Part shown: positions 1 through 64,000 of the stretch, one piece after another
Layout: the number at the start of each line of letters is the position of its first letter
Position numbering within the stretch: position 1 is the stretch's first letter
Assembly: GCF_000970045.1 (NCBI RefSeq)
Contig: NZ_CP009505.1
Coordinates: forward strand, 496,001 to 560,000
From: Methanosarcina sp. MTP4
GTDB lineage: Archaea > Halobacteriota > Methanosarcinia > Methanosarcinales > Methanosarcinaceae
Length of the DNA: 64,000 bases
Direction of reading: 5' to 3'
Program-made: the position numbers and the translations under genes
The notes under the pieces: model-generated
Databases searched by the model: none
What the model saw: only the letters and a program-made list of their open reading frames with translations
What the model was told of the DNA's origin: nothing

Positions 1-1126
1 GGAGATCCGAAAACCCTATTACGGAATTAAGGGGGGTCCGCAGTTCATGGCTCATGTTTGCGATGAACCCGCTTTTTGCCCTGTTGGCAGCTTCAGCTGC
101 TGTTTTCGCCTTGAGGAGGCTTTTCTCCAGTTCTTTTCTTTCGGTGACATCCCATATGATGCCCAGTAGCACGGAGTCTTCCTCGGAGGGGCCGCCAAAC
201 ACAACCTTATTGAAAACCACTTGATGGAGGGTGTTGTCAGCATACCCAACGGTTGATTCGAACACTTCCTTTCCTCGAGTCCGGATTAATTCCAGATCCC
301 TGAGGTGCTGTTTTTCGGAAACTTCAACTGGGGCGAAATCGCACACCGTCTTTCCAGCGATTTCTTCTTTGCTTTTTCCCATAAACTCTTCAAAGGCCCG
401 GTTGCAGCCGATGTATTCCCCATTTCTGTCTTTATAATAAACAGGTGCCGGAATGGAATCTACAAGGTTTTGAAGGAAACACATTTTCTCCTGCTGGAGT
501 TTTCCCATTTTTTTGCGTTCGTTAACGTCTTCTTTTACGGTTTTCTCACTTCCGATAAACTCCCATTTACCTTCCTGCTTTACTATCAGGTCCTCCTGCT
601 TTCCCATCAGCTTGAGAAGTTCCGAAGCTGAAAGTCCTTCAAGGGGGCAGGTTAAAAGAAGCGTAATATTTTCTCTTCGGTCTATTTTTTCGAGGGCTTC
701 CCTGCAGTTCTCAAAAACGGATGATGGGGCTCCTTCTGCTTTTTTAAGGTCCAGGTTTATCCGGAGTCCTGAATACCCTTCCGAGAGGGCTTTTTCAGAT
801 CTCTTTTCCAGCATTTCCACTGCTGTGGGGGCAGGCCAAGCTGTATTTTCCTGAAACTCCCTGGCCTGTGTTATTTCCAGCTGGTCTGATCGTAGGCAGC
901 GCTCAAAATCCACTCCCGTATTTTCCAGCGCCATTTTTGCGTTTTCAGCTTCCCCTGGTTCGGGGCTTATCCATACGCAGCGTTCTCCCTTCTCGATCCC
1001 CTCTTTAAAATAAAGAGCAAGTAACTCTACCACTTCTTCAGGGTTGCTATATAATGCGGTTGTCTGGGGGCTGCATGGTACGGTTAGAGAAAAATCGGTA
1101 TCTGTGTTTTTATTTTTTGTCTGAAT
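1..1126 (-). CDS. MEDS-PAS sensor histidine kinase, C-terminus cut by window edge
   Basis: Reading leftward from 1126, the frame encodes an N-terminal MEDS-type sensory domain (about residues 15-160; [19 protein letters not shown] and [13 protein letters not shown] are visible). A PAS domain follows (about 205-320; [20 protein letters not shown]), then a linker and the histidine-kinase H-box [19 protein letters not shown] at the window edge, with the phospho-acceptor His in SHELRTP. The ATPase domain lies outside the window. MEDS domains sense small ligands in methanogens and methylotrophs, and the kinase would pass phosphate to an unseen regulator. No membrane segment is visible. No ATG, GTG or TTG occurs in frame before the domain. 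The best start is ATT at 1126-1124 behind a GGAGGGGG ribosome-binding site, and the frame is closed upstream by TAA at 1153-1151. Domain assignment is firm; the start codon is unusual. Confidence 0.85.
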
Positions 1127-1767
1127 TCTTCCCCCTCCGGATATTTGAGGTTAATCTTCTTAATAAGCAAAATATGGATTTGATAAGGGTTAATAATGGC
1201 TTTTTTGCAAAGCCTGCATTGAGTACGATTTTTTCTTTCTTTTGTCTCAATACATCGTGTATTTATTTTGTTTTAATGCGCAGAACATCCAAATATGCAG
1301 AACATCTATAACTACATTCTTCATATGATATATCTCAAACATATATAAGAAATGTGGCAATTTACAATGTTTGGGGCGTGATCGGGTTTCTGGTTCTTTC
1401 CTTTCCTTTCCTTTCCTTTCCTTTCTTGCTTTTTGCCATCGGTTAGTTGACTGCGGTGTTTATAATATGGGTTTGCGGTTCCCCTGTAAAACTGCCCCTT
1501 GTAAAACTGCCGTTTGTTTGATCAGTTGACCCTCTATCTGTTTGTACAACCTGCTTATATAGTTGTGGCATATAATCTAATAATGCATACAATTTAATAA
1601 TGCGCATATCAATGAGGTATTGGGACATACAGCTGTCTGGATTGGGGTATTTTTTCAGTGAATTGCTTTTCCGTAAGTTCAGGCCTGTTTTTTCAGGTTT
1701 GCTTTCGGAATTTTAAGTCTTAAAAAGGTCATATAAAGTCCTTTTTCGGGAATTAAGGTGGGATTAG
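1127..1767. other. Intergenic region, no gene seen
   Basis: This AT-rich 640-base gap separates the divergent kinase and permease genes. It holds a short CTTTC microsatellite (1396-1425) and a direct repeat of TGTAAAACTGCC near 1485-1512. TATA-like stretches such as TTATATAG near 1554 could serve the permease. Short reading frames here lack convincing ribosome-binding sites or recognisable products. Confidence 0.4.
1396..1425. repeat. CTTTC microsatellite, six units
   Basis: Six perfect tandem copies of the pentamer CTTTC lie between the divergent kinase and permease genes. Such a tract is prone to slippage and copy number may vary between strains. Confidence 0.9.
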
Positions 1768-2982
1768 GTGCTTAATTTCAGGCAAGCTATCAAAATTTCC
1801 CTGGGGAGTGTGGGGAGTGCAAAGCTTCGCTCGGGCCTGACGACTCTGGGCATTATTATAGGAATTGCGGCAGTAGTTGCAAATGTCTCTCTGGGGGGGA
1901 GTTTCAACCTCTTTTTCAAAGAAGAAATCAATGCTCTGGGTTCCAATTTTATAATCGTTTTCAGCCAGGAACCTAACCTCTTCTATACTGACGAACTGGA
2001 AATTATTGATAAAACCCCTGGAGTGATGGGGGTCTCGCCAATAAAACAGCAACTTGGAGAGGTCACCTATCTCTCACAGAATAAGAATATTAACATTGTC
2101 GGGGTTTCCGAAGACTACGAGGAGACGGCCAACATCATCATGGAAGAAGGCAGTTTCATAACTGACCAGGATAAGTTTTCAGCGGTTATCGGCTCCGACG
2201 TGGCGTCTGAGAAGTTCGACCGGAACATCTCTTCCAGGAGTTCTATTGACGTTGCCTTCCGTCTTAAAGAAGGGGAGTTTGTGACGCGGACCTTTAAGGT
2301 AAAGGGCATAATCGAGAGCCCGGATACCTCATTCGCCGAAGGGGGGATTGACCGGGACGTGAGCATATTTGTCCCTGTCTCCACAATCAACGAAATGCTC
2401 GAGGAAGATGATTTCGGGGCTTTTTTTATCATGTCCGGAAGCCTTGAAGACGTGGAGGAAGTCTCGGATGAAGTGGACAAGCGCCTGGCAAGGAATTTCG
2501 GGGTTTCTTCCAGGGACCTGGACGACGAGGACGCAAAACCTTACACGATCTTCAACCAGGCCGATGTCCTTGAACAGGTCAACCAGCTCTCTGATTCCCT
2601 GGCAGCTTTCCTTGTCGCAGTTGCCCTTATCTCCCTGCTCGTGGGCTCCATTGGGATCATGAATATCATGCTTGTTACTGTCACGGAGCGCACCCGGGAA
2701 ATTGGGATTATGAAGGCCCTGGGTTATTCAAGCACCGATGTCCTCTTGCTTTTTATCGTGGAAGCCATGATCCTGAGCCTTTTAGGTGGTATTATGGGGC
2801 TGGGAGTAGGACTGGCAGGCGCTTATGCGGTTACGAACTTCCTGGACCTGCCCTTCCTTTATCCGCATTATATACTGGAGATCGGGTTAGGGGTGGCACT
2901 TATAGTAGGGGTCGCCGCCGGGGCGTATCCGGCAAACAAGGCTGCGAAAATGAACCCGGTGGACGCTTTGAGGTATGAGTAA
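1768..2982 (+). CDS. MacB/FtsX-type ABC transporter permease
   Basis: This 404-residue protein has the MacB layout. TM1 lies near residues 25-46 after a short cytoplasmic N-terminus, followed by a large extracytoplasmic MacB-PCD domain (about 50-270). The FtsX domain has three TM segments (about 278-300, 325-355, 365-392), with the conserved stretch GSIGIMNIMLVTVTERTREI and the ending NKAAKMNPVDALRYE. Such permeases pair with a separate MacB-like ATPase and move lipids, peptides or lipoproteins, or act mechanically on the envelope. No ATPase partner lies next to it, so it is an orphan here. The start is GTG at 1768 behind AAGGTGG at 1755-1761. Family is firm; substrate unknown. Confidence 0.88.
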   Translation: MLNFRQAIKISLGSVGSAKLRSGLTTLGIIIGIAAVVANVSLGGSFNLFFKEEINALGSNFIIVFSQEPNLFYTDELEIIDKTPGVMGVSPIKQQLGEVTYLSQNKNINIVGVSEDYEETANIIMEEGSFITDQDKFSAVIGSDVASEKFDRNISSRSSIDVAFRLKEGEFVTRTFKVKGIIESPDTSFAEGGIDRDVSIFVPVSTINEMLEEDDFGAFFIMSGSLEDVEEVSDEVDKRLARNFGVSSRDLDDEDAKPYTIFNQADVLEQVNQLSDSLAAFLVAVALISLLVGSIGIMNIMLVTVTERTREIGIMKALGYSSTDVLLLFIVEAMILSLLGGIMGLGVGLAGAYAVTNFLDLPFLYPHYILEIGLGVALIVGVAAGAYPANKAAKMNPVDALRYE

Positions 2983-3258
2983 GCTGCCGGATATTTTTTT
3001 CCTGGAATGATCGAGCTATCTCTGTTGCGGATTCTTGAAAGTCGAAGAGCTGCTCTGAGTTTTCTGTTCTCCTTTACTGGTTTATCCTTTTCCATGTTAC
3101 ATTTTTGTATTTCAAAAATTATTGCTGGATATTTATATCCTTCTTTATTATATCTTACATTATATATTGCACAAAACCGGAATACTAATTAGATCCCGGT
3201 GGGCATATTGAATATAGTGAAATTTCATTTTGTTAGCTTTCATGATATCACAACTCTT

Positions 3259-3327
3259 CAGATTCTGATTTCAATCTAATTCAGATTCTGATTTCAATCC
3301 AATTCATACTTTGATTTCAATCTAAAT
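3259..3327. repeat. Three 23 bp tandem repeats upstream of flavin reductase gene
   Basis: Three contiguous 23 bp units begin at 3259, 3282 and 3305. Each carries the core TGATTTCAATC. The array ends about 30 bases before the ATG at 3361, inside the likely promoter or leader of the flavin reductase-like gene. Confidence 0.85.
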
Positions 3328-3360
3328 ATTTCAGTTTGGATAATGATGGAGAGAGGACTG

Positions 3361-3963
3361 ATGAACCGCATGGAGAAACAGAATCTCGGAGCCAGGAATT
3401 TTCTGTACCCGATGCCAACAACCCTGGTGGGCGCAAATGTAAAGGGAAAGCCTAATTACCTGACCATCGCTTTTTGTGGGGTCGTACAGGCAATCCCCCC
3501 CATGATTGCGGTCACCCTGGGAAAGATGCACTATACAAACGAGGGAATTAAGGAAAACCGCTGTTTTAGTGTGAACATCCCTTCCAGGCACATGGTGGAA
3601 GTTACGGATTACTGCGGGATTGTTTCCGGGAAAAAAGCGGATAAGTCCCAAATTTTCGAAACCTTCTACGGGACACTGGAAAATGCTCCCATGATCATGG
3701 AATGTCCGGTAAACCTGGAGTGCAAACTTGTGGATACTCTGGACTTCGGGGGGACAAACGAGGTTTTCATCGGAGAGGTCGTGGAAAGCTACGCCGAGGA
3801 ATGTTACCTTTGCAATGGGGTTCCTGATATTGAAAAGATTGAACCCATCGTGTTCTCGATGTATGACAACAACTACTGGGGAATAGGCAGTCACCTGGGC
3901 AAAGCCTGGTCTGTAGGAAAGAACTTCAGTGGAAATGGGGATGCCGTAAAAAAATATGAGTAA
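3361..3963 (+). CDS. Flavin reductase-like (flavoredoxin family) protein
   Basis: A ~200-residue protein of the flavin-reductase-like FMN-binding split-barrel family. Visible family features are the N-terminal YPMPTTLVGANVKGKPNYLT, the segment PPMIAVTLGK and the FSVNIPS strand typical of flavoredoxins in anaerobes. It probably binds FMN and moves electrons between ferredoxin or NAD(P)H and an acceptor in the cytoplasm. An upstream in-frame ATG exists at 3343, but GAGAGAGG just before 3361 makes ATGAACCGC the better start. It stands alone between repeats and an inverted repeat. The physiological partner cannot be read from the sequence. Confidence 0.85.
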   Translation: MNRMEKQNLGARNFLYPMPTTLVGANVKGKPNYLTIAFCGVVQAIPPMIAVTLGKMHYTNEGIKENRCFSVNIPSRHMVEVTDYCGIVSGKKADKSQIFETFYGTLENAPMIMECPVNLECKLVDTLDFGGTNEVFIGEVVESYAEECYLCNGVPDIEKIEPIVFSMYDNNYWGIGSHLGKAWSVGKNFSGNGDAVKKYE

Positions 3964-4038
3964 CGGGAATAAATATTGCTTAATCATTGGCTAAGTATTT
4001 ACTATAGTCCCGAAAGTAAATATTTACATTTAATTTAT

Positions 4039-4117
4039 AACCACGGAAGACACGGAAAGCACGGAAGGATTGTACCCAAATCTTCTTTATTCCGTGTTTT
4101 CCGTGCTTTCTGTGGTT
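4039..4117. repeat. Imperfect inverted repeat built from CACGGAA motifs
   Basis: Left arm 4039-4067 and right arm 4089-4117 are inverted copies of each other over 29 bp with about five mismatches, separated by 21 bases. Each arm is itself built from iterated CACGGAA units. Transcribed, it would form a long hairpin. It lies between two flavoprotein genes transcribed in the same direction and could act as a terminator or be a dispersed repeat. Confidence 0.85.
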
Positions 4118-4236
4118 AAACTTTCACTGAGATTGGCGAAGGAATTTGCGGCATTGAATATAATAAAGGATTTTACAGGCAACTCTTCCGTTTACATAGT
4201 TCCGTTTGCCTGGGGGAGAAAAAGGGGAGTGATCAC

Positions 4237-4980
4237 ATGAAAATTACGGTATTCAGCGGGAGCCATAAGGGCAGGGAAGGCAATACCCTTCTTATGGTGG
4301 AGGAGTTTTTGAAAGGGGCAGAAGAGGCAGGGGCAGAGACCGAAAACGTCATCCTTGCCGAAAAAAATATCCGGTACTGCAAGGGGGACTTTGACTGCTG
4401 GCTCAAAACTTCCGGAAAATGCACGCTCCATGACGACATGGAGGTCCTTATCCCGAGCTTTATGGAATCGGACGTTGTGGTGTTCGCATTTCCGGTCTAC
4501 TTTGATAATATCCCGGCACTTATGAAAACTTTTATCGATAGGCTGCTTCCTATCCTTTTGCCCCACTTCGTGGAAGATGGGGAGGGGGGGTACAGGCACG
4601 GTAAACGCTTTGAAAAGTATCCCAAAATCGTCGTGATTTCAAACTCCGGACTTCCCGGACTTAGCAATTTCCAGGTTGTGAGCCTCTTTTTCAGGCGGTT
4701 TGCGAGGACTCTCCACACTGAAGTAATTGGTGAAATCTACAGAGGGGAGGGGGAAGTCCTGAAAGTTAAAAACCTCCTCGTAAAACCCCTCGTCTCAAAG
4801 TACAAAAAACTCCTGCGCAACGCGGGCCGGTCTATTGTGGAGAATCAGGAAATTTCCGACGAATTGCGGGAGAAACTTGAAAAAACAATTGTCCCTGATT
4901 ATCTCTACATAAAATTCGGGAACGAAGAAATGGACCGTATGATTGAGAATAAAGGGAAAAGAGGGTCAGAAGGGGCTTAA
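4237..4980 (+). CDS. NAD(P)H-dependent FMN reductase / iron-sulfur flavoprotein-like
   Basis: A 247-residue flavodoxin-fold protein. The N-terminal FSGSHKGREGNTLLM is the FMN phosphate loop, and VVFAFPVYFDNIPALMKTFID is the typical second FMN loop. Between them lies CKGDFDCWLKTSGKC followed by DDM, the place of the compact [4Fe-4S] motif of archaeal iron-sulfur flavoproteins. Here only three Cys remain; the position of the second Cys is Asp, so the cluster may be lost, altered or Asp-ligated. The C-terminal ~70 residues, basic and helical, extend beyond the usual fold. The start ATG follows AAAAGGGGAGTGATCAC. Probably a cytoplasmic electron-transfer flavoprotein; partner unknown. Confidence 0.83.
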   Translation: MKITVFSGSHKGREGNTLLMVEEFLKGAEEAGAETENVILAEKNIRYCKGDFDCWLKTSGKCTLHDDMEVLIPSFMESDVVVFAFPVYFDNIPALMKTFIDRLLPILLPHFVEDGEGGYRHGKRFEKYPKIVVISNSGLPGLSNFQVVSLFFRRFARTLHTEVIGEIYRGEGEVLKVKNLLVKPLVSKYKKLLRNAGRSIVENQEISDELREKLEKTIVPDYLYIKFGNEEMDRMIENKGKRGSEGA

Positions 4981-5136
4981 AATCTTTTCGAAATGAAATA
5001 TGGTTTAGTTGATTAAAAAATAGTCCGAAGGCGGGCGAATATCTTTAGACAGCGGGCAAATATCTTTAATAAGTAAAAAAGGTTTAAAAAAGAAAAAAGG
5101 TTTTTGCGGAAGGCAAAACCTTTTGTTTCTCTTCTT

Positions 5137-6861
5137 TTATTTGCCTTCGACAAGGTCTTCAAGGTTGTGTTCCATGTAGGGGGCGTTGCTCCTGTTGATC
5201 AGTTCCTGGCAGACTTCTGCAGGTTCCCCGTCCATTACCAGTGCCCCGTTTTCTATCAGCACGGCTCTGTGGGCAACTTCCCGGACGAAGTCCATGTGGT
5301 GACTCACGAGAACGATTGTGGTCCCGAAAACTTCATTGATCTTTTTCAGGGAATTGGTGACGTCCCTCAGGGTTACAGGGTCAAGGTCTCCGAAGGGCTC
5401 GTCAAGAAGCAGGTATTCGGGGGAGGTTGCAAGGCTGAGGGCGATAAAAGCCCTTACGTGTTCTCCTCCGCTGATCTGGTAGGGGGTCTTGTCCAGGACT
5501 TCCGTTGGCAGGTCCAGGGCTTCAAAGACCGGTTTTGCGTATGTGTCCACGTCCGTTACGGGGATATAGGGGAAAAGTTCGGAGTAGATTGTTTCCGGGA
5601 GATTCATTTCCCTGAAGAAGGCATCTCTTTCTTCCGTCGGCATATCGGGCAGCCTGTATACATTGTCCAGGGTCTCATCCGACATCCCGATATCCTGAGC
5701 CTTTTTCCTGGCGTACTCGATAGCTCCTCTCCTTTTCAGGCTGAGCCTGAAGCGGATCTGCTCCCTGACCGTGGAGTGCGGGGACATTGAAAACTCCTGG
5801 TTCATGATGCTCATTATCCTGCGGAGTTCTATGCGCTTCTTGCTGTAATTAATAACGTCAACCCATTCTCCATTGCAGCTGTACTCGACTGTCCCGCTCT
5901 TCGGTTTGATCAGCCCTTCCATGAGCTTTATGAGGGTTGTCTTCCCGGCTCCTGAAGAACCTATAAAGGCTAAGATTTCTCCTCTGTTGACGTCAAGGGA
6001 AAAGTCTTTGATGTTCAGGACTTCTCCCATCCGGATCAGGGAGTAGCGTTTGGAGATGTCCTTTGCCCGAATGCAGGCTTCCCTGGATGTGAGGGCTGCA
6101 GGTTCTTCCATGGGCTTCATATCTTTCCGGAAGTTTTTGAGCACGGTGGTGGGTTCTCCGTCTGCTGCAATCTTTCCGTTTTCCAGGAAGATCAGCCTGT
6201 CGGCAAGGTAGGCATGGATTTCCGGAAGGTGGGAGACCACGATAATTGCAATGTCAAGCTTCTCCTTAAGGCTCTTTATTACGTCGAGGATTTCCTGTTT
6301 TGTGTCCGGGCCGGTCATCGTTACGGGTTCATCCAGAAGGAGGACCCGGGGCTTTGCGGCAAGCTGCCTGGCCATGACGACCCTCTGCTTTTCCCCTCCG
6401 CTTAAGAGGTTGGTGGAATGGAGGGCCTTTTGCTCGAGACCTACGAGTTTCATGTACTCCATCGCTTCTGCATAAAGATCGTCGTATTCAGGGGCATCAG
6501 TGGCCGGGAGCGCTTCATGGCCAACTTCCAGGTAATAGAGTTTCCTTATCACATTCTCAATGCAGGGGCCGTTCCAGAGTCCGAAGTTCCGCTGGAGATG
6601 AATTGCTGTTACCCTTTTCAGGAACTTTTCCCCTTCCTTCCCAGAATCAGGGGTAACTGTTTCCCCATCCACTTCCACGCTGCCTTCCTGGAAGGGTTCG
6701 ACCCCTCTGATGATTCTCAGAAGCGTTGATTTCCCGCTCCCGCTTCGACCTGTAATCCCGAGAATTTCCCCGTCCTGTACCGTAAGGTCGATATTGTCCA
6801 GCACCCTGATGGTTTCGGAATTGACCTCATAATCCTTTACCAGATTGGAGATTTTGAGCAT
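5137..6861 (-). CDS. Double ABC ATPase, paralog of MCR activation component A2
   Basis: About 574 residues with two fused ABC ATPase domains and no membrane part, as in AtwA. Domain 1 has Walker A GRSGSGKST, signature LLSGGEKQR and Walker B VLLLDEPVT. Domain 2 has GSSGAGKTT, signature ISGGEHVR and YLLLDEPFGDLDP. Between Walker A and the signature of domain 1 the canonical A2 at 26136-27749 carries a four-Cys zinc ribbon; this paralog has none. It is unlinked to any mmp gene. It may activate an MCR form, another nickel or corrinoid enzyme, or have a separate role. The start is ATG at 6861 with GGTGA (6871-6867) five bases before it. An upstream in-frame GTG at 6870 overlaps that site and is less likely. 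Confidence 0.85.
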   Translation of the reverse strand: MLKISNLVKDYEVNSETIRVLDNIDLTVQDGEILGITGRSGSGKSTLLRIIRGVEPFQEGSVEVDGETVTPDSGKEGEKFLKRVTAIHLQRNFGLWNGPCIENVIRKLYYLEVGHEALPATDAPEYDDLYAEAMEYMKLVGLEQKALHSTNLLSGGEKQRVVMARQLAAKPRVLLLDEPVTMTGPDTKQEILDVIKSLKEKLDIAIIVVSHLPEIHAYLADRLIFLENGKIAADGEPTTVLKNFRKDMKPMEEPAALTSREACIRAKDISKRYSLIRMGEVLNIKDFSLDVNRGEILAFIGSSGAGKTTLIKLMEGLIKPKSGTVEYSCNGEWVDVINYSKKRIELRRIMSIMNQEFSMSPHSTVREQIRFRLSLKRRGAIEYARKKAQDIGMSDETLDNVYRLPDMPTEERDAFFREMNLPETIYSELFPYIPVTDVDTYAKPVFEALDLPTEVLDKTPYQISGGEHVRAFIALSLATSPEYLLLDEPFGDLDPVTLRDVTNSLKKINEVFGTTIVLVSHHMDFVREVAHRAVLIENGALVMDGEPAEVCQELINRSNAPYMEHNLEDLVEGK

Positions 6862-7459
6862 GTTATTCACCTTTTGAATGTTTCTTGGGTCTATCCGGGT
6901 GATGTTCGATGATTATGGTATACTCACGAATTAATCACACTTTTAAACGCCAATTAAATGCATCTTGCTTATTTCGGAAGTGTTAATTTTACTATGAGGA
7001 CTATAATCCTGTATAATATCCTGTGATATTCGAATACCCTGTGATATTCGATAGTGTTATCGGCGGCTGCCCGGGTATCTTATAAACCCCGGCACTGTCC
7101 GGATATGGTTTTTGCTGATTTAATAAAATAGGAAACCAGTATTACCTTTAAAACTATTTATTATAATCGCCTGCCTGCAAACTGTATCCTGCTCGGGTAT
7201 GCTTTGGAAATATGAGCATCAGGATTGTTTTGTTAATCCTCAGGATTGTTTTCAAGTATAAAAATAGTTTAGGAAATAAAAATTTTGGGTACAAGGAATG
7301 GCTTGTTACCAGGGTGTTGAAAACTCCCTCTCCGGCAACAACTGATGAAGCAGCAGCTTATCCTGCAAGCTTCAATAAAATAATAAGGAAAATGAAAAGT
7401 ATTGCTGGTTGGGTTTTTTCCGGTCAAACTCCATAAATTCATATTAAAAAGAAATAAGT
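6862..7459. other. Intergenic region upstream of A2-like gene
   Basis: An AT-rich 600-base gap. It holds a 14 bp direct repeat (CCTGTGATATTCGA at 7020 and 7038, 18 bp apart) and a related CCTGTATAATAT near 7008, all 150-190 bases upstream of the A2-like gene. A second short repeat, TCAGGATTGTTTT, occurs near 7219 and 7241. No gene is supported. Confidence 0.4.
7020..7051. repeat. 14 bp direct repeat in A2-like promoter region
   Basis: CCTGTGATATTCGA occurs at 7020-7033 and again at 7038-7051, an 18 bp period. It lies upstream of the leftward A2-like gene and is a candidate regulator site. Confidence 0.7.
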
Positions 7460-7699
7460 TCACAATCCTGCTCTTTCAACCATTAAGTCTGCCACATTTT
7501 TCGCATCTTTGAACGGGAAGTCCTTTTCAGTAATCAGACTTCTTGCCTCTGCTGCAGTAACTTCAACATCTCCTATTCTGCATGTGGTGTCCAGCCCCTC
7601 GGGTAGAGCAGTAATCAATTCCTCCAGCGTGTTTATGGGAAACTTTGCATCTTTGAGTATTTCAAGGATCTGTTCATGGACCTCTTCCCTTACGTCCAT
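7460..7699 (-). CDS. MTH865-family small protein
   Basis: A 79-residue acidic protein matching the MTH865 family of methanogens: KFPINTLEELITALPEG, then DTTCRIGDVEVTAAEA, and a C-terminal DFPFKDAKNVADLMVERAGL. It is helical with no catalytic motif that I can see; function is unknown in the family. The ATG at 7699 (MDVREEV) is chosen over an in-frame ATG at 7723 because GGAGG lies eight bases before it. It stands alone, with AT-rich gaps on both sides. Confidence 0.85.
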   Translation of the reverse strand: MDVREEVHEQILEILKDAKFPINTLEELITALPEGLDTTCRIGDVEVTAAEARSLITEKDFPFKDAKNVADLMVERAGL

Positions 7700-8097
7700 T
7701 TTTTTTCCTCCGGTTTTGTTCATTTCCCTTTTTGTTCATTTTCCCGGTACAGGCTGGCGTTCTCAGGAAATATTGTTCCATAATCTCTTATTCTCAGGGT
7801 ATTTTGTATTCCTAATCGGTACTGCAATATCAACATATATTATGTTTGAATCAGGCCTGTCCCGGTGTAAACCAAATATCCTCTGTTTTAACCTTGTATG
7901 TCCTGGTACAAAACCATATTATCCCGGGTATAACAACTTTACTAAGTTATCCGGTGGAGTTTTTCCCTTTCAGATCACTTTCTGTAATCGCTCGGGTAAA
8001 AAGAAGGCTTTTAGAGAATTAAATAGCTTAAGCTCTCGAAAAAACAGGGTTTTAAAAAAATAAATGGTAAAAAGAACTGTAATTTAATGAACTTCTT
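7700..8097. other. Intergenic region, no gene seen
   Basis: This 400-base AT-rich gap contains the promoter of the MTH865-family gene (a TATA-like TATATTATG stretch lies near 7834) and the 3' region of the GGGP synthase gene. No RNA gene or convincing reading frame is seen. Confidence 0.35.
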
Positions 8098-8841
8098 TCA
8101 TTCTTTTATGGCGGCCACTATTTCGGCAACCTTTGCCGTAACGTCTTCTACTTCCTCGACAATCGTGCCCGTTACGATCATGTCCGCACCTGCGGCGGCG
8201 CAGAGTTTTGCGGTTTCCCCGTCCCGGATTCCGCCTCCTACGATCAGCTTGTTGTCTCCGAGCACTTTCTTGACAGCCCCTATCATTTTCGGGTCAACGG
8301 GCGTGTGAGCTCCTGATCCGGCTTCAAGGTAGGTATAGTGCATGCCAAGGTATTTGCCTGTAAGGGCGTAGGCAACGGCAATTTCCGGTTTCTGTTTGGG
8401 GATCAGTTTTGCATCCCCTACCCAGCCCACGGTTCCCCCTGGTTCGACCACGAGGTAAGCCATGGAAATTGGCTCGATTCCACTCCTGTACACAAGCGGA
8501 GCTCCAAGTACCTGGTTTGTGATGATATAACTGGCATCCCTGGAGTTCAACAGGCTCATGAAAAATACGGCGTCAGCATAGCTACTAAGCCCGGCTGAAC
8601 TGCCCGGGAAAAGGATGGTAGGTACATCTACCTTTTCCTTAATCCTTATGACGGTTTCATCCAGGAGGGTCCCGGAAGCTCCCGTAGAGCCTCCGATCAT
8701 TATGGCATCGCTCCCCCCTTCCACTGCGGCAAGGGCGATAGCTGCTGCCTTTTCCGGTGTCTGGGACGCCGGGTCAATAAGGGTAAGATGAACTTTTCCG
8801 TCTTTATCAATAACTTTCTGGAGGTGTGCTTCCACCTGCAA
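8098..8841 (-). CDS. Geranylgeranylglyceryl phosphate synthase
   Basis: A 247-residue TIM-barrel enzyme that joins geranylgeranyl diphosphate to sn-glycerol-1-phosphate, the first committed step of archaeal ether-lipid synthesis. Family landmarks are VHLTLIDPASQTPEKA, DAIMIGGSTG, ILFPGSSAGLSSYADAV, YLEAGSGAHTPV and the phosphate-binding VGGGIRDGETA with VTGTIVEE. It is encoded seven bases downstream of L40e, so the two genes probably share a transcript. The proposed start is TTG at 8841; a GTG six bases later is possible. Length is normal for the methanogen family. Confidence 0.93.
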   Translation of the reverse strand: MQVEAHLQKVIDKDGKVHLTLIDPASQTPEKAAAIALAAVEGGSDAIMIGGSTGASGTLLDETVIRIKEKVDVPTILFPGSSAGLSSYADAVFFMSLLNSRDASYIITNQVLGAPLVYRSGIEPISMAYLVVEPGGTVGWVGDAKLIPKQKPEIAVAYALTGKYLGMHYTYLEAGSGAHTPVDPKMIGAVKKVLGDNKLIVGGGIRDGETAKLCAAAGADMIVTGTIVEEVEDVTAKVAEIVAAIKE

Positions 8842-8847
8842 AAAGGA

Positions 8848-9511
<664 letters not shown>

Positions 9512-10858
9512 GTGGCGATTCATCCGATAGAATACCGTTACGGTACCGCAGAAATGAAGTACGTATGGAGTCAGGATAACCGGCTTTCCCGGATCCTACA
9601 GACCGAGGCTGCCCTTGCTAGGGCCGAGGCAGACATGGGGCTAATCCCTGCAGAGGCTGCTGAGATTATTTCTGAGAGCATTGGTCTGGTGAAGGCCGAG
9701 CGAGTAAACGAAATCGAGGCTGAGATCCACCATGATATGATGGCGGTGGTCATTGCAATTTCCGAACAGTGCAGGGATGATGCAGGGAAGTGGGTGCATT
9801 TCGGGGCCACCTCAAACGATATTCTGGACACGGCAACGGCTCTCCAGATAAAAGATGCAATTGACCTCCTGGAGGATAAACTGAAAATCTTACTCAAGGT
9901 TCTCCTTGATAAGGCGGAAGTTCACAAGCATACGGTTTGCTGCGGGAGGACCCACGGCCAGATCGGGGTTCCTACAACATACGGGCTCCGTTTTGCTATC
10001 TGGGCCTCCGAAGTCGCGAGGCATCTGGAGCGTCTGGCTCAGCTGACTCCGAGAGCCACTGTCGGGCAGATGACGGGGGCTGTCGGGACTCAGGCTGCCT
10101 TTGGGTCTGCAGGGGTTATGGTCCAGAAACTCTCCATGCAGCATCTGGGGGTCGGTTCGGTTGACGTTTCCAACCAGATCATCCAGAGAGACCGGCATGC
10201 CGAGTTTGTGATGTGGATGGCAAACACGGTTACGACCCTTGATAAAATCGGCGTTGAAATCAGGTCTCTCCAGCGCAGTGAGATTGCGGAAGTAGAAGAA
10301 AGCTTTGGGAAAAAGCAGGTGGGTTCTTCCACCATGCCGCATAAGCGAAACCCTATCAAGTCCGAACAGATCTGTGGGCTTGCAAGGATCGTGCGGTCCA
10401 TGGTCGAGCCCGAACTCCTGAACAACACCCTCTGGGATGAAAGGGACCTGACAAACTCTTCCTGTGAAAGAGTAGTCTTCCCCGAGGCCTGCGTGTTAAC
10501 GGACCATATCATAAAACTCGGAATCAGTGTAATCGAACATCTGCGCTTCTATCCCGAAAACATCCGTCGGAACCTTGAACTGCTACGGGGCCTAAATATG
10601 GGGGAAGCTGTCATGATAGAACTTGCAAAACGCGGGGTTGGCCGTCAGGAAGCCCATGAACTCGTCCGGGCCTCTGCAATGAAAGCCCATGAAACCGGAC
10701 AGCACTTCAAAAACGTGCTTCTGGAAGCTCCGGAAGTTGTAAGATACCTGAGTGCCGGGGATATTGAAAACCTTGTAAACCCTGACAAATACATCGGAAC
10801 TGCCGTGGAACAGGTCGAATCCCTTGCCGTGAAACTGCGGGAGGCTTACGACCTCTAA
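9512..10858 (+). CDS. purB: Adenylosuccinate lyase
   Basis: A 448-residue member of the fumarase/aspartase superfamily. It cleaves SAICAR to AICAR in purine synthesis and adenylosuccinate to AMP. The family signature GSSTMPHKRNP is present, as are the TSNDILDTA and GRTHGQ substrate-binding stretches. The GTG at 9512 (MAIHPIEYRYG) has GGTGA five bases upstream and is preferred over ATG at 9500. The gene is flanked on both sides by unrelated tandem arrays. Another purine gene, purH, lies far away at the other end of the window. Confidence 0.95.
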   Translation: MAIHPIEYRYGTAEMKYVWSQDNRLSRILQTEAALARAEADMGLIPAEAAEIISESIGLVKAERVNEIEAEIHHDMMAVVIAISEQCRDDAGKWVHFGATSNDILDTATALQIKDAIDLLEDKLKILLKVLLDKAEVHKHTVCCGRTHGQIGVPTTYGLRFAIWASEVARHLERLAQLTPRATVGQMTGAVGTQAAFGSAGVMVQKLSMQHLGVGSVDVSNQIIQRDRHAEFVMWMANTVTTLDKIGVEIRSLQRSEIAEVEESFGKKQVGSSTMPHKRNPIKSEQICGLARIVRSMVEPELLNNTLWDERDLTNSSCERVVFPEACVLTDHIIKLGISVIEHLRFYPENIRRNLELLRGLNMGEAVMIELAKRGVGRQEAHELVRASAMKAHETGQHFKNVLLEAPEVVRYLSAGDIENLVNPDKYIGTAVEQVESLAVKLREAYDL

Positions 10859-10910
10859 TCTTTTTTTCTTTTCCTTCCCCTCTCGAAGTCCGAACAATTC
10901 TAAACAATTC

Positions 10911-11054
10911 TGTACAATCTAAAAACTGTACAATCTAAAAACTGTACAATCTAAAAACTGTACAATCTAAAAACTGTACAATCTAAAAACTGTACAATCT
11001 AAAAACTGTACAATCTAAAAACTGTACAATCTAAAAACTGTACAATCTAAAAAA
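10911..11054. repeat. Nine-unit 16 bp tandem array downstream of purB
   Basis: Nine near-perfect copies of a 16 bp unit containing TGTACAATCTAAAAA, with decayed copies just before it. Each unit carries the palindrome TGTACA. The high uniformity suggests recent expansion. It begins about 50 bases after the purB stop codon. Confidence 0.95.
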
Positions 11055-11242
11055 AGCTTTTTGCCCCTTTACTTTCTTTTTACCTTGTGCGGCCCTTTAC
11101 TTTTTATCTCTCCTCTTTTTCCCTTTCGGCGGACCGTATATTTTCGGGCTTCTCTGTGATTATGTGTATCAACGGCAATTTAATCTTCGATGAGGGTTGG
11201 TGTACTCTACACTATTTATATCATTAAAAATAAATATAAATA

Positions 11243-11453
11243 TTTATATGTGATCAGCCCTATCCTTGTCACGTCTTCATAAAAATGGGTATATTGAGGC
11301 ATCTTAAAAGGCGTTGCGTAACTTTAAAAGGTCTGTTTGGGCTAGATGTGGTAGATTAATTACGGTGTGAAAGTGGATTAGATGCCTCAATAATTCCTAT
11401 GTGAAGGTTGCATATATACTTTGTGTTCGTTCTGTGCACAACCATCCAAAACT
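11243..11453 (+). ncRNA. Candidate structured RNA element, copy 1
   Basis: First of two ~210 bp related elements; the central 110 bases are about 93% identical to copy 2. It opens with a TATA-like TTTATATGTGAT. About 49 bases on, TATTGAGGCATCT (11292-11304) pairs perfectly with AGATGCCTCAATA (11380-11392), spanning 101 bases. A second small stem pairs GGTTG (11406) with CAACC (11439). No reading frame is shared between copies: TAA follows IEAS here. A transcribed RNA with its own promoter is the simplest reading; the strand is inferred from the TATA-like box. It could instead be a non-autonomous mobile repeat. Confidence 0.5.
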
Positions 11454-11987
11454 ATTCTCACTCCTTTTCTGATTCTTCTTCCTATGTTCACACTATTTGC
11501 TTTTCGTTCTCACTAATGCTCTTTCCGTGTCAACATTTCGCCTTTTTTCCTGCATTTTTTACTATTCATCCCTTCTGTTTCTAATCTGTCTTTATTTTTT
11601 TTATTTTTTCCCTCCTTTTTGTTACTTCTTTCGGATTTCTTTCGGGTTTTATGGGGTAACTCTTAATTCTGCGGGATTTTTTTTTGCTTTTACCTTTTAT
11701 ATGAGGGTCCGAAACCGTTTTACAGGGCTTGAATCCGTTTTTCAGGATTAAAATTGTTTCACAGGCCCGGGGGTAGTTTTTCCCCTGTGGTCTTATGTGC
11801 CCTGCCTTATGCCCCACCAGGGTTTAGCATGAAAAAAAGACGTAGTTAGCTCTCCTGAGTTCTTTATTATTTTTGTATATGTCTGGGTTTCAATGCCCTT
11901 TCTCGTGCAGGAGTGCCATTTTTGTGCGGTGCTTTAAAAAGGGTAAACGGCTTACTCAATTTTTATTTTTCTAAAAAAATATATAAC
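11454..11987. other. Spacer between the two duplicated elements
   Basis: A pyrimidine-rich spacer without recognisable coding content. Runs of T on the plus strand right after copy 1 could end transcription. Short frames here encode only low-complexity Phe/Leu/Ser-rich peptides. Confidence 0.35.
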
Positions 11988-12200
11988 TTTATATGTGATG
12001 AATTGCCTTCCAAAAAAACGTTGCTTAAAATTGGGTATATTGAGGCACCTAAAAAGGCGTTGCGTAACTTTAAAAAGTCTATTTGGGCAAAATGTGGTAG
12101 ATTTTTTACGGTGTGAAAGTGGATTAGATGCCTCAATAATTTCTTACGATGAGGTTGTTTATATAATTTGTGCTGAATATGCGCACAACCGTCCAAAACT
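11988..12200 (+). ncRNA. Candidate structured RNA element, copy 2
   Basis: Second copy of the element at 11243-11453. It has the same TTTATATGTGAT start and the same 101-base span between arms TATTGAGGCACCT (12038-12050) and AGATGCCTCAATA (12126-12138), with one mismatch that would be a G-U pair in the opposite-strand RNA. The distal stem is one pair longer here (GGTTGT at 12153, ACAACC at 12185). Changes are spread mainly through the loop, while most stem bases are kept. A weak 67-codon frame across this copy is broken by TAA in copy 1, arguing against coding. Confidence 0.5.
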
Positions 12201-12529
12201 CGTCAATTGCCCTTAAATTCCTTTAAATTTGGTCTGTTCCTATTCTCCGTTTTGAACCAATATTCTGTTCTTTTTTATCTCTTATTTCTATCTTTTTCCC
12301 ATTTTTATGCATCATGACCCTGATTTTTCCCTTTTATGCCCCCTTCCTCTTTATTCTCCTGGCACATGTTCACTTCTTGTTTTGCTTCTGAATCACGCGA
12401 AATCTTTTTATGTGGGTGTCACCAGGGGGTTGCCCTATTCAGAGGGACACCGGGGTTCGGCCAGAAATCTGTTACCGGAAGTAAACCTTTTGTCGGATTC
12501 CGGATATATCCTATTGCTTTTAATACTGA
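12201..12529. other. Intergenic region downstream of ramA
   Basis: A 330-base T-rich stretch between copy 2 and the ramA stop codon. T-runs on both strands could terminate the converging transcripts. No gene is supported. Confidence 0.35.
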
Positions 12530-14149
12530 TTAAGGATTCTCGAAGACTTCCAGGTTTTCCCAGTTGAATTTGTCCCCGGGGCAGGCCCGGATACATTTCT
12601 GGCAGTGGGCGCCGTCACAGAGGTCGGTGCTGATCATGACTCTGTTGTTCTCGTCAATGCTGATGGCGTCATTGGGGCAGACTTTTATGCACTTCGGACA
12701 CTCGGGACAGTCTTCGACAACCATTGAGAGGTATGTCCCCACCCTTTCGAGTACGTGCAGCCCCTCTTCCCCTAGTACCTGGATGTCCCTTTCCACGCGT
12801 TTTTCGATTATCGGCTTTTCTATGGGGTCGCCCAGGGCGGGAAGTCCCTTCTTTTTGAGGTACTTCCTGAACATTTTCATGGGCATCCCCTCTTCCCAGT
12901 AGGCAAGTTCGAGGACGTAAGCGTCGCTGAATTCCGGGGCAGTTGCAAACATAGTGTGAGTACCTATGATCTTGTTTGCAACGTCCTGCAGTTCCCAGAG
13001 CCTATCTTCGGAAACAAGGATTTCCTTTGCCACGGTAAGCGAGGTGTTTCCTAGCTGGCAGATCCTACCTGTGCCGTAGGGAATCAGCCCTATTTTCTGG
13101 GCTTTTGCCGCATCCATATAGGTGCCTGCGGCTCCTGCCATGTAAGCCGTTTCGATATCTTCCATTGTAATTCCGGCAGTCGCACAGAGGGTGATATGCC
13201 CCGCACGAATTGCCCCGATAGCTTTTCCGGCTTCTTTCAGGTCATGCTCCGAGAAAAGTATCTTATCCTGGAGGTGAATGATCCCTTCGGGAGTCTTGAC
13301 TTTAGGAAGTTCAACAAGGCCTTTTCCCAGCGCTTTTTCGATCAGGGCTATAACTCCCGTGCCCGTAATCCCTTTGGCTTTTATCTGGCCCTCCTCAAGA
13401 ATTTCCCCTGTTGCCGGATCAACAAGGTCTCCTGGGGTTGATTTCATCTCTTCGTTCAACACATAGTTCCGGAGTGCCCCGTTTTCAAATTCTATGTCGG
13501 AAATCGTGAACGGGGATGCAAGGTTCCCGTGCTTTATCTGCTGCCCTTCCAGCGCAGGCCCGGCAGCTGCAGAGCCTGTGTAAATAACATCTCCTACTTT
13601 CAGGGCCATCTCGGCGTTTGTCCCGTAGTCCGTTGCAATCGAAATCTCATCCTTGTCAAGCATCCCGGATTTTACGATCAGGGCAAGGGCATCGGCCCCT
13701 ACTTCGTGCTTGATTGCCGGGGGTACCATCACCTCACATTCAAATTCCTCAAGCCCGGGGATTTCACTGCTTGGCACTATCCTTGCGTCTCTTTTCTGGT
13801 CTTCTATGTGGTATTTCTTTTTCTTCCGCTCCCCTGCGTAGGCAAGGTCTTCAATGGTAATCCCCTGGAATATGGATAACTGGATGGGGTTTCCGCATAT
13901 GGAAATCCTTTCAAGTTCCCCTGTTTTCACATCAAGGGCCTGGAGCAGGTTCTTTACCGCATTCACGGAAAGTCCGTGGGCCAGGTCCTGCCCGTAGTGA
14001 ATTGCGAAGTCCATGTGGTCCATCACATTCGCTCCCGGCAGGGGGTTCCTCAGTGTGATTACCGTTCTTTTGATTTCATCCCGGTCAAGGTCTACTTTCT
14101 GAGCTCTAAAACCGCTCGTTCCCAGGTCTACTGCAACTCCAACTCTCAT
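12530..14149 (-). CDS. ramA: RamA-type corrinoid protein reductive activase
   Basis: A 539-residue protein that, in the RamA family, uses ATP to reduce Co(II) corrinoid to Co(I) in methyltransferase systems for methylamines. The N-terminal part is an actin/ASKHA-like fold starting MRVGVAVDLGTSGFRAQKVD, with glycine-rich loops such as IATDYGTNAE and TGTGVIALIEKA. The C-terminus has two [4Fe-4S] ferredoxin motifs: CPECPKCIKVCP, and CDGAHCQKCIRACPGD. Length matches characterised RamA. Methanosarcina genomes carry several paralogs, so the substrate corrinoid protein is not certain; no methyltransferase gene is adjacent. A run of 10/20 bp phased repeats lies just upstream (14213-14280). Confidence 0.9.
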   Translation of the reverse strand: MRVGVAVDLGTSGFRAQKVDLDRDEIKRTVITLRNPLPGANVMDHMDFAIHYGQDLAHGLSVNAVKNLLQALDVKTGELERISICGNPIQLSIFQGITIEDLAYAGERKKKKYHIEDQKRDARIVPSSEIPGLEEFECEVMVPPAIKHEVGADALALIVKSGMLDKDEISIATDYGTNAEMALKVGDVIYTGSAAAGPALEGQQIKHGNLASPFTISDIEFENGALRNYVLNEEMKSTPGDLVDPATGEILEEGQIKAKGITGTGVIALIEKALGKGLVELPKVKTPEGIIHLQDKILFSEHDLKEAGKAIGAIRAGHITLCATAGITMEDIETAYMAGAAGTYMDAAKAQKIGLIPYGTGRICQLGNTSLTVAKEILVSEDRLWELQDVANKIIGTHTMFATAPEFSDAYVLELAYWEEGMPMKMFRKYLKKKGLPALGDPIEKPIIEKRVERDIQVLGEEGLHVLERVGTYLSMVVEDCPECPKCIKVCPNDAISIDENNRVMISTDLCDGAHCQKCIRACPGDKFNWENLEVFENP

Positions 14150-14212
14150 ACAATTCCCCCATTATCTGACTTTTTTCCGGTATCCCGGTGTGTTAAGTAA
14201 ATAGTTCCCATA

Positions 14213-14280
14213 AGTCGTTTGGAACTTATCAGTCGTTTGTAGTCTTATGTAGTCGTTTATACTTGTTCGTAGTCGTTTGA
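14213..14280. promoter_or_regulatory. Helically phased direct repeats upstream of ramA
   Basis: AGTCGTTT (AAACGACT on the ramA strand) occurs at 14213, 14231, 14251 and 14271, spaced 18, 20 and 20 bases. Between these, weaker copies (AGTCTTAT at 14241, ACTTGTTCGT at 14261) fill a 10 bp period. The block is 64-131 bases upstream of the ramA start, just beyond an AT-rich stretch that may hold the TATA box. Spacing by whole helical turns fits a multimeric regulator binding one face of the DNA. Confidence 0.6.
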
Positions 14281-14544
14281 GATCTAATTATATGGATTAC
14301 TTTGTAAATCTACGTATAAATACATAGAGGGAATTATAAGTATTTATATATATTTTCAAGTTCAATAATAATTCTCTTTCCGCAAAAAGGGGGTTTTAAG
14401 GGGTCTCCGGTTCTTAAATCCTTTTTTGAGTTCAATATTTTGAAAAGGGGGTCGCATGGACTCTTGATTCTTCTCCGAATGTCCGGGGGAGATGAGATGT
14501 CCTGTCTGCATGTCGGAAATAAATGCATATCAGTAGGGATACTT
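14281..14544. other. Intergenic region between ramA and SRP RNA promoters
   Basis: The left part is AT-rich (TATAAATACATAG near 14315) and the right part is more mixed. It separates the divergent ramA and SRP RNA promoters. No gene is supported. Confidence 0.35.
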
Positions 14545-14555
14545 TTATAAATTAC
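14545..14555 (+). promoter_or_regulatory. TATA box of the SRP RNA gene
   Basis: TTTATAAATTA is centred about 22 bases before the inferred 5' end of the SRP RNA, the usual distance for an archaeal box A. Confidence 0.65.
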
Positions 14556-14571
14556 TAGCGTGTTGTATGGT

Positions 14572-14887
14572 TGATGAGCTAGTTCGGGTAGCCCGGCGTT
14601 ACCTGTAACCCGAAATCGCCGATACGCGGGGGACGAAGCCAATGGAAGGTTTATCAAAGAGTTCCGAGCCTGGGGCCTCAACTGAGAAGCCCCGTCCTGC
14701 TTGGATGTTGCTGGTTTGAGGGCTTGCTGGAGAACAGGTCTTCCTATCTTAACCGCGGAAACCGGTCGAGGTCCGGAAGGGAGCAGACTCACCGTGGGCA
14801 ATCATCGCTTGTGGGGTTGCGGGGTGGAGAAGGGGTGCCAGCCCCCTGGGATCTCCGAGGTGTATCAACCTGCGGCGTGCTCATCAC
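14572..14887 (+). ncRNA. Archaeal 7S signal recognition particle RNA
   Basis: A GC-rich ~316-base RNA in an AT-rich gap. The helix 8 (SRP54-binding) motif GTCCGGAAGGGAGCAG is at 14771-14786. The ends pair (GATGAGC near 14574 with GCTCATC near 14879), closing the long rod as in archaeal 7S RNA. GC blocks such as TTCGGGTAGCCCGG and GGGTGCCAGCCCCC fit the 5' domain and helix 5. It scaffolds SRP19 and SRP54 for co-translational targeting. Ends are estimated from pairing and may be off by a few bases. Confidence 0.92.
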
Positions 14888-15051
14888 TAAACACCTTTAA
14901 TCGGTTAATTTCAAACCTTTCAACCTGACATAAAAATCTGCAAAAATCTTAATGTGAGGTGGATGTGCAGTTTTTGCAAACTGTTTTTTCTCCGGAAAAG
15001 GTTAAATATCTGAAATGCCTTTAAGGGAAACGCGTCTTCTAAAACCTGAAT

Positions 15052-15136
15052 GACGAGATAGCCAAGCCCGGTATGGCGCAGGATTGCTAATCCTGTGATG
15101 CTTTGCATCTCGGGGGTTCGAATCCCCCTCTCGTCG
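15052..15136 (+). tRNA. tRNA-Ser (anticodon GCT)
   Basis: A complete class II tRNA. The acceptor stem GACGAGA pairs with TCTCGTC, with discriminator G. The D arm is GCCAAGCCCGGTATGGC. The anticodon arm CAGGATT-GCT-AATCCTG puts GCT at 15086-15088, reading AGC/AGU serine codons. A long variable arm (TGATGCTTTGCATC) and the T arm GGGGGTTCGAATCCCCC follow. CCA is not encoded. TTTTT right after the gene is a likely terminator, and a TTAAATAT box lies about 45 bases upstream. Confidence 0.97.
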
Positions 15137-15542
15137 TTTTTCCCTATTTTCGATCTTTTTATCTACGTCCTCTCTGCGTTTTTGTTCTAAGTATTCTCTT
15201 TTTTCCTTCTCTTCTCCTTCTCTTTCTCCTCCTTCTTCATTCAATTATTCGTGAACTGTGCAATTTTTTATATGTGATGCACTTTAACTGTACATAGTTA
15301 AAAATTTACGTATAGATAGTATTTTATAGGGAACGCCCTTTATGCCCACATCTTATAAATATCACTTAAAGTTTGTATAAATACTATCAATAACTACATC
15401 AAAAACTGGCCACTGACAGGTGGCTGGCAGCAGAATAAAACATTTTCAGGGCATAATTACTTTGAATTCAGGTGTTTTTCAATATGTTTGTTATATTATT
15501 GTGAATTTACCGTTTGATGGAAGGAAAAGGGGTGCAGTAAAA
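15137..15542. other. Leader region of the KaiC-like gene
   Basis: It opens with the tRNA's T-run. A pyrimidine-rich part follows and then AT-rich promoter-like DNA. Several TATA-like stretches occur (TTTTATATGTGATG near 15268; TTATAAATATCAC near 15352). The in-frame codons upstream of 15543 back to 15420 show no domain and no good ribosome-binding site. Confidence 0.4.
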
Positions 15543-16241
15543 ATGGAACGCATATCCTCGGGCATACCTGAACTGGACGACAGACTTAACGGTGGCTATC
15601 CAAGGGGCAGGGTAATCATGGTTACCGGGAGTACCGGTACGGGTAAGACCATCTTTGGCATCCATTTCCTTTACAGGACATGCATGGATGGTAAGCGCTG
15701 CGTGCTGGTCGCAACCGAGGAGCTTCCTGAAGATATCATCAAGCAGTCGGAAATGCTCGGGTTAGGGCTTTCAAGGTTCTATGAGAACGGGCAACTGGTT
15801 ATAGAAAAGGCATTCCAGAACCGGTCCGAGAAAGTCCAGACCTCCAAATTCGGTTTCACTCCCGAGGGCCTGGAAATCGAACTCCCTTTACTTGCTGACT
15901 ATGTGCCTGAAGGAACCGATGTCGTTGTTATTGATAATCTAGGAGTTTTCACCCTTCGCCTTTCGGTCCAGGACTTCAGGGACCAGTTCGATGCCCTTAA
16001 CTTCATTCTCAGCACAAAAGAAGGTTGCACGGCCATGTTTGTCATGGATGAAACCGCCTGCAAAATGACCCGGGGCCTTGCAGAGTATTCTTCCAGTGGC
16101 TCTCTCAGGCTCGTGCTGGGTGAAAATCCCTATACCGGCAACCTTGAGCGCCACATCCATATACCGAAAATGCGAAGAACCTGCATCAAACTGGAGTTGA
16201 TAAGGTTTGAAATCGGTTCGGGTGGTATCAGTTTGCTTTAA
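15543..16241 (+). CDS. KaiC-like RecA-superfamily ATPase, single domain
   Basis: A 232-residue protein with one KaiC-type domain. Visible are SSGIPELDDRLNGGYPRG, Walker A GSTGTGKT, the paired carboxylates in VATEELPEDI where KaiC has its catalytic Glu, and Walker B DVVVIDNLG. Archaeal single-domain KaiC homologs are thought to act in signalling and often partner with kinases or chemotaxis-like systems; no partner is adjacent. ATG at 15543 has GGGGTG six bases upstream. Function remains open. Confidence 0.82.
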   Translation: MERISSGIPELDDRLNGGYPRGRVIMVTGSTGTGKTIFGIHFLYRTCMDGKRCVLVATEELPEDIIKQSEMLGLGLSRFYENGQLVIEKAFQNRSEKVQTSKFGFTPEGLEIELPLLADYVPEGTDVVVIDNLGVFTLRLSVQDFRDQFDALNFILSTKEGCTAMFVMDETACKMTRGLAEYSSSGSLRLVLGENPYTGNLERHIHIPKMRRTCIKLELIRFEIGSGGISLL

Positions 16242-16588
16242 TCTGATTTTTCTTGATTTCATCAAGTCTTCTTTTATCTGATTTTTCTTGATTTCAAGTC
16301 CGCTTTACTTCTTACGCTCTATTTTTTCAGGGTTCTTATGTTCCGTGGGATGTTTTTCGAAAAATTGAACCTTGATTTAAATCCTTTCCTCTATCTAATT
16401 CAGATTTAAATATTCCTGTTCTCTAAGCTTCCGGAAGAACCTCTTGTGTAAAATTTTTTACAATATCGTGGCATCCATTCCGGAAATTTATTAAAAACTT
16501 AAATATCATAAACAATAATTAAGAACAGTAAACATTATCAAAATATTATATATCACAGGAAATGGTAATTTCCAGGTCGGACTAAACA
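16242..16588. other. Intergenic region upstream of RFAP synthase gene
   Basis: A 347-base AT-rich gap. It begins with a repeated TCTGATTTTTCTTGATTTCA (near 16241 and 16277, immediately after the KaiC-like stop codon) and ends with a TATA-like TTATATATCAC near 16545. No gene is supported. Confidence 0.4.
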
Positions 16589-17545
16589 ATGATCAAAATA
16601 GTTACATCTTGCAGGCTTCATATGACTCTTATTGACTTAAACGGGGAGATCGGAAGGGTAGATGGGGGGGCAGGCCTTGCACTTCCAACTCCCAACGTCA
16701 CGCTAACAGCTGAAAAAGCAGACGAAATCCGGGTTGAAGGCGCGGAGGCTTTTACCGATCGCATGAAACGGGCCGTTGAAGCCGTTCTCCCGGAAGGGGA
16801 AGGTGTACGGATAAATGTTGAGTCCCTCATTCCCCCTCATGTTGGATTCGGCTCCGGAACCCAGTCCTCTCTCTCGGCTGCTGCGGCCGTGAACGAGCTC
16901 TATGGGCTCGGGATGAGCGTCCGGGACCTCGCGTTTACCGTGCAGCGGGGGGGGACCTCGGGAATAGGTGTAGGAGCATTTGAAAACGGCGGTTTCATTG
17001 TTGACGGGGGACACAGGTTCAGGGATAAAGGAGCTTTTTTACCCTCGGCTGCCAGCAGGGTGCCTCCGGGTCCCGTGCTCTTCAGGAGAGATTTCCCGGA
17101 CTGGAACCTGGTAGTTGCCGTTCCAAATGACAAGGGGATGCACGATGAGGAGGAAGTGGCGGTTTTCAAGAAATTCTGCCCCCTTCCCATAGAAGAAGTC
17201 AGGGAGGTTGCTCACGTCGTGCTCATGCAAATGATGCCTGCCGTGATGGAAGAAGATATCGAGAGCTTCGGATCAGCCGTAAACCATGTACAGAACGTGG
17301 GTTTCAACAGGCTTGAACACTATGTCTGGCCGGATATTGTCAAGGAAGTCTCAGCCTTCATGCGCACCCGAAGTTACGGTGCCGGGGTGAGCTCATTCGG
17401 GCCTGTGGTCTATTCCCTGGTGGATAACAAAGCCGAAGGGCAGGAACTCCAGGCAGAAGTCCAGCAGATGCTCGATGAGTCCTTAGGTGGGACAGTCTTC
17501 ATGACAAAAGCCAAAAACAGTGGAGCGGAGATTTCCCGGCTTTGA
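16589..17545 (+). CDS. mptG: Beta-ribofuranosylaminobenzene 5'-phosphate synthase
   Basis: A 318-residue GHMP-kinase superfamily enzyme. RFAP synthase condenses 4-aminobenzoate-type substrate with PRPP to begin the methanopterin side of one-carbon cofactor synthesis. The N-terminal CRLHMTLIDLNGEIGRVDGG and the glycine-rich PPHVGFGSGTQSSLSAAAAV are characteristic, followed by RGGTSGIGVGAFENGGFIVDG and VPNDKGMHDEEE. The start ATG gives MIKIVTSCRLH, the normal N-terminus. It appears to be a single-gene unit. Confidence 0.92.
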   Translation: MIKIVTSCRLHMTLIDLNGEIGRVDGGAGLALPTPNVTLTAEKADEIRVEGAEAFTDRMKRAVEAVLPEGEGVRINVESLIPPHVGFGSGTQSSLSAAAAVNELYGLGMSVRDLAFTVQRGGTSGIGVGAFENGGFIVDGGHRFRDKGAFLPSAASRVPPGPVLFRRDFPDWNLVVAVPNDKGMHDEEEVAVFKKFCPLPIEEVREVAHVVLMQMMPAVMEEDIESFGSAVNHVQNVGFNRLEHYVWPDIVKEVSAFMRTRSYGAGVSSFGPVVYSLVDNKAEGQELQAEVQQMLDESLGGTVFMTKAKNSGAEISRL

Positions 17546-17657
17546 TTAGGGGGACCTGAGGTTTGAAATCCCAAATTCAAACCTTTGAATCTCTGAAAAA
17601 TCTGGCTGCCATATACCGTAAAAACGGGGGCTGTAACTCAACTTTTTGTAACTCAAT

Positions 17658-18704
17658 TTAGTGGGAATGCGGGGGCAAACTGTCGTGTTCATGCTCCGGG
17701 ATCCTGTGAAACTCCTCGCCTGAGGAACCAAGGGGGTCCACATGGACGACAGCATTTGAGAGGTAACCCAGGTCATGCAGCAGCCTGTGGCGCACTTCCA
17801 CTGCAACGGCATGGCCGTCTTCCACTGAGAGGCCCGGGTCCACTGCAATGTTCACCTCGGCGTGCAGCCTGTGTCCGAGCCAGCGTACCCTGACCTCGCT
17901 CACATCATTCACCTCCTTTACCGTGCCGAGTTCCTCCCTGATCTCATCCACGATTTCGGGGTCAACTCCGTCGAGCATGCGGGACAAAACGGCTTTTCCC
18001 GCGTCCAGGACAATGTGGAGGATTGCAACGGTTATGAGCAGTCCGATAAGCGGGTCTGCAAGAGGGTAACCAAGCCAGACTCCCAGCGCCCCGAACAGCA
18101 CGGCAAGGCTTGTGTACCCGTCCACACGGGCATGATATCCGTCAGCTACCAGGGCGGCACTTCCTATTTCTTTTCCTACGCTTATCCTGAATTTAGCGAC
18201 CAGTTCGTTGCCTAGAAAGCCTATTAAGGATGCGACAACCACCGCCCCCAGGAAATTCACAGGCTGAGGGGAAAGTAGCCTTTGCACGGATTCATAGGCC
18301 GCAACAATGGCACTGAATAAGATCAAAAAAACAATTATGAGCCCAGCGAGGTCTTCTGCTCTCCCGTACCCGTAGGTGAAGCGCTTGCTGGGCTTCTTCC
18401 GGGCAAGCAGGAAGGCAAAACCCAGGGGAATCGCAGTTACGGCATCCCCGAAGTTGTGGATGGTATCGGCAAGGAGGGCAACACTGCCCGAGATGTAAAC
18501 AATGAAGATCTGGAAGAGCGCGGTGAGCATGAGTCCTGCAAAAGACCACCTGACCGCGTAGAGTCCCCTCTCTGTGGAAAGGAGCTCCGGGTCTATTACG
18601 CCATGGGTGTGGGAATGAGGGTTTCCGGCGTTAGTTTCCTCTCTCCGGGGGAGTTTTCCGTAATCCCCCTCTTCTTCTAACTCCTGCTCTGCCAGCTCTA
18701 CCAT
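17658..18704 (-). CDS. Cation diffusion facilitator metal/H+ antiporter, zinc-type site
   Basis: A 348-residue CDF protein with six predicted TM segments (about residues 50-270) and a cytoplasmic ferredoxin-like C-terminal domain (about 270-335). TM2 carries HNFGD and TM5 carries HARVD, the HxxxD plus HxxxD site typical of zinc-transporting members. His-rich tails are present at both ends (HSHTHG near residue 30; EHEHDSLPPHSH at the C-terminus), which may bind or sense metal. It probably exports Zn2+ or a similar ion in exchange for protons. It stands alone between convergent and tail-to-head neighbours. Confidence 0.9.
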   Translation of the reverse strand: MVELAEQELEEEGDYGKLPRREETNAGNPHSHTHGVIDPELLSTERGLYAVRWSFAGLMLTALFQIFIVYISGSVALLADTIHNFGDAVTAIPLGFAFLLARKKPSKRFTYGYGRAEDLAGLIIVFLILFSAIVAAYESVQRLLSPQPVNFLGAVVVASLIGFLGNELVAKFRISVGKEIGSAALVADGYHARVDGYTSLAVLFGALGVWLGYPLADPLIGLLITVAILHIVLDAGKAVLSRMLDGVDPEIVDEIREELGTVKEVNDVSEVRVRWLGHRLHAEVNIAVDPGLSVEDGHAVAVEVRHRLLHDLGYLSNAVVHVDPLGSSGEEFHRIPEHEHDSLPPHSH

Positions 18705-18793
18705 CTTATCTCACCACATTCCACCGTATCCCGCCGTATCCCACAGTTCTCCCGGAAAACGATGTCTGATATTCCAGAACCGCTATGAGTTCT

Positions 18794-19810
18794 TCAGAAC
18801 CACTGATCCAGGGTCTGCTGCCTCCCTCCGGATGCCGCCTTCAGGCGTTCGAAAGCTTTTTCCACCCTGTCCTCCGAGAAATCATGCTCCCTGCAGAGGA
18901 ATTCGATCAACTTATCATGGTCCGGTTTTTTCCACTTCAGCTCGTAGTCGTCCGTGGTTTCGGGGGATGTAAAGAAATCCCTTATCCGGTCCAGGGCTTC
19001 GATTTCAATCTTTTTCTCCCTGAGTATGGCATGGATATCCCCCTGCTTCTTGACCAGTTTCAGGGCGGTTTTCGGGCCCACCTTCTCAAGACCCTTATTG
19101 TAGTCCGTGCCCACGCAGATTGCAATGTCGATTAGCTGCTGTCTGTTGATTTCAAGGGCTTTGAGGGTCTCTTCGAGTTCGATCATTTCGGGTTCTACGT
19201 CAACGTAAACGTTCTTTCCGGGAAGCTTTCTTTTTCCCGTAATCGCCAGGTTCCGGACAACCGCAGGAGCTCCGAAAAGGAAGGAGTCGTAGTCCTGGGA
19301 GGCAACGAAATCCGCATCTTTCTTAAGGGCCATATAGGCAGCCTGGGCTTCGCCTTCGGAGGGTGCCTGGACCCAGGGGATGCCCATAATGTCGAGCAGG
19401 TACCTGGCGTCTTCCACAATATGCTGGTCGACCTTTGAAGAAGCCTGGGCGTATTTGTAGGCAGCTTCCCGGTCTCCGGTGGCTTTAGCGGTCTCCCATT
19501 TTTCCCGGGCCGATTCCCTTACCTCTTTTCTTTTGTTCAGGGTTTCAGCTTTCAGGTCCGGAGGTTTGCCGTCAAAGACAAAGACCGGCTTGATCCCGGC
19601 TTCCACCAGGCTCGTGGTCCGGTAGAGCAGGCCTGAAAGGTGGGAGGTTACCCTCCCTGAGGAGTCTTGCAGGGGATTTCCGTCCCGCTGGCGGATGATG
19701 CTTAAAAACTGGTGCAGGGTGTTGAATGCGTCGATTGCAACTACACGGTTTGCAAGGTATGAGAGCTCAACCTTTCTTTTCTGGAGCAGGTCGCCGATAT
19801 CTGTACCCAT
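18794..19810 (-). CDS. fen: Flap endonuclease 1
   Basis: A 338-residue archaeal FEN1, which cuts 5' flaps in Okazaki-fragment maturation and repair. Metal-binding acidic residues are visible in [27 protein letters not shown] and SQDYDSF. The C-terminal QQTLDQWF is a clear PCNA-interacting (PIP) box. The N-terminus starts MGTDIGDLL as in the archaeal family. No other replication gene is adjacent. Confidence 0.96.
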
Positions 19811-20125
19811 GTTTTCCCTCGTGTTTCCTCTGAATTTCCTTCAGCGCATATGGCGCTTTATTCTGTGCTATGTGTTTTATTCTGTGCTTAGTATAGGTTA
19901 TGCGTACTGAAATTTTATCTTTACCGCATCATTGCTTAGTTAAGTATCTGTTTACCTCAATGGAACAGGGGAAAACTCTGGGAAAAAAGACGGAAGGGTA
20001 AATCCTCTCTGGAACGAAAAAATTGAAATATTGAGTAATTCCAGAACTAAAGAATGAAAGACAGATGCCGAAGGATGGGAAAACAGAATGAAAATCGGAT
20101 GAATCCTAAAAAACCGCGGGTAAAT
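19811..20125. other. Intergenic region, no gene seen
   Basis: A 315-base AT-rich gap upstream of fen and downstream of the clostripain-family gene. A TTTTATTCTGTGC repeat occurs near 19857 and 19875. No gene is supported. Confidence 0.35.
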
Positions 20126-22012
20126 TCAGTCCAGAACCACTTCCACCGATTCGCTCATATTGAAGTTTGAGCCGAAATCCCTGGCATAGAGCGCGGTGTA
20201 GTAGGTCCCTTCCGGCAGGTAGTCAAAGACAAATGCCGCATCTTCTCCCACTGAAATCGTTTCCAGCGATATCCATTTCCGGGTCCCGTCATTCCCGTAA
20301 AGGGGGGCATATGCGGTGAGGGCATCTCCTCCTTGCGGGCTCAACACCTCCCGTGAAAAAAGAATGTCCCCGTTTTCCAGGTTCTCGTATGGGTTAAGGT
20401 ATGTATCCACGGTCCCGTTCTCCGGTTCCAGGTAAAGGTAAGCAAGGCAGTTCCTGGCTTTCCCATTCCTTCTAAGTTCGAGTTCCGTGGAGAATATTCG
20501 GGTGCCGTCCTCGCTTTCCCCTTCATACGTTGCGGATATGAGGGTGTAAGCGCCTGATTGATTGTCCCGGAAGTAGACCCATTTCCCATCCCATTCCGGG
20601 AGGCAGTATGCACTGTCCCCGGAGCAGGCAGCAGGCAGTTTTCCGAAAATGACGGCTCCCCTGGCTGAATTTATGAAGTATACCTGCTCAACCGAAGTCA
20701 CCCCCGAATCATCTTCAACCGTAAAAGAATCCCCGCTTTTCGAAATCCCGGGTTCTGTCAGGTCCGTGCAGGCCCTGTCCCTATACTCCCCCAGGAAGCC
20801 GTACCAGGTATCGGAAACCGAAACTTCGCGGTATTGCCGGTAATTGCCCTCGGTGGCGTGTGGGGAGTATATGGAGACGCCGTGTGCCCCTGGGACGGAG
20901 CCGTCATGCCGTGCATAAACCACTAAGCTGTCAAGAGTTTCAAGAAGGTGATCTGCATCCTCTGAAAGGTGGGGAACCTCTTCCCGGACTTCGAGGGTAA
21001 AACCCTTCAGGTCCATCGAAATTTCGGCTTCCTGCCGGGGCTCTACCCCGAACTTCCTGGCCCCGGTAAAGGATGCCCCGAGTCCGCAGTAAGCCCTGGG
21101 ATTTGCGATTTCGGATTTCAGTCCTGCTGCAAGGGTATCAAAACTTTCCAGGACGGCATCGGTTTTTGAAAGGTCCAGGAGGGAGAGGGTCCGCGGGCGC
21201 ACATGTGTGGGGTTTTCCAGGTAGCTGTCAATGATTTCCCTGCCCACGGCTTCAGGCGGAGCCTCCGGGTGTTCTGCGGCATACTCCGCAAAAGCGGTGT
21301 AGTCCCAGCCGTGTGTAGGTTCGATTGTTTCGGAGGCTAGCATATAATCGGCAAAAGGTCCGACTGCTTTTGCAAGTTCGAGGGTGGACATGAGGCAGGC
21401 GTCAAAGCCTATGAGGTCGAAATGAAGTTCTGAGGCTGCAAGGGCGCTTTCGAGTTCGGAAATTTCAAGCTTGTCGTAGCCGTGGTTTTCATCAAAGCAA
21501 AGTCCCCGGTAGGCGTCTCCGTGGTCCCAGAAAACCAGCAGGACCTTTTCGCTTTCGTAATTGTCCCGGATATAGGAAAGAAAGGTTTCCAGGCTTTTTT
21601 TGTCCCCCATATTTGCCCGTGTATATACTTCTCGGTGGTACGCCTCATTGCCCACGACCTCGTCGTCAGCATCCTGCCTCAGGTCTTCCAGATCAGCAAT
21701 GGTCATGCCTTTCCAGCCTTCCGCAGCAGCCCCTCCGTAAGCCAGCACAACTTCCATGTCCTCCGGGTTTGTGGGCAGACCTTCAAGGATTTCAAGGATA
21801 TCCCGGCTCGCATACCCGCTTTCAGACTCAAGGTCGCTTCCAACCATATAGATAGCTACAAGAGTAGTAACCTGGAGTTTTCCGGACTCTGTTCCGTCGG
21901 CAACAGTTATGTTTCCCTCCATTTCCCCCTGTTCGGGGCCAACGCCGCTCTCAAAGCAGCCGCTGACCAGGAGAAATATGAGGATGAGCACTATGATCCC
22001 CAACCTCTTCAT
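20126..22012 (-). CDS. Clostripain-family (C11) cysteine peptidase lipoprotein
   Basis: A 628-residue protein with an N-terminal lipoprotein signal (MKRLGIIVLILIFLLVSGCF, Cys as lipid site). The C11 domain spans about residues 55-400: VAIYMVGSDLESESGYA opens it, His lies in VFWDHGDAYRG and the nucleophile in LIGFDACLMSTLE. These match the catalytic His and Cys of clostripain. The C-terminal ~220 residues look beta-rich and may be a carbohydrate- or protein-binding region. It is probably anchored to the outside of the cell and cleaves proteins after basic residues, though specificity is not shown. Confidence 0.9.
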   Translation of the reverse strand: MKRLGIIVLILIFLLVSGCFESGVGPEQGEMEGNITVADGTESGKLQVTTLVAIYMVGSDLESESGYASRDILEILEGLPTNPEDMEVVLAYGGAAAEGWKGMTIADLEDLRQDADDEVVGNEAYHREVYTRANMGDKKSLETFLSYIRDNYESEKVLLVFWDHGDAYRGLCFDENHGYDKLEISELESALAASELHFDLIGFDACLMSTLELAKAVGPFADYMLASETIEPTHGWDYTAFAEYAAEHPEAPPEAVGREIIDSYLENPTHVRPRTLSLLDLSKTDAVLESFDTLAAGLKSEIANPRAYCGLGASFTGARKFGVEPRQEAEISMDLKGFTLEVREEVPHLSEDADHLLETLDSLVVYARHDGSVPGAHGVSIYSPHATEGNYRQYREVSVSDTWYGFLGEYRDRACTDLTEPGISKSGDSFTVEDDSGVTSVEQVYFINSARGAVIFGKLPAACSGDSAYCLPEWDGKWVYFRDNQSGAYTLISATYEGESEDGTRIFSTELELRRNGKARNCLAYLYLEPENGTVDTYLNPYENLENGDILFSREVLSPQGGDALTAYAPLYGNDGTRKWISLETISVGEDAAFVFDYLPEGTYYTALYARDFGSNFNMSESVEVVLD

Positions 22013-22157
22013 TCCAGGTCCCCTGGTCCGGAAACTCCCGGAAATCTCCTCCGGGCTCTCCGGTTTAATAAAAAAATGCGAAAATATTAAAATATAAAAA
22101 TATTATGATTGGTCTATAGTCTATTCTATTCCTCCATGCCTAATTACCTTTAAGGGG

Positions 22158-22460
22158 TCAGGCAATGGCATCGAGACGTACGTCGATCACGGAGTCTTCA
22201 TTAGCGTCAATTTTGGATACGGTCAGAAGATTGCCTTTTCTTTCCAGCAATGTTGTTTTCGTAACCCTTACCTGGTGTCCGTCAGAGGATTTCTTGCTGC
22301 CGCTCTTGTGGATGATCAGAAGTTTCTGTCCGGCTTCGGCCCCTTCCCCCATTTTTGAAGCTATATTCCGTATTACCTGCTCGAAATCGGAATAAATTAA
22401 TATTTCCGATTTATTAACAGCCTTTTTAATAATACCGATTGGTTCCAGATTAAGGTGCAT
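22158..22460 (-). CDS. Conserved-looking small hypothetical protein
   Basis: A 100-residue soluble protein with no family I can name. It begins MHLNLEPIGIIKKAVNKSEI and ends with a beta-rich RVTKTTLLERKGNLLTVSKI. The opening PIGIIKK recalls the start of TrmO-type proteins, but the rest does not match that family, so I do not assign it. Codon use and composition look like those of its neighbours. AGGAAC lies upstream of the ATG. Confidence 0.6.
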   Translation of the reverse strand: MHLNLEPIGIIKKAVNKSEILIYSDFEQVIRNIASKMGEGAEAGQKLLIIHKSGSKKSSDGHQVRVTKTTLLERKGNLLTVSKIDANEDSVIDVRLDAIA

Positions 22461-23136
22461 ATCTGCGTTCCTTCTTTTCCTCTTTAAACCAAAGGATAAG
22501 TAGATTATACATATTTAGGGTTAATAATAACTTACGATCGTGCATCACTTCAATTATATATTTTGATACATCCTCTTTTTCCGACGGTCGCCGTAATAAA
22601 TCCGATCTGATTTATACATCTTTCGGTACCGTTTCCAATTTGGACGAAAATATTCTCTCTCCTGTTAATACTATCCTTCAAATTTTTAATATTTATCACT
22701 ATCTTTCTATCTCTTTAGTATTATAATTAAAATCTCTAAATTATTCTCTCTGGTTGTAATTAGATTCCCTGAAAAATCAGGTCGAAGCTACAAAAGACAG
22801 GGGATTGCAGGGAGATCTAAATCGGTAACTGGCAGATAAGAGTCGCTTAAAAGAATACTGGAGTATAAAAATGTCGTAGGGAAGGGTGGATCACAAACAA
22901 GAGACTGTGGATCTTCTTACTACTCGACTTCTTACTACTTGACTTCTTATTTCTGAAATTCTAACTATGAAACTTCGTGCTCTTCTATATTCTATAATAT
23001 AGCGCTTAAAGTAAACTGCTAAAGCGCCTGAATTAGTTCTTTTGCAAAGCTGAAGCTCTCGAAAAACAGCCCTGAGGGCTCAACGCTCCCATCTCGCAAA
23101 AAGCCTGCCTTTTTTAAAAAAGGAGTGCCATACAGC
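22461..23136. other. AT-rich gap with small hairpins
   Basis: This 675-base gap holds no supported gene. Near 23000 AGCGCTT and AAAGCGC form a short inverted repeat, and near 23069 GCCCTGAGGGC is a perfect small palindrome, followed by a T-run near 23110. Together they could be a terminator or small RNA, read rightward. Short repeats (CTTACTACT, GACTTCTTA) occur near 22915-22950. Confidence 0.4.
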
Positions 23137-23460
23137 TTAGTGGTATTTCCTGCGGTTGAATTCGTAAATGGCGTTGTCGACCTTGCTTACGAGCTCATTC
23201 ATCTTGTCTTCGATGTTGTTTTCCGTGTTCTGGATGTTTGCCCTGAGGGAACGATCCTTTGATTCCATCTTTTCCTCGAGACTCCGAAGCCTGGCATCGA
23301 TCGAGATCAGCATTGCGGATAACGTCGCGATGAGGATCATCACCGAGATGATGATAAGGGGGTTTGAGGGCTTGTACGTGAACCTTCTAAGCCATTCAAA
23401 GGATAGAAGGAAAGATGACAGGACCATCACAACAAAAAATACGGTATCTCTCGTTTCCAT
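23137..23460 (-). CDS. Small membrane protein with C-terminal coiled coil
   Basis: A 107-residue protein with two predicted TM helices (about residues 5-22 and 34-53) and a charged helical tail (about 55-103, with SIDARLRSLEEKMESKD and NNIEDKMNELVSKVD) that reads as a coiled coil. The topology puts both ends on the same side. I do not recognise a family. It may be a structural or partner-binding membrane protein. Confidence 0.6.
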   Translation of the reverse strand: METRDTVFFVVMVLSSFLLSFEWLRRFTYKPSNPLIIISVMILIATLSAMLISIDARLRSLEEKMESKDRSLRANIQNTENNIEDKMNELVSKVDNAIYEFNRRKYH

Positions 23461-23999
23461 TGTATACCTCTAACATACTAGTTATGGAAATTCTCTGCAC
23501 TGCCATGATTTCCGTGAAAATATCTCTAACATTGTATATTTTTTGGCGGAAATACTTTCGCTGAAATATTTTGCGGGTTTTCTATTTTTTTCTATTTTTT
23601 ACACAGATATGCTATTTATTTTTTTGCACAAATTATTTATCTTTCCTTTCCCAACTTCTACCTCTTTCCCGTATGATGTCTAAAAATAGCGTCAGCGCTG
23701 TAATATCTCGAAATATTTGTGGATATTTTTTTAATGTCCGGTTACGCGAAGGAATCGGTTTTAAAAACGTTATCTCTTGTGCACTTTCACTGGTAGCATA
23801 GGTAAATATACGTTACGGCATATCTTAACAAGAAGATTTAGAGGGAAATCCCATTACCAGAGGTCTGAATGCCTGAATACATAATCATTTTTCAGAGGAA
23901 CTTCTACCTCCCGTCGATCAGATGGTGAACCTATCGGTCAACTGTATGAAATAATATTTCTGAAAGACAGTAAATTTATAAAGGAATAGTAAAGGCATA
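23461..23999. other. Intergenic region, no gene seen
   Basis: AT-rich DNA between divergent genes. Candidate promoter elements for the presenilin-type gene are AATTTATAAAG near 23971 and others. Short frames here have no supporting signals. Confidence 0.35.
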
Positions 24000-24923
24000 G
24001 TGTCAAGAATTAAGGAGCACAGGTACTTGACTTTCAGTAAGCAATCACTAGCGGCATATTTTCCAATGATTACCATGGCAGGGCTGATCCTTTTAGTACA
24101 GGCCCTGGCGCTTTTCATGGCCACCCCTATGGAAATTAATGAAATGCAGGCATTTGAGGACCCGACACAGGTATCTCATTCCATCTACTACATCGGGCTA
24201 ATCCTGGCCTTCACCGTGCTCGTCCTGATCGCAATAAAAAAGAATATGACGTGGCTCATCAGCTTATTTATATACTTTGCGGTCCTCAGCACCCTTTACT
24301 ATGTATTCTTCGCTCTGTTGACCCTCTTCCCCTCACTTGCAGGACTTGAAGTTCTGGTTTCAACCCTGCTCTCTGCAGGGCTGACAGTGCTGCTTTACAA
24401 ATATCCGGAGTGGTATGTTATTGACATTGTGGGGATTTGCATAGCTAGCGGAGTCAGTGCCCTCCTAGGGATTTCCATGTCCGTTATCCCGGTAGTCGTC
24501 CTCCTCCTGCTCCTTGCAATCTATGATGCCCTCTCCGTCTACAAGACAAAGCACATGATCACCCTCGCCGAAGGGGTAATGGATCTGAAACTTCCCATCC
24601 TTTTCGTAATTCCCAAACAGCGCGGTTACTCTTTCCTGAAGGAAAACTTCGCGGAAGGGGAAAAGAGGGAAGCCTTTTTCATGGGGCTCGGGGACGCTGT
24701 CATGCCTACCCTGCTGGTGGTATCGGCAAGTATCTTTATGGAAAACGGCGGGCCAATAACCTATCCTGTACTGGGAGCCATGCTCGGAACCCTGGCAGGA
24801 TACTTTGCCCTCTCCATCCTTGTCATGAAGGGGAAACCCCAGGCAGGGCTTCCTTTCCTGAACAGCGGGGCAATTCTTGGCTTTTTCGCAGGAGTTTTCG
24901 TTTCAGGGTCAGCAATAATGTGA
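24000..24923 (+). CDS. Presenilin/signal peptide peptidase-type aspartyl protease
   Basis: A 307-residue membrane protein with about nine TM segments. The two catalytic motifs of the A22 family are visible: YD in LLLLAIYDALSVYKT (near residue 177) and GxGD in FFMGLGDAVMP (near residue 232). The third motif, usually PAL, reads QAGLP near 280. Such enzymes cleave within TM helices. The start is a GTG at 24000 without a strong ribosome-binding site, so an in-frame start a few codons later is possible. It is followed by an HAD gene in the same direction after a short repeat. Confidence 0.85.
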   Translation: MSRIKEHRYLTFSKQSLAAYFPMITMAGLILLVQALALFMATPMEINEMQAFEDPTQVSHSIYYIGLILAFTVLVLIAIKKNMTWLISLFIYFAVLSTLYYVFFALLTLFPSLAGLEVLVSTLLSAGLTVLLYKYPEWYVIDIVGICIASGVSALLGISMSVIPVVVLLLLLAIYDALSVYKTKHMITLAEGVMDLKLPILFVIPKQRGYSFLKENFAEGEKREAFFMGLGDAVMPTLLVVSASIFMENGGPITYPVLGAMLGTLAGYFALSILVMKGKPQAGLPFLNSGAILGFFAGVFVSGSAIM

Positions 24924-24962
24924 ATGTTGCTGTATGATGTTGCTGTATGATGTTGCTGTATG
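24924..24962. repeat. Three perfect 13 bp tandem repeats
   Basis: ATGTTGCTGTATG is repeated three times without change, starting right at the stop codon of the presenilin-type gene. Confidence 0.95.
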
Positions 24963-25079
24963 AATGTCTAAACGTAACTTTCACCCTCATCATTTAATTT
25001 ATTTTTATAATTTTTCTTCTCCCTGCTGTCTTCTCAGTTATCACAAAGATTTTTTTATTTTACAGGTTTATCCTTTCCT

Positions 25080-25880
25080 ATGGCCAAACGAATCGCCGTG
25101 GTCTTCGACAGTGCCGGGACCCTTCTCCATATGTACAGGGTTGCAAAAGAAGCCGCAACGGGCCGTATTCTTGAAAACATAGAGAGCACCGCAATTGTTG
25201 CAAAGAAGAATGGGTGCGGGCTCGTTGTCCTGAATGCCGAAAACGAAACCATACTCCGGTCCAGGGAAGAAATGCTCCTTTTTGAGTTCATAGAAGAGTA
25301 TAGGGTCCCGATAGGGATTAGTTGCTCAAAGGGAGAATTGTCCTTGGAAACCGTCTGTGAGATCATAAAAGGAACGCAACTCCGGATGGGAGACGTCCAT
25401 GAAGTTCTTCACGCAGTTTCTGCCCGCTGTCCGAACATCTTTTACCTGGCCGCAGGGCTGATTGTAGACTCAAAGGCCCGGGACGTGCCCTATGTGCTCA
25501 GTACGGGAGGGCAGGTTTTTGCTACCACTCTGGAAACCCTCCGGGCTCTCCAGGCAATGAAGGTGGACACCTACATAGCATCCGGCGACAGCATGCGCAC
25601 CCTCTCTCAACTTGCGGAATACATTGGCATACCCCCCGAAAGGATCTTTGCCCTCGCAACTACAACTATGAAGGAGGAAGTCGTTCTTAAGCTAAAAAAC
25701 AAATATGAAAAGGTGATCATGGTAGGGGACGGTATTAACGATATCCTTGCCCTGAGGGCAGCAGACCTGGGAATAATGACGGTCCAGCAGGGTGATAAAA
25801 GACCTGAAAAACTCAAGGAAGCCGCCGATCTGGTGCTCGATGATATTATAAAGGTTGTGGATGTGGTAAAGGGACTATGA
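25080..25880 (+). CDS. HAD-superfamily hydrolase resembling soluble P-type ATPase domain
   Basis: A 266-residue protein. The HAD nucleophile motif is VVFDSAGTLL (with DSAGT in place of the usual DxDGT: the second Asp is Ala), the Thr/Ser motif is YIASGD, and the C-terminal motif is VGDGINDILALRAADLGI, the GDGxND signature of P-type ATPases and Cof-like phosphatases. It fits the methanogen group of soluble P-type-ATPase-like HAD proteins. Its substrate is unknown. It lies directly upstream of atwA, which hints at but does not prove a link to MCR activation. Confidence 0.8.
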   Translation: MAKRIAVVFDSAGTLLHMYRVAKEAATGRILENIESTAIVAKKNGCGLVVLNAENETILRSREEMLLFEFIEEYRVPIGISCSKGELSLETVCEIIKGTQLRMGDVHEVLHAVSARCPNIFYLAAGLIVDSKARDVPYVLSTGGQVFATTLETLRALQAMKVDTYIASGDSMRTLSQLAEYIGIPPERIFALATTTMKEEVVLKLKNKYEKVIMVGDGINDILALRAADLGIMTVQQGDKRPEKLKEAADLVLDDIIKVVDVVKGL

Positions 25881-26135
25881 AGGGATTACAAATTTCGGGA
25901 GAATCCGGCGCCGCATCCCGGTTCCTGGAGTTAACAGTGAGAAAATAATGCGTTATGTTTATGTAATGTTCATTCTTATGTACTTGTTGCCCAAATGTGT
26001 GAAATTATTTATTTATGTTAAAATACTGGTTCCGTTAGAGCAGTTTCTTTTCAAACTCTTTGGAACCTGTCCCGACAGGCGGGAAACCCCACATTAAAAA
26101 ATAATTTGCAGCTCATAGTTTGCGGAGGAAAATTC

Positions 26136-27749
26136 ATGTCAATATTTATTGAAGTTAAAAACCTTACTGTAGATTTTGACGGTGTCAAGGCCCTGAAAAA
26201 TGTAAGTCTTACTATCAACGAAGGAGAAGTTGTCGGAATTCTGGGGAGAAGCGGGTCTGGAAAGACCATCCTCATGCACGTGTTACGAGGGACCGAATCT
26301 TTTGACAACATTTCCGGAGAAGTGATCTACCACCTTGCTCGCTGTGAAAAGTGCGGCTATATCGAACGCCCCAGCAAGGTAAGTCAGAAATGTCCGGTCT
26401 GCAGTGAGGAACTCCTGGCTTTTGAAGCGGATTTTGTAAAACTTTCTCTCTATGACCCTCTCAGGAAAGAGATTGCAAAAAGGATTGCGATCATGCTCCA
26501 GAGAACCTTTGCCCTCTACGGGGACGAAAGGGTCCTTGTAAATGTCATGAACTCCCTTAACGAAATCGGGTACAAGGGCGAAGACGCCATGAAAAAGGCG
26601 GTTGAACTCTTGGAAGAGGTAAACCTGAACCACCGCATGATGCACGTAGCAAGGGAACTTTCCGGGGGCGAAAAGCAGAGAGTGGTGCTTGCCAGGCAGC
26701 TCGTCAGAAATCCCCTGATCCTGCTGGCAGACGAGCCCACAGGTACCCTTGACCCGATGACTGCAAAACTGGTCCATGAAGCCATTATGAGGGCAGTTGA
26801 TAATTACAATATGAGCATGGTATTGACTTCCCACTGGCCCGAGGTAATCGAGCAGCTTGCGGACAAGGCGATTCTGCTCGAAAATGGGGAGGTCACCATG
26901 ACCGGGGACCCCATTGAAGTCTCCACAGCCTTCATGGAGAGCGCGTCCATGATTAGACAGGATAAGGACGTGATGGTGGGGGACTCAATTATCCGCGTAA
27001 GAGACCTTGCAAAGCGCTACATCTCGGTGGACCGCGGAGTTGTCAGGGCAGTGGACAAAATCTCCTTTGACGTAAAAGAAGGCGAAATCTTCGGGCTTGT
27101 CGGAGTGAGTGGTGCGGGCAAGACGACCACCTCCAAGATCCTCATGGGAATTTTACCCCCCACTGAAGGGGAAGTAGAAGTCCGTGTAGGGGACGAATGG
27201 GTGGACATGACCAAGTTAGGCGTGGACAACAAAGGCAGGGCAACCAAGTACATGGGTTTCCTGCATCAGGAATACGGGCTTTACACTCACAGCTCTGTCA
27301 TTGACAACCTGACCGAGTCCATCAGCCTGGATCTGCCTTTCGAACTTGGGGTAAGGAAAGCGGTTATGACCCTTAAGGCTGCGGGATTCGATGAAGATAA
27401 GGCAAAAGCCGTTCTAACCAAAATGACTGATGAACTGAGCGAAGGGGAGCGGCACAGGATTGCACTTGCCCAGGTTCTTATCAAGGAGCCGAGAATCGTG
27501 ATCATGGATGAGCCTACCGGGACAATGGACCCGATTACAAAGGTTGCGGTCACAAACTCTATCCTCAAAGCCAGAGATGAAATCGGAGAGACTTTCGTTG
27601 TCGTCTCCCACGACATGGACTTTGTAAATGAAATCTGCGACCGGGTCGCCCTTATGCGCGATGGAAAGATCGTGGACCTTGGAGTGCCTAATTCCGTACT
27701 TTCTCAACTTACGGATGAAGAAAAGCTCAAGGCTGCAGAAGAATTATAA
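26136..27749 (+). CDS. atwA: MCR activation ATPase, component A2
   Basis: A 537-residue double ABC ATPase. A2 binds ATP and supports reductive activation of the nickel cofactor F430 in methyl-coenzyme M reductase. Domain 1: Walker A GRSGSGKT, then a four-Cys zinc-ribbon insert (CEKC and CPVC, near residues 70-95), signature LSGGEKQR and Walker [13 protein letters not shown]. Domain 2: GVSGAGKTT, degenerate signature LSEGERHR, and [21 protein letters not shown] precedes ATG 26136. It is followed by mmp3 after two bases, so A2 and Mmp3 are likely co-translated. The paralog at 5137-6861 lacks the Cys cluster. Confidence 0.95.
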
Positions 27750-27751
27750 AT

Positions 27752-29350
27752 GTGCTTTCCCCTCTTAGTATAGAAAATACTAAGATGAGGTGCTGGATTA
27801 CGAGTAAAAAGATTAGCGTAGAGGTGAACGGGCAGCAATTCGAGTTGCCTGAAGGCTCTACACTTGGAGACGCCCTGAAAGTTTCCAATGCTCCCTATAG
27901 AGCCGGTACAGCGATCGGAATTTTGAAAATGACCGCTGAAAGGAAATCGGAAGTCATCACTGAATACGCTATCAACACAACGAAAGGGGAATTCAGGATC
28001 GAACTTGAAGATTCCGATTCTCCCTCCGGAAAATTATGGGCTGAAAACTTCAAAGAATATGAAGGGAAAAACGTCCATTGGGCAGGTCCGGAAGCTTTGG
28101 CTTTCGGGCCTTTTGAAGCCGAATTGAAGCCTGAGCGAGGGCTCAGAGGTTTTGAAGCTTTTGATGTTGTGTTCGGAGCCGGTGGATTCGATCCGGGGAA
28201 CACACACCTGATCATTTCCAGGAAAAGGCATGCTGCAGAATATGGAACTCCTGAAGAGGGGGTTTTTGCAAAAGTCATAGGTGGAAAAAACTTATTAAAT
28301 CGGCTTTCAAAAGATGACTCCATTCTGAACATAGAACCGATAATCGAATGGGAGCAACTTGCAGAAAAAACCTGCACAGGTGACCTTTCAACTTCTATCG
28401 AAGACGGGGCAAGCATATTCACTTATTTTGAGATCGAGCTTTCCAGAAACGCCCCTGTGGGTGCAGAGCATTTCTATGCCCTGTCCCGGGAAGGGGTTTT
28501 GAAAGTTGACTATGTGGCCAGTTCTTTTATTTCGGATAATTCCCTCCGGGAAGAAATCGCTCCTTACGAAAACTTTGAACCGCGGACAGAAGGTGCCGTT
28601 TCGGTCAGGACTGTAGGGTACGGGACAGGCAAGGTCTACATATCAAGAGAGGACAGGCCTTCCAGTCTCGTACACTCTGTCGTAGGGCATGTGACGAAGG
28701 GGCTGGAACTAGTGAAACTTGCCGAGAAAGGACAGGAACTTGCGGTAGAGAGTCTTCCGCCTCAGCTTGTTCTTCTGGGTCACAGTTTTGAAGAAGTAGA
28801 ACCTGTGCTTTCGTCCATAGGGGTGGAACTGGTAAAAGAAGGATATACAGAAGAAGACGCGGTAATTGTGAGACAGGAGCCCGCGACCACTCTCGAGATC
28901 CTCGGGGATGCTAAAGTTACTGCTTTTGCTGTGCCCGGGTCAAAACTCGTAAAAGTGGAACTCTACCCTGAAAAGGCTCCCAAATCAGTGGACTTTTTCC
29001 GCCATTCCCTGGAACTCAAGACAAAAACCGTAGGGCAGTTGCTTGTTAGCATGGTCTATGAAAATACCTACCTTTTCAGGGCCGAGAAAGTAGAAGCCAT
29101 TAAGTATAAAGAGATCCTGCCCGAAAACAGCCCCCGGGACAAAGTCCTTGCCGGAGAATTCGGGATCACAAATCAATCGGCAAAGAGGATGGGAAACATC
29201 GGGGTAAAACTTGTGGATGACGACCTTTTCGGCCCTACCGGGGAAAAGTTCTCCTCAACAAATATAATTGGCCGGGTTATTGATCCTGAGAAACTGAAGG
29301 GCATCAAGGAAGGAGATATAATATACGTAAGTGAAGCTATACGTAAGTGA
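27752..29350 (+). CDS. mmp3: Methanogenesis marker protein 3
   Basis: About 530 residues. It opens with a beta-grasp-like stretch (ISVEVNGQQFELPEGSTLGD) and later has the cyclophilin-like segments seen in Mmp3 (VKVELYPEKAPKSVDFF; GPTGEKFSSTNIIGRV). Mmp3 is a known member of the ATP-dependent MCR activation complex together with Mmp7, Mmp17 and A2. The start is uncertain: GTG at 27752 sits two bases after the atwA stop with a weak site; ATG at 27785 has none; an in-frame ATT at 27797 lies four bases after AGGTG and gives ITSKKISVEV, close to the domain start. Product assignment is firm. Confidence 0.92.
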   Translation: MLSPLSIENTKMRCWITSKKISVEVNGQQFELPEGSTLGDALKVSNAPYRAGTAIGILKMTAERKSEVITEYAINTTKGEFRIELEDSDSPSGKLWAENFKEYEGKNVHWAGPEALAFGPFEAELKPERGLRGFEAFDVVFGAGGFDPGNTHLIISRKRHAAEYGTPEEGVFAKVIGGKNLLNRLSKDDSILNIEPIIEWEQLAEKTCTGDLSTSIEDGASIFTYFEIELSRNAPVGAEHFYALSREGVLKVDYVASSFISDNSLREEIAPYENFEPRTEGAVSVRTVGYGTGKVYISREDRPSSLVHSVVGHVTKGLELVKLAEKGQELAVESLPPQLVLLGHSFEEVEPVLSSIGVELVKEGYTEEDAVIVRQEPATTLEILGDAKVTAFAVPGSKLVKVELYPEKAPKSVDFFRHSLELKTKTVGQLLVSMVYENTYLFRAEKVEAIKYKEILPENSPRDKVLAGEFGITNQSAKRMGNIGVKLVDDDLFGPTGEKFSSTNIIGRVIDPEKLKGIKEGDIIYVSEAIRK

Positions 29351-29440
29351 AGCTATACGTAAGTTAACGCTCATCAAAGTGGATCTATATGTAAATAAAC
29401 GTCATTAAAGTGGATCTATACGTAAATAAACCCGTTTATC
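29330..29440. repeat. Short tandem repeats between mmp3 and mmp6
   Basis: The mmp3 stop codon lies in a small array of AGCTATACGTAAGTGA copies (near 29333 and 29349). A second array follows with two ~31 bp units sharing AAAGTGGATCTATA and GTAAATAAAC (near 29377 and 29408). Confidence 0.8.
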
Positions 29441-29475
29441 AATTCAGTTATATGAATACAATATCTGCGAATAGG

Positions 29476-29489
29476 TTCACGCGCGTGAA
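29476..29489. promoter_or_regulatory. Perfect 14 bp palindrome upstream of mmp6
   Basis: TTCACGCGCGTGAA is a perfect palindrome and a GC-rich island in AT-rich DNA, 62 bases before the mmp6 start. Its position suggests an operator for the mmp6-5-15-17-7 unit, or a small RNA hairpin in its leader. Confidence 0.5.
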
Positions 29490-29550
29490 TTTTATCACAG
29501 GCGGATCTCACCGCAGGTAAAGTCTCCCGCAAGCTTAGGAGAGACGGAAA

Positions 29551-29994
29551 ATGACAGACGTTAAACAGGAAGAAATTACAAAGGTCATCGTAATCAGTTC
29601 GGATAAGGTGTTGCCTGTAGATGCAGCCATGAAGATTTACGAATCAGAGTTTCCCGTCACGGTAAAGGAAACCTGTTTCGGGCTGATCGTGACCGGGCCT
29701 GCTGAAGATGTCCTGATGGTGACGGAAGAAATCCGGAAACTTGATAAAAACCATATTTTCGTTAAGGACAGAGGATTCCCCGCAGGAGACGAACGGCGCT
29801 GCCGTGCATCCCGGGGTGGGGGGCCGAGGCCCGGATTTCATTTCCTCAGGGAAGAAGTGCGGATGCTCCCTGCCATAGGGACTGCACTTGATGAACTCGA
29901 GGTAAAAGAACCCTTGAAAAAGAGCCGTGGGAAAAAGGACAAACTTAAGGTATCAGAATTAGAAAAAATCATTGAAGCGGAAATTGCGAGGTGA
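29551..29994 (+). CDS. mmp6: Methanogenesis marker protein 6
   Basis: A 147-residue protein with the Mmp6 signature block FPAGDERRCRASRGGGPRPG near residues 74-93. The N-terminal half (TKVIVISSDKVLPVDAA) is a small alpha/beta domain. A Lys-rich linker (KKSRGKKDKLK) leads to the C-terminal helix. The biochemical role is not established; it is found in methane-metabolising archaea and clusters with mmp5 and mmp15. GGAGA precedes the ATG. It is the first gene of a tight five-gene run. Confidence 0.92.
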   Translation: MTDVKQEEITKVIVISSDKVLPVDAAMKIYESEFPVTVKETCFGLIVTGPAEDVLMVTEEIRKLDKNHIFVKDRGFPAGDERRCRASRGGGPRPGFHFLREEVRMLPAIGTALDELEVKEPLKKSRGKKDKLKVSELEKIIEAEIAR

Positions 29995-30000
29995 GTGTGT

Positions 30001-30453
30001 TTGGCGAAGATTTTCATTTATCCTGTAAACAGTCTTATCCTTGCGGACCTGGTTGAGCGCTTCGGGCACAAGCCCCTTGCTGTCATGAACCAGGTGCGCG
30101 AAAAAGTTACGAATATCAGCCTTGACTCACCCCCGGTCAATATCACCCCCGAAGACCCGAAAATAGGGCTTCGATATGCTGCAGTGGAGGTTCCTGCCGG
30201 GGTAAGGGGCAGGATGTCCCTTATCGGTCCCCTGATCGAAGAAGCGGAAGCGGCAATCATTGTACATGAACCTCCCGTGGACTTCGGATGCGTGGGCTGC
30301 AACCGCACGAACGAACTTATGAAGTACCTTGTCCGCTCGAAAGATATCCCCATACTTGAGCTCAGGTACCCTGAAGCCGAAGAAAACGCCCAGGAGTTCG
30401 TGTACAAAATCGCAGCTTTCCTGGAAGCACTGTCGGGGGAGGAAGAAAAATGA
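30001..30453 (+). CDS. mmp5: Methanogenesis marker protein 5
   Basis: About 150 residues starting [21 protein letters not shown] CxxC motif, [12 protein letters not shown], near residue 100 may bind metal or a cluster. It follows mmp6 by six bases and overlaps mmp15 by ATGA, so it is co-translated with both. TTG at 30001 is preferred because AGGTGA (29989-29994) is correctly spaced; an upstream in-frame GTG at 29995 overlaps that site. Function is unknown in the family. Confidence 0.9.
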
Positions 30454-31694
30454 GTGAGGAGCTTGAAACCGTCAAAATAGCTCTGGTATCCTGCGGCTCC
30501 GAATATTCGGGTGTCCAGCCCGAATTTGAAGCTGCTGCCGCCGAAGTAAACGCAAAGTTCGTGTACCCTGAAATTGATGTCGCAGGCCTGGACAGCATAG
30601 GAAAGGAGTTCGGGCTTGAGGTGGCCAGCGGGGATCTCCTGCTAATGATGGCCAGGGCAAAAGCCGTTGTAGAAGGCACAACCCACGTTGACGGGGTCTT
30701 TATTACTACCTGTTTCCGCTGTGCTGAAGGGGCGATTGTCCGAAACGAAGTCCGAAGGTATATTCACAAGCACTCGGATATCCCGGTAATCAGTTATTCT
30801 TTCACCGAAAGGACCACTGCCGGAACCCTGTTAACAAGGCTGGAGGCCCTGACAACCGTTGCTCGGCGCAGGCACCTTCTGGCAAGGGAGGTACAGACAG
30901 GCCTGACCGCAGGCATTGACTCGGGTTCCACCACGACCAAAGCCGTGGTCATGAGAGACAACGAGGTCATTGGGTCGGGCTGGGTGCCTACCACTAAAGT
31001 CCTGGAAAGTGCCGACGAAGCGTATTCCCTTGCTCTTGAAGAAGCAGGGGTTTCCAGGGACGAAATCCAGGCTCTTGGGACCACAGGTTACGGGCGTTTC
31101 CTGATTGGGAAACATTTCAATGCTCAGTTGATTCAGGAAGAAATCACGGTAAACTCCAAGGGAGCGGTCTATCTTGCAGACTGCCAGAAAGGCCCTGCAA
31201 CTGTCATTGATATTGGCGGGATGGACAACAAGGCGATCTCCGTGGACGACGGGATCCCCGGTATGTTTACCATGGGAGGGATCTGTGCCGGAGCTTCGGG
31301 GCGTTTCTTTGAGATGATCTCAAAACGCCTGGGAGTGGACATCACGGAACTTGGATCCCTTGCAGTTAAAGGCATGCAGGAAAACGTAACCATGAACAGT
31401 TACTGTATAGTCTTCGGGATCCAGTCCCTGGTAAACTCCCTTGCCAAGGGGGCTGTCCCTGAAGATGTTGCTGCCGCAGCCTGTTATAGTGTGGTCGAGC
31501 AGATCTTTGAACAGCAGCTCCAGGAAGTGGACGTAAAAGAACCCCTCATCCTGGTCGGGGGCTCTTCCCTGATCGAGGGAGTCCCGAAAGCTCTCGGAGA
31601 CCTTCTCAAGATCGACGTCCTTGTGCCAAAGAGCTCTCATCTGATAGGGGCAGTCGGGGCGGCTTTGCTTGCTTCCGGCTATGTGGAGGAGTGA
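30450..31694 (+). CDS. mmp15: Methanogenesis marker protein 15, BadF/HgdC-type Fe-S ATPase
   Basis: A 414-residue protein. An N-terminal part (about 1-145, with [11 protein letters not shown]) precedes an ASKHA ATPase domain. Phosphate loop 1 is [13 protein letters not shown], loop 2 is [12 protein letters not shown], and the cluster-binding segment [13 protein letters not shown] corresponds to the CAAGTGRF of 2-hydroxyacyl-CoA dehydratase activators, where a Cys from each subunit holds a bridging [4Fe-4S]. The adenosine motif is [11 protein letters not shown]. By analogy it may use ATP to push low-potential electrons, plausibly for MCR activation; this role is inferred. Confidence 0.92.
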
Positions 31695-31700
31695 AGTGGC

Positions 31701-32306
31701 ATGGATGCGCTTGAGACCTTTATTGTTGAATCGGCAATTGATTCGGAAACGGCCTTTTACAGGCAGATTATCGAGGATAACCTCTCGAGTCTCAAGCTCG
31801 GGCCGGCAATAGGGAGAATAAAAGTTGTGCTGCGGCCGGAAGACTCCCTCTTCCAGATGGCAATCATTCTCCGGGACGTAGGCACGAAGGTCACAACCCT
31901 TGATATGGCTGACGTGGAAGCAAAAACAGGAGCTTCCCACGAGGTTGTTATCTCGATCAAAAAAGAACGGTATATCCCGGAGCTTCTCAAGAAACTCTGG
32001 GTGCGCCACGGGAAGGCTAACATCAGGCAGCCTGACCGCTGGACCGTTGCCGTGGACTCGGACAATCCCCAGGAAGAAGCCGAGTTTATAGGAAAGATGA
32101 TTGTGGCCGATCCCAGGCACACTCTGCACGAAGACCTTGTGGACTTTGCAATCCGGGTGACCCCCGAAGGGTTCAGGGTCCGCTATCACCTGTTCAAAGG
32201 CAACCGTTTTGTCTTCGTGGCATCCGAAGAAGCCATGGATAGGGAATGGATCGAAGAAGCAGGAGCAATGCTTGAAAAATTAATGGCAGGAGGGAAAACA
32301 AAATGA
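31701..32306 (+). CDS. mmp17: Methanogenesis marker protein 17
   Basis: A 201-residue protein opening MDALETFIVESAIDSETAF, without Cys clusters. Mmp17 is a known component of the ATP-dependent MCR activation complex. It lies six bases after mmp15 and overlaps mmp7 by four bases. Length and N-terminus fit the methanogen family. Confidence 0.92.
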   Translation: MDALETFIVESAIDSETAFYRQIIEDNLSSLKLGPAIGRIKVVLRPEDSLFQMAIILRDVGTKVTTLDMADVEAKTGASHEVVISIKKERYIPELLKKLWVRHGKANIRQPDRWTVAVDSDNPQEEAEFIGKMIVADPRHTLHEDLVDFAIRVTPEGFRVRYHLFKGNRFVFVASEEAMDREWIEEAGAMLEKLMAGGKTK

Positions 32307-33238
32307 CGTCTATATTCCTCCCCTATCTTTACACCGGCGGGGTTCATAAGCACGGGCTTATTCTGGAACTGCTGGAAGACCTTGGAGGATACATAATCCA
32401 GAAAGTTGTTACCGGGACCGAAGTCAACCTTATCATGCTTATTCCCGAGAAGGACGTGCACCTGGTAAAGGAACTTTCCAAGGAGTTGCTCGGGGTCCTG
32501 CTCAAGGCTTCCCTTACGGGAGTTGAAATAGCAGTTGTTTCTCCCACTCTTGCCTCTCACCATCTTCCTCACTCTGCCTGCGATGTGGCAGAGTACCTCC
32601 GTCATCCCGGAGCCAATACCAATATGATCGGGCTTGCCCGGGGGATGGGGCGAAGAGTTTCCCTGTCCATGGACTACGAGAGAAAGCTGATCAATGAACA
32701 TGACATTGCGGTGTTCACTTTTGGGTCTTTCAGTGACTGCATTATAAATAAGAAACCCAAACTCTTTGAGGGTATCGAGATCCCTATTGTAGTTACAGGC
32801 GGCCCGTACCTGAAGACCGAAGACGTTCCTGGAGCAGACCTTTACGTTGGGGGCATAGGCAGGGTTTCCCACCGACTCAGGCAAAAAAATGAAACCGATG
32901 CTCTGGATGCGCTCAACGAGGGAGTAGGAAAGGTCGTAGACAAGATCCGAAAGCAGCTTGCAAAAGATCCCCTTGCCATTTTGCCGGCCAGGGTTATGAA
33001 GGAAATCGAAAACCAGGTCCCTGCAATCAACAGGGTGCTTTCTCCGGCTCCTATTACCATGCAGCTGAATGGACTCAGGGTCAAACTGCCCTATGATGAA
33101 TACCATGAGAGGCTCGAAAACCTGGAGTTTGATGAAGGGGTCGTACTTTCGGAACTTGCAAATATTTCCCGATCAAAAATGAAAAATTATATATTGATAA
33201 AGATCAAATCTAAGTCTGACGTTGGTTTTGCAATTTGA
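32303..33238 (+). CDS. mmp7: Methanogenesis marker protein 7
   Basis: A 311-residue protein opening MTSIFLPYLYTGGVHKHGL. Mmp7 is a known component of the MCR activation complex, which is reported to carry complex Fe-S clusters related to nitrogenase cofactor precursors. Cys residues are few here (one near residue 93, HSACDV, one near 146, SDCIIN), so any cluster would be shared between subunits. It ends the mmp run. Confidence 0.92.
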   Translation: MTSIFLPYLYTGGVHKHGLILELLEDLGGYIIQKVVTGTEVNLIMLIPEKDVHLVKELSKELLGVLLKASLTGVEIAVVSPTLASHHLPHSACDVAEYLRHPGANTNMIGLARGMGRRVSLSMDYERKLINEHDIAVFTFGSFSDCIINKKPKLFEGIEIPIVVTGGPYLKTEDVPGADLYVGGIGRVSHRLRQKNETDALDALNEGVGKVVDKIRKQLAKDPLAILPARVMKEIENQVPAINRVLSPAPITMQLNGLRVKLPYDEYHERLENLEFDEGVVLSELANISRSKMKNYILIKIKSKSDVGFAI

Positions 33239-33367
33239 CCCGGATTTTGCCCACTTTACATTTTTTTTGGGTTTGTGTATTCACTCATCCTTTAATTCGT
33301 AAAGCCGGGAACTTAAAGTGACATTCTGAATCCGGCTTTAGCATCGAATGCATGCTGGTGGTTTCGT

Positions 33368-33835
33368 ATGGAACTGGAAGACATTGTGGAAATTTTAAAA
33401 AAGGATCCTGATAACGCTGTCCCCGAACTCCTTGAGGATGTCAAGAAACAGTACGGTGAAGTCCCTTATATCATGAATTTCATGAAAGATATGCCGGAAA
33501 TCTTCATCCCGAAAACTCTCTATGACAATTCAATCATGCGGGAATTCAAGAACCTCGACCCCGAAATCGTGGAACTTATTTCCATAGGGGTCGCTTCTGC
33601 CATTCGCTGTGAGCACTGCCTGAAGATGCATATCAGGATCGCAAAAAGAAAAGGTATCCCTAAAGAAAGTATCTTTTCTGCAATCATGATAGGGGCTTCC
33701 CTTTCGAATGCCGCCGTGCTTGCCGAAAGTACAAGGGCTCTTGCATCCGAGTTCGAAGGCGAGGATAAAGAAAAAGACCGGTGTTGCGACCCTAACTGCG
33801 AAGTCTGTAATATTTCCGGAGCACATCTTGAATAA
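33368..33835 (+). CDS. AhpD/carboxymuconolactone decarboxylase-family protein
   Basis: A 155-residue protein with the AhpD-type motif CEHCLKMH (near residues 79-86; CxxC plus His), which in AhpD supports thiol redox and peroxide defence. The C-terminal tail adds four more Cys (CCDPNCEVC), possibly a metal site and not part of the usual fold. It lies 130 bases after mmp7 in the same direction. A role in oxidative-stress protection is plausible; substrate is unknown. Confidence 0.85.
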   Translation: MELEDIVEILKKDPDNAVPELLEDVKKQYGEVPYIMNFMKDMPEIFIPKTLYDNSIMREFKNLDPEIVELISIGVASAIRCEHCLKMHIRIAKRKGIPKESIFSAIMIGASLSNAAVLAESTRALASEFEGEDKEKDRCCDPNCEVCNISGAHLE

Positions 33836-34052
33836 TAAATCGGGAAGAAACCTCTCTCCTGATAATTCTTTTTTGAATCTGGTCGGGCAAACCCACATCC
33901 TTTCCGACCTGGTCCGAATAACTCGTGTTAGAGCAAGCTTTGTGAGAATGATCAATTAGAAGAGGTCAACTAACCTTAGATCCTTACTTGTTTAATAAGT
34001 TTGATCAATCACTTATTTATTATGAAGAGCCGTCTGTATTAATTGAAACCTT

Positions 34053-34742
34053 ATGCCTCAAATGAAATTACTGCGTATAACACTATTGCTGCTTCTTGTT
34101 TTATCTCTCACCCCCGCAGCTTGCGCATATAGCTATGAAAGAATCCTTGATGAACCATGGGACCATTCTCCTATCACGGTTTTTATCGATGATGAAAACG
34201 TGCCTCTCCACTACAGCCCAACCTACTACACACAGGTAGAAAAATCCCTGGAGTACTGGGAAGAAGGAGGCAATGGGAAACTGGCTTATACGCCTGTTTT
34301 TGAGTTCACGAACTCCGAAAAAGCCGACATCAGAATCCGCTGGGTCGAAAACCTGGAAAATATCGAGGGTGCACCTGCAGGAGTGGCAGGGTATGCAAAG
34401 CCGCATCTTGTGAACGGGCGATTTGTGCGGGTGGACATTGTCCTGGAAGTCGGGAACTATCAGGGCAGGGGCTGGCGCCAGTACGGGGATGGAACAATGC
34501 TCGCCATCTCAAAGCACGAACTCGGACATGCGCTTGGGCTCGGGCACAGCGATGACCCCCGGGATATAATGTACCCTGAATACGAACTGCGGGACGATGT
34601 AAACCCACTTCTCCTCAGCAAGTATGCCTCTTTGCTCCGCACAGGAGCCCTGGCAGCTCTTGTAGCTCTGCTTTTCATTGGGATAAGCTGGCGTTCCAGC
34701 AGGAAAAAAAGAAAGAAACTTGAAGATAAATACCTGAAATGA
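34053..34742 (+). CDS. Matrixin-like (M10) zinc metalloprotease, membrane anchored
   Basis: A 229-residue protein with an N-terminal signal peptide (about 1-25, LLRITLLLLLVLSLTPAACA), the zinc site HELGHALGLGHS (near 157-168) and a nearby DIMYP matching the Met-turn of metzincins. A C-terminal TM helix (about 197-214) and a basic tail anchor it, with the catalytic domain outside the cell. There is no obvious propeptide. The start is ATG at 34053 or 34062; neither has a strong ribosome-binding site. Confidence 0.88.
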   Translation: MPQMKLLRITLLLLLVLSLTPAACAYSYERILDEPWDHSPITVFIDDENVPLHYSPTYYTQVEKSLEYWEEGGNGKLAYTPVFEFTNSEKADIRIRWVENLENIEGAPAGVAGYAKPHLVNGRFVRVDIVLEVGNYQGRGWRQYGDGTMLAISKHELGHALGLGHSDDPRDIMYPEYELRDDVNPLLLSKYASLLRTGALAALVALLFIGISWRSSRKKRKKLEDKYLK

Positions 34743-34947
34743 AATTCCCTTAGGATTTGTCACAAAATAAATTAGGCATATAATTTAAGAAGTTAATTCC
34801 CAATTGATGACATTGATCTCGAAAATTAATGCATTCAATCGAAACCTGTGCATAAGTTGTTCTGTGACGAGTCCTTAATGAAATTCCCTTAAAATGAAAT
34901 TCCCTAAATAACTCAGGGTAAGGGTGCGAAGTAATTATGTAAAAGGG
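34743..34947. other. Convergent intergenic region
   Basis: A 205-base gap between the converging protease and Nudix genes. AATGAAATTCCCTTA occurs near 34739 and 34877, with a third partial copy near 34893. No gene is supported. Confidence 0.4.
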
Positions 34948-35385
34948 TTAAACGGAGGACCTTGAAGCTTCCAGGCTTTCTATGGCATGCTCCTTGAAGA
35001 AATTCCTGAAATAGTGGGGAAGAGCTTCCATTTCTACTATCTTTTCTAAGGGGGTCCAGGTGTACTCCATGTGTTCATAACTCAACTGCACGTCTGCCAT
35101 ATTGAACCCGCCGTCATAGACAATGGCAATAACTTTTTTTGCAGGAAGCTCGAAAGTCACCTCTCCTGCAATTCCCCCCGGATTGATTGATATCCCGGTT
35201 TCTTCCTGGACCTCCCTTGCAACTGCTTCTTTAAGGGTTTCCCCCCGATCCACCTTTCCCCCCGGAAGGTCCCATTTTCCCGGGTTCGTGCGGGAATTTT
35301 CCGAACGCTTGAGCAGCAGGTACTCCCCTTTCTCATTACGGATAAGGGCATAGACCGAAATGACGTAAGGTTTCTTGAGTTTCAT
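34948..35385 (-). CDS. Nudix hydrolase
   Basis: A 145-residue MutT-like protein. The Nudix box is complete: GGKVDRGETLKEAVAREVQE continuing into ETGI (near residues 41-65), with the metal-binding REVQEE. It cleaves nucleoside diphosphates linked to another group, and may clean up oxidised nucleotides or process a cofactor; substrate cannot be told from the sequence. Confidence 0.92.
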   Translation of the reverse strand: MKLKKPYVISVYALIRNEKGEYLLLKRSENSRTNPGKWDLPGGKVDRGETLKEAVAREVQEETGISINPGGIAGEVTFELPAKKVIAIVYDGGFNMADVQLSYEHMEYTWTPLEKIVEMEALPHYFRNFFKEHAIESLEASRSSV

Positions 35386-35625
35386 ACCTTAATATTTAAG
35401 GTTCCCCTGTTTTAAAGGCTGGCTTCTTTAATATTTTCACGTTCTCTATAATTCTATCTTTTAACCCTTTTCAAATATTTATTTTTATCATTTTCAACTT
35501 TATTTTGATTTTTAAGGGTTTCTTTCAGAGGCGGAGAGGACAAGCATTTAAAATGGGAGGCGGCATAGGATAATAAAAATCCGGGGAAAGGAAAGTATTA
35601 CCGGAAAAAATGAAGGGGATTTGAC

Positions 35626-37449
35626 ATGGAAAACTGGACAGGAAAAACCGTACACGTTGACCTGAGTTCCGAATCGATAAGGACTTCCCGGACAGATGGG
35701 GAGTTAAAGGATAAATTCCTGGGCGGCAGAGGGCTCGGGGTGAAACTGCTCTTCGACCTTACAGATCCCGGGGCTGATCCCCTTGGTCCGGAAAACCCCC
35801 TTATCTTTACTTCAGGGCCGCTGACAGGACTTGCTCCCATGGCAGGACGTTTTGTCCTGACCTCGAAATCCCCTCTCACCGGTACCGTGTTCAGCTGGAA
35901 TGCCGGAGGAAATTTCGGGCAGGAACTGAAAAAAGAGGGCATTGATGCCCTTGTAGTCACAGGAATGGCTAAAAAGCCGGTCTATATTGAGCTTGGGGAA
36001 GGAAATGTTGCGATCAAAAATGCAGGAAAACTCTGGGGGAAAAATACGGAAGAATGTACCGGAATTCTGGGTAGAAAGGGAAGCGTTGCCTGTATAGGCA
36101 GGGCAGGTGAAAAACTTGTAAGGATATCTTCTTTCGTATGTGATTCCATTCACAGCGGGCGCGGGGGTTTAGGGGCCGTAGCAGGCTCCAAAATGCTAAA
36201 AGCAGTTGTTGTAAAAGGCAAGGGTAGTAAGGGTGAGGAAGGTGAGGGCAAAGGGCTTACGCCAGCAGATCCTGAGGGGTTCAAAGAAGCGGAATCAAAG
36301 GTTTTGAAACTTTTTGAGGCAAACCCCGTGCTGTCTAAAGGGCTGGCAAACTACGGGACCCCGGTGCTCGTTAAACTGCTCAATTACCTGGGCCTTATAC
36401 CCTGCAGGAACTTTTTAAAGAGGGGCACAGTGATTGCGGACCGGCTATCGGGAGAATACATCAGAGCCAGATTCGAACTTGAAAAAGAAAGCTGTCCTGC
36501 CTGTCCCCTGGGCTGCATGCACAGGATCAAATCCACAAAACAGCTGGTTCCGGGCTACGATGGGCTCTGGGCATTCGGGTTGAACCTGGGAAACCCTGAC
36601 TTCGAATCCGTGCTCAGGGCAAGCCGCATCTGCACGGAATACGGGCTTGACCCCGTATCCGCAGGTTCCGTCCTCGGGGCTTATGCGGAACTCGAGTCCT
36701 GCGTCCTTGATTCCCTGAAAATCGAAACTCTCCTTCTCGAAATCGGGGAGGGACAAAGTGAACTTGGGAAGGGGGCTCTGGAGTACCTCTCTGCGAGAGG
36801 CAGAAAAGAGCTTAGCATGGACGTGAAAGGGCTTGAAATGGCTGGCTTTGACCCTCGGGGGATCAGAGGACAGGCCCTCGCATATGCGACATCTCCCCAT
36901 GGGGCCGATTACCTGACAGCCTTTATGGTTGGTCCCGAAGTGCTTGGAAAACCCCTTGGACTTGACCGCCTTAGCCTGAGCGGGAAATCAGGTGTCCTGC
37001 AGGTCTTTGAAAACCTGACAGCGTTGCTTGACTCTCTTTCCTTCTGCCCTTATTCGGTCTTTGCCCTGAACGAAGGGACCTGTTCCGACCTTCTGCTTTC
37101 CGCTACAGGAAAGCAGCTTTCCCCGGCAGAACTCCTGAAAATAGGGGAGGGGATCTGGAATCTCGAGAGGCTGTTCAACCTGAAAGCAGGATTCACGCGG
37201 GCAGATGATACCCTTCCGGAAAGGCTTCTGGAAGCCTTCGGGAAAAAAAGGGGGGGTAAAGGAAATGATGATGAAGAAGGAGATAGAACTGTAGCTCTGG
37301 AGGAAACTGTAGCTCCGGAAGGAAATGGAACAGGGATACCATTACCTGATTTTGAAACTGCTCTTCTGGAATACTATCATTTCAGGGGCTGGGATGATGA
37401 TGGGGTACCTTTGGCCCGAAAATTGGAGGAAGTGGGACTCAGGAGTTGA
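35626..37449 (+). CDS. Aldehyde:ferredoxin oxidoreductase-family tungstoenzyme
   Basis: A 607-residue protein of the AOR family, which oxidises aldehydes to acids with ferredoxin, using tungstopterin and one [4Fe-4S]. The N-terminal GKTVHVDLSSESI and KFLGGRGLGVKLLFDL, the pterin-binding FTSGPLTGLAPMAGRF, and the cluster motif CPACPLGC (near residue 287) are typical. The last cluster Cys is likely in DSLSFCPYS (near 469). A low-complexity acidic insert (GKKRGGKGNDDEEGD) near residue 540 is unusual. No molybdopterin gene is adjacent. Substrate is unknown. Confidence 0.9.
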   Translation: MENWTGKTVHVDLSSESIRTSRTDGELKDKFLGGRGLGVKLLFDLTDPGADPLGPENPLIFTSGPLTGLAPMAGRFVLTSKSPLTGTVFSWNAGGNFGQELKKEGIDALVVTGMAKKPVYIELGEGNVAIKNAGKLWGKNTEECTGILGRKGSVACIGRAGEKLVRISSFVCDSIHSGRGGLGAVAGSKMLKAVVVKGKGSKGEEGEGKGLTPADPEGFKEAESKVLKLFEANPVLSKGLANYGTPVLVKLLNYLGLIPCRNFLKRGTVIADRLSGEYIRARFELEKESCPACPLGCMHRIKSTKQLVPGYDGLWAFGLNLGNPDFESVLRASRICTEYGLDPVSAGSVLGAYAELESCVLDSLKIETLLLEIGEGQSELGKGALEYLSARGRKELSMDVKGLEMAGFDPRGIRGQALAYATSPHGADYLTAFMVGPEVLGKPLGLDRLSLSGKSGVLQVFENLTALLDSLSFCPYSVFALNEGTCSDLLLSATGKQLSPAELLKIGEGIWNLERLFNLKAGFTRADDTLPERLLEAFGKKRGGKGNDDEEGDRTVALEETVAPEGNGTGIPLPDFETALLEYYHFRGWDDDGVPLARKLEEVGLRS

Positions 37450-37907
37450 TGGGAATATTCATGGAGATGAACAGAACACTCTCCTGGCCCGGAACCGCTG
37501 ACTTCTTGAAATAACGATCTTTTACATAAATTCCGGGTTTTGTCCTCAAAATGCCGGGAATTTTCCGAAAATCCGGGGGAATTTCTCCTGAATTCCCTGC
37601 AATTTTTCCGGGAGAAGGATTAATAACGGTGTCTCTCGCATAAGCATTATATAGTCTAGGATAATTAATCGTATTAGTTTTGATCCGTTTCTGGTTTAGA
37701 TGGACCTCGGGTTTCCGTTACATTGCATTTAAACTGTCACAAAAGGCATGTAAATACATAAATATAAGGATAAAACCAGGGGCAGCATGTCTGTAAAAAG
37801 CCCTGCACAGAAAGCCTCTGTCGGGCATTCCCCTTGAAAAGTCCCACAGCGGCGTTTACGTTAACCAATTTAACCGTTACATTGCGAAATTTAAAGGAAG
37901 AATCATC
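37450..37907. other. Intergenic region upstream of aIF5A gene
   Basis: A 460-base gap. The right part is AT-rich and probably contains the aIF5A promoter (for example GCATTATATAGTC near 37644). A smaller G/C-rich part lies near 37540-37615. No gene is supported. Confidence 0.35.
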
Positions 37908-38294
37908 ATGAAAGAACAGGTAGAAGTTAAGAACCTCAAAGAAGGCAAATACGTAATCATTGACGATGAAGCATGCGTCATCAAGAGCATTTCCAAGTCC
38001 AAACCCGGGAAACACGGGTCAGCCAAGGCAAGGGTCGAAGCAATCGGGCTCTTTGACGGCCAGAAGCGCTCCTTTATAGGTTCCGTTGCAAACAAGATCT
38101 ACGTGCCCCTCGTGGAAAGGAAGAACGCCCAGGTCCTCTCTATCACTGGCGGCATCGCCCAGCTCATGGACATGGCGGATTTCACGACTTTCGAGATCAC
38201 AATCCCCGAGGATTTAAAGGACAAGGTTACGGAAGGGGAAGAAGTCTCTTACATCACCGCTCTTGGCAAGATCAAGTTCGACATCAGAAAATAA
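37908..38294 (+). CDS. eif5a: Translation initiation factor aIF5A
   Basis: A 128-residue protein with an N-terminal SH3-like domain and C-terminal OB fold. The loop SKSKPGKHGSAKARVEA near residues 30-45 holds the Lys that is modified to deoxyhypusine or hypusine (Lys in PGKHG). The factor rescues ribosomes stalled on difficult sequences. It is followed by an agmatinase gene, giving a link to polyamine supply for the modification. Confidence 0.97.
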   Translation: MKEQVEVKNLKEGKYVIIDDEACVIKSISKSKPGKHGSAKARVEAIGLFDGQKRSFIGSVANKIYVPLVERKNAQVLSITGGIAQLMDMADFTTFEITIPEDLKDKVTEGEEVSYITALGKIKFDIRK

Positions 38295-38409
38295 AATTCC
38301 GGAAAATAACTGCAAAAAACTCAGGTTTTTATCAACCTGAACCCCTCTTTTTTATTAGCGTCATTTTGTTGGCATAACTTTATCAGTAGAATTTAAGGTA
38401 GATCAGAAT

Positions 38410-39279
38410 ATGTTTTTTCCCAATACTTTTGTGGACTCCCTTGCAGATTATGAGTCCGCACGATATGTAATCTTCGGGGTGCCCTTTGACAACACCTCCT
38501 CGTACAGGGCGGGAAGCCGCTGGGCTCCAGATGCAATGCGCCAGGCTTCCGCGAACTTCGAAAGCTACAACCCAACCTTTGATATCGATCTTGCGGACCT
38601 GCTCATCCACGATGCAGGAAACCTCGATACCTCGGCATCTGTTGACGAAACCCTGCAGGACCTTTATGAAGACACAAAAGATCTCCTTTCCGATGGGAAA
38701 CTGCCCATCATGCTCGGAGGTGAACATTCCCTTAGCTTTGCAACGGTAAAGGCCTGTGCCGAGTCAGCAGGGGACGACTTCGGGGTCCTTGTTCTGGACG
38801 CCCACTTCGACCTCCGGGACGAGTACCGTGGCTTCAAGCACAACCACGCCTGCGTTTCAAGGAACATCCTTTCGGAAGTCTCGAAAAACCTCGTATCAAT
38901 TGGGATTCGCAGTGGTCCGGAGGACGAATGGGTTTTTGCAAAGGAAAACAAGCTGAAATATTACACTGCCGATGACGTGGAAGCAATCGGCATGGTCGAA
39001 GTCTTGAAAGAAGCCCTGGAATGGCTGGACTGCTCCCGGCTTTATCTTTCCCTTGACATGGATGCCCTTGACCCTGCGTACGCCCCAGGGCTCGGAACTC
39101 CGGAACCTTTCGGCTTGAGTGCCCGGGATGTAAGGACCGCAGTCAGGACTCTTGCCCCCTTCTCAATGGCTTTCGACATAGTGGAAATTGCCCCGGAATA
39201 TGATTCCGGACAGACAGCAATGCTGGGCACAAAACTCATGCGGGAATTTATCGCCGCTCACGCCGCCAGTCATAGGTAA
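38410..39279 (+). CDS. speB: Agmatinase (ureohydrolase family)
   Basis: A 289-residue ureohydrolase. Manganese ligands are visible: His in GGEHSLSFA, DAHFDLRDEY (DAHxD), and DMDALDPAYAPG (DxDxxDP). It probably hydrolyses agmatine to putrescine and urea. The gene follows aIF5A by 115 bases in the same direction, consistent with polyamine production for hypusine-type modification. Arginase or another guanidino-hydrolase activity cannot be ruled out. Confidence 0.92.
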   Translation: MFFPNTFVDSLADYESARYVIFGVPFDNTSSYRAGSRWAPDAMRQASANFESYNPTFDIDLADLLIHDAGNLDTSASVDETLQDLYEDTKDLLSDGKLPIMLGGEHSLSFATVKACAESAGDDFGVLVLDAHFDLRDEYRGFKHNHACVSRNILSEVSKNLVSIGIRSGPEDEWVFAKENKLKYYTADDVEAIGMVEVLKEALEWLDCSRLYLSLDMDALDPAYAPGLGTPEPFGLSARDVRTAVRTLAPFSMAFDIVEIAPEYDSGQTAMLGTKLMREFIAAHAASHR

Positions 39280-39551
39280 TAATAAGAATGCCCAGTCACA
39301 GGTTCGAAAAAAGTTAAGTCTAAAAGTCAAGTCTGAAAGTTAAATGCAAAAACTACCGTCAAATATACTGAAATTTAAAATCGGTAGGAAAAGAACGAAG
39401 TTTCTTAACTTCGTGGCTTTTCCACTTCAAGCATAATCTCTTGAAAATACCTGTTATCTCTAGGTGAGATTTATTGTCTTCTTGAGAGATTCTGCCTATT
39501 TTTCTCATCAGTTTTTACACATGCCTTGCTCTTCAGCAAATCTCAGACCGA

Positions 39552-39728
39552 TCATGCGCGCCAGAGGGCGATGATCTTGTCGATGGCTATGTGGGTATAC
39601 TTGTCACCCTTTACAAGAGTGAGCACGTTGTCTGCGCAGGCTTCGACTTTTCCGTTGAAAACGTCGGGACCGCCACAGTAGACATCAATTACTTCACCGA
39701 GATGGTGTTCTACGATAAAGGACTGCAT
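39552..39728 (-). CDS. Small Sm-like candidate protein, copy 1
   Basis: A 58-residue protein starting MQSFIVEHHLGEVIDVYCGG, with a GAGGTG site before the ATG. It is a close paralog of the protein at 40084-40260. Its size and beta-rich pattern (VIDVYCGGPDVFNGKVEA, then CADNVLTLVKG, then HIAIDKIIALW) suggest a five-strand Sm/LSm-like barrel: G-x-V near the middle and I-D-K-I near the end are placed as in LSm proteins. That assignment is a guess from pattern; I know no experimental function. Confidence 0.7.
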   Translation of the reverse strand: MQSFIVEHHLGEVIDVYCGGPDVFNGKVEACADNVLTLVKGDKYTHIAIDKIIALWRA

Positions 39729-40083
39729 TGCTTTACACCTCTTAGATTTCTTCTGTATATTCTTCCATGTATCGGAGTTTTATCCGTTACGTTCGTTTTT
39801 CGTTTCTCTGTCCTTCCGCACATTTCGCGTTGGCTTAATGGTGGCGTTTTTGCACCTGTTAGCTGCTCTTTATAGGGTTGGCATTCCGGTCGATTTCCTG
39901 GAAACCCGTTTTCCCTTCTGTTTTCCTTTATATCTGTGCAGTTTCGGCGCTGGGAACTTGCCTGCCTTACCTGTACTCAAAAAAAATCGAAAACCTTAAA
40001 TTATACTATCATTAAGTACTTTTAGGGATCCGTGAAATCCCTTTTGTATTGAAATTGTACCTTTTGCTAGCGACTTTATGGGA
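39729..40083. other. Intergenic region between the two small paralogs
   Basis: A 355-base gap with the promoter and leader of copy 1. The left part is pyrimidine-rich. No gene is supported. Confidence 0.35.
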
Positions 40084-40260
40084 TCACTGTGCCCATATGG
40101 CTATGACCTTATCAATGGCTATATGGGTATGTTTCCCATCTTTTTTGAGAGTAAGTACGTTATCTGCACAGGCTTCTATGTTTCCTCTGAATACGTCCGG
40201 TCCGCCACAGTAAACATCTACGACCTTGTTGAGGTAATGCTCCACTATAAATGACTGCAT
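40084..40260 (-). CDS. Small Sm-like candidate protein, copy 2
   Basis: A 58-residue paralog of the protein at 39552-39728: MQSFIVEHYLNKVVDVYCGG, with CADNVLTLKKDG and HIAIDKVIAIW conserved. The ATG at 40260 has GGAGG nine bases upstream; an in-frame ATG further up (40305) is less likely. Each gene has its own leader, so the pair are tandem duplicates with possible separate control. Both lie between agmatinase and the actin-like gene. Confidence 0.72.
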   Translation of the reverse strand: MQSFIVEHYLNKVVDVYCGGPDVFRGNIEACADNVLTLKKDGKHTHIAIDKVIAIWAQ

Positions 40261-40978
40261 CTCGTTTTTTCCTCCGGTATATACATTTTTTACGGAATGC
40301 GGCAACTACTGTAAATCTACAGGTGCCTGTGATTTTAATTATCAAACTCATTCCTTATAAATTTGTTTAAAAACTAAATTTGATTTTCGGGGTGCAACGC
40401 CCTCTTCTATTCATTGGAAGGTTCTCTTTAGTGCCCGGAAATCTGTTTCCAGCGCACGCTGTCGTTTACCTGTAAAATCGAAAGAATAATATATACACGA
40501 TTCTGTTCAGGTTTATTTGCGTTGGTAGACTCGGGAAAGTTAAGTTTACTTTAAAAAAAGACAGAATGACCATATTTTTGAAAAATCAGGTTAAAAATAT
40601 GCCCTTTGTTGGGGAAACTATTTGTAGTGTCTCTTTTCCCCTCCCGTGTCAGGGCACTTTAGGCGAGTAAACAAAAACTTTTTACAGGGGAAAATATTTT
40701 TTCCCTGGATGGATTTTTTATTATTTTTTGTCTACTTTTTTCTTTTGAATTTCTATCCGGGAAAAACTTCTCAATTTCCAGCTTCCTCATAAAGTAAGAT
40801 ATCTTCAATTCATACTTCAAAGAGTCGGGTAAGTTTGTTCAGGTACATCGCGGCCATGCTCACAAATACGACACCTATTGCAAGTTACCTGATTCGGAAA
40901 TACAGAAATGGATCTAAAAAAGAGATTAAGAAGAGGGGTTTTTACCCTTCTTCAAATGTTTGTAATGGTTCTGCCTGT
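40261..40978. other. Long intergenic region with a palindrome
   Basis: 718 bases without a supported gene. A nearly perfect palindrome lies at 40687-40709 (arms CAGGGGAAAA and TTTTCCCTG around ATATT), followed on the plus strand by T-runs. It could be a terminator or operator. TATA-like AATATATACACG lies near 40488 on the plus strand. Confidence 0.4.
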
Positions 40979-42064
40979 TCAATCTTCTTCTTCAGATCCT
41001 ACTGGCTCTGCCACCTGAGACTGGGATATGGCGGAGTTGGCTTCCGGAGCAAGGCTCGCCTCTTTTGTGAGAGCGGCAATCAGACAGCCTCTGGCAATTG
41101 CGTAGATCGGATCTCTGGAGTCGCCACCGTTTGAGGAGCTTATATACCTGGTCTTCCTGACGCTGGAAATCCTTATCGGCAGGTCTGCTTGTGCCAGCCT
41201 CTTTTCAAACATATCAACAAAGCCCTTGGCCCTGGTGCTCCCGCCGGCGATTGCGACCTGGAACTCTGCATCAGGAGGCGCGGTCTCGGAGAGTTTGCGC
41301 TTGAGGTGCTGGAGGACATAGGTTAAGAGGGCATCGTAGTAGACGGCAAGGGCTCCCTGAACGCTTCCGATCTCGTACTGAGATCCAATGGCGAAGTCCG
41401 TCTCCTTTATTGCGGTGATCCTTTCCTTTGCCATCCCGGTTGCGATTGCCACCTGTTCGTCTATCCAGTCGCCGCCGCGGGCAATGCTGAAAGAGACAAT
41501 AGGGGTTGCCATGTAAGCCACGGTGACGTTTGTCATTCCGGCCCCTATGCTTACCCCGACACCGGTGAAGTTGGATTCGCTGAGGTCGGAGTAGACCACT
41601 GAAAGTCCTTCATCGATCAGGTAAGTGTTGTAACCTAGCTGCTTTGCAAGTGCCTCTACGGTTTTGCTGTGGTAGAGCACATTGAGCTGGTTGTCCACGG
41701 GGTTTGCAGGGACGGAAATGTACGCGATTTCACCCTTCTTTTCAGGAGCTCCAAGTACCCTTTCGATGATAACTTTGATCATCGAGATGGATTCCTTTTC
41801 CTCGGGGCTGATGATACCTTGCTTCATAGGTCTTCTGATGCTTTTGTTGAAAACATTGGAAAACTTGAAGGCATCCTCCCCCAGGATATTAAGGTTGTTT
41901 CCTCGGTGGGTGTAAAGTACCTTTCCATTGTCAAGCATGTGCTTTGTCAGGTCGTTGGATTCCATTTCAAGGAATGCATTTCTCTGTTGCGCAAAGGAAA
42001 TCGAGCCGTTCCCTTTGTCCGCACAAATAATGTTCATGGTTCCTACATCAAGTCCTTTAGCCAT
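40979..42064 (-). CDS. Actin/MreB-like ATPase
   Basis: A 361-residue ASKHA-fold protein with actin-family motifs: phosphate 1 MAKGLDVGTMNIICADKG, connect region SIARGGDWID, phosphate 2 GVGVSIGAGMTNVTVAY and adenosine motif VAIAGGSTRAKGF. The phosphate-2 motif normally starts with Asp (DIGGGT); here it is SIGAGM, so the Asp is Ser. The C-terminus ends in an acidic low-complexity tail. Its ATG overlaps the end of the upstream membrane-protein gene by eight bases. It could form filaments, or act as an ATP-driven switch. It does not match crenactin or MreB closely by eye. Confidence 0.8.
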   Translation of the reverse strand: MAKGLDVGTMNIICADKGNGSISFAQQRNAFLEMESNDLTKHMLDNGKVLYTHRGNNLNILGEDAFKFSNVFNKSIRRPMKQGIISPEEKESISMIKVIIERVLGAPEKKGEIAYISVPANPVDNQLNVLYHSKTVEALAKQLGYNTYLIDEGLSVVYSDLSESNFTGVGVSIGAGMTNVTVAYMATPIVSFSIARGGDWIDEQVAIATGMAKERITAIKETDFAIGSQYEIGSVQGALAVYYDALLTYVLQHLKRKLSETAPPDAEFQVAIAGGSTRAKGFVDMFEKRLAQADLPIRISSVRKTRYISSSNGGDSRDPIYAIARGCLIAALTKEASLAPEANSAISQSQVAEPVGSEEED

Positions 42065-42854
42065 TTTTGTGCCTCTTGAACATCTTCATTTTACTACTGA
42101 ATATGCCTTTCTTATTGCTACTTTGCGTAGCCGGATCTGTATTGATGGCCTGAGCAAGCAGCATTGATGCTGAATCAAGCCCATCATCGCTAACTTTTAG
42201 CTTTCCGCTTCTTGCAAGCCGCAAGCTTTCAACTTCTGAAATGTCGTCCTTGACAACAATCCTCTTTTCTTCTGAGTCAGTAAGTGCTTTTCCGAGAATA
42301 AAGTCATAATCTTCTTTTTTAATTCCCAGGTCAAAACTTGAAAAACCGTCTCTTTCGGATAGGGATTCTTCAAGGGTTCTCTGGACCTCTCTTTCGATCT
42401 CTTCTTCACTATACTTCTGCGTATTTTCGGCTTTCTTCTCAAAAAGTTGTCTTGCTCTCTCTTCAATCTGATTCAAAACCGAGTTCGCAAAGGCGTTTCC
42501 TGCGAGCAAGCAGGTCCCTGCGACATAGGTGCCTGCTACGTAGGTAACGTTTGGATAGTGCCAGCCGCCGGGATAGAGCATAAGAAAAGCTCCTACCCCT
42601 ACAAAATTGAGGACAAGCCCTCCTCCAATCACATAGTAGTGGTACTCCTTTGGTTCCTTGATCATCAGGTTAATACCTGTAAGGATGAGGGATAATCCTA
42701 AACCCATGGAACTATAGGTTACGATCACCCCCGGATCAGATCTAGTGAGGTGTACGGAGAGAGCATAAACAATGCCCGCTAACGCCAGAAGAAATCCTGA
42801 AAGCATGGTCACAGACGAAAAATAGTGGCTTAATTTTGATTTCATCGTATCCAC
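42057..42854 (-). CDS. Membrane protein co-encoded with the actin-like ATPase
   Basis: A 265-residue protein. Four hydrophobic segments (about residues 14-34, 44-62, 74-93, 104-122) lie in the N-terminal half. The C-terminal half is charged and cytoplasmic, with a helical ERARQLFEKKAENTQKYSEE stretch and further acidic parts. The tail ends in Lys/Met-rich SSKMKMFKRHKNG. No family is recognised. The overlap with the actin-like gene makes co-translation likely, so this may be its membrane anchor. The start is GTG at 42854 or ATG at 42845. Confidence 0.7.
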   Translation of the reverse strand: MDTMKSKLSHYFSSVTMLSGFLLALAGIVYALSVHLTRSDPGVIVTYSSMGLGLSLILTGINLMIKEPKEYHYYVIGGGLVLNFVGVGAFLMLYPGGWHYPNVTYVAGTYVAGTCLLAGNAFANSVLNQIEERARQLFEKKAENTQKYSEEEIEREVQRTLEESLSERDGFSSFDLGIKKEDYDFILGKALTDSEEKRIVVKDDISEVESLRLARSGKLKVSDDGLDSASMLLAQAINTDPATQSSNKKGIFSSKMKMFKRHKNG

Positions 42855-43239
42855 TATGTAAAATAGTGAATGTAGATAAATATGTTTTGGTTTTTTTACT
42901 AAGACACTTTCACATATTTATAATTTAGTTAGAAGACTTACTATTTGAAAAAATACGCATTCTTCCGCTCTCATATATCGACATATGCTAAATCCATCTT
43001 CGTTTCGTATCTCCGCTACACCCTCATATCCTTTGATTTACTGTGCAAGTTTTCACTGAAAACCATCTTATTTAAACACATAAGTCTTGAAATAAAAGGA
43101 AGAACTTATATAGAATTATCTTTTGAAAGATATCTCCTCTTCAAGATCCCATATTATTTATATATTTTTTAAAGTTCCTGAATTTTTCTGGGGTAAAAAT
43201 TCATCTTGAAAAAAATCACCTGATTGTCAGCTGGTCTGC
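42855..43239. other. Intergenic region, no gene seen
   Basis: A 385-base AT-rich gap containing the promoter of the membrane/actin-like pair and, at the right, the end of the Kef-type gene. Short plus-strand frames lack supporting signals. Confidence 0.35.
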
Positions 43240-45234
43240 TTACTTCTTTCCGGCAAACAAAGTCTCAAGTTCTTCTATTTTTTCTGGACGGCTGATGATG
43301 AGCAGGAGGTCGCCCGGATGAAGTACGGTTTCAGCTTTCAAGTCCGGAATTATCCTGTGATCCCTGGAGATTGCAAGGACTGAAACCCCATATTTTTTCC
43401 GGATATCAAGTTCTCCCAGGGATTTTCCTGCAGCCTGCGAACCTTCCTCCAGCCGTACACTTCGAATTCCCACATCGGCAAAATCGAGAGCAAGGTCACA
43501 GATCCCTGTCCTGCGAATTCCGGGGCTGCGGAGCATCCGGTAATGGTCGGTGCGGAGTTCGGAGCTGAGGTTTTCGATCTCATTTTCCGGGACAAGGTAT
43601 TTGTGAAGCACTCTTGAAAAGAGTTCGATCGAACTTTCAAATTCGTCCGAGATAACATCGTCAGCTCCCAGCGCATATAGCAGGTCCAGTTCGCTCAGGA
43701 AATGGGTTCTTGCAATGACATGTACGGCGGAGTTCTGTCTCCTTATTACTTCAATGATCCTGCGGGTGCTGACAAGGTCTCCAGAAGCAATAACTACGGC
43801 TCTTGCAGTTTTGATGCCTGCGTGCTCCAGTACGGCTTCCTGGGCTGCATCCCCGTAAAGAATCGGCTCTCCCTTCAGTTTTTCTTTCCGGACAGTCTCC
43901 GGGTTAATATCGATTACCTGGTAGGGGATCAAAGCTTCCCGGGCAGCCGTTGCCACATTTTCTCCATTGATCCCGAAACCGATTATAATCAGGTGGTTTT
44001 CAGGCCTTTTTTCAGCTTTTCCTTTCTCCAGTTCCCCGTACCTGCCGTGTTTCAGCAACTCTGGAAGCGAAAGTCTCTGTGAAAAAGCCGCAACTCGGTG
44101 CCCCATTCCCATGGAAAAAGGGGTCAGGGCCATGGAAAGTACTGTTACGGCAAGAAAGTCCTGATATACTTCCGGCGAGATCAGCCCATTTGCAAATCCC
44201 ACATTTGCCGTAATCAGCGAAAACTCCCCTACCTGTGATAGGGAAAAACCGACAAGGAGCATTGTATGGAGAGGGAATCCTATAAGAAAAGTTGTCAGGG
44301 CATTTATGACAGTTTTCAGGAAAATCACAATCAAGGTAGCTCCTATGACAAGAATGAGGTGCTCTTTCAATAAATCCAGGTTGAGGAGCATCCCTATGGA
44401 AATGAAAAAGATGCTCATGAACATGTCCCTGAAAGGGATGACATTTCCAAGAGCCTGGGCTGAATATTCGGATTCCGATATAATGAGCCCGGCAAGGAAA
44501 GCTCCGAGGGCGAGGGAGAGCCCGGCCAGAGAGGTCAGCCAGGCAACGGAAAGCCCGATTACCACAACACTGAGCAGGAAGAGTTCACTGTTGCGCGTCT
44601 TTGCCACCTGGTACATAAGAAAAGGTACCGCAAAGCGGGCGCTTAAAAAGGTGAACAGGATAAGCCCCAGCCCCCGGAACGCGAGTTCAATGAATATATT
44701 TCCAGAGGCCTGTGTCCCTGCAAGAAACGGGGTCAGAATGATGATCACCACTGCAGCAATGTCCTGGAAGATCAGGATCCCCAGTGCAATCCTTCCGTGA
44801 GTGCTGTATATTTCCCCTTTTTCCTGAAGAAGTTTCAGAACGATTGCCGTGCTGCTGAGGGCTATCAGGAACCCCATAAAAAGAGCCTCTTCCGGAGGAT
44901 AAGCTACGAAGAAATAAAAGAATAAAGCAACGGCAAGCGAAGTTATAAAACCCTGAAGCCCTCCTCCGAGCAGCACTATTTTCCGGATTTGCAGAAGATC
45001 GCTCAGGGAAAATTCGATCCCTATCGTAAAAAGCAGGAGCACTACGCCTATTTCAGCCAGGAGCTCAATCTCTTCTCCCGACGTAATCAGCCCCAGACCA
45101 AAAGGTCCGGCCAGGATTCCTGCTATTAAAAAACCAACAAGAGGGGCAATCTTCAAACGGGAAAATGTATAGACTACCGGAATCGAAAGTCCAAAAATTA
45201 TCAGTAGGTCCCTGAGCAGAAGAAATGTCATCAC
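43240..45234 (-). CDS. Kef-type CPA2 cation/proton antiporter with TrkA domains
   Basis: A 664-residue protein. The N-terminal ~385 residues form about 12 TM helices of the Na+/H+ exchanger type (FLIAGILAGPFGLGLI; ALSSTAIVLKLLQEKGEI). A cytoplasmic TrkA-N domain (about 415-535) shows a Rossmann start HLIIIGFGINGENVATAARE and an acidic VIDINPE. A TrkA-C domain (about 575-660) follows. It probably exchanges K+ or Na+ for H+ under nucleotide control. It stands alone. The start is GTG at 45234 or the next codon ATG. Confidence 0.92.
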   Translation of the reverse strand: MMTFLLLRDLLIIFGLSIPVVYTFSRLKIAPLVGFLIAGILAGPFGLGLITSGEEIELLAEIGVVLLLFTIGIEFSLSDLLQIRKIVLLGGGLQGFITSLAVALFFYFFVAYPPEEALFMGFLIALSSTAIVLKLLQEKGEIYSTHGRIALGILIFQDIAAVVIIILTPFLAGTQASGNIFIELAFRGLGLILFTFLSARFAVPFLMYQVAKTRNSELFLLSVVVIGLSVAWLTSLAGLSLALGAFLAGLIISESEYSAQALGNVIPFRDMFMSIFFISIGMLLNLDLLKEHLILVIGATLIVIFLKTVINALTTFLIGFPLHTMLLVGFSLSQVGEFSLITANVGFANGLISPEVYQDFLAVTVLSMALTPFSMGMGHRVAAFSQRLSLPELLKHGRYGELEKGKAEKRPENHLIIIGFGINGENVATAAREALIPYQVIDINPETVRKEKLKGEPILYGDAAQEAVLEHAGIKTARAVVIASGDLVSTRRIIEVIRRQNSAVHVIARTHFLSELDLLYALGADDVISDEFESSIELFSRVLHKYLVPENEIENLSSELRTDHYRMLRSPGIRRTGICDLALDFADVGIRSVRLEEGSQAAGKSLGELDIRKKYGVSVLAISRDHRIIPDLKAETVLHPGDLLLIISRPEKIEELETLFAGKK

Positions 45235-45652
45235 TTATAGATTGATTTTCAATTAATTATAATATGGCATCAATACCTGAATCCAATATTTAATTAAAAT
45301 GAACTTGAATTTATATCTAATACATCTCAAATAATTGTGTAACTTATATATTGGATGACTTATCCAAAATTAAACTCATGTCTGATGTAATTTCTATGTA
45401 CCATACTTTGATTAAATGTAATCCCTGTGGTACTTTTTCGGAATATAATTCCGGTGAAATATAATTTATGTGATATACTATTTGGGTGAAATCTAATCTC
45501 AGGTGTTGTTTCCCTATTTGATTGCCGGTTTAATGTGCCTGAAAAAGTTCATATAAGGTAGTTGGTCAGACTTTCACAGATCCTGTATATTTTAAAGCAA
45601 TAAAAATAAGAATCCTCATGTTTTTTAATTTTTATAAACAATCAAAGGTGCA
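45235..45652. other. AT-rich region between kef-type gene and 30 bp array
   Basis: Very AT-rich DNA upstream of the leftward antiporter gene. It contains several TATA-like stretches and irregular repeats such as GTGAAATATAAT and GTGAAATCTAAT near 45455-45495. No gene is supported. Confidence 0.35.
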
Positions 45653-46132
45653 TGAAGGGATTTATTCCCGATTCATCCCTGATAATTTGACTATTTTTCG
45701 ATTAATTGGGTATAAAAAAATTTAGTTAGAATCCATTCTGTTTAACAGGAGTATTTTGGGATCAATTGGAGTTAATGGGAGTATTATGCATATAATTGGG
45801 TTTTATTTGGACATTATATGATTGCTTTGAAATAATGGAGTAATTTGAAGATTACTTGAATATAACGGGGACTTCTGAAGATTAATCATTTATAATTGGA
45901 GTATTTTAAGATTGTTTGTGGGTAATGGGGGTATTTTAATATTCTTTGCGAATATAGGGGGTATTTTAATGTTCTTTGTAGCTAATGGAAGTATTTGGGG
46001 ATTAATTTGAGTTAATTGGCTTATTTTATGATTAATTGTGGGTAAAAGATGTATTTTAATATCTTTTCTGTCTAATAAGAGCTTTTCAGAATCCAGCGTA
46101 AATAAAAGGTGCTTTTAATTATCTATTTTTGA
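45653..46132. repeat. Degenerate tandem array, about sixteen 30 bp units
   Basis: A strict 30 bp period from 45653 to 46132. Most units start TAAT or TAAA, continue GG-GTATTTTA-GAT and end in T-rich DNA with TTG. The best-kept units are at 45893-46012; outer units decay. No constant repeat/variable spacer split exists. Because the period is a multiple of three, the minus strand reads a loose ten-residue repeat (for example PTNNLKILQL), but stop codons break it in at least four units. It ends about 185 bases before ablA. Confidence 0.85.
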
Positions 46133-46315
46133 AAAATAAGCAATAATATTCCTCTATTTGATAAAAAACTATATATCAGATGTATTTAATGATTATATGG
46201 CCGATTTAAAACCTATTTTCTTTAACAGAAGTCGGAAAGATACAATATTTGTAATTAATATTTTTGGGGATTTTAAGGTTTAATTCACTTTCCGACTCTC
46301 ACTTGAGGTTCTATT
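46133..46315. promoter_or_regulatory. Upstream region of ablA
   Basis: AT-rich DNA with TATA-like AACTATATATCAG near 46168 and further AT stretches near 46250. It must contain the ablA promoter and leader; no defined salt-response site is known to me. The boundary with the 30 bp array is gradual. Confidence 0.4.
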
Positions 46316-47584
46316 GTGATGTCAATAATCAAAGAAATTTATGGTGTAAACGATGAAGTATACGATGAAGTATATTCAGATTGGAAATGGCAGTATAAAC
46401 ACCGTATTACGACAGTTGAAGAGCTTGAAAAACTAATACCTCTTTCAGATCTCGAAAAAGAGGATATAAAGGAGGCTCTTGAAGTATTTCCCATGGCGAT
46501 TTCTCCCTACTATGCCTCCCTTATGGATCCCAATGATCCGACGTGTCCTATCAGGCTGCAGGCGATACCTCAGGCAGCCGAACTCCAGACTTTTGCATGG
46601 GAGTTTGAGGATCCTCTATGTGAAGATGCGGATTCTCCTTCGGAAAAGAGCTGCATCACCCACAGGTATCCGGACAGGGTTCTCTTTCTCATTTCAAACC
46701 GTTGTGGGATGTACTGCCGGCACTGCACAAGAAAGAGGAGAGTGGGGAACCGCGAATGCGACTTTTCCGAGAAGATGATCCGGGAAGGAATCGAATACGT
46801 AAGAGAGCACAGGGAAGTCAGGGACGTGCTGCTTTCCGGAGGGGATGCTCTCCTTGTATCCGATGAGAGGCTCGACTGGCTTCTGGACGAACTATTTTCA
46901 ATTCCCCACGTGGAGATTGTAAGAATAGGGTCAAGAGTGCCTGTTACCCTTCCTCAAAGAGTAACCCCTGAACTGTGCAATATCCTGAAAAAGTATCCGT
47001 CGGTCTGGTTAAATACCCATTTCAACCACCCGAAAGAAGTCACTCCGGAAGCAACAAAAGCCATAGAAATGCTTGCTGATGCAGGAGTGCCCCTGGGGAA
47101 CCAGTCTGTTCTTCTGAGGGGTGTGAACGACTGTCCTTTTATAATCAAGAACCTCTGTCAGGAAATGCTCAAAATAAGGGTCAGGCCTTACTACCTTTAC
47201 CAGTGTGACCTGTCCTACGGACTTGAGCATTTCAGGACAAAAGTTTCCAAGGGCATAGAAATCATAGAGATGTTGAGGGGACATACATCAGGGCTTGCGG
47301 TCCCGACTTTTGTAGTGGATGCTCCCGGGGGCGGGGGAAAGATCCCCGTGGGTCCGAATTACCTGATATCAAGCTCGGATACGAAGGTCACTCTCAGGAA
47401 TTATGAAGGTGTCATCTGCGTATATCCGGAACCTGAATACACAGGGGAATGTCCCGAGAAATGCCAGATATGCGACGACAATCCTAAGCTTAAGAGCCAG
47501 GTCGGGGTTGCAAAGCTTTACGACGACGAGAACAATACCATTGCCCTTGAACCCGAAGGACTCGACCGAAAAAATCGCTTCTAA
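46316..47584 (+). CDS. ablA: Lysine 2,3-aminomutase
   Basis: A 422-residue radical-SAM enzyme that converts L-alpha-lysine to beta-lysine. The cluster motif [13 protein letters not shown] (CxxxCxxC) is near residue 130. PLP-binding Lys is expected in the C-terminal part ([16 protein letters not shown], near 335-350), and the tail has C-x-x-x-C-x-x-C (CPEKCQIC) for zinc. It makes the precursor of N-epsilon-acetyl-beta-lysine, an osmolyte of salt-stressed methanogens, with AblB encoded downstream. The start is GTG 46316 or the next ATG; GAGGT lies upstream. Confidence 0.96.
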
Positions 47585-47681
47585 AATGGCTGAGATGCAT
47601 CTAAATAACTATCTAAGAATTCATTCATTTCTAAATATGCACCTCGAAAAGGGGCTAAATAATCCTCTTTTTCGGCTTTTG

Positions 47682-47975
47682 GATGCTCAACTACTGAAAT
47701 ACTCAACCACCGAAATACTCAACCACTGAGATACTCACTACTGAGATACTCAACCACTGAGATGCTCAACCACTGAGATGCTCAACCACTGAGATGCTCA
47801 ACCACTGAGATGCTCAACCACTGAGATACTCACTACTGAAATACTCAACCACTGAGATACTCACTACTGAAATACTCAACCACTGAGATACTCAACCACT
47901 GAGATGCTCAACCACTGAGATGCTCAATCACTGAGGTGCTCAACCACCGAGATATTCAACCATTGAGGCGCTGAA
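47682..47975. repeat. 16 bp tandem array between ablA and ablB
   Basis: About seventeen units, mostly CTCAACCACTGAGATG with a shorter variant CTCACTACTGAGATA. Each contains the small palindrome CTCA-N5-TGAG, so the transcript could form many short hairpins. It fills most of the 480-base gap between the two osmolyte genes and decays toward both ends. Confidence 0.93.
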
Positions 47976-48066
47976 CTTTTTAGATGTTCAAGTTTTGAAT
48001 ATTTACCTTTTATAATAAACACCGGCTTTAAAATGCGCCAGCCACCAATCCGAGGAGGAATTTTTT

Positions 48067-48990
48067 ATCGAAAAACAAACACCTTTAACCCTAAATAAGG
48101 AAGATGAACTTCCGGGATACTGGAAAAAAACAATACTTAAAATTCCCGGACTTTCAGCAGACCTTGTTATTGATTATTACAGCAAAAGGATAAAAGTAAT
48201 GAATTTCAGGGGACCTTTTAAGGTTCTTGACCCTTTCCTTAAAGAACTTGCAGCCCTGGAAAAGGCCGGGAAAATAATCGTATACACCCCTTCAAGAGAA
48301 GTGCATGCTCTCAAAGCTTGCGGATACAAAAAAGAAGGGATGATTACAGGCTATTTTGCCGGGGAGGACTGTCACATCTTCTCTACCTTTCCGGAAAAAT
48401 CCAGAAAGGAATCTTACTTTCCCAGGAAAGAAAACCGGATCGTAGAAGAATGCCTTAAAAAATCCGGGTCCCGGGAAAAAAATGGGGAATGCAGGGGCAT
48501 GAACACAAAAATAAATACCCTTCCGGAAGGCTATGTCCTCAGGCCCGCAGATGAGGCCGATGTCCCTGCAATGGCTGCCCTATATTCCGGGGGGTTTCAG
48601 CTATACCCGAGTCCTCTTCACAAAGAAAGCTATCTGCTGGAAACCATGGGTTCGGGGGTCTTCTACCTGGTGATCGAAAAAAGGGGGAAAATCGTGAGTC
48701 TTGCATCTGCGGAAACGGAAACTGCGCTGAAAAACGCCGAATTAACCGACTGCCTGACAGTTCCGGAAGAAAGGGGAAAAGGCCACATTAAATCGCTTAT
48801 TCTGGGCCTTGAAGATGAACTTGCGGCCCGAAACTTTAAAAGCCTCTACACCTTGTGCAGGGCTCCCTCTCCCGGAATCAACCAGGCCTTTTCCTCCCTC
48901 TGCTATTCCTATACCGGCAGGCTTGTAAACAATTGCAGGATCGCGGAAGGGTTTGAGGACATGAACATCTGGTGCAAACCGCTTCGGTAA
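48067..48990 (+). CDS. ablB: Beta-lysine N6-acetyltransferase
   Basis: About 307 residues. The N-terminal region (IDYYSKRIKVMNFRGPF, then KIIVYTPSREVHALKACGY and GYFAGEDCHIF) is the AblB-specific domain. The C-terminal half is a GNAT domain (YVLRPADEADVPAMAALY; LTDCLTVPEERGKGHIKSL with the acetyl-CoA loop). It acetylates beta-lysine to the osmolyte N-epsilon-acetyl-beta-lysine. The first ATG in frame, at 48199, would cut off conserved residues. Upstream, GGAGG at 48054-48058 is eight bases before ATC at 48067; no ATG, GTG or TTG exists in frame there. The start is thus proposed as ATC. Confidence 0.9.
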   Translation: MEKQTPLTLNKEDELPGYWKKTILKIPGLSADLVIDYYSKRIKVMNFRGPFKVLDPFLKELAALEKAGKIIVYTPSREVHALKACGYKKEGMITGYFAGEDCHIFSTFPEKSRKESYFPRKENRIVEECLKKSGSREKNGECRGMNTKINTLPEGYVLRPADEADVPAMAALYSGGFQLYPSPLHKESYLLETMGSGVFYLVIEKRGKIVSLASAETETALKNAELTDCLTVPEERGKGHIKSLILGLEDELAARNFKSLYTLCRAPSPGINQAFSSLCYSYTGRLVNNCRIAEGFEDMNIWCKPLR

Positions 48991-49050
48991 AGGGCCGGGG
49001 TCCGGACAGTGGCAGTCTGGCAAATAAATTGATAACCTCGGCAGGAAACT

Positions 49051-49668
49051 TCAGGGGATATCACGGATCTGATTTTGAAGCTGGTCGACAACATTCTTTG
49101 CCGCTTCTTCAGCAAGGTGCTTCCTGTAGGCTTTCCTGGAGACAATGCCTTTTGTGGAATCTTGCAGTTCCAGTTTCCCATCCGCCATTTTTTCTCCTTC
49201 CTGTGAACCCGTGTTTACGAATCTCACGGTGACGTTTCCTTCTTTGAATTTTTCAAAATATATGGTGTCTTCTCCTGTGGAGGTATAGAAATACATAATC
49301 TCAAGGTTTGAGGATGCATAAATGGGCGTATACATTCCTTCGGATTCCCTGACATTTACCAGCAGGGCCTGAGAATCATACTTTTCCTCGAAGGATTCGG
49401 AGTCCTCCACATCCATCCCTGCCTTTTCTAGTTCTGCCCTGATTTTTTCCCGGACAAATCCTGAAAGGGCTTCGTCACCTTCCACATAGAGATAGATCCT
49501 GCCCGGAAAGTCTATTTGAGGCTCTCCTGTAGAGTAAGCCGCTATCCGGGAATTTGCCCTGGTTTCGCTCTTTGCAGCCTTAAAGTCCAGAACAAAAAAC
49601 GAAGAAAGGACTACTGCCAGGATGAGTACGGCAAGAAGTATTTTTTTCGTGTTTGCATCTTCTCCCAT
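49051..49668 (-). CDS. Membrane-anchored hypothetical protein near pilus-like genes
   Basis: A 205-residue protein with one N-terminal TM helix (about residues 9-28, KILLAVLILAVVLSSFFVLD) and a mixed alpha/beta exterior domain. I do not recognise a family. It is 180 bases downstream of the pilus-like ATPase/platform pair in the same direction, so it may be part of that system or a neighbour only. Confidence 0.6.
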   Translation of the reverse strand: MGEDANTKKILLAVLILAVVLSSFFVLDFKAAKSETRANSRIAAYSTGEPQIDFPGRIYLYVEGDEALSGFVREKIRAELEKAGMDVEDSESFEEKYDSQALLVNVRESEGMYTPIYASSNLEIMYFYTSTGEDTIYFEKFKEGNVTVRFVNTGSQEGEKMADGKLELQDSTKGIVSRKAYRKHLAEEAAKNVVDQLQNQIRDIP

Positions 49669-49846
49669 ACTCTTTAAGTTTAAAGTTCATTTTTTAAAAA
49701 AGAATCGGGTAAAATGAGATTCGGTCTTTTATAATATACGTCTAAAAAGAAGCGGGGGAATAAGTGAAATAAATCTCGCATAAAAATCACACCTCTGAGT
49801 AATCACACCTCTGAAAAAAGAGAAATTCCGGAAAAGTTCCGGAGTT

Positions 49847-51796
49847 TCAGAGAAACACGATGAACAGCACATAGGCTAAGGTCATCATGCCAAGGGAGTA
49901 CTTGAGCCCTGATGGAAGGCTTCCTGATCCCATTTTTCCGGCTACAAGCCCGGAACCGAAGCCCTGGAGGAGGGCTGCGTGGAAGAAGAGCATGGTATAT
50001 TCGTTCAGGTCGAAGCCACCCATGGACATTGCCGGGTTGCTGGACCCGTCCAGGGCAGGGAGGAAGAAAGCCGCAAGCACGTATACGATGACCAGGAAGA
50101 CGCAGAAGGTCACGAAGATGATGAAAACGTAGATGAACATCTCTGCAGAACGTTCTTTTTTCAGGTTTTTCTGGACATCGGAATCTTCCGCAACGATGCT
50201 TATTACCTCGTGGATGTTTCCTGTGGACTCGCTGGCCTGGGCAATGAGAGTCATGCTGCGGCGGGTAAGATTGGTCCGGATACGGGACTCAAAGCGCTTC
50301 AGGGCATTCACCATATTTGAGTTCCAGCGGATATCTTCAACCATTCTTTTAATCTCAGGTTTTAGCCGGCCCATGTTTGACTGGGCGGTAATGGCAATGG
50401 CATCAGCTAGCAAAATTCCGGTCCCGTTGATGCTTGAAAGCCTTTTGAGAAACTCTGGCACCTGCTCTTCGATCTGCCTGATCTTCCTGACTTCAAGTTC
50501 GTGGAAGATGATGTAAGGGATGAAGAGGATGAGGAGGCTCACGTATATGTGGTCGTCCAGAGCCGATGCAATTTCTATGAATCCTCCGTAGTAAGGGCTG
50601 TTCTTCAGGTATGCGGAGATAAAATACCCAAATGTGAGGGGGGCGCTCACGACAAAAGCATACAGGGGTTTCTGGATCATTGCCCGGATAGGGTGAAAGA
50701 GGGTATTTTTGACCCGGAAGAGCTTTTCATAAAACTCTATTTTCTTCATCAGCTCAAGGTCATGTTCCGTTTCCGGTTTTACCCTCACGTCACTGTAAGA
50801 ATCGGGTTTGGTCCGGGTAATGATTTCCTCAGGCAGTTTTTCGGCATCTCCGGTAAGCATGTCCAGAAAAATAAGGAAAATGACTGTTCCGAAGGGAATT
50901 GCCCCATATACCAGAAGGTAGAGTTTGGTGGGACCCCCGTTATCTATAAGGTTCATCACCACAAGAATTATCATAAGGAAAAGGGGACCCACGACAAACA
51001 CGGTGATGTATACCTCAGCTAGCAGCCCCAGGGTTTCAAGGAAACGCTTGTGAGCTTTGTTGGCTTCAGACTTGTAATGCTCTGTCTTATTTTTCAAATA
51101 GAGGGTTACGTCTCCTCCACTTGAAACGATGGAAATAAGCCCGTCGACCAGGTCCTTGAAATGCTCGGAAGGTGTCCTGTCGGCCGCATCCCAGAGGGAG
51201 TCCTGCAGGTCTTTTCCGAAATACTCCATGTCCCGGATAATGTTTCCGAACTCCCTGGAAGTGTTCCCGTAAAGGTGGGCATGCTCCGCCAGGGATTTCA
51301 TGATGTCAAAAATCGTCATCCCACCCCCACGCTGCAGAACATAGAGGAAAGCGGTCGCGTGAGGCATGACGTCATTTATTGCCCTTTTCCTGTTGTCAGC
51401 TTTCATGGGAGGGTAGCTCATGATTAGCCCGTAGGTAAAAGCAGCAAGCATCAGAAATAGCAAAATCCCCCCTACAAATGTGAGGATCAGGGGGAGATGA
51501 GCTTCAATAACCCCTGGCGTTTCAACTGCCCGGGTAACCCTAGGAGAGATGCGCAGAGTCGAAACTATGGATTCGGGAGTTATGCCCCTGAACAGCAGCC
51601 GGCCCAGAAAGAGGCCTATAAACCCTCCAAAAAAACCCGCAAGCAGGGAATACAGGACAGCTGTAGATACGTACTGCTCCACAGGAAGGGGGATCTGTGC
51701 CTGCCTTAGCTTAACCCTGAACATCGAGAAACGGTCTTCATATTCAAGGATTTTTGCCCCAAAAATTCGGAAGGCAAATGTATCAATAGCGCTCAT
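49847..51796 (-). CDS. Type IV pilus/secretion-type platform protein (GspF/TadC fold)
   Basis: A 649-residue membrane protein with two GspF-type modules, each followed by TM helices. Module 1 spans about residues 140-260 (HATAFLYVLQRGGGMTIFDI; SIVSSGGDVTLYL) and module 2 about 440-560 (PEFLKRLSSINGTGILLADA; ITAQSNMG). Such archaeal FlaJ/PilC-like proteins anchor the assembly ATPase. The gene starts 14 bases after the ATPase stop codon, so the two are one unit. No pilin or prepilin peptidase gene is adjacent. Confidence 0.88.
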   Translation of the reverse strand: MSAIDTFAFRIFGAKILEYEDRFSMFRVKLRQAQIPLPVEQYVSTAVLYSLLAGFFGGFIGLFLGRLLFRGITPESIVSTLRISPRVTRAVETPGVIEAHLPLILTFVGGILLFLMLAAFTYGLIMSYPPMKADNRKRAINDVMPHATAFLYVLQRGGGMTIFDIMKSLAEHAHLYGNTSREFGNIIRDMEYFGKDLQDSLWDAADRTPSEHFKDLVDGLISIVSSGGDVTLYLKNKTEHYKSEANKAHKRFLETLGLLAEVYITVFVVGPLFLMIILVVMNLIDNGGPTKLYLLVYGAIPFGTVIFLIFLDMLTGDAEKLPEEIITRTKPDSYSDVRVKPETEHDLELMKKIEFYEKLFRVKNTLFHPIRAMIQKPLYAFVVSAPLTFGYFISAYLKNSPYYGGFIEIASALDDHIYVSLLILFIPYIIFHELEVRKIRQIEEQVPEFLKRLSSINGTGILLADAIAITAQSNMGRLKPEIKRMVEDIRWNSNMVNALKRFESRIRTNLTRRSMTLIAQASESTGNIHEVISIVAEDSDVQKNLKKERSAEMFIYVFIIFVTFCVFLVIVYVLAAFFLPALDGSSNPAMSMGGFDLNEYTMLFFHAALLQGFGSGLVAGKMGSGSLPSGLKYSLGMMTLAYVLFIVFL

Positions 51797-51810
51797 GCCA
51801 CCGCCACTCC

Positions 51811-54450
51811 TCAGTCCCTGTGTAGGAACATTTCCCGCAAGTTACCATTCTCAACCGCTTCCATCACAAGCCCGGGATTGGTGGCGTACATGTGCACGAT
51901 CAAAGAGATACTTACATAATCCCTCATATGATTCTCAGCCATGTATTCAAGGATCTTTTCCCTGTCCTGGAATTCTTTAAAGAGTTTGTCCGGGTTCCAG
52001 CCCCTTGCCCTCATAATCTCGTTCAGCACATAGGAATCCCCTGCCCGCTTGAAAGTGTCATGCTGGGGCTCCCAGCTATAGAGTTCGTTGATCCTGAGAC
52101 TGCCGGTCCTCGCATCAAGCCCGGTTATTTCAACAATGGTCTTGGTTCTCCTCACCCTCACCTCATCCACGTAGGTCTGCATCTGGATGGAAATGACCCC
52201 AAGGGCCTGCATCATCACATGCGGGACATTGATGGGTTCGTTTTCAAGCCTGTTAACAACCGTCTGTACGTCACTTGCGTGCATGGTGGAATAGGTGGTG
52301 TGCCCCGTGGACATGGCCTGGAAAAGGGTCAGGGCTTCCTTTCCTCTTACCTCTCCCACAATGATGTATTCCGGACGCTGTCTGAGGGCAGCTTTCAGGA
52401 GTTCGTACATGGAAACTTCCCCGGTGCCTCCCACTGTAAAGGACTTTCGGGTAGCTCCTGCAATCCAGTTTTCATGATGGAGCATGATTTCTCTGGTGTC
52501 CTCAATGGATACGATCTTGGCAAGCCTGGGGATGAACAGGGAAATTGCGTTCATGAGTGAGGTCTTCCCGGAAGCGGTCCCGCCTGCAAGGAGCACGCTG
52601 GTATTATTTTCGATGGCAAGCCAGTAGTAAGCCATCATTTCAACACTACATGTACTGTAGTTTATAAGGTCAATAGGGGTAATCGGGTCTCCCTTGAACT
52701 TTCGAATGGTGTAGGAACTGCCTCTTGTGGTGACCTCCTTTCCAAGGGTTGCCTGGATCCTTGACCCGTCAGGAAGAGTGGCGTCCACAATCGGTTCCCC
52801 TATGGAAATATGCTTCCCGCTGCGCTGGCAGAGCTTGACCACAAGAGAATCAAGTTCTTTCTCCCCGAAAATAACGTTTGTCACAATGTTATTGTGCTTC
52901 ATATGGTAGAGGTAAATCGGGATTTCAACCCCGGAACAGGAGATGTCTTCAATGTTTGGGTCATGGATCAGGGCGTTGATCCGTTCGTACCCTATAAAAT
53001 TCCGCCGGATGAAATACATAATCTTATGGAGAGAGGGCAGTTCAAGGGTGTTGTAATACTGGTCAAAAAGGCGCAAAGCTTTGTTTGTGAGTATGACTTC
53101 CTTTTCCCTGCCAAGCCCCATGTCTTCCTGGGTCAGGGTATCCTCGAGGTTGTCCCGTACACGTTCAAGAATAGCTTTCTCATATGCGGAAAGGGTGGGT
53201 TCGACCACGTTGTAAAACTTCATTTCCCTGTTTTCGATAATGCTAACAAAAGCGTAGGGTTCTTCTACCCAGTAGCGCTCTACTTCGGCAAAACCCACAG
53301 GGATTTCGTATTCCAGAAGAGGACCATAGGTTTCCGGGTCGTAAGGAGGAAGGGTCCTTATCTCTTCTTCCCTCAATTTTCTCATTATTTCGGCAAACTT
53401 ATTTTTTGCTCCTTCAGGAGTCTTTACTTCTTCCAGGAATTCTTTTACTTTATCTCCTAACTTTTCGTCTCCCTTTACTCCCGCAATATCATAAACCAAT
53501 TCTTTGAATTTAAGTGACGATCCGGCTTTTTTTTCTTTCTTTTTCTCTTTTCCTTTCCTTTTCCCTTTCTTTTTTCCTTTTCCCTCCTTCTCAATTTCTT
53601 TTGCTTTTTCTTCCTTTTCAACTTCTACTTTTTCTCCCTTTTCAACTTCTACTTTTTCTTTTCCTCTCTTTTCTCCCTCCTCTTTTTCTTTTTCTCTCTT
53701 TTCTCCTTCTCCTCCTTCTTTTTCTTTTTTTTCTCCCTCTGCTTTCCTCTTTTCAGGGGATTTTTTCAACTTGCTGGGATTATTTACTTCCGTTTTCTCG
53801 CTCATTTTTTTGGGAACCGTATCAATTTTTGTTTTTTCTGCGGGATGCAGCTTATTTTCAATCTCGGGTTCATATGCAGGAGGAAATATTCCTTTCTTTT
53901 CGGTTTCTATAACAAGCCCGACTTCTATTCCAAGGCCGTAATTTTTGGAAAATGCGGATTCTTCTTCCGAATCAATATCTTCCCCGGAGATGTCCGATAA
54001 TGGCTCATCCCCTTTATTTTTGGTTTTTGAATTGGGGGTGCCTTCCCCCTTATTCGGATTTTCTTCTGTTTGCGGTTCCGGATTTTCTTCTGTTTGCGGT
54101 TCCGGAATTTCTTCGGAATTCCGGGGAGTTTCAACTCTCGAATCAGCAACCAGAACTTTTTTATCGGGCTTTTCTTCCCGGATTTTTTCCTTATCTCCCC
54201 CTGAAGCCTCCTCTTCAAACCCGCTGTTGTCGGCGGCTTCTCCGGTCAGAAGAATTTCGTCGTTACTCCCTTCAGAAGAGTCTTCTTCAGAGTCCTTTTC
54301 CCCCTTGCTCTGTAGCACCACCGAATTTTCATCCGGAACCTCCTTTTCATCGGCTTTTTCAGCCTGGAGGTCTCTTTTATTGTCCGTTTCATCCGAGCTC
54401 TGATTTGAGCTTAAAGTATTTTCTGAGAGATTCTCGTTTTTATTATCCAT
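51811..54450 (-). CDS. Type II/IV secretion ATPase with long charged N-terminal extension
   Basis: An 879-residue protein. The GspE/PilB-type ATPase core is about residues 360-860: Walker A AGGTASGKTSLMNAIS, Asp box EDTREI, Walker B YIIVGEVRGKEA and His box TMHASDVQTV. The first ~320 residues are of low complexity: acidic and Ser-rich, with tandem EPQTEENP units near 118-132, then Lys/Glu repeats (EKEEGEKRGKEK type). This disordered extension is unusual for the family and may link it to a partner or membrane. It is followed by the platform gene. Confidence 0.9.
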   Translation of the reverse strand: MDNKNENLSENTLSSNQSSDETDNKRDLQAEKADEKEVPDENSVVLQSKGEKDSEEDSSEGSNDEILLTGEAADNSGFEEEASGGDKEKIREEKPDKKVLVADSRVETPRNSEEIPEPQTEENPEPQTEENPNKGEGTPNSKTKNKGDEPLSDISGEDIDSEEESAFSKNYGLGIEVGLVIETEKKGIFPPAYEPEIENKLHPAEKTKIDTVPKKMSEKTEVNNPSKLKKSPEKRKAEGEKKEKEGGEGEKREKEKEEGEKRGKEKVEVEKGEKVEVEKEEKAKEIEKEGKGKKKGKRKGKEKKKEKKAGSSLKFKELVYDIAGVKGDEKLGDKVKEFLEEVKTPEGAKNKFAEIMRKLREEEIRTLPPYDPETYGPLLEYEIPVGFAEVERYWVEEPYAFVSIIENREMKFYNVVEPTLSAYEKAILERVRDNLEDTLTQEDMGLGREKEVILTNKALRLFDQYYNTLELPSLHKIMYFIRRNFIGYERINALIHDPNIEDISCSGVEIPIYLYHMKHNNIVTNVIFGEKELDSLVVKLCQRSGKHISIGEPIVDATLPDGSRIQATLGKEVTTRGSSYTIRKFKGDPITPIDLINYSTCSVEMMAYYWLAIENNTSVLLAGGTASGKTSLMNAISLFIPRLAKIVSIEDTREIMLHHENWIAGATRKSFTVGGTGEVSMYELLKAALRQRPEYIIVGEVRGKEALTLFQAMSTGHTTYSTMHASDVQTVVNRLENEPINVPHVMMQALGVISIQMQTYVDEVRVRRTKTIVEITGLDARTGSLRINELYSWEPQHDTFKRAGDSYVLNEIMRARGWNPDKLFKEFQDREKILEYMAENHMRDYVSISLIVHMYATNPGLVMEAVENGNLREMFLHRD

Positions 54451-55047
54451 TGAGACTCATCCCACTAAGACCTGTACCCCTATAATAAAATAATTTTTAC
54501 ATGTTGTAGGTATAATCTGTCAATAAAAATTTATAACCTTTTTGGTGAACTTTCATATGTAATTTTTATAAGTTTGTACCTTTTGGGCGATTACACTTTA
54601 CTTGATATCCAAAAAGCAAATGTATATTATCATTATTATTTTTTTTAAACTTATATTCATAATTATATAAATAGTTTGACTCCGACATGGTTTACGTAGT
54701 CAAAAACAGTTGGCTTCGTCCGGATAAATACAATACTAAGTGGGTGAATGCAAAATTCTGTGGGTGGATATAAAATTCTGTGGATATATGCGAAACTGTG
54801 TAAAACTTAAAAGTTTATGTAAAAAATTATGTGGGAAATCATGTAATATATTGAGACGGAAAGTCGGAAAAAAAGAAAATGTGGTGGGATTACATGCTTA
54901 CCAAAACAAAATTATGTAGAGCTACAATCTAAAAAAAGAAATATTATGTGGTGGCTAACAAGATAAATATTTAAAAATTGTGAAGATAATTACATGATCA
55001 CGAAATGAATGGGGAAATGTGAATAAAGAAAGGAATAAATAAAAGTC
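54451..55047. other. AT-rich gap with short repeats
   Basis: 600 bases between the pilus-like ATPase start and the gpmI stop codon. Units of about 20 bp with GTGG and AAAATTCT occur at 54740-54797, then looser TTATGTGG copies near 54828, 54948 and others. No gene is supported. Confidence 0.4.
54740..54797. repeat. Short ~20 bp tandem repeat, about three units
   Basis: Two 20 bp units sharing GTGGGTG-AT and AAAATTCT, and a shorter third unit. It lies about 290 bases upstream of the pilus-like ATPase start. Confidence 0.75.
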
Positions 55048-56607
55048 TCAAAGTTTGTTTCCTTTTCTTATTATTATCGACTCCCCGGTCATTTCTGCAG
55101 GTTTCGGGATATTCAGCAGGTCAAGCAGGGTTGGGGCAAGGTCGCAGAGTTTCCCGTCTTTCAGGGTATCGACCTCGTCGTTGCCCACGTAGATGCAGCG
55201 CACCGGGTTTGAGGTATGTGCTGTGTGGACATCTCCTGTTTTCCTGTTTTCCATCTGTTCGGCATTCCCGTGGTCTGCGGTGATGATTGCCACCCCGTCC
55301 GCTTTTTGCAGGGCTTCAATGGTTTTTCCAACGCAGTTGTCCACGGCTTCCACTGCTGCGACCGCAGCGTCGAAAATCCCTGTGTGGCCAACCATGTCCA
55401 TGTTGGCGAAGTTCAGGATAATTACGTCGTACTTTCCAGACTCGATCCTTTTGATTATCTCTGTTGTTACCTCGTAGACGTTCATCTCGGGCTGCAGGTC
55501 GTAGGTGGCGACTTTTGGGGACGGGATCAGGCAGCGGTCTTCTCCTTCATAGCACTTCTCGACTCCCCCGTTAAGGAAAAAGGTCACATGGGCATATTTT
55601 TCGGTTTCCGCTATGCGGAGCTGTGTCATTCCGGCTTTGCTCAGCACTTCCCCAAGTACGTTTTTCAGGGTTTCGGGAGGATAGGCGATTGGCAGGTCCA
55701 GGGTTTCGTCGTACTGGGCCATGCAAACGTAGTGCACTTTCGGGGTGGCTTTTCTGGGGAAGTCTTCGAAGTCTTCGTTTACGAAAGCCCAGGTAAGCTG
55801 CCGGGCCCGGTCAGGTCTGAAATTAAAGAAGATTACGGAATCATTGTCCCGGACGGTGGCCGTCGGGTTCCCTGCCGCATCGGTGATTACTGTCGGTTTT
55901 ACGAACTCGTCGGACTCGTCCCTGGAATAGGCTTCGGAGACTGCGGCAACTGCATCAGGGGCATTGTAGGGTGCAAGTCCAAGGGTAAGGGCATCGTAGG
56001 CGAGTTTTGTCCTATCCCAGCGCCGATCCCGGTCCATTGCATAGTAGCGCCCTGATACGGTAGCTATTTTTGCAACTCCGCCTTCCCTGCAGAAGGCTTC
56101 GAGTTCTTTGAGGTCTTCCAGGGCTGCCCTGGGAGGCACGTCCCGCCCGTCCAGAAATGCATGTATATACACTTTTCTGAGCCCTTTTTCTTTTGCAAGC
56201 CGGATAAGGGCCTTTAGATGGGTCATGTGGCTGTGTACACCCCCATGGGAGACAAGTCCCATGAGATGCAGGCCTGAGTCATGGCTTTTAGCGTTCTCTA
56301 TTGCATCCAGAAGCACGCTGTTTTCGAAAAAGTCCCCGTTCCTGATAGATAGGTTGATGCGGGTAAGGTCCTGGTACACGACACGCCCTGCCCCGATGTT
56401 AAGGTGTCCCACTTCCGAATTCCCCATCTGCCCTTTGGGCAGTCCCACGGCTTCCCCCGAGGCCTCAAAAAAACAGGACGGGTATTTTTCCACCAGGCGG
56501 TCAAGGTTCGGGGTTCTGGCTGCCAGGACTGCGTTTCCTTCCCCTTCGGGCAGGTAGCCCCAGCCGTCCAGGATCATGAGCATGAGAGGTCGTCTTGCTT
56601 GAGTCAT
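55048..56607 (-). CDS. gpmI: 2,3-Bisphosphoglycerate-independent phosphoglycerate mutase
   Basis: A 519-residue enzyme of the bacterial-type iPGM family, which interconverts 3- and 2-phosphoglycerate in gluconeogenesis. It opens with MLMILDGWG. The phospho-accepting Ser lies in [15 protein letters not shown], and metal sites are in [31 protein letters not shown] and [11 protein letters not shown]. Length is normal. It is distinct from the shorter archaeal ApgM type. Confidence 0.97.
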
Positions 56608-56865
56608 ATGCAGGGAATTTCCGCATCCGTCGATAAAAAGCTTGTTATGAAAATATGTGTAATATATTTATATTGTATTGAAAATATAATGGAAGTCCGT
56701 AAATATAAGTATTAATAATTACATAATTCCCCAAAAGGTAAAAACGGGATCGCAAATATTCTCGCAGAGTCTCCGTTAACATCTATATAAAAAATAAATT
56801 GTTTTCCCCGCGTAACAGGTAAGGGGATTATATCTCCGAGTAACAGGCAAGGAGGATTGACTATT
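56608..56865 (+). promoter_or_regulatory. Promoter and leader of the acetate transporter gene
   Basis: A clear TATA box, TATATAAAAAA, lies at 56784-56794. Two copies of GTAACAGG (56813 and 56840) follow within the leader. GGAGG at 56851-56855 is ten bases before the ATG. The left part of the gap serves gpmI. Confidence 0.55.
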
Positions 56866-57468
56866 ATGAGTGAGGAAATTCAAGACATTATGAATATTAC
56901 GCACGTAAAAGTCCAGGACTTTACTGCGAACCCGGCTCCCCTCGGGCTGATGGGTTTCGGAATGACCACGGTGCTTTTGAACATACACAATGCAGGTTTC
57001 TATAATCTCGGAGCAGTGATTCTTTCCATGGGCTTCTTTTACGGTGGGTTGGCCCAGGTAATTGCAGGGATTGAGGAATGGAGGAAAGGTAATACCTTCG
57101 GAGCTACTGCTTTCACTTCCTATGGGCTTTTCTGGCTCACCCTTGTTGGAATTGTCTTGCTCCCCAGATTTGAATGGGCGGAAGGTCTGGCTCCTGCCTC
57201 AACGGCTTTTGCAGCCTACCTCTTTATGTGGGGCCTGTTTACTTTCTTCATGTTCATAGGTACTCTGAAAGCTAACAGGGCACTGCAGGTTGTTTTCTTG
57301 ACCCTTACAATTCTGTTTTTCCTGCTTGCCGCCGGTAACTACCTGGGAAGTGCAGCAATACTCAGAATTGCCGGATTTGAGGGAATCTTCTGTGGCTTTA
57401 CAGCTATTTATGCGGCCCTCGGCCAGGTACTGAACGAGATGTACGGGAAAAAGATGGTTCCCCTCTAA
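56866..57468 (+). CDS. aceP: Acetate uptake transporter (AceTr/GPR1-FUN34-YaaH family)
   Basis: A 200-residue protein with six TM helices. The family motif at the start of TM1 is [18 protein letters not shown], and the pattern [16 protein letters not shown] and [17 protein letters not shown] are typical of the AceTr family. It probably takes up acetate for aceticlastic growth, or acetate/succinate in exchange with protons. ATG at 56866 (MSEEIQDIM) is chosen from the GGAGG site. Confidence 0.93.
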
Positions 57469-57698
57469 AAACACCATTACCTTTATATTAAACAATTTTT
57501 CCGGGTCTTCTGCCCGGATCTTTTTCCACATTTTTTTCTACACCGTTTTTCCACATGCCATTTTATATTCTTTTTTACATTTTCCGTATCTTTTAGAAAT
57601 TTTTGGAATCTTTTTTAGAAAATTATTTATCTATTAATACTTATCCGTAAATTTGTATTACGTGGGCTCATTTCGGGGAAAACGATTGAGGAAAGAAA

Positions 57699-58556
57699 AT
57701 GGACACAAAGAATATTGACTGGAATGAAGTGTGGAAAGAAAAAATGGATGCCCAGAAAAGGGCTTGCCCCAATACCGGGCCCGGGAGCATCTGGCAGGAA
57801 AAAGAAAGTGCAAGGCGTTTCTGGGAGATGTCGCTAAAAAACTGGGGCCGGATGGAAAAATGTATGCGGGGGATGGCCTTAAGTCCCGAATCCCGGGTTC
57901 TTGACATAGGGGCGGGTCCAGGCACTCTTGCAGTCCCTCTCGCAGAAAAGGTTGATCACGTCACCGCTGTGGAACCTGCTGACGGGATGGTGAGCGTCCT
58001 CAGGGAGAATATCGAAGCTTACGGAATTGAGAATATAAATTGTGTACACAAAGACTGGGAAGCCGTTGATTCCGAAACGGACCTCTATGGGCCTTATGAC
58101 GTGGTTTTTGCTTCCTACTCCCTCGGAATGAAGGATATCCGTGCTTCAATTCGGAAAATGATGGAAGTCTCTTCGGGGTACATCTATCTCTACTGGTTTG
58201 CAGGGGAAACTTCCTGGGACATGCACTCCCGAATGCTCTGGCCCTCTCTGCACGGATGTGAATACCAGCAGGGCCCCAAAGTTGATGTCCTTTACAATGT
58301 GCTCTATGGGCTGGGCATCCATCCCAATATGAAGGTTTTCCCCTTTGAACACATCCAGAGCTTTGCAAGCTTGGATGAAGCTGTTGAGAATTTCAAGCCC
58401 AATTATGCCATAATGTCGGAAGAACAGGAAGGGATTCTCAGGGACTATCTCAATGAGATACTTGAAAAAGAAAACGGAAAGCTTGTGCACAGGGGCTGGA
58501 GTACAAGGGTAAAATTGTGGTGGAAAAACCGGGGCCGAGATGACAATAAGCTGTGA
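57699..58556 (+). CDS. SAM-dependent class I methyltransferase
   Basis: A 285-residue protein with a Rossmann methyltransferase core: motif I VLDIGAGPGTLAVPLAE, then VTAVEPADGM. The N-terminal part (WKEKMDAQKRACPNTGPGSI) and the C-terminal acidic helices lie outside the core. Substrate is unknown. GAGGAAAG precedes the ATG. It is related in neighbourhood, but not in sequence, to the broken methyltransferase nearby. Confidence 0.85.
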   Translation: MDTKNIDWNEVWKEKMDAQKRACPNTGPGSIWQEKESARRFWEMSLKNWGRMEKCMRGMALSPESRVLDIGAGPGTLAVPLAEKVDHVTAVEPADGMVSVLRENIEAYGIENINCVHKDWEAVDSETDLYGPYDVVFASYSLGMKDIRASIRKMMEVSSGYIYLYWFAGETSWDMHSRMLWPSLHGCEYQQGPKVDVLYNVLYGLGIHPNMKVFPFEHIQSFASLDEAVENFKPNYAIMSEEQEGILRDYLNEILEKENGKLVHRGWSTRVKLWWKNRGRDDNKL

Positions 58557-58696
58557 TTCTCCGGGGGGACTATCTATGTTTATTTCCTCTTGTTTGCATT
58601 TTTATGGTTTAATATGTATTAAATTTCCATATAAACATTCAATATCCATTTAATTGTTATCTCCATGGCCCATATCCCTTCAATCACTGTAGACCT

Positions 58697-59128
58697 TCAA
58701 TTAAATCCGAGGACGGGGTTTCTCTGCTGGTTTTCACAGCTGTTATGCAGCTTTTTTTCTTCAAACAGGTTCTTATTTTTTACCCCCGTCCCTTCCTTAT
58801 GTGAAAAATTCAAGCTCTTGAACGAAGCAGGGTTGCCTTCCAGCAGAAAGGGAGCCAGCATGGGGGATGTGGTGTAAATTTCTTCTCTTTTCTTCAGGAC
58901 TTCGACGGAGACCAGCACGTCCAGAATCCTGGCCGTGAGCCGGGAGTCAGTCCCGAGTTCTTCTGCGAGGTTTTTCGCACTTTTTGGTTCTATCAATTTT
59001 GTGAAAATTCCAAGTTCTACTGCCGTCAGGAAAATTTGTCCTTCTTCATAGTTCATTGCAATTTCCCGCAGGAATTTTTTACTGTCTGCAGAAGACAGCA
59101 TCCTCTCTGCAAGCTTTACCGGATTCAA
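58697..59128 (-). pseudogene. Truncated winged-helix/methyltransferase remnant
   Basis: A 143-residue frame. Residues 1-105 match the N-terminal dimerisation/winged-helix domain of O-methyltransferase-type proteins (GQIFLTAVELGIFTKL; SAKNLAEELGTDSRLTARIL; YTTSPMLAPFLL). After SFKSLNFSHKEG the sequence becomes unlike any domain and ends without the SAM-binding half. Full proteins are about 330 residues. It is probably a decayed gene, though a free dimerisation domain cannot be excluded. Confidence 0.7.
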
Positions 59129-59733
59129 TCTTATCTACCACCTGGCTTTAATCGTTTTTTTTGGAAGATTCTTTACGTTTTACCCGTATTTCTTCCTGCC
59201 AAGACAGTTCTCCAATTTTTCAAAAATATCAGTTATGGGTTTTCTGGGGGTTATCTCGGTGTGGGTTTTTTGTTTTTTTGTTTTTATTTTTCGGGTTTCT
59301 AGGGCTCTTCCATTTATGGTCCTTTGGAGTAAACTGGTCTTTACGCTGGAGGACCAACCAACATTATATAAAATATGTTCGATGTCTTTATATTTTTTAT
59401 GATGTGCTCTCTGAAATAAGGCGTTGTCAAAGATAAAACTTTCGGAATATTTTGTGCAATCTCCCCTATTTTTATACTGATTATTTTTTACTTTTGTTGA
59501 AAATACCTGCTCAAAAAATTGAAAAAACACTGCTCATTATTTATTGTTTGTTAGTTTATTGGTATAATGTTTTTTCCTGTTTCCAGTTTAATACATCGTA
59601 ATAATATTTATTATACCATTGTTATAACCATTATCAAGGTCCTTTCTTAGTTGGTTTGTTCTCTACATGTTATACCATTCCTTCAATATTCTATTCGATT
59701 AATTATATCGAACTGTGATGCAGTATTAGCTTT
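59129..59733. other. T-rich intergenic region
   Basis: 600 bases with long T-runs on the plus strand. The right part is strongly AT-rich and must hold the promoter of the UbiA-like gene. No gene is supported. Confidence 0.35.
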
Positions 59734-60657
59734 ATGAACTCTAATATATTTTTGGGAAGTTTTGAAAAGGTTTTAAGGCATAGAAAGACAAACGTGCCAG
59801 AATTCGGGGAGCAAAATGCTACCCTTGAGTTATTAAAAAGTTCTGTACTTGTTGCTTTTTCCGGGGCTCTCCGGATTCATTTAGCTTTTCTGTTATTGCA
59901 CATAACGTCCAGTCTGCTTACCTGCTTTGCAGGTGGCCTTGTGATCTATACGGTCTACACCCTGGACCGGGCCCTGGAGTCCGCAGAAGATTCCGTTAAC
60001 CGGAAGGAATTAAATGGTTCGAAGCGGGAGGTTGCACTTGCTGTTTCTCTTCTGGCTTTTGTCATCGGCGTTTTTATTCTTGCAAAAGAAGGGCTTTGTG
60101 CACTCGCGTTTTTGCCTTTTATAACCGGTTATCTTTATAGTAAAGGTATAAATTTCGGTAAATTTTCCCTGAAACTCAAGGGAGGACTCGGGGTCAAAAA
60201 CCTTGTTGTGGGGGCTACCTGGGGGATTTTCATTGCCGGACTTGCCGGAGGAAGTTCCACTCATATGCTGCCTGTTATTCTGGTCTTTGCCTTCTTCGGA
60301 ATCAAACTCTTCATTAACTCTGCAATCTATGACTTCAAGGATGTCAAGGGAGACACCCTTGCGGGCATCAGGACCCTTCCGGTTGCCCTGGGGGAACAAA
60401 ATACCCGCAATCTTCTCATCACACTTCATTTGACTTCTCACATGGTACTCGGAGTTGCGCTAATTCAGGGATTGGTTGCATTCGAACCTCTCATCCTTCT
60501 ATACAGCTTCGTATGCGGACTCATGTGTATCGAAAACTACACCCGGACTGAAGAAGAGGAACTTCCTTTCCGGAAACTCGAAAGGACCTTTATGGTGGAC
60601 GGGGAATCAACATCAATTGTAGGGTTGAGGGCAGTCGCGGGGGCTTTCCTGGCTTAA
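59734..60657 (+). CDS. UbiA-type prenyltransferase homolog
   Basis: A 307-residue membrane protein with about eight TM helices. The first Asp-rich motif is altered: YTLDRALESAED in place of NDxxDxxxD. The second is regular: NSAIYDFKDVKGD, with the following RTLPVALG typical of the family. UbiA enzymes attach polyprenyl chains to aromatic or other acceptors, for example in quinone, heme or ether-lipid synthesis. A methanophenazine role would be speculation. No strong ribosome-binding site is seen. Confidence 0.85.
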   Translation: MNSNIFLGSFEKVLRHRKTNVPEFGEQNATLELLKSSVLVAFSGALRIHLAFLLLHITSSLLTCFAGGLVIYTVYTLDRALESAEDSVNRKELNGSKREVALAVSLLAFVIGVFILAKEGLCALAFLPFITGYLYSKGINFGKFSLKLKGGLGVKNLVVGATWGIFIAGLAGGSSTHMLPVILVFAFFGIKLFINSAIYDFKDVKGDTLAGIRTLPVALGEQNTRNLLITLHLTSHMVLGVALIQGLVAFEPLILLYSFVCGLMCIENYTRTEEEELPFRKLERTFMVDGESTSIVGLRAVAGAFLA

Positions 60658-60942
60658 AGATTTCCTTATCTGAAATCCGACCTTAACTGGCATCTGATCT
60701 ATGCTGGTGGGATGATTCCTTTTAGAGATAAGATATCCCTGTGAAGGCTGCACTATCCTGTAAGGGATGGAGTGTCCTCATGAAGGAAAGGGGATTGACT
60801 GCTGTGACCGGAAACCCGGATAACATTCCCTTAATTTTAAAAATAGAGTTGGCAGAAGATCAAATGGTCTTCTGGCCCTGTCCTTTCTTCTTTCCCCTGC
60901 TCCTATTTCGGGGGAAAAGGAAACTTTTACAAGCTCCGGTTT
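60658..60942. other. Convergent intergenic region
   Basis: A 285-base gap between the UbiA-like gene and the regulator's C-terminus. No gene is supported. Confidence 0.35.
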
Positions 60943-61737
60943 TTAAAGGTTCTTTATTTCTACTGAGTTTTCTTTGTAGTGCTTGAAAAGGTCATCTCCC
61001 CATTTGATAGCAAGTGCATCGAAACCGACAAGGTCGTTTCGTGGGTCAAAGGTGCCGTTCTTATAGAAAAGGGAGAGGGATGTAAAGCGGTCTGTTACGA
61101 TAAAAGCGACCCTGGCATTGTCGTAAACTTAAAAGCTCGTATTTTTGTATTCCAGGTATTCTTCGATTTCAGTGTTGTATTCGCTTTTCAGCTTGAAAAA
61201 AACATTTGGAGTTACGATTATGGAGATTGGGATGCCCTTACGTGCCACATCCAGGAACATCTGGGGGTAGTGGGGGAGGAATATTGACGCAAAACCCATG
61301 AGACGGGTGGATGATTGTACGTTTTCTATGAATGTTTTGTGAGAGTCATAGATGTTTTCATGTTCATCTCTTACAACCCTACACTCCTTGAGTTCCTGGA
61401 TTCTGTTAAGCAGGGTTTCGGGAACCCCTGTAAGATCGTGCTCTTTCCAGAAGTTTTCATTTGCTTCTATGGCGGCAAGGGTGTCCAGGAAAGGTCTGAA
61501 ATACATTGCTGAAACCTTCCCGAGAGGAGTCAGCCAGTACATTCCTTCCTGCCGGAAAATCAGGTTTGCATTTTCCATCTCCTTCAGACGGGGCAGAATC
61601 TCAGGAGACCTTACATCAAAATATTCCTTGATATCGGAAAGGGTCCTTGGACTCTCCTGAATAAGGAAGAGCAGGTCCTTTCGTTTTTCAGAAAATGTGA
61701 GGATACTTAATAATCCGTTGGATTTCACTTTGATCAA
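60943..61737 (-). pseudogene. FilR1/Msr-type HTH regulator interrupted by an in-frame TAA
   Basis: An N-terminal winged helix (LLFLIQESPRTLSDIKEYFD; EILPRLKEMENANLIFRQEG) and a FilR1-type middle domain (HENIYDSHKTFIENVQSSTR; SIIVTPNVFFKL) resemble methanogen regulators of the MsrA-like/FilR1 group. The frame stops with TAA at 61131-61129 after EYKNTSF. The same frame then continues for 61 codons with typical family sequence (VYDNARVAFIVTDRF; SLSLFYKNGTFDPRNDLV) to TAA at 60945-60943. Total length, 264 codons, is normal. One base change, such as TTA to TAA, would explain it. As it is TAA, not TAG, pyrrolysine does not rescue it. Confidence 0.88.
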
Positions 61738-62419
61738 CCCTCATTTCGTTAACTTTGTGATGGTAAATCCCGTCTTCCTGAATAAGTCTTCCAGGTGATA
61801 TCTCTAAATTAAAGGGATTTTTTGTTTTATTCATCTCTTTTTCATTTCATTTGTTATATTTTTTCGCGGTGGCTGTTATATGTTAGTCGTATACTATTGC
61901 TAGAATGGTATATGAATTCAATCTATATTATCTTTTTTGGGAGTGTTACATATTCTCTGGTATTTTTTATCTTTCACAGATAATCTGAAGCGGTAGTCCC
62001 AAACTATTAGATTACATTATTATTATTTTTATATACTTCGTAACTAATTTTATTATATTATTGGTGTACAGTTATTTTACTGATATACCTCAATTGGATC
62101 TAAAAAAATGATTTCTCTCTCAAAGAAATCAGTGATTAAAACAGTTTTTTCATTTTGGATTTATTGTATATTCGGTATCTTATAAACGATTTTTAGGAAA
62201 AGACCTGTAATTGGAGTGCAAGGTGTGTGGAATGCTGTGTATTGAATTTTTTTCGAAAAAAGAGCTTTCGTTAAAATTTGTATGCTAAAACCTGTCTGTT
62301 AAAATTCGTATTTTAAAGCCATATTAAAATTCGTATGTCCAAAAATAGTGAAATGGTTCCCTGCCATTTCCGACAGGGAAGGCTGCATTTTGGATTTTGC
62401 AGCTTTTCGATTTTTAAAT
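61738..62419. other. AT-rich gap upstream of the regulator remnant
   Basis: 680 bases of AT-rich DNA. Three copies of TTAAAATTCGTAT (one reading TTTG) lie at 62271-62337, spaced 28 and 25 bases. No gene is supported. Confidence 0.4.
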
Positions 62420-64000
62420 TTAATGAAGGAAGTGGCGCATACCGGTGAAAACCAGGGATACATTGAGCCGGTTTGCGGTTTCTATAACTTCTCCGTCCCT
62501 AATGGACCCGCCGGGAGATACGATATAGCGGATGTTGTTCTCTGAGGCATGGATTACGCTGTCGTCGAAGGGGAAGAAGGCATCTGAGACCATCACGCAT
62601 TCGGACAGGATATTTTTACAGTACTCTTCGAAGGAAATACCCGGCTCTTCGCGCTCGTAGATAACCTTCAGGTTTTCGATTGCCTTTGTGGCTGCCAGTT
62701 TGCGGATGGAGTCCACGCGGTTCGGCTGTCCTGCGCCCATTCCCAGCACCATGAAGGAACCGGGTTCGTATTCGTGGGCAATTATGACTGCGTTAGATTT
62801 CGTGGCTTTGCAGGCTTTGAGGCAGAATTCCGATAGGTTGCGCTTTTCTTCGGGATAGGGGGTCTCTGTAACGGATTCCCACTTCTCGTAGATCCCTATG
62901 TCCCGGGACTGTTTGAGCATGCCTCCGATTATGTATTTGTAGGTGCAATTCGTCCCGAAACTTTCCCTTATATCGGGCAGTTTAAGGAGCCTTAAGTTAG
63001 CACTCTTGTTTTTCAGGTATTCGAGGGCATCGTGTGTGAAATCCGGGGCAAGGATGATTTCCACGAATTTCCCGTTCAGGAGCTGGGCAGCTTCAAGGTC
63101 GAAGGTTTCGTTTGTGCAGATAATGCTCCCGTAAGCCGAGATGGGGTCCCCGTCCCAGGCAGCCTGCAGTGCCTGCAGGAGGGTTTTTCCTGTGGAAAGT
63201 CCGCAGGGGTTGTTGTGCTTTACAATGGCAACAGCCGGGGTGGCATTTCCCAGTTCCTTGACTGTCTGAAGGGCGTTGTCGGCGTCCACGTAGTTGTTAA
63301 AGGAAAGTTCTTTTCCGTGCAGCTGGACGGCTTTTGCCAGGCTCGGTCCTTCCTGCCGGGGTTCTTTATAAAAACTGGCTTCCTGGTGCCAGTTTTCTCC
63401 ATAGCGGAGTTTCGTGCCGTCGGTGAACTTCAGGCGTAGCACTTCTTCTCCGAGAAGAACTTTGCTCAGGTAGGTATCGATGGCTGCGTCGTAATCTGCA
63501 GTATGCCTGAAGGCCTTGACCGCAAGTCCTGCCCGGGTTTCATCGGAAATAACCCCGCTGGAACGCAGTTCTTTCAGGATATGCCCGTAGTCTGCGGGGT
63601 CAGAGAGTACTGTCACCGAGCGGTAGTTCTTGGCTGCCGATCTGAGCAGGGTAGGGCCGCCGATGTCGATGTTTTCGATGGCTTCCTCCAGTTCCACACC
63701 TTCTTTCGAGACCGTGACCTCGAAGGGATAGAGGTTTACGGTCACCATATCAATGAGGGAGATGTCTTCTTTCGACGCCTCTTCCATGTGTTCCTCGCTT
63801 TCCCTGAGGCATAAGAGGCCCCCATGGATCCTTGGGTGCAGGGTCTTGACCCGTCCTCCCATCATCTCGGGAAAGCCCGTGACTTCCGAAACATCAGTAA
63901 CTTCAATACCGGCGTCGCGAATGATCTTCGCTGTCCCGCCTGTTGAGATAATCTTCACGCCAAGTTCTTCGAGCCCACGTGCGAATTCCACGATTCCTGT
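62420..64000 (-). CDS. purH: Bifunctional PurH (AICAR transformylase/IMP cyclohydrolase), N-terminus cut
   Basis: About 527 residues are visible; the first ~14 lie beyond the window. The cyclohydrolase domain has IISTGGTAKIIRDAGI, GGRVKTLHPRIHGG and MVTVNLYPFE. The transformylase domain has RYGENWHQEA, FNNYVDADNAL, the catalytic KHNNPCG, and FFPFDDSV near the end. It carries out the last two steps of IMP synthesis. Many archaea use PurP/PurO instead, so a bacterial-type PurH is notable though known in Methanosarcina-type organisms. Confidence 0.95.
   Translation of the reverse strand, partial: TGIVEFARGLEELGVKIISTGGTAKIIRDAGIEVTDVSEVTGFPEMMGGRVKTLHPRIHGGLLCLRESEEHMEEASKEDISLIDMVTVNLYPFEVTVSKEGVELEEAIENIDIGGPTLLRSAAKNYRSVTVLSDPADYGHILKELRSSGVISDETRAGLAVKAFRHTADYDAAIDTYLSKVLLGEEVLRLKFTDGTKLRYGENWHQEASFYKEPRQEGPSLAKAVQLHGKELSFNNYVDADNALQTVKELGNATPAVAIVKHNNPCGLSTGKTLLQALQAAWDGDPISAYGSIICTNETFDLEAAQLLNGKFVEIILAPDFTHDALEYLKNKSANLRLLKLPDIRESFGTNCTYKYIIGGMLKQSRDIGIYEKWESVTETPYPEEKRNLSEFCLKACKATKSNAVIIAHEYEPGSFMVLGMGAGQPNRVDSIRKLAATKAIENLKVIYEREEPGISFEEYCKNILSECVMVSDAFFPFDDSVIHASENNIRYIVSPGGSIRDGEVIETANRLNVSLVFTGMRHFLH

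Follow-up and report, generated by a model that had tools for sequence, protein, structure and literature searches.

What are the two related hairpins that lie one after the other between purB and ramA in Methanosarcina sp. MTP4? The window referred to below is the whole 64,000-nucleotide stretch of DNA that was analysed (contig NZ_CP009505.1, positions 496,001 to 560,000 of the forward strand), and all positions are counted from its first letter. An earlier note on this DNA, made from the letters of the window, proposed a tandem pair of small RNA genes, and this is still the best reading in view of the synteny, the two-copy count, and the plus-strand base-pair evidence from 30 copies. We consider it probable, with appreciable room for doubt, that each copy (A and B) is a plus-strand small RNA gene with a TATA promoter of its own and that the two form a sibling pair of trans-acting regulators. 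The locus is laid out as follows:

9500–10858, plus strand: purB, adenylosuccinate lyase (TIGR00928, 527.6 bits), the left neighbor, with synteny kept
11272–11455, plus strand: predicted RNA A, its start placed from the TATA position and from the conservation profile
11292–11304 and 11380–11392: inverted arms of copy A, 13 nt, 100% complementary
12017–12202, plus strand: predicted RNA B, its start and end placed with the conservation profile
12038–12052 and 12124–12138: inverted arms of copy B, 15 nt, 93% complementary, with one C.A mismatch on the plus strand
12530–14149, minus strand: ramA-type corrinoid protein reductive activase (TIGR04270, 873.8 bits), the convergent right neighbor
14572–14886, plus strand: SRP RNA (RF01857)

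The copies occupy part of a 1.67-kb gap that extends from the purB stop (10858) to the ramA stop (12530), in keeping with the 1.7 kb beside ramA described before. Pairwise comparison within the window revealed 92% identity across 119 nt between the core copies (11280–11398 and 12026–12144) at a spacing of 746, close to the first estimates of about 93% and 745 bases. That the homology runs beyond the inverted arms, as had also been described, is confirmed by the left flanks (11208–11254 and 11953–11999, including the TATA-like stretch; spacing 745), which are 77% identical, and by the right flanks (11394–11453 and 12141–12200; spacing 747), which are 75% identical. The TATA-like box, previously put at about 50 bases ahead of the first arm, precedes it by 49–50 nt in both copies. 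The hairpin span is 101 nt in copy A and copy B alike; the earlier claim of an identical span holds for its length, and the two sequences differ. RNA A is predicted to end at the point where conservation gives way to T/C-rich DNA, and an alternative end could lie near 11430.

In the genome to which the window belongs, searches at the DNA level and with a covariance model both detected only two copies; the weaker minus-strand matches of the own-genome search are the same two hairpins read backwards. Every one of the 4 genomes in the window's genus carries the pair, as do 10 of 31 genomes in a second Methanosarcina genus, and the order purB–A–B–ramA is fixed in 14 genomes across the two genera. 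G007 and G008, the two outgroup genomes, each have a copy immediately before the SRP RNA gene, with no ramA in between; G008 has a further copy downstream of purB, on a contig separate from that of its SRP RNA-linked copy. An order-wide covariance search (CM R1) found the element in 16 of 186 genomes and 3 of 27 genera, and in no further genus of the order. The covariance search across Methanosarcina suggested in the earlier note thereby returned carriers in two Methanosarcina genera and in two outgroup genomes. Matches of a pattern scan through a collection of 84,980 species were confined to records titled Methanosarcina, Methanosarcinaceae, or Euryarchaeota. The comparison with Rfam suggested alongside was also run and matched the element to no family: Rfam 15 at the gathering score gave just the SRP RNA and one tRNA in the window, and the matches in the gap at E-values up to 10 were at chance level only.

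The pair is missing from 21 of the 31 genomes of the second genus. In a purB tree that took in the 19 non-carriers whose purB was readable, 18 form a single supported clade (96/92), and the nineteenth, G098, falls among the carriers. The distance between purB and ramA is 85–489 bp in the non-carriers with ramA within reach. Two relics were read by eye, a piece resembling the 3' part of copy B in G075 and a piece resembling the 5' part of copy A in G085. Since the element is present in the window's genus as well as in the outgroup, loss is the simpler reading, that is to say, the pair would have been lost, with recognizable fragments, in one branch of the second genus. A dispensable gene on which selection acts for as long as it is kept would be expected to show this pattern. 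Because the pair is kept together widely and was lost with scars, the copies look like genuine RNA genes and not like a mobile repeat. The clean loss in one clade was missing from the earlier note, as were the neighboring SRP RNA gene and the reverse-facing block described below. In a tree of the copies, most forks of which are weak, copies with the same label, A or B, tend to group together (3 changes versus about 10.7 in shuffles), which suggests that the tandem duplication is likely old and that exchange between the copies afterwards is possible.

The fold was analysed in an alignment of 30 copies (16 carrier genomes in all). Its elements in the window are given below:

11293–11306, plus strand: 5' arm of closing stem P1, copy A, pairing with 11378–11391
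11317–11321, plus strand: 5' strand of inner helix P3 (CGTAA), copy A, pairing with 11360–11364 (TTACG)
11331–11337, plus strand: 5' strand of apical helix P2, copy A, pairing with 11350–11356, with an alternative partner just ahead of the P1 3' arm
11378–11391, plus strand: 3' arm of P1, copy A, pairing with 11293–11306
11421–11441, plus strand: possible 3' hairpin P4 (TTGTGT..GCACAA) or operator-like palindrome, copy A
12039–12052, plus strand: 5' arm of P1, copy B, pairing with 12124–12137 with one C.A mismatch
12063–12067, plus strand: 5' strand of P3, copy B, pairing with 12106–12110
12168–12188, plus strand: possible 3' hairpin P4 (TTGTGC..GCACAA), copy B

On the plus strand, the core of the two copies folds better than shuffled sequence (z of −2.7 and −3.0), and longer stretches with the tails fold no better than shuffled ones. 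P3 is paired in 95.2% of the cells, a percentage matched by 7 of 500 shuffles, compared with 29–66% for slid versions; since the copies are related, the independent changes are fewer than the cells counted. The wobble variants of P3 comprise 14 G-U and 0 A-C on the plus strand, and two double changes were found in this helix. P2 is paired in 91% of the cells, with 18 G-U versus 4 A-C variants, part of them co-inherited, and with covariation not above shuffles. A helix alternative to P2, which pairs next to P1 (slide +1), is also paired in 91% of the cells; the two score alike, and the alternative could form a pseudoknot together with P3. The sequence of P1 and of the joining strands scarcely changes between copies, so P1 gives little covariation. 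Its few variants lean the opposite way (4 G-U and 9 A-C), and in the outgroup copy G008_A a change of a P1 pair from T-A to C-G was seen directly. For the structure as a whole, covariation is no higher than in shuffles. Overall, the interior of the hairpin favors a plus-strand RNA, not overwhelmingly.

Promoter-like blocks are located on both sides of each hairpin:

11226–11254, plus strand: promoter-like AT-rich block, copy A, containing the TATA-like TTTATATGTGAT at 11243–11254
11406–11425, minus strand: conserved 3' block GGTTGCATATATACTTTGTG, copy A, BRE/TATA-like, directed toward the hairpin, whose base is about 25 nt away
11988–11999, plus strand: TATA-like box TTTATATGTGAT, copy B
12153–12172, minus strand: conserved 3' block GGTTGTTTATATAATTTGTG, copy B, reverse promoter-like

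The left AT-rich TATA-like block, which is kept in 27 of the 30 copies (absent from G081_B, G007_S, and G008_S) at a variable distance from P1, nearly equals a tRNA-Cys promoter of the genome to which the window belongs, AATATTTATATATAATGA, and is predicted to be the own promoter of each RNA gene. The Nrp operator has the motif GGAA-N6-TTCC, and this motif is absent from the gap (10859–12533). The right block, GGTTRTTTATAWAATTTGTG, is kept in 29 of the 30 copies at a fixed 25–26 nt from P1, more regular in position than the plus-strand TATA box. Read on the minus strand as CACAAATTATATAAATAACC, it resembles the SRP RNA promoter, CTTTTATAAATTAC, and would be a BRE/TATA-like promoter with a predicted start at the P1 base. 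The right block is overlapped by a palindrome, TTGTGY-N9-RCACAA, in the B copies; the outgroup has it too, and so do the A copies within the window's genus. On the plus strand, the palindrome can form a 3' hairpin whose last pair is U-A, U-G, or C-G. There are thus three readings of the right block: an antisense promoter, a U-rich tail or terminator, or a protein-binding site. A second, back-facing promoter-like block 3' of each copy is new here, and an antisense RNA could start from it.

If the right block is a promoter, each hairpin may be transcribed from both sides, from a plus-strand promoter on the left and a minus-strand promoter on the right, giving a sense/antisense pair or a locus in which only the minus-strand RNA matters. 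The near-universal presence of CACAAATTATATAAATAACC at a fixed distance from P1, its likeness to the SRP RNA promoter, and the operator-like palindrome just upstream of the reverse block in the B copies all point this way. However, the inner helices vary like a plus-strand RNA, as the G-U and A-C counts of P3 show, and the block could instead serve that RNA as a U-rich tail, a terminator, or a site for an Sm-like protein; we regard transcription from both sides as unlikely. Also unlikely is the specific form in which two facing promoters per hairpin produce overlapping sense and antisense RNAs and the amount of active RNA depends on their balance, which in B-type copies would be controlled by the palindrome upstream of the reverse promoter. 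The near invariance of P1 and the joining strands would also suit an RNA that acts as a protein-binding scaffold or sponge with no base pairing, P1 and the internal loops being the recognition site. In accord with this, a scan of 5 genomes for conserved sites antisense to the apical loop (16 nt, up to 2 mismatches) found none beyond the element itself and background, the latter being one to three stray matches in 3 of the 5 genomes, near the level of a reversed-pattern control. Such a scaffold is without a candidate protein, and Ro/TROVE proteins were found in 0 of 28 genomes, carriers and non-carriers together, which argues against a Y-RNA-type particle; a Y RNA was rejected on this ground, and we find the scaffold reading as a whole quite improbable. 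An H/ACA guide RNA, which would have a pocket complementary to rRNA around a U-N, was rejected as well, with no bipartite rRNA match in a 6.6-kb rRNA stretch of two genomes and with duplexes not above those of shuffled queries.

The remaining readings dispense with a regulatory RNA. At the DNA level, too, the P1 arms hardly vary, and TATA-like blocks flank the hairpin on either side, as might be seen in a DNA-level element of paired binding sites or inverted repeats that has no RNA product; the asymmetric G-U variation of P3 and the well-conserved interior make this very unlikely. Inverted arms and two copies recall a MITE or another mobile repeat, or the relic of one. By contrast, there is no third copy in the genome, the element sits at the same place in every carrier of two genera, its homology extends beyond the arms, its flanks differ with no target-site duplication, and zero matches were found in a viral contig collection, which leaves this origin a very slim chance. 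The earlier opinion that a simple MITE does not fit has thus held up: dispersed copies and target-site duplications were sought, and neither was found. Short ORFs of up to 91 aa across the core would be compatible with two small protein genes; however, frame and C-terminus differ between the copies, and the core has indels of 1–2 nt (core lengths of 80, 81, and 90–94 nt among copies), and we give this reading next to no credence. The shift of the ORF-like stretches in frame and C-terminus agrees with the earlier observation that there is no common frame.

According to the preferred reading of sibling small RNA genes, the TATA promoter of each copy would drive a plus-strand RNA of about 150–185 nt. 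In its 5' domain, the closing stem P1 (13–14 bp) would enclose the inner helix P3 and the apical helix P2, the helices being connected by long, almost invariant stretches that are presumably unpaired, and a less conserved tail would follow. The two genes would be siblings by an old tandem duplication. Their job is most likely trans-acting post-transcriptional control via the conserved unpaired stretches, as the M. mazei RNAs sRNA162 and sRNA154 suggest by analogy, and having two genes may serve dosage or targets that partly differ. Several results count against this reading: the sparse P1 variants that lean the opposite way, the covariation of the whole structure at shuffle level, the equal scores of P2 and its alternative, the plus-strand TATA box that three copies lack and that lies at a variable distance from P1, and the empty scan for loop targets.

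Sibling regulatory small RNAs, the best reading of this pair by analogy, would be of a kind already known in Methanosarcina. M. mazei sRNA162 and sRNA171 are two homologous 191-nt RNAs, and sRNA162 acts on an mRNA that encodes an ArsR-family regulator and also on the expression of methyltransferases (PMC3510493). As is proposed for the pair described here, these are genus-restricted intergenic archaeal sRNAs in two homologous copies that arose by duplication, and their stem-loops with a single-stranded linker resemble the predicted fold of the pair (PMC3510493). By contrast, sRNA162 and sRNA171 are apart from each other, adjoin ArsR regulators (MM2441/MM2442 and MM2448/MM2449), and are represented by only one copy in M. 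acetivorans and in M. barkeri (PMC3510493), whereas the present pair is tandem, likely old, and flanked by purB and ramA in carriers of two genera, with no ArsR-family neighbor; the two systems are set apart here by description and locus. M. mazei sRNA154 is likewise a genus-level intergenic sRNA with its own promoter, which is a predicted one in our pair, but sRNA154 has an upstream Nrp site and a 20-aa sORF (PMC3960522, PMC11456600), and the present copies have no common frame. Bacterial sibling sRNAs, according to a review (PMC4211561), are also represented by more than one highly related sRNA gene per genome; unlike these siblings, our pair is archaeal, and it has no known sequence relation to them.

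The locus is unmentioned in the M. mazei and M. acetivorans sRNA papers covered; the RNA may already stand, unnamed, among the 248 M. mazei sRNA candidates listed elsewhere in 2009. Archaeal small RNAs with known targets are few. The element provides a structured two-copy RNA family with 30 aligned sequences in tractable methanogens, in which deletion mutants are easy, and the clade without it is a natural experiment. The reverse promoter-like block adds a specific and quickly testable claim, that of overlapping transcription.

Several minor observations were made along the way. In G096 (L031), copies A and B have GGGCTATATGTGG in common, which distinguishes them from the copies of every other genome and suggests that gene conversion took place between the two. 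The ramA adjoining the RNA pair of G099 (L039, L055) matches in fragments only; in its sister G098, the RNA pair is gone and another, transposase-like sequence lies downstream of purB. G104 (L100) has a transposase-like sequence with a broken frame directly downstream of purB in place of ramA. Two apparent further copies were rejected. A third, weaker copy in L003, L025, and L026 is a resemblance of 31–33 nt to the core, probably by chance, within another small ORF, itself conserved and about 65 aa long (MRGDESMRDMSRGLVSYLFTFLELLCGLVLLVPFGWIVLLFCM...), and the match in L007 (about 1440–1670) is a minisatellite with units of roughly 21 nt (ACTGYAATAACTTTAAAAGGT) that has TAATAACTTTAAAAGG in common with the element. 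In the window, purB is bordered by tandem repeats on both sides: a 17-mer, TGAATTGAAGTCCTAAT, is repeated 8.2 times ahead of it (9292–9430), and nine perfect tandem copies of a 16-mer, CTGTACAATCTAAAAA, lie directly downstream (10910–11053).

Follow-up and report, generated by a model that had tools for sequence, protein, structure and literature searches.

Introduction

In living cells of the haloarchaeon Haloferax volcanii, volactin (VolA, HVO_2015) assembles into dynamic filaments, which grow and shrink and touch the membrane by their tips; its dynamics have been likened to those of ParM, and the factors that bind the filaments are described as unknown in the available part of the report (PMC10869688). 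Salactin from Halobacterium salinarum (PF25229) is a further archaeal actin from the same phylum. Two other systems offer a parallel at the level of organization. MreB is an actin homologue that is accompanied by the membrane proteins MreC, MreD and RodZ, and the layout of the mreBCD operon of E. coli is comparable to that of the locus described here. The ParM/ParR system has dynamic filaments with engaged ends, the adaptor ParR being a soluble DNA-binding protein. A literature search found nothing in print, within sources that were available in part, on a volactin or actin–membrane system in Methanosarcina or other methanogens; the same sources yielded no mention of a membrane partner of volactin and no paper on the membrane-domain family DUF7139 (PF23600).

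Here, we describe a gene pair from the methanogen Methanosarcina sp. MTP4 in which an archaeal actin of a known family is accompanied by a membrane protein that is so far undescribed and seems to be its obligate companion. The pair lies in a window of 64,000 nucleotides, which is the whole stretch of DNA that was analysed. A first-pass annotation had proposed an actin-like ATPase coupled to a membrane protein with four transmembrane helices and knew of no described cytoskeletal system of such a form in Methanosarcina. The literature search, as far as its sources extended, agrees with the latter statement, but the actin is of a known kind, namely a volactin.

Results and discussion

Organization of the gene pair

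Both open reading frames were found at the positions given in the first-pass annotation, with the partner gene upstream and the volactin gene downstream on the minus strand, and their eight-base overlap was confirmed (Table 1). The AAGAGG motif that precedes the volactin start codon is a possible ribosome-binding site for this gene. Comparison with five relatives gave dN/dS values of 0.06–0.08 for volactin and 0.13–0.21 for the partner, showing that purifying selection acts on both genes. A scan for promoters and terminators, in which the promoter model was of the bacterial type, returned counts near those of shuffled sequences.

Table 1. Features of the volactin–partner locus, with positions in the window and residue numbers of the encoded proteins.
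Feature	Position	Strand	Basis
Volactin-family actin-like ATPase gene, 361 aa, ATG start	40979..42064	minus	PF25216, AlphaFold2, tree
DUF7139 (PF23600) partner gene, four predicted TM helices, 265 aa, GTG start	42057..42854	minus	PF23600, AlphaFold2, topology
Overlap of partner stop and volactin start, 8 bases, ATGGCTAA on the minus strand	42057..42064	minus	sequence
AAGAGG inside the partner reading frame, 7 nt before the volactin ATG	42072..42077	minus	sequence
Partner: predicted membrane domain, residues 2–122	42489..42851	minus	AlphaFold2, hydropathy/topology
Partner: predicted cytoplasmic tail, residues 124–265, volactin-specific part	42060..42485	minus	tail-only alignment A3
Partner: conserved tail helix, residues 150–170	42345..42407	minus	alignment A1, AlphaFold2 model
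Volactin: phosphate-1 motif GLDVGTMN, residues 4–11	42032..42055	minus	alignments
Volactin: Glu152, at the alignment position of the LIEEP-loop Glu in MreB	41609..41611	minus	43/43 volactins, E. coli MreB alignment
Volactin: phosphate-2 motif GVSIGAGMTNV, residues 170–180, Ser172 replacing Asp	41525..41557	minus	alignments

Identity of the actin homologue

The volactin profile PF25216 matched the 361-residue protein with an E value of 4.9e-108 and 361.9 bits against a gathering score of 35, and the match covers residues 1–331 and the entire profile (1–321 of 321). The MreB_Mbl profile (PF06723) gave 30.9 bits (E value of 1.6e-7), only just above its broad cut-off of 27, which indicates kinship with MreB without membership of the narrow family; TIGR00904 scored 28.2 bits, far under its cut-off of 365.75. 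Membership of the FtsA family was likewise rejected (PF14450, 19.3 bits against a gathering score of 31.8), and neither salactin nor the Hsp70 and sugar-kinase families gave a match in Pfam at E ≤ 1. The other matches to the MreB profile in the host genome are two Hsp70s.

In a tree of 31 rows, which comprised volactins, salactins, MreB and Hsp70, the window protein lies inside the starred volactin clades (support of 100/99 and 100/95). The salactins form a clade of their own (100/98), a split with 97/92 support separates the volactin and salactin side from MreB and Hsp70, and the Hsp70s of the host lie elsewhere in the tree; the base of the volactins is blurred by two long-branched volactin-like giants. 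The protein is thus on the volactin side and not with Hsp70 (tree) or the sugar kinases (Pfam), the groups named as alternatives in the first-pass annotation.

An AlphaFold2 model of the protein (mean pLDDT of 82.9, pTM of 0.81) was closest among solved structures to MamK (PDB code 5ljv_A; Z of 25.2, r.m.s.d. of 3.3 over 294 residues), followed by the BeeR filament (PDB code 8r2n; Z of 24.8, r.m.s.d. of 3.6 over 301 residues), with actin, FtsA and Hsp70 a little below; rows with Z values within 1 of one another are to be read as tied. A search of PHROGs gave one weak match. Profile match and tree position together place the protein in the volactin family, a group of archaeal actins. The assignment to the actin-superfamily ATPases made at first pass is therefore upheld by PF25216, the structural neighbours and the tree, but an undescribed kind of actin it is not, because volactin is already known from H. 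volcanii to form dynamic filaments, as stated in the available part of that report (PMC10869688).

The host differs from H. volcanii in being a methanogen whose genome contains no match to the salactin profile at E ≤ 0.001, so that the functions in cell shape seen in Haloferax (rod to disk) need not apply to it. H. volcanii itself scores above the salactin cut-off in a profile search; this may be volactin itself scoring, and the accessible part of a 2025 paper calls volactin the only identified actin homologue of that species (PMC7617734). Volactin-like domains with degenerate active-site motifs were also observed fused to long coiled coils, in one protein of 1040 aa or more (L121, 1–3121) and in one of 775 aa that has a C-terminal hydrophobic stretch (L122, 1985–4312); a second volactin-like match of this type is present in 11 genomes of a 392-genome sample.

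Active site

The actin motifs recognized at first pass are present, with the phosphate-1 motif GLDVGTMN, an Asp-Glu-Gly that matches the Glu loop of MreB and the adenosine-side GGS. The replacement of the phosphate-2 Asp by Ser, to which the first-pass annotation had attached a change in hydrolysis, is real but is common to the whole family. Ser172 and Glu152 are each invariant in 43 of 43 aligned volactins, which were picked for spread and include haloarchaeal members, so the serine is a family trait and not an oddity of the window protein alone. In a wider alignment all 23 regular volactins have Ser at the phosphate-2 position, whereas E. coli MreB and both Hsp70s from the host genome have Asp and two volactin-like giant proteins have other residues. 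The three salactins aligned have Asn here and thus share the lack of the Asp, but they differ from volactin in having Lys in place of the phosphate-1 Asp as well as in forming their own clade.

Loss of the phosphate-2 Asp might be taken to mean that the methanogen actin does not polymerize and acts instead as an ATP switch recruited to the membrane, in the manner of PilM and PilN, and both PilM and FtsA do appear among the Foldseek matches to the volactin model. Against such a switch, which we regard as improbable, the Ser is equally invariant in haloarchaeal volactins, one of which forms filaments in vivo according to the available part of its description (PMC10869688), and sequence profiles put MamK and MreB at the top for the window protein. 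The growth and shrinkage of the H. volcanii filaments recorded there imply that Ser at this position is compatible with a dynamic polymer.

Membrane partner

The first half of the partner matched DUF7139 (PF23600) with an E value of 2.4e-9 and 37.4 bits, above the curated cut-off of 30, and the profile was matched at E ≤ 0.01 by 43 of 44 aligned partners. DUF7139 is, however, a wider membrane-domain family, within which the tail of the partner marks a volactin-linked branch. Hydropathy analysis (window of 19, cut-off of 1.3) gave four transmembrane segments in 40 of the 44 partner homologues and three in the other 4; among these 4 is the partner from the window, in which the fourth helix is weaker and stays under the cut-off. 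Positive-inside counts indicate an N-in/C-in arrangement in 39 of the 40 four-segment homologues. The AlphaFold2 model of the partner (mean pLDDT of 74.2, pTM of 0.53) contains helices at residues 2–36, 42–63, 72–93, 102–147 and 150–170, of which four are in the membrane region, the fourth running into the tail as far as residue 147. Beyond residue 170 the tail is mostly disordered in the model (pLDDT of about 45–60). The partner is thus predicted to span the membrane with four helices, to have its two termini in the cytoplasm and to carry a charged tail that is helical in part. Two features noted at first pass, the four helices and the long charged cytoplasmic half suited to tethering, are borne out in this way by the model and the homologues, the latter also by the C-in topology.

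A Foldseek search of the PDB with the partner model returned no match with E ≤ 0.001, and the best match of the partner profile in a PDB sequence search was to a 112-aa hypothetical membrane protein (E value of 0.0069). In contrast to the MreB system, no Pfam match to MreC, MreD or RodZ was found on the partner at E ≤ 1. The tail is weakly conserved in sequence (mean column identity of 29%) and therefore displays no clear binding motif; a pattern for a C-terminal hydrophobic–basic helix fits all 44 partners and is too loose to carry weight. Of the two genes, the one for the membrane protein is the less usual and represents the stronger finding.

DUF7139-type membrane domains were also observed in other architectures. 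Five loci from Methanosarcinaceae (L026, L031, L036, L037 and L137) encode proteins of about 507–627 aa, in open frames of up to 675 aa, with a CHAD domain that was detected by Pfam in L037 (E value of 1.1e-48) and is seemingly present, by eye, in the other four. A 943-aa protein (L138, 1912–4743) has the membrane domain followed by eight DUF1508 stretches.

Fusions of this kind, to CHAD and to DUF1508 repeats, are what one would expect if the domain served generally for input or docking at the membrane, and the partner might accordingly be a sensor or assembly regulator that responds to tension, curvature or envelope state and steers the turnover of volactin from the membrane, rather than a mechanical anchor. 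The accessible part of the volactin report allows that polymerization is perhaps regulated by binding factors yet to be named (PMC10869688). No recognizable sensor domain is present on the partner, however, and the data do not separate regulation from anchoring; we consider a sensor or regulator of this kind, in place of an anchor, rather unlikely.

Genomic context and co-occurrence

In a survey of 80 named loci with volactin, 70 carry a homologue of the partner, always upstream of the volactin gene and in the same orientation. Among the ten loci that lack it, L052, L069 and L074 extend no more than about 100–260 bp upstream, and the others, one from Natronomonas (L073) and six from Halorubrum, contain no partner within about 4 kb upstream. 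The two genes overlap or are spaced by a few bases in 15 of the 16 loci from Methanosarcinaceae, the 16th being L052. In other clades most gaps range from some tens of bp up to about 200 bp; a few larger negative values come from the choice of the longest frame, and one locus (L078) has a gap of 862 bp. At another, a gene that appears by eye to be of the TnpB type lies between partner and volactin (L083, 2502–3752). An 844-aa frame at L090 was rejected as a natural fusion of the two proteins: it crosses a frameshifted partner, the remainder of which is in another frame. No third gene widely common to the loci from Methanosarcinaceae, ANME-type archaea and haloarchaea was found, in a neighbour-gene count that takes in spurious open reading frames of GC-rich DNA.

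Among 111 genomes from Methanosarcinaceae, intact volactin was detected in 25, and the genomes with a full-type partner adjacent to it, in one case cut by a contig end, are exactly these; two further genomes hold volactin remnants only. Broken remnants were observed in L127 and L126, from the Methanosarcinaceae genomes G103 and G010, and are signs of loss. In G103 the syntenic site retains a broken piece of volactin and the partner is absent, which suggests co-loss of the two genes.

Across a sample of 392 genomes from the phylum, full-length volactin is present in 88 and the partner, as detected with the partner profile, in 87 of these, adjacent in 76 and unlinked in 11; the sequence of the single exception begins 263 bp upstream of volactin, at a contig end. 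The unlinked genes are separated by long distances or located on different contigs, nine of the 11 cases belong to one genus (g62), and the surroundings of one unlinked partner gene, read by eye, revealed nothing telling. The full partner profile also matches weaker DUF7139-type proteins in other genomes, and its margin is narrow, since the best match in a genome without volactin (1.2e-24) comes close to the weakest true partner (1.4e-27). A profile of the tail only (alignment A3) is therefore the cleaner test. It matched 85 of the 392 genomes, once each, all of them among the 88 with volactin, and none of the 304 without. It missed three volactin genomes, namely the one truncated at the contig end and two divergent cases, G136 and G386, in which the tail scores below threshold and the membrane half is adjacent to volactin. 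Fisher P values for this co-occurrence overstate independence, because the sampled genomes are related. In six genera of mixed presence (g5, g8, g62, g111, g78 and g49) both genes are present or absent together. Conservation of the pair, proposed as a check at first pass, is thus extremely strong, and these distributions indicate that the partner is apparently an obligate companion of volactin.

Distances in the trees of the two proteins are correlated, with r = 0.96 over 73 pairs and values within groups of 0.98 for Methanosarcinaceae, 0.78 for ANME-type and 0.77 for haloarchaeal pairs. The pair from Methanohalobium groups with the ANME-type pairs in both trees, and that from one genome of family f9 (G154) groups in both with Methanosarcinaceae, apart from its two f9 relatives. 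These placements depart from kinship in the same way in both trees, and the pair therefore appears to have moved between lineages as one unit. Such transfers, and the tight linkage in Methanosarcinaceae, are what might be seen if the genes were mere fellow-travellers in an operon with no functional tie. This we consider highly improbable: retention of both genes in 11 of the 88 volactin genomes despite the absence of linkage speaks against hitch-hiking, and a tail without volactin occurs in none of the 392 genomes.

Functional implications

We propose that the two genes probably encode a membrane-anchored volactin filament system of two components, in which the DUF7139 protein would serve as tether or regulator and bind volactin through its tail. 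By analogy with volactin from H. volcanii, the methanogen protein would bind ATP and polymerize into dynamic filaments, with attachment of the filament tips to the membrane and a role in cell shape as further features that may be shared. The partner would be held in the membrane by its four helices, and its cytoplasmic tail would engage volactin, as suggested by the exclusive co-occurrence of the tail with volactin; such binding would place, nucleate or hold filaments at the membrane. Translational coupling would match the production of the two proteins in Methanosarcinaceae, where their genes overlap or abut. We infer, in this work only, both that the partner is an anchor and that its tail binds volactin, and anchoring, nucleation and regulation are not separable from sequence. 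Since its tail is found only in volactin genomes of the 392-genome sample, the DUF7139 protein is nevertheless the prime candidate for the link between volactin filaments and the membrane. This candidate adaptor differs from ParR in being, by prediction, an integral membrane protein.

A bolder version of the proposal, to which we would give somewhat less than an even chance, casts the DUF7139 protein as an integral anchor and as the first receptor for an archaeal actin in the membrane, its tail catching the ends of volactin filaments to form a tip-anchored cytoskeleton. If true, such a system would be common to haloarchaea, some methanogens, ANME-type archaea and a further family with small genomes, and would be unrelated to MreC, RodZ or ParR. 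The occurrence of the pair in Methanosarcina adds methanogens to the haloarchaea as hosts of the volactin cytoskeleton, and the question of how volactin meets the membrane at its tips gains a named gene family for testing, in organisms with good genetics.
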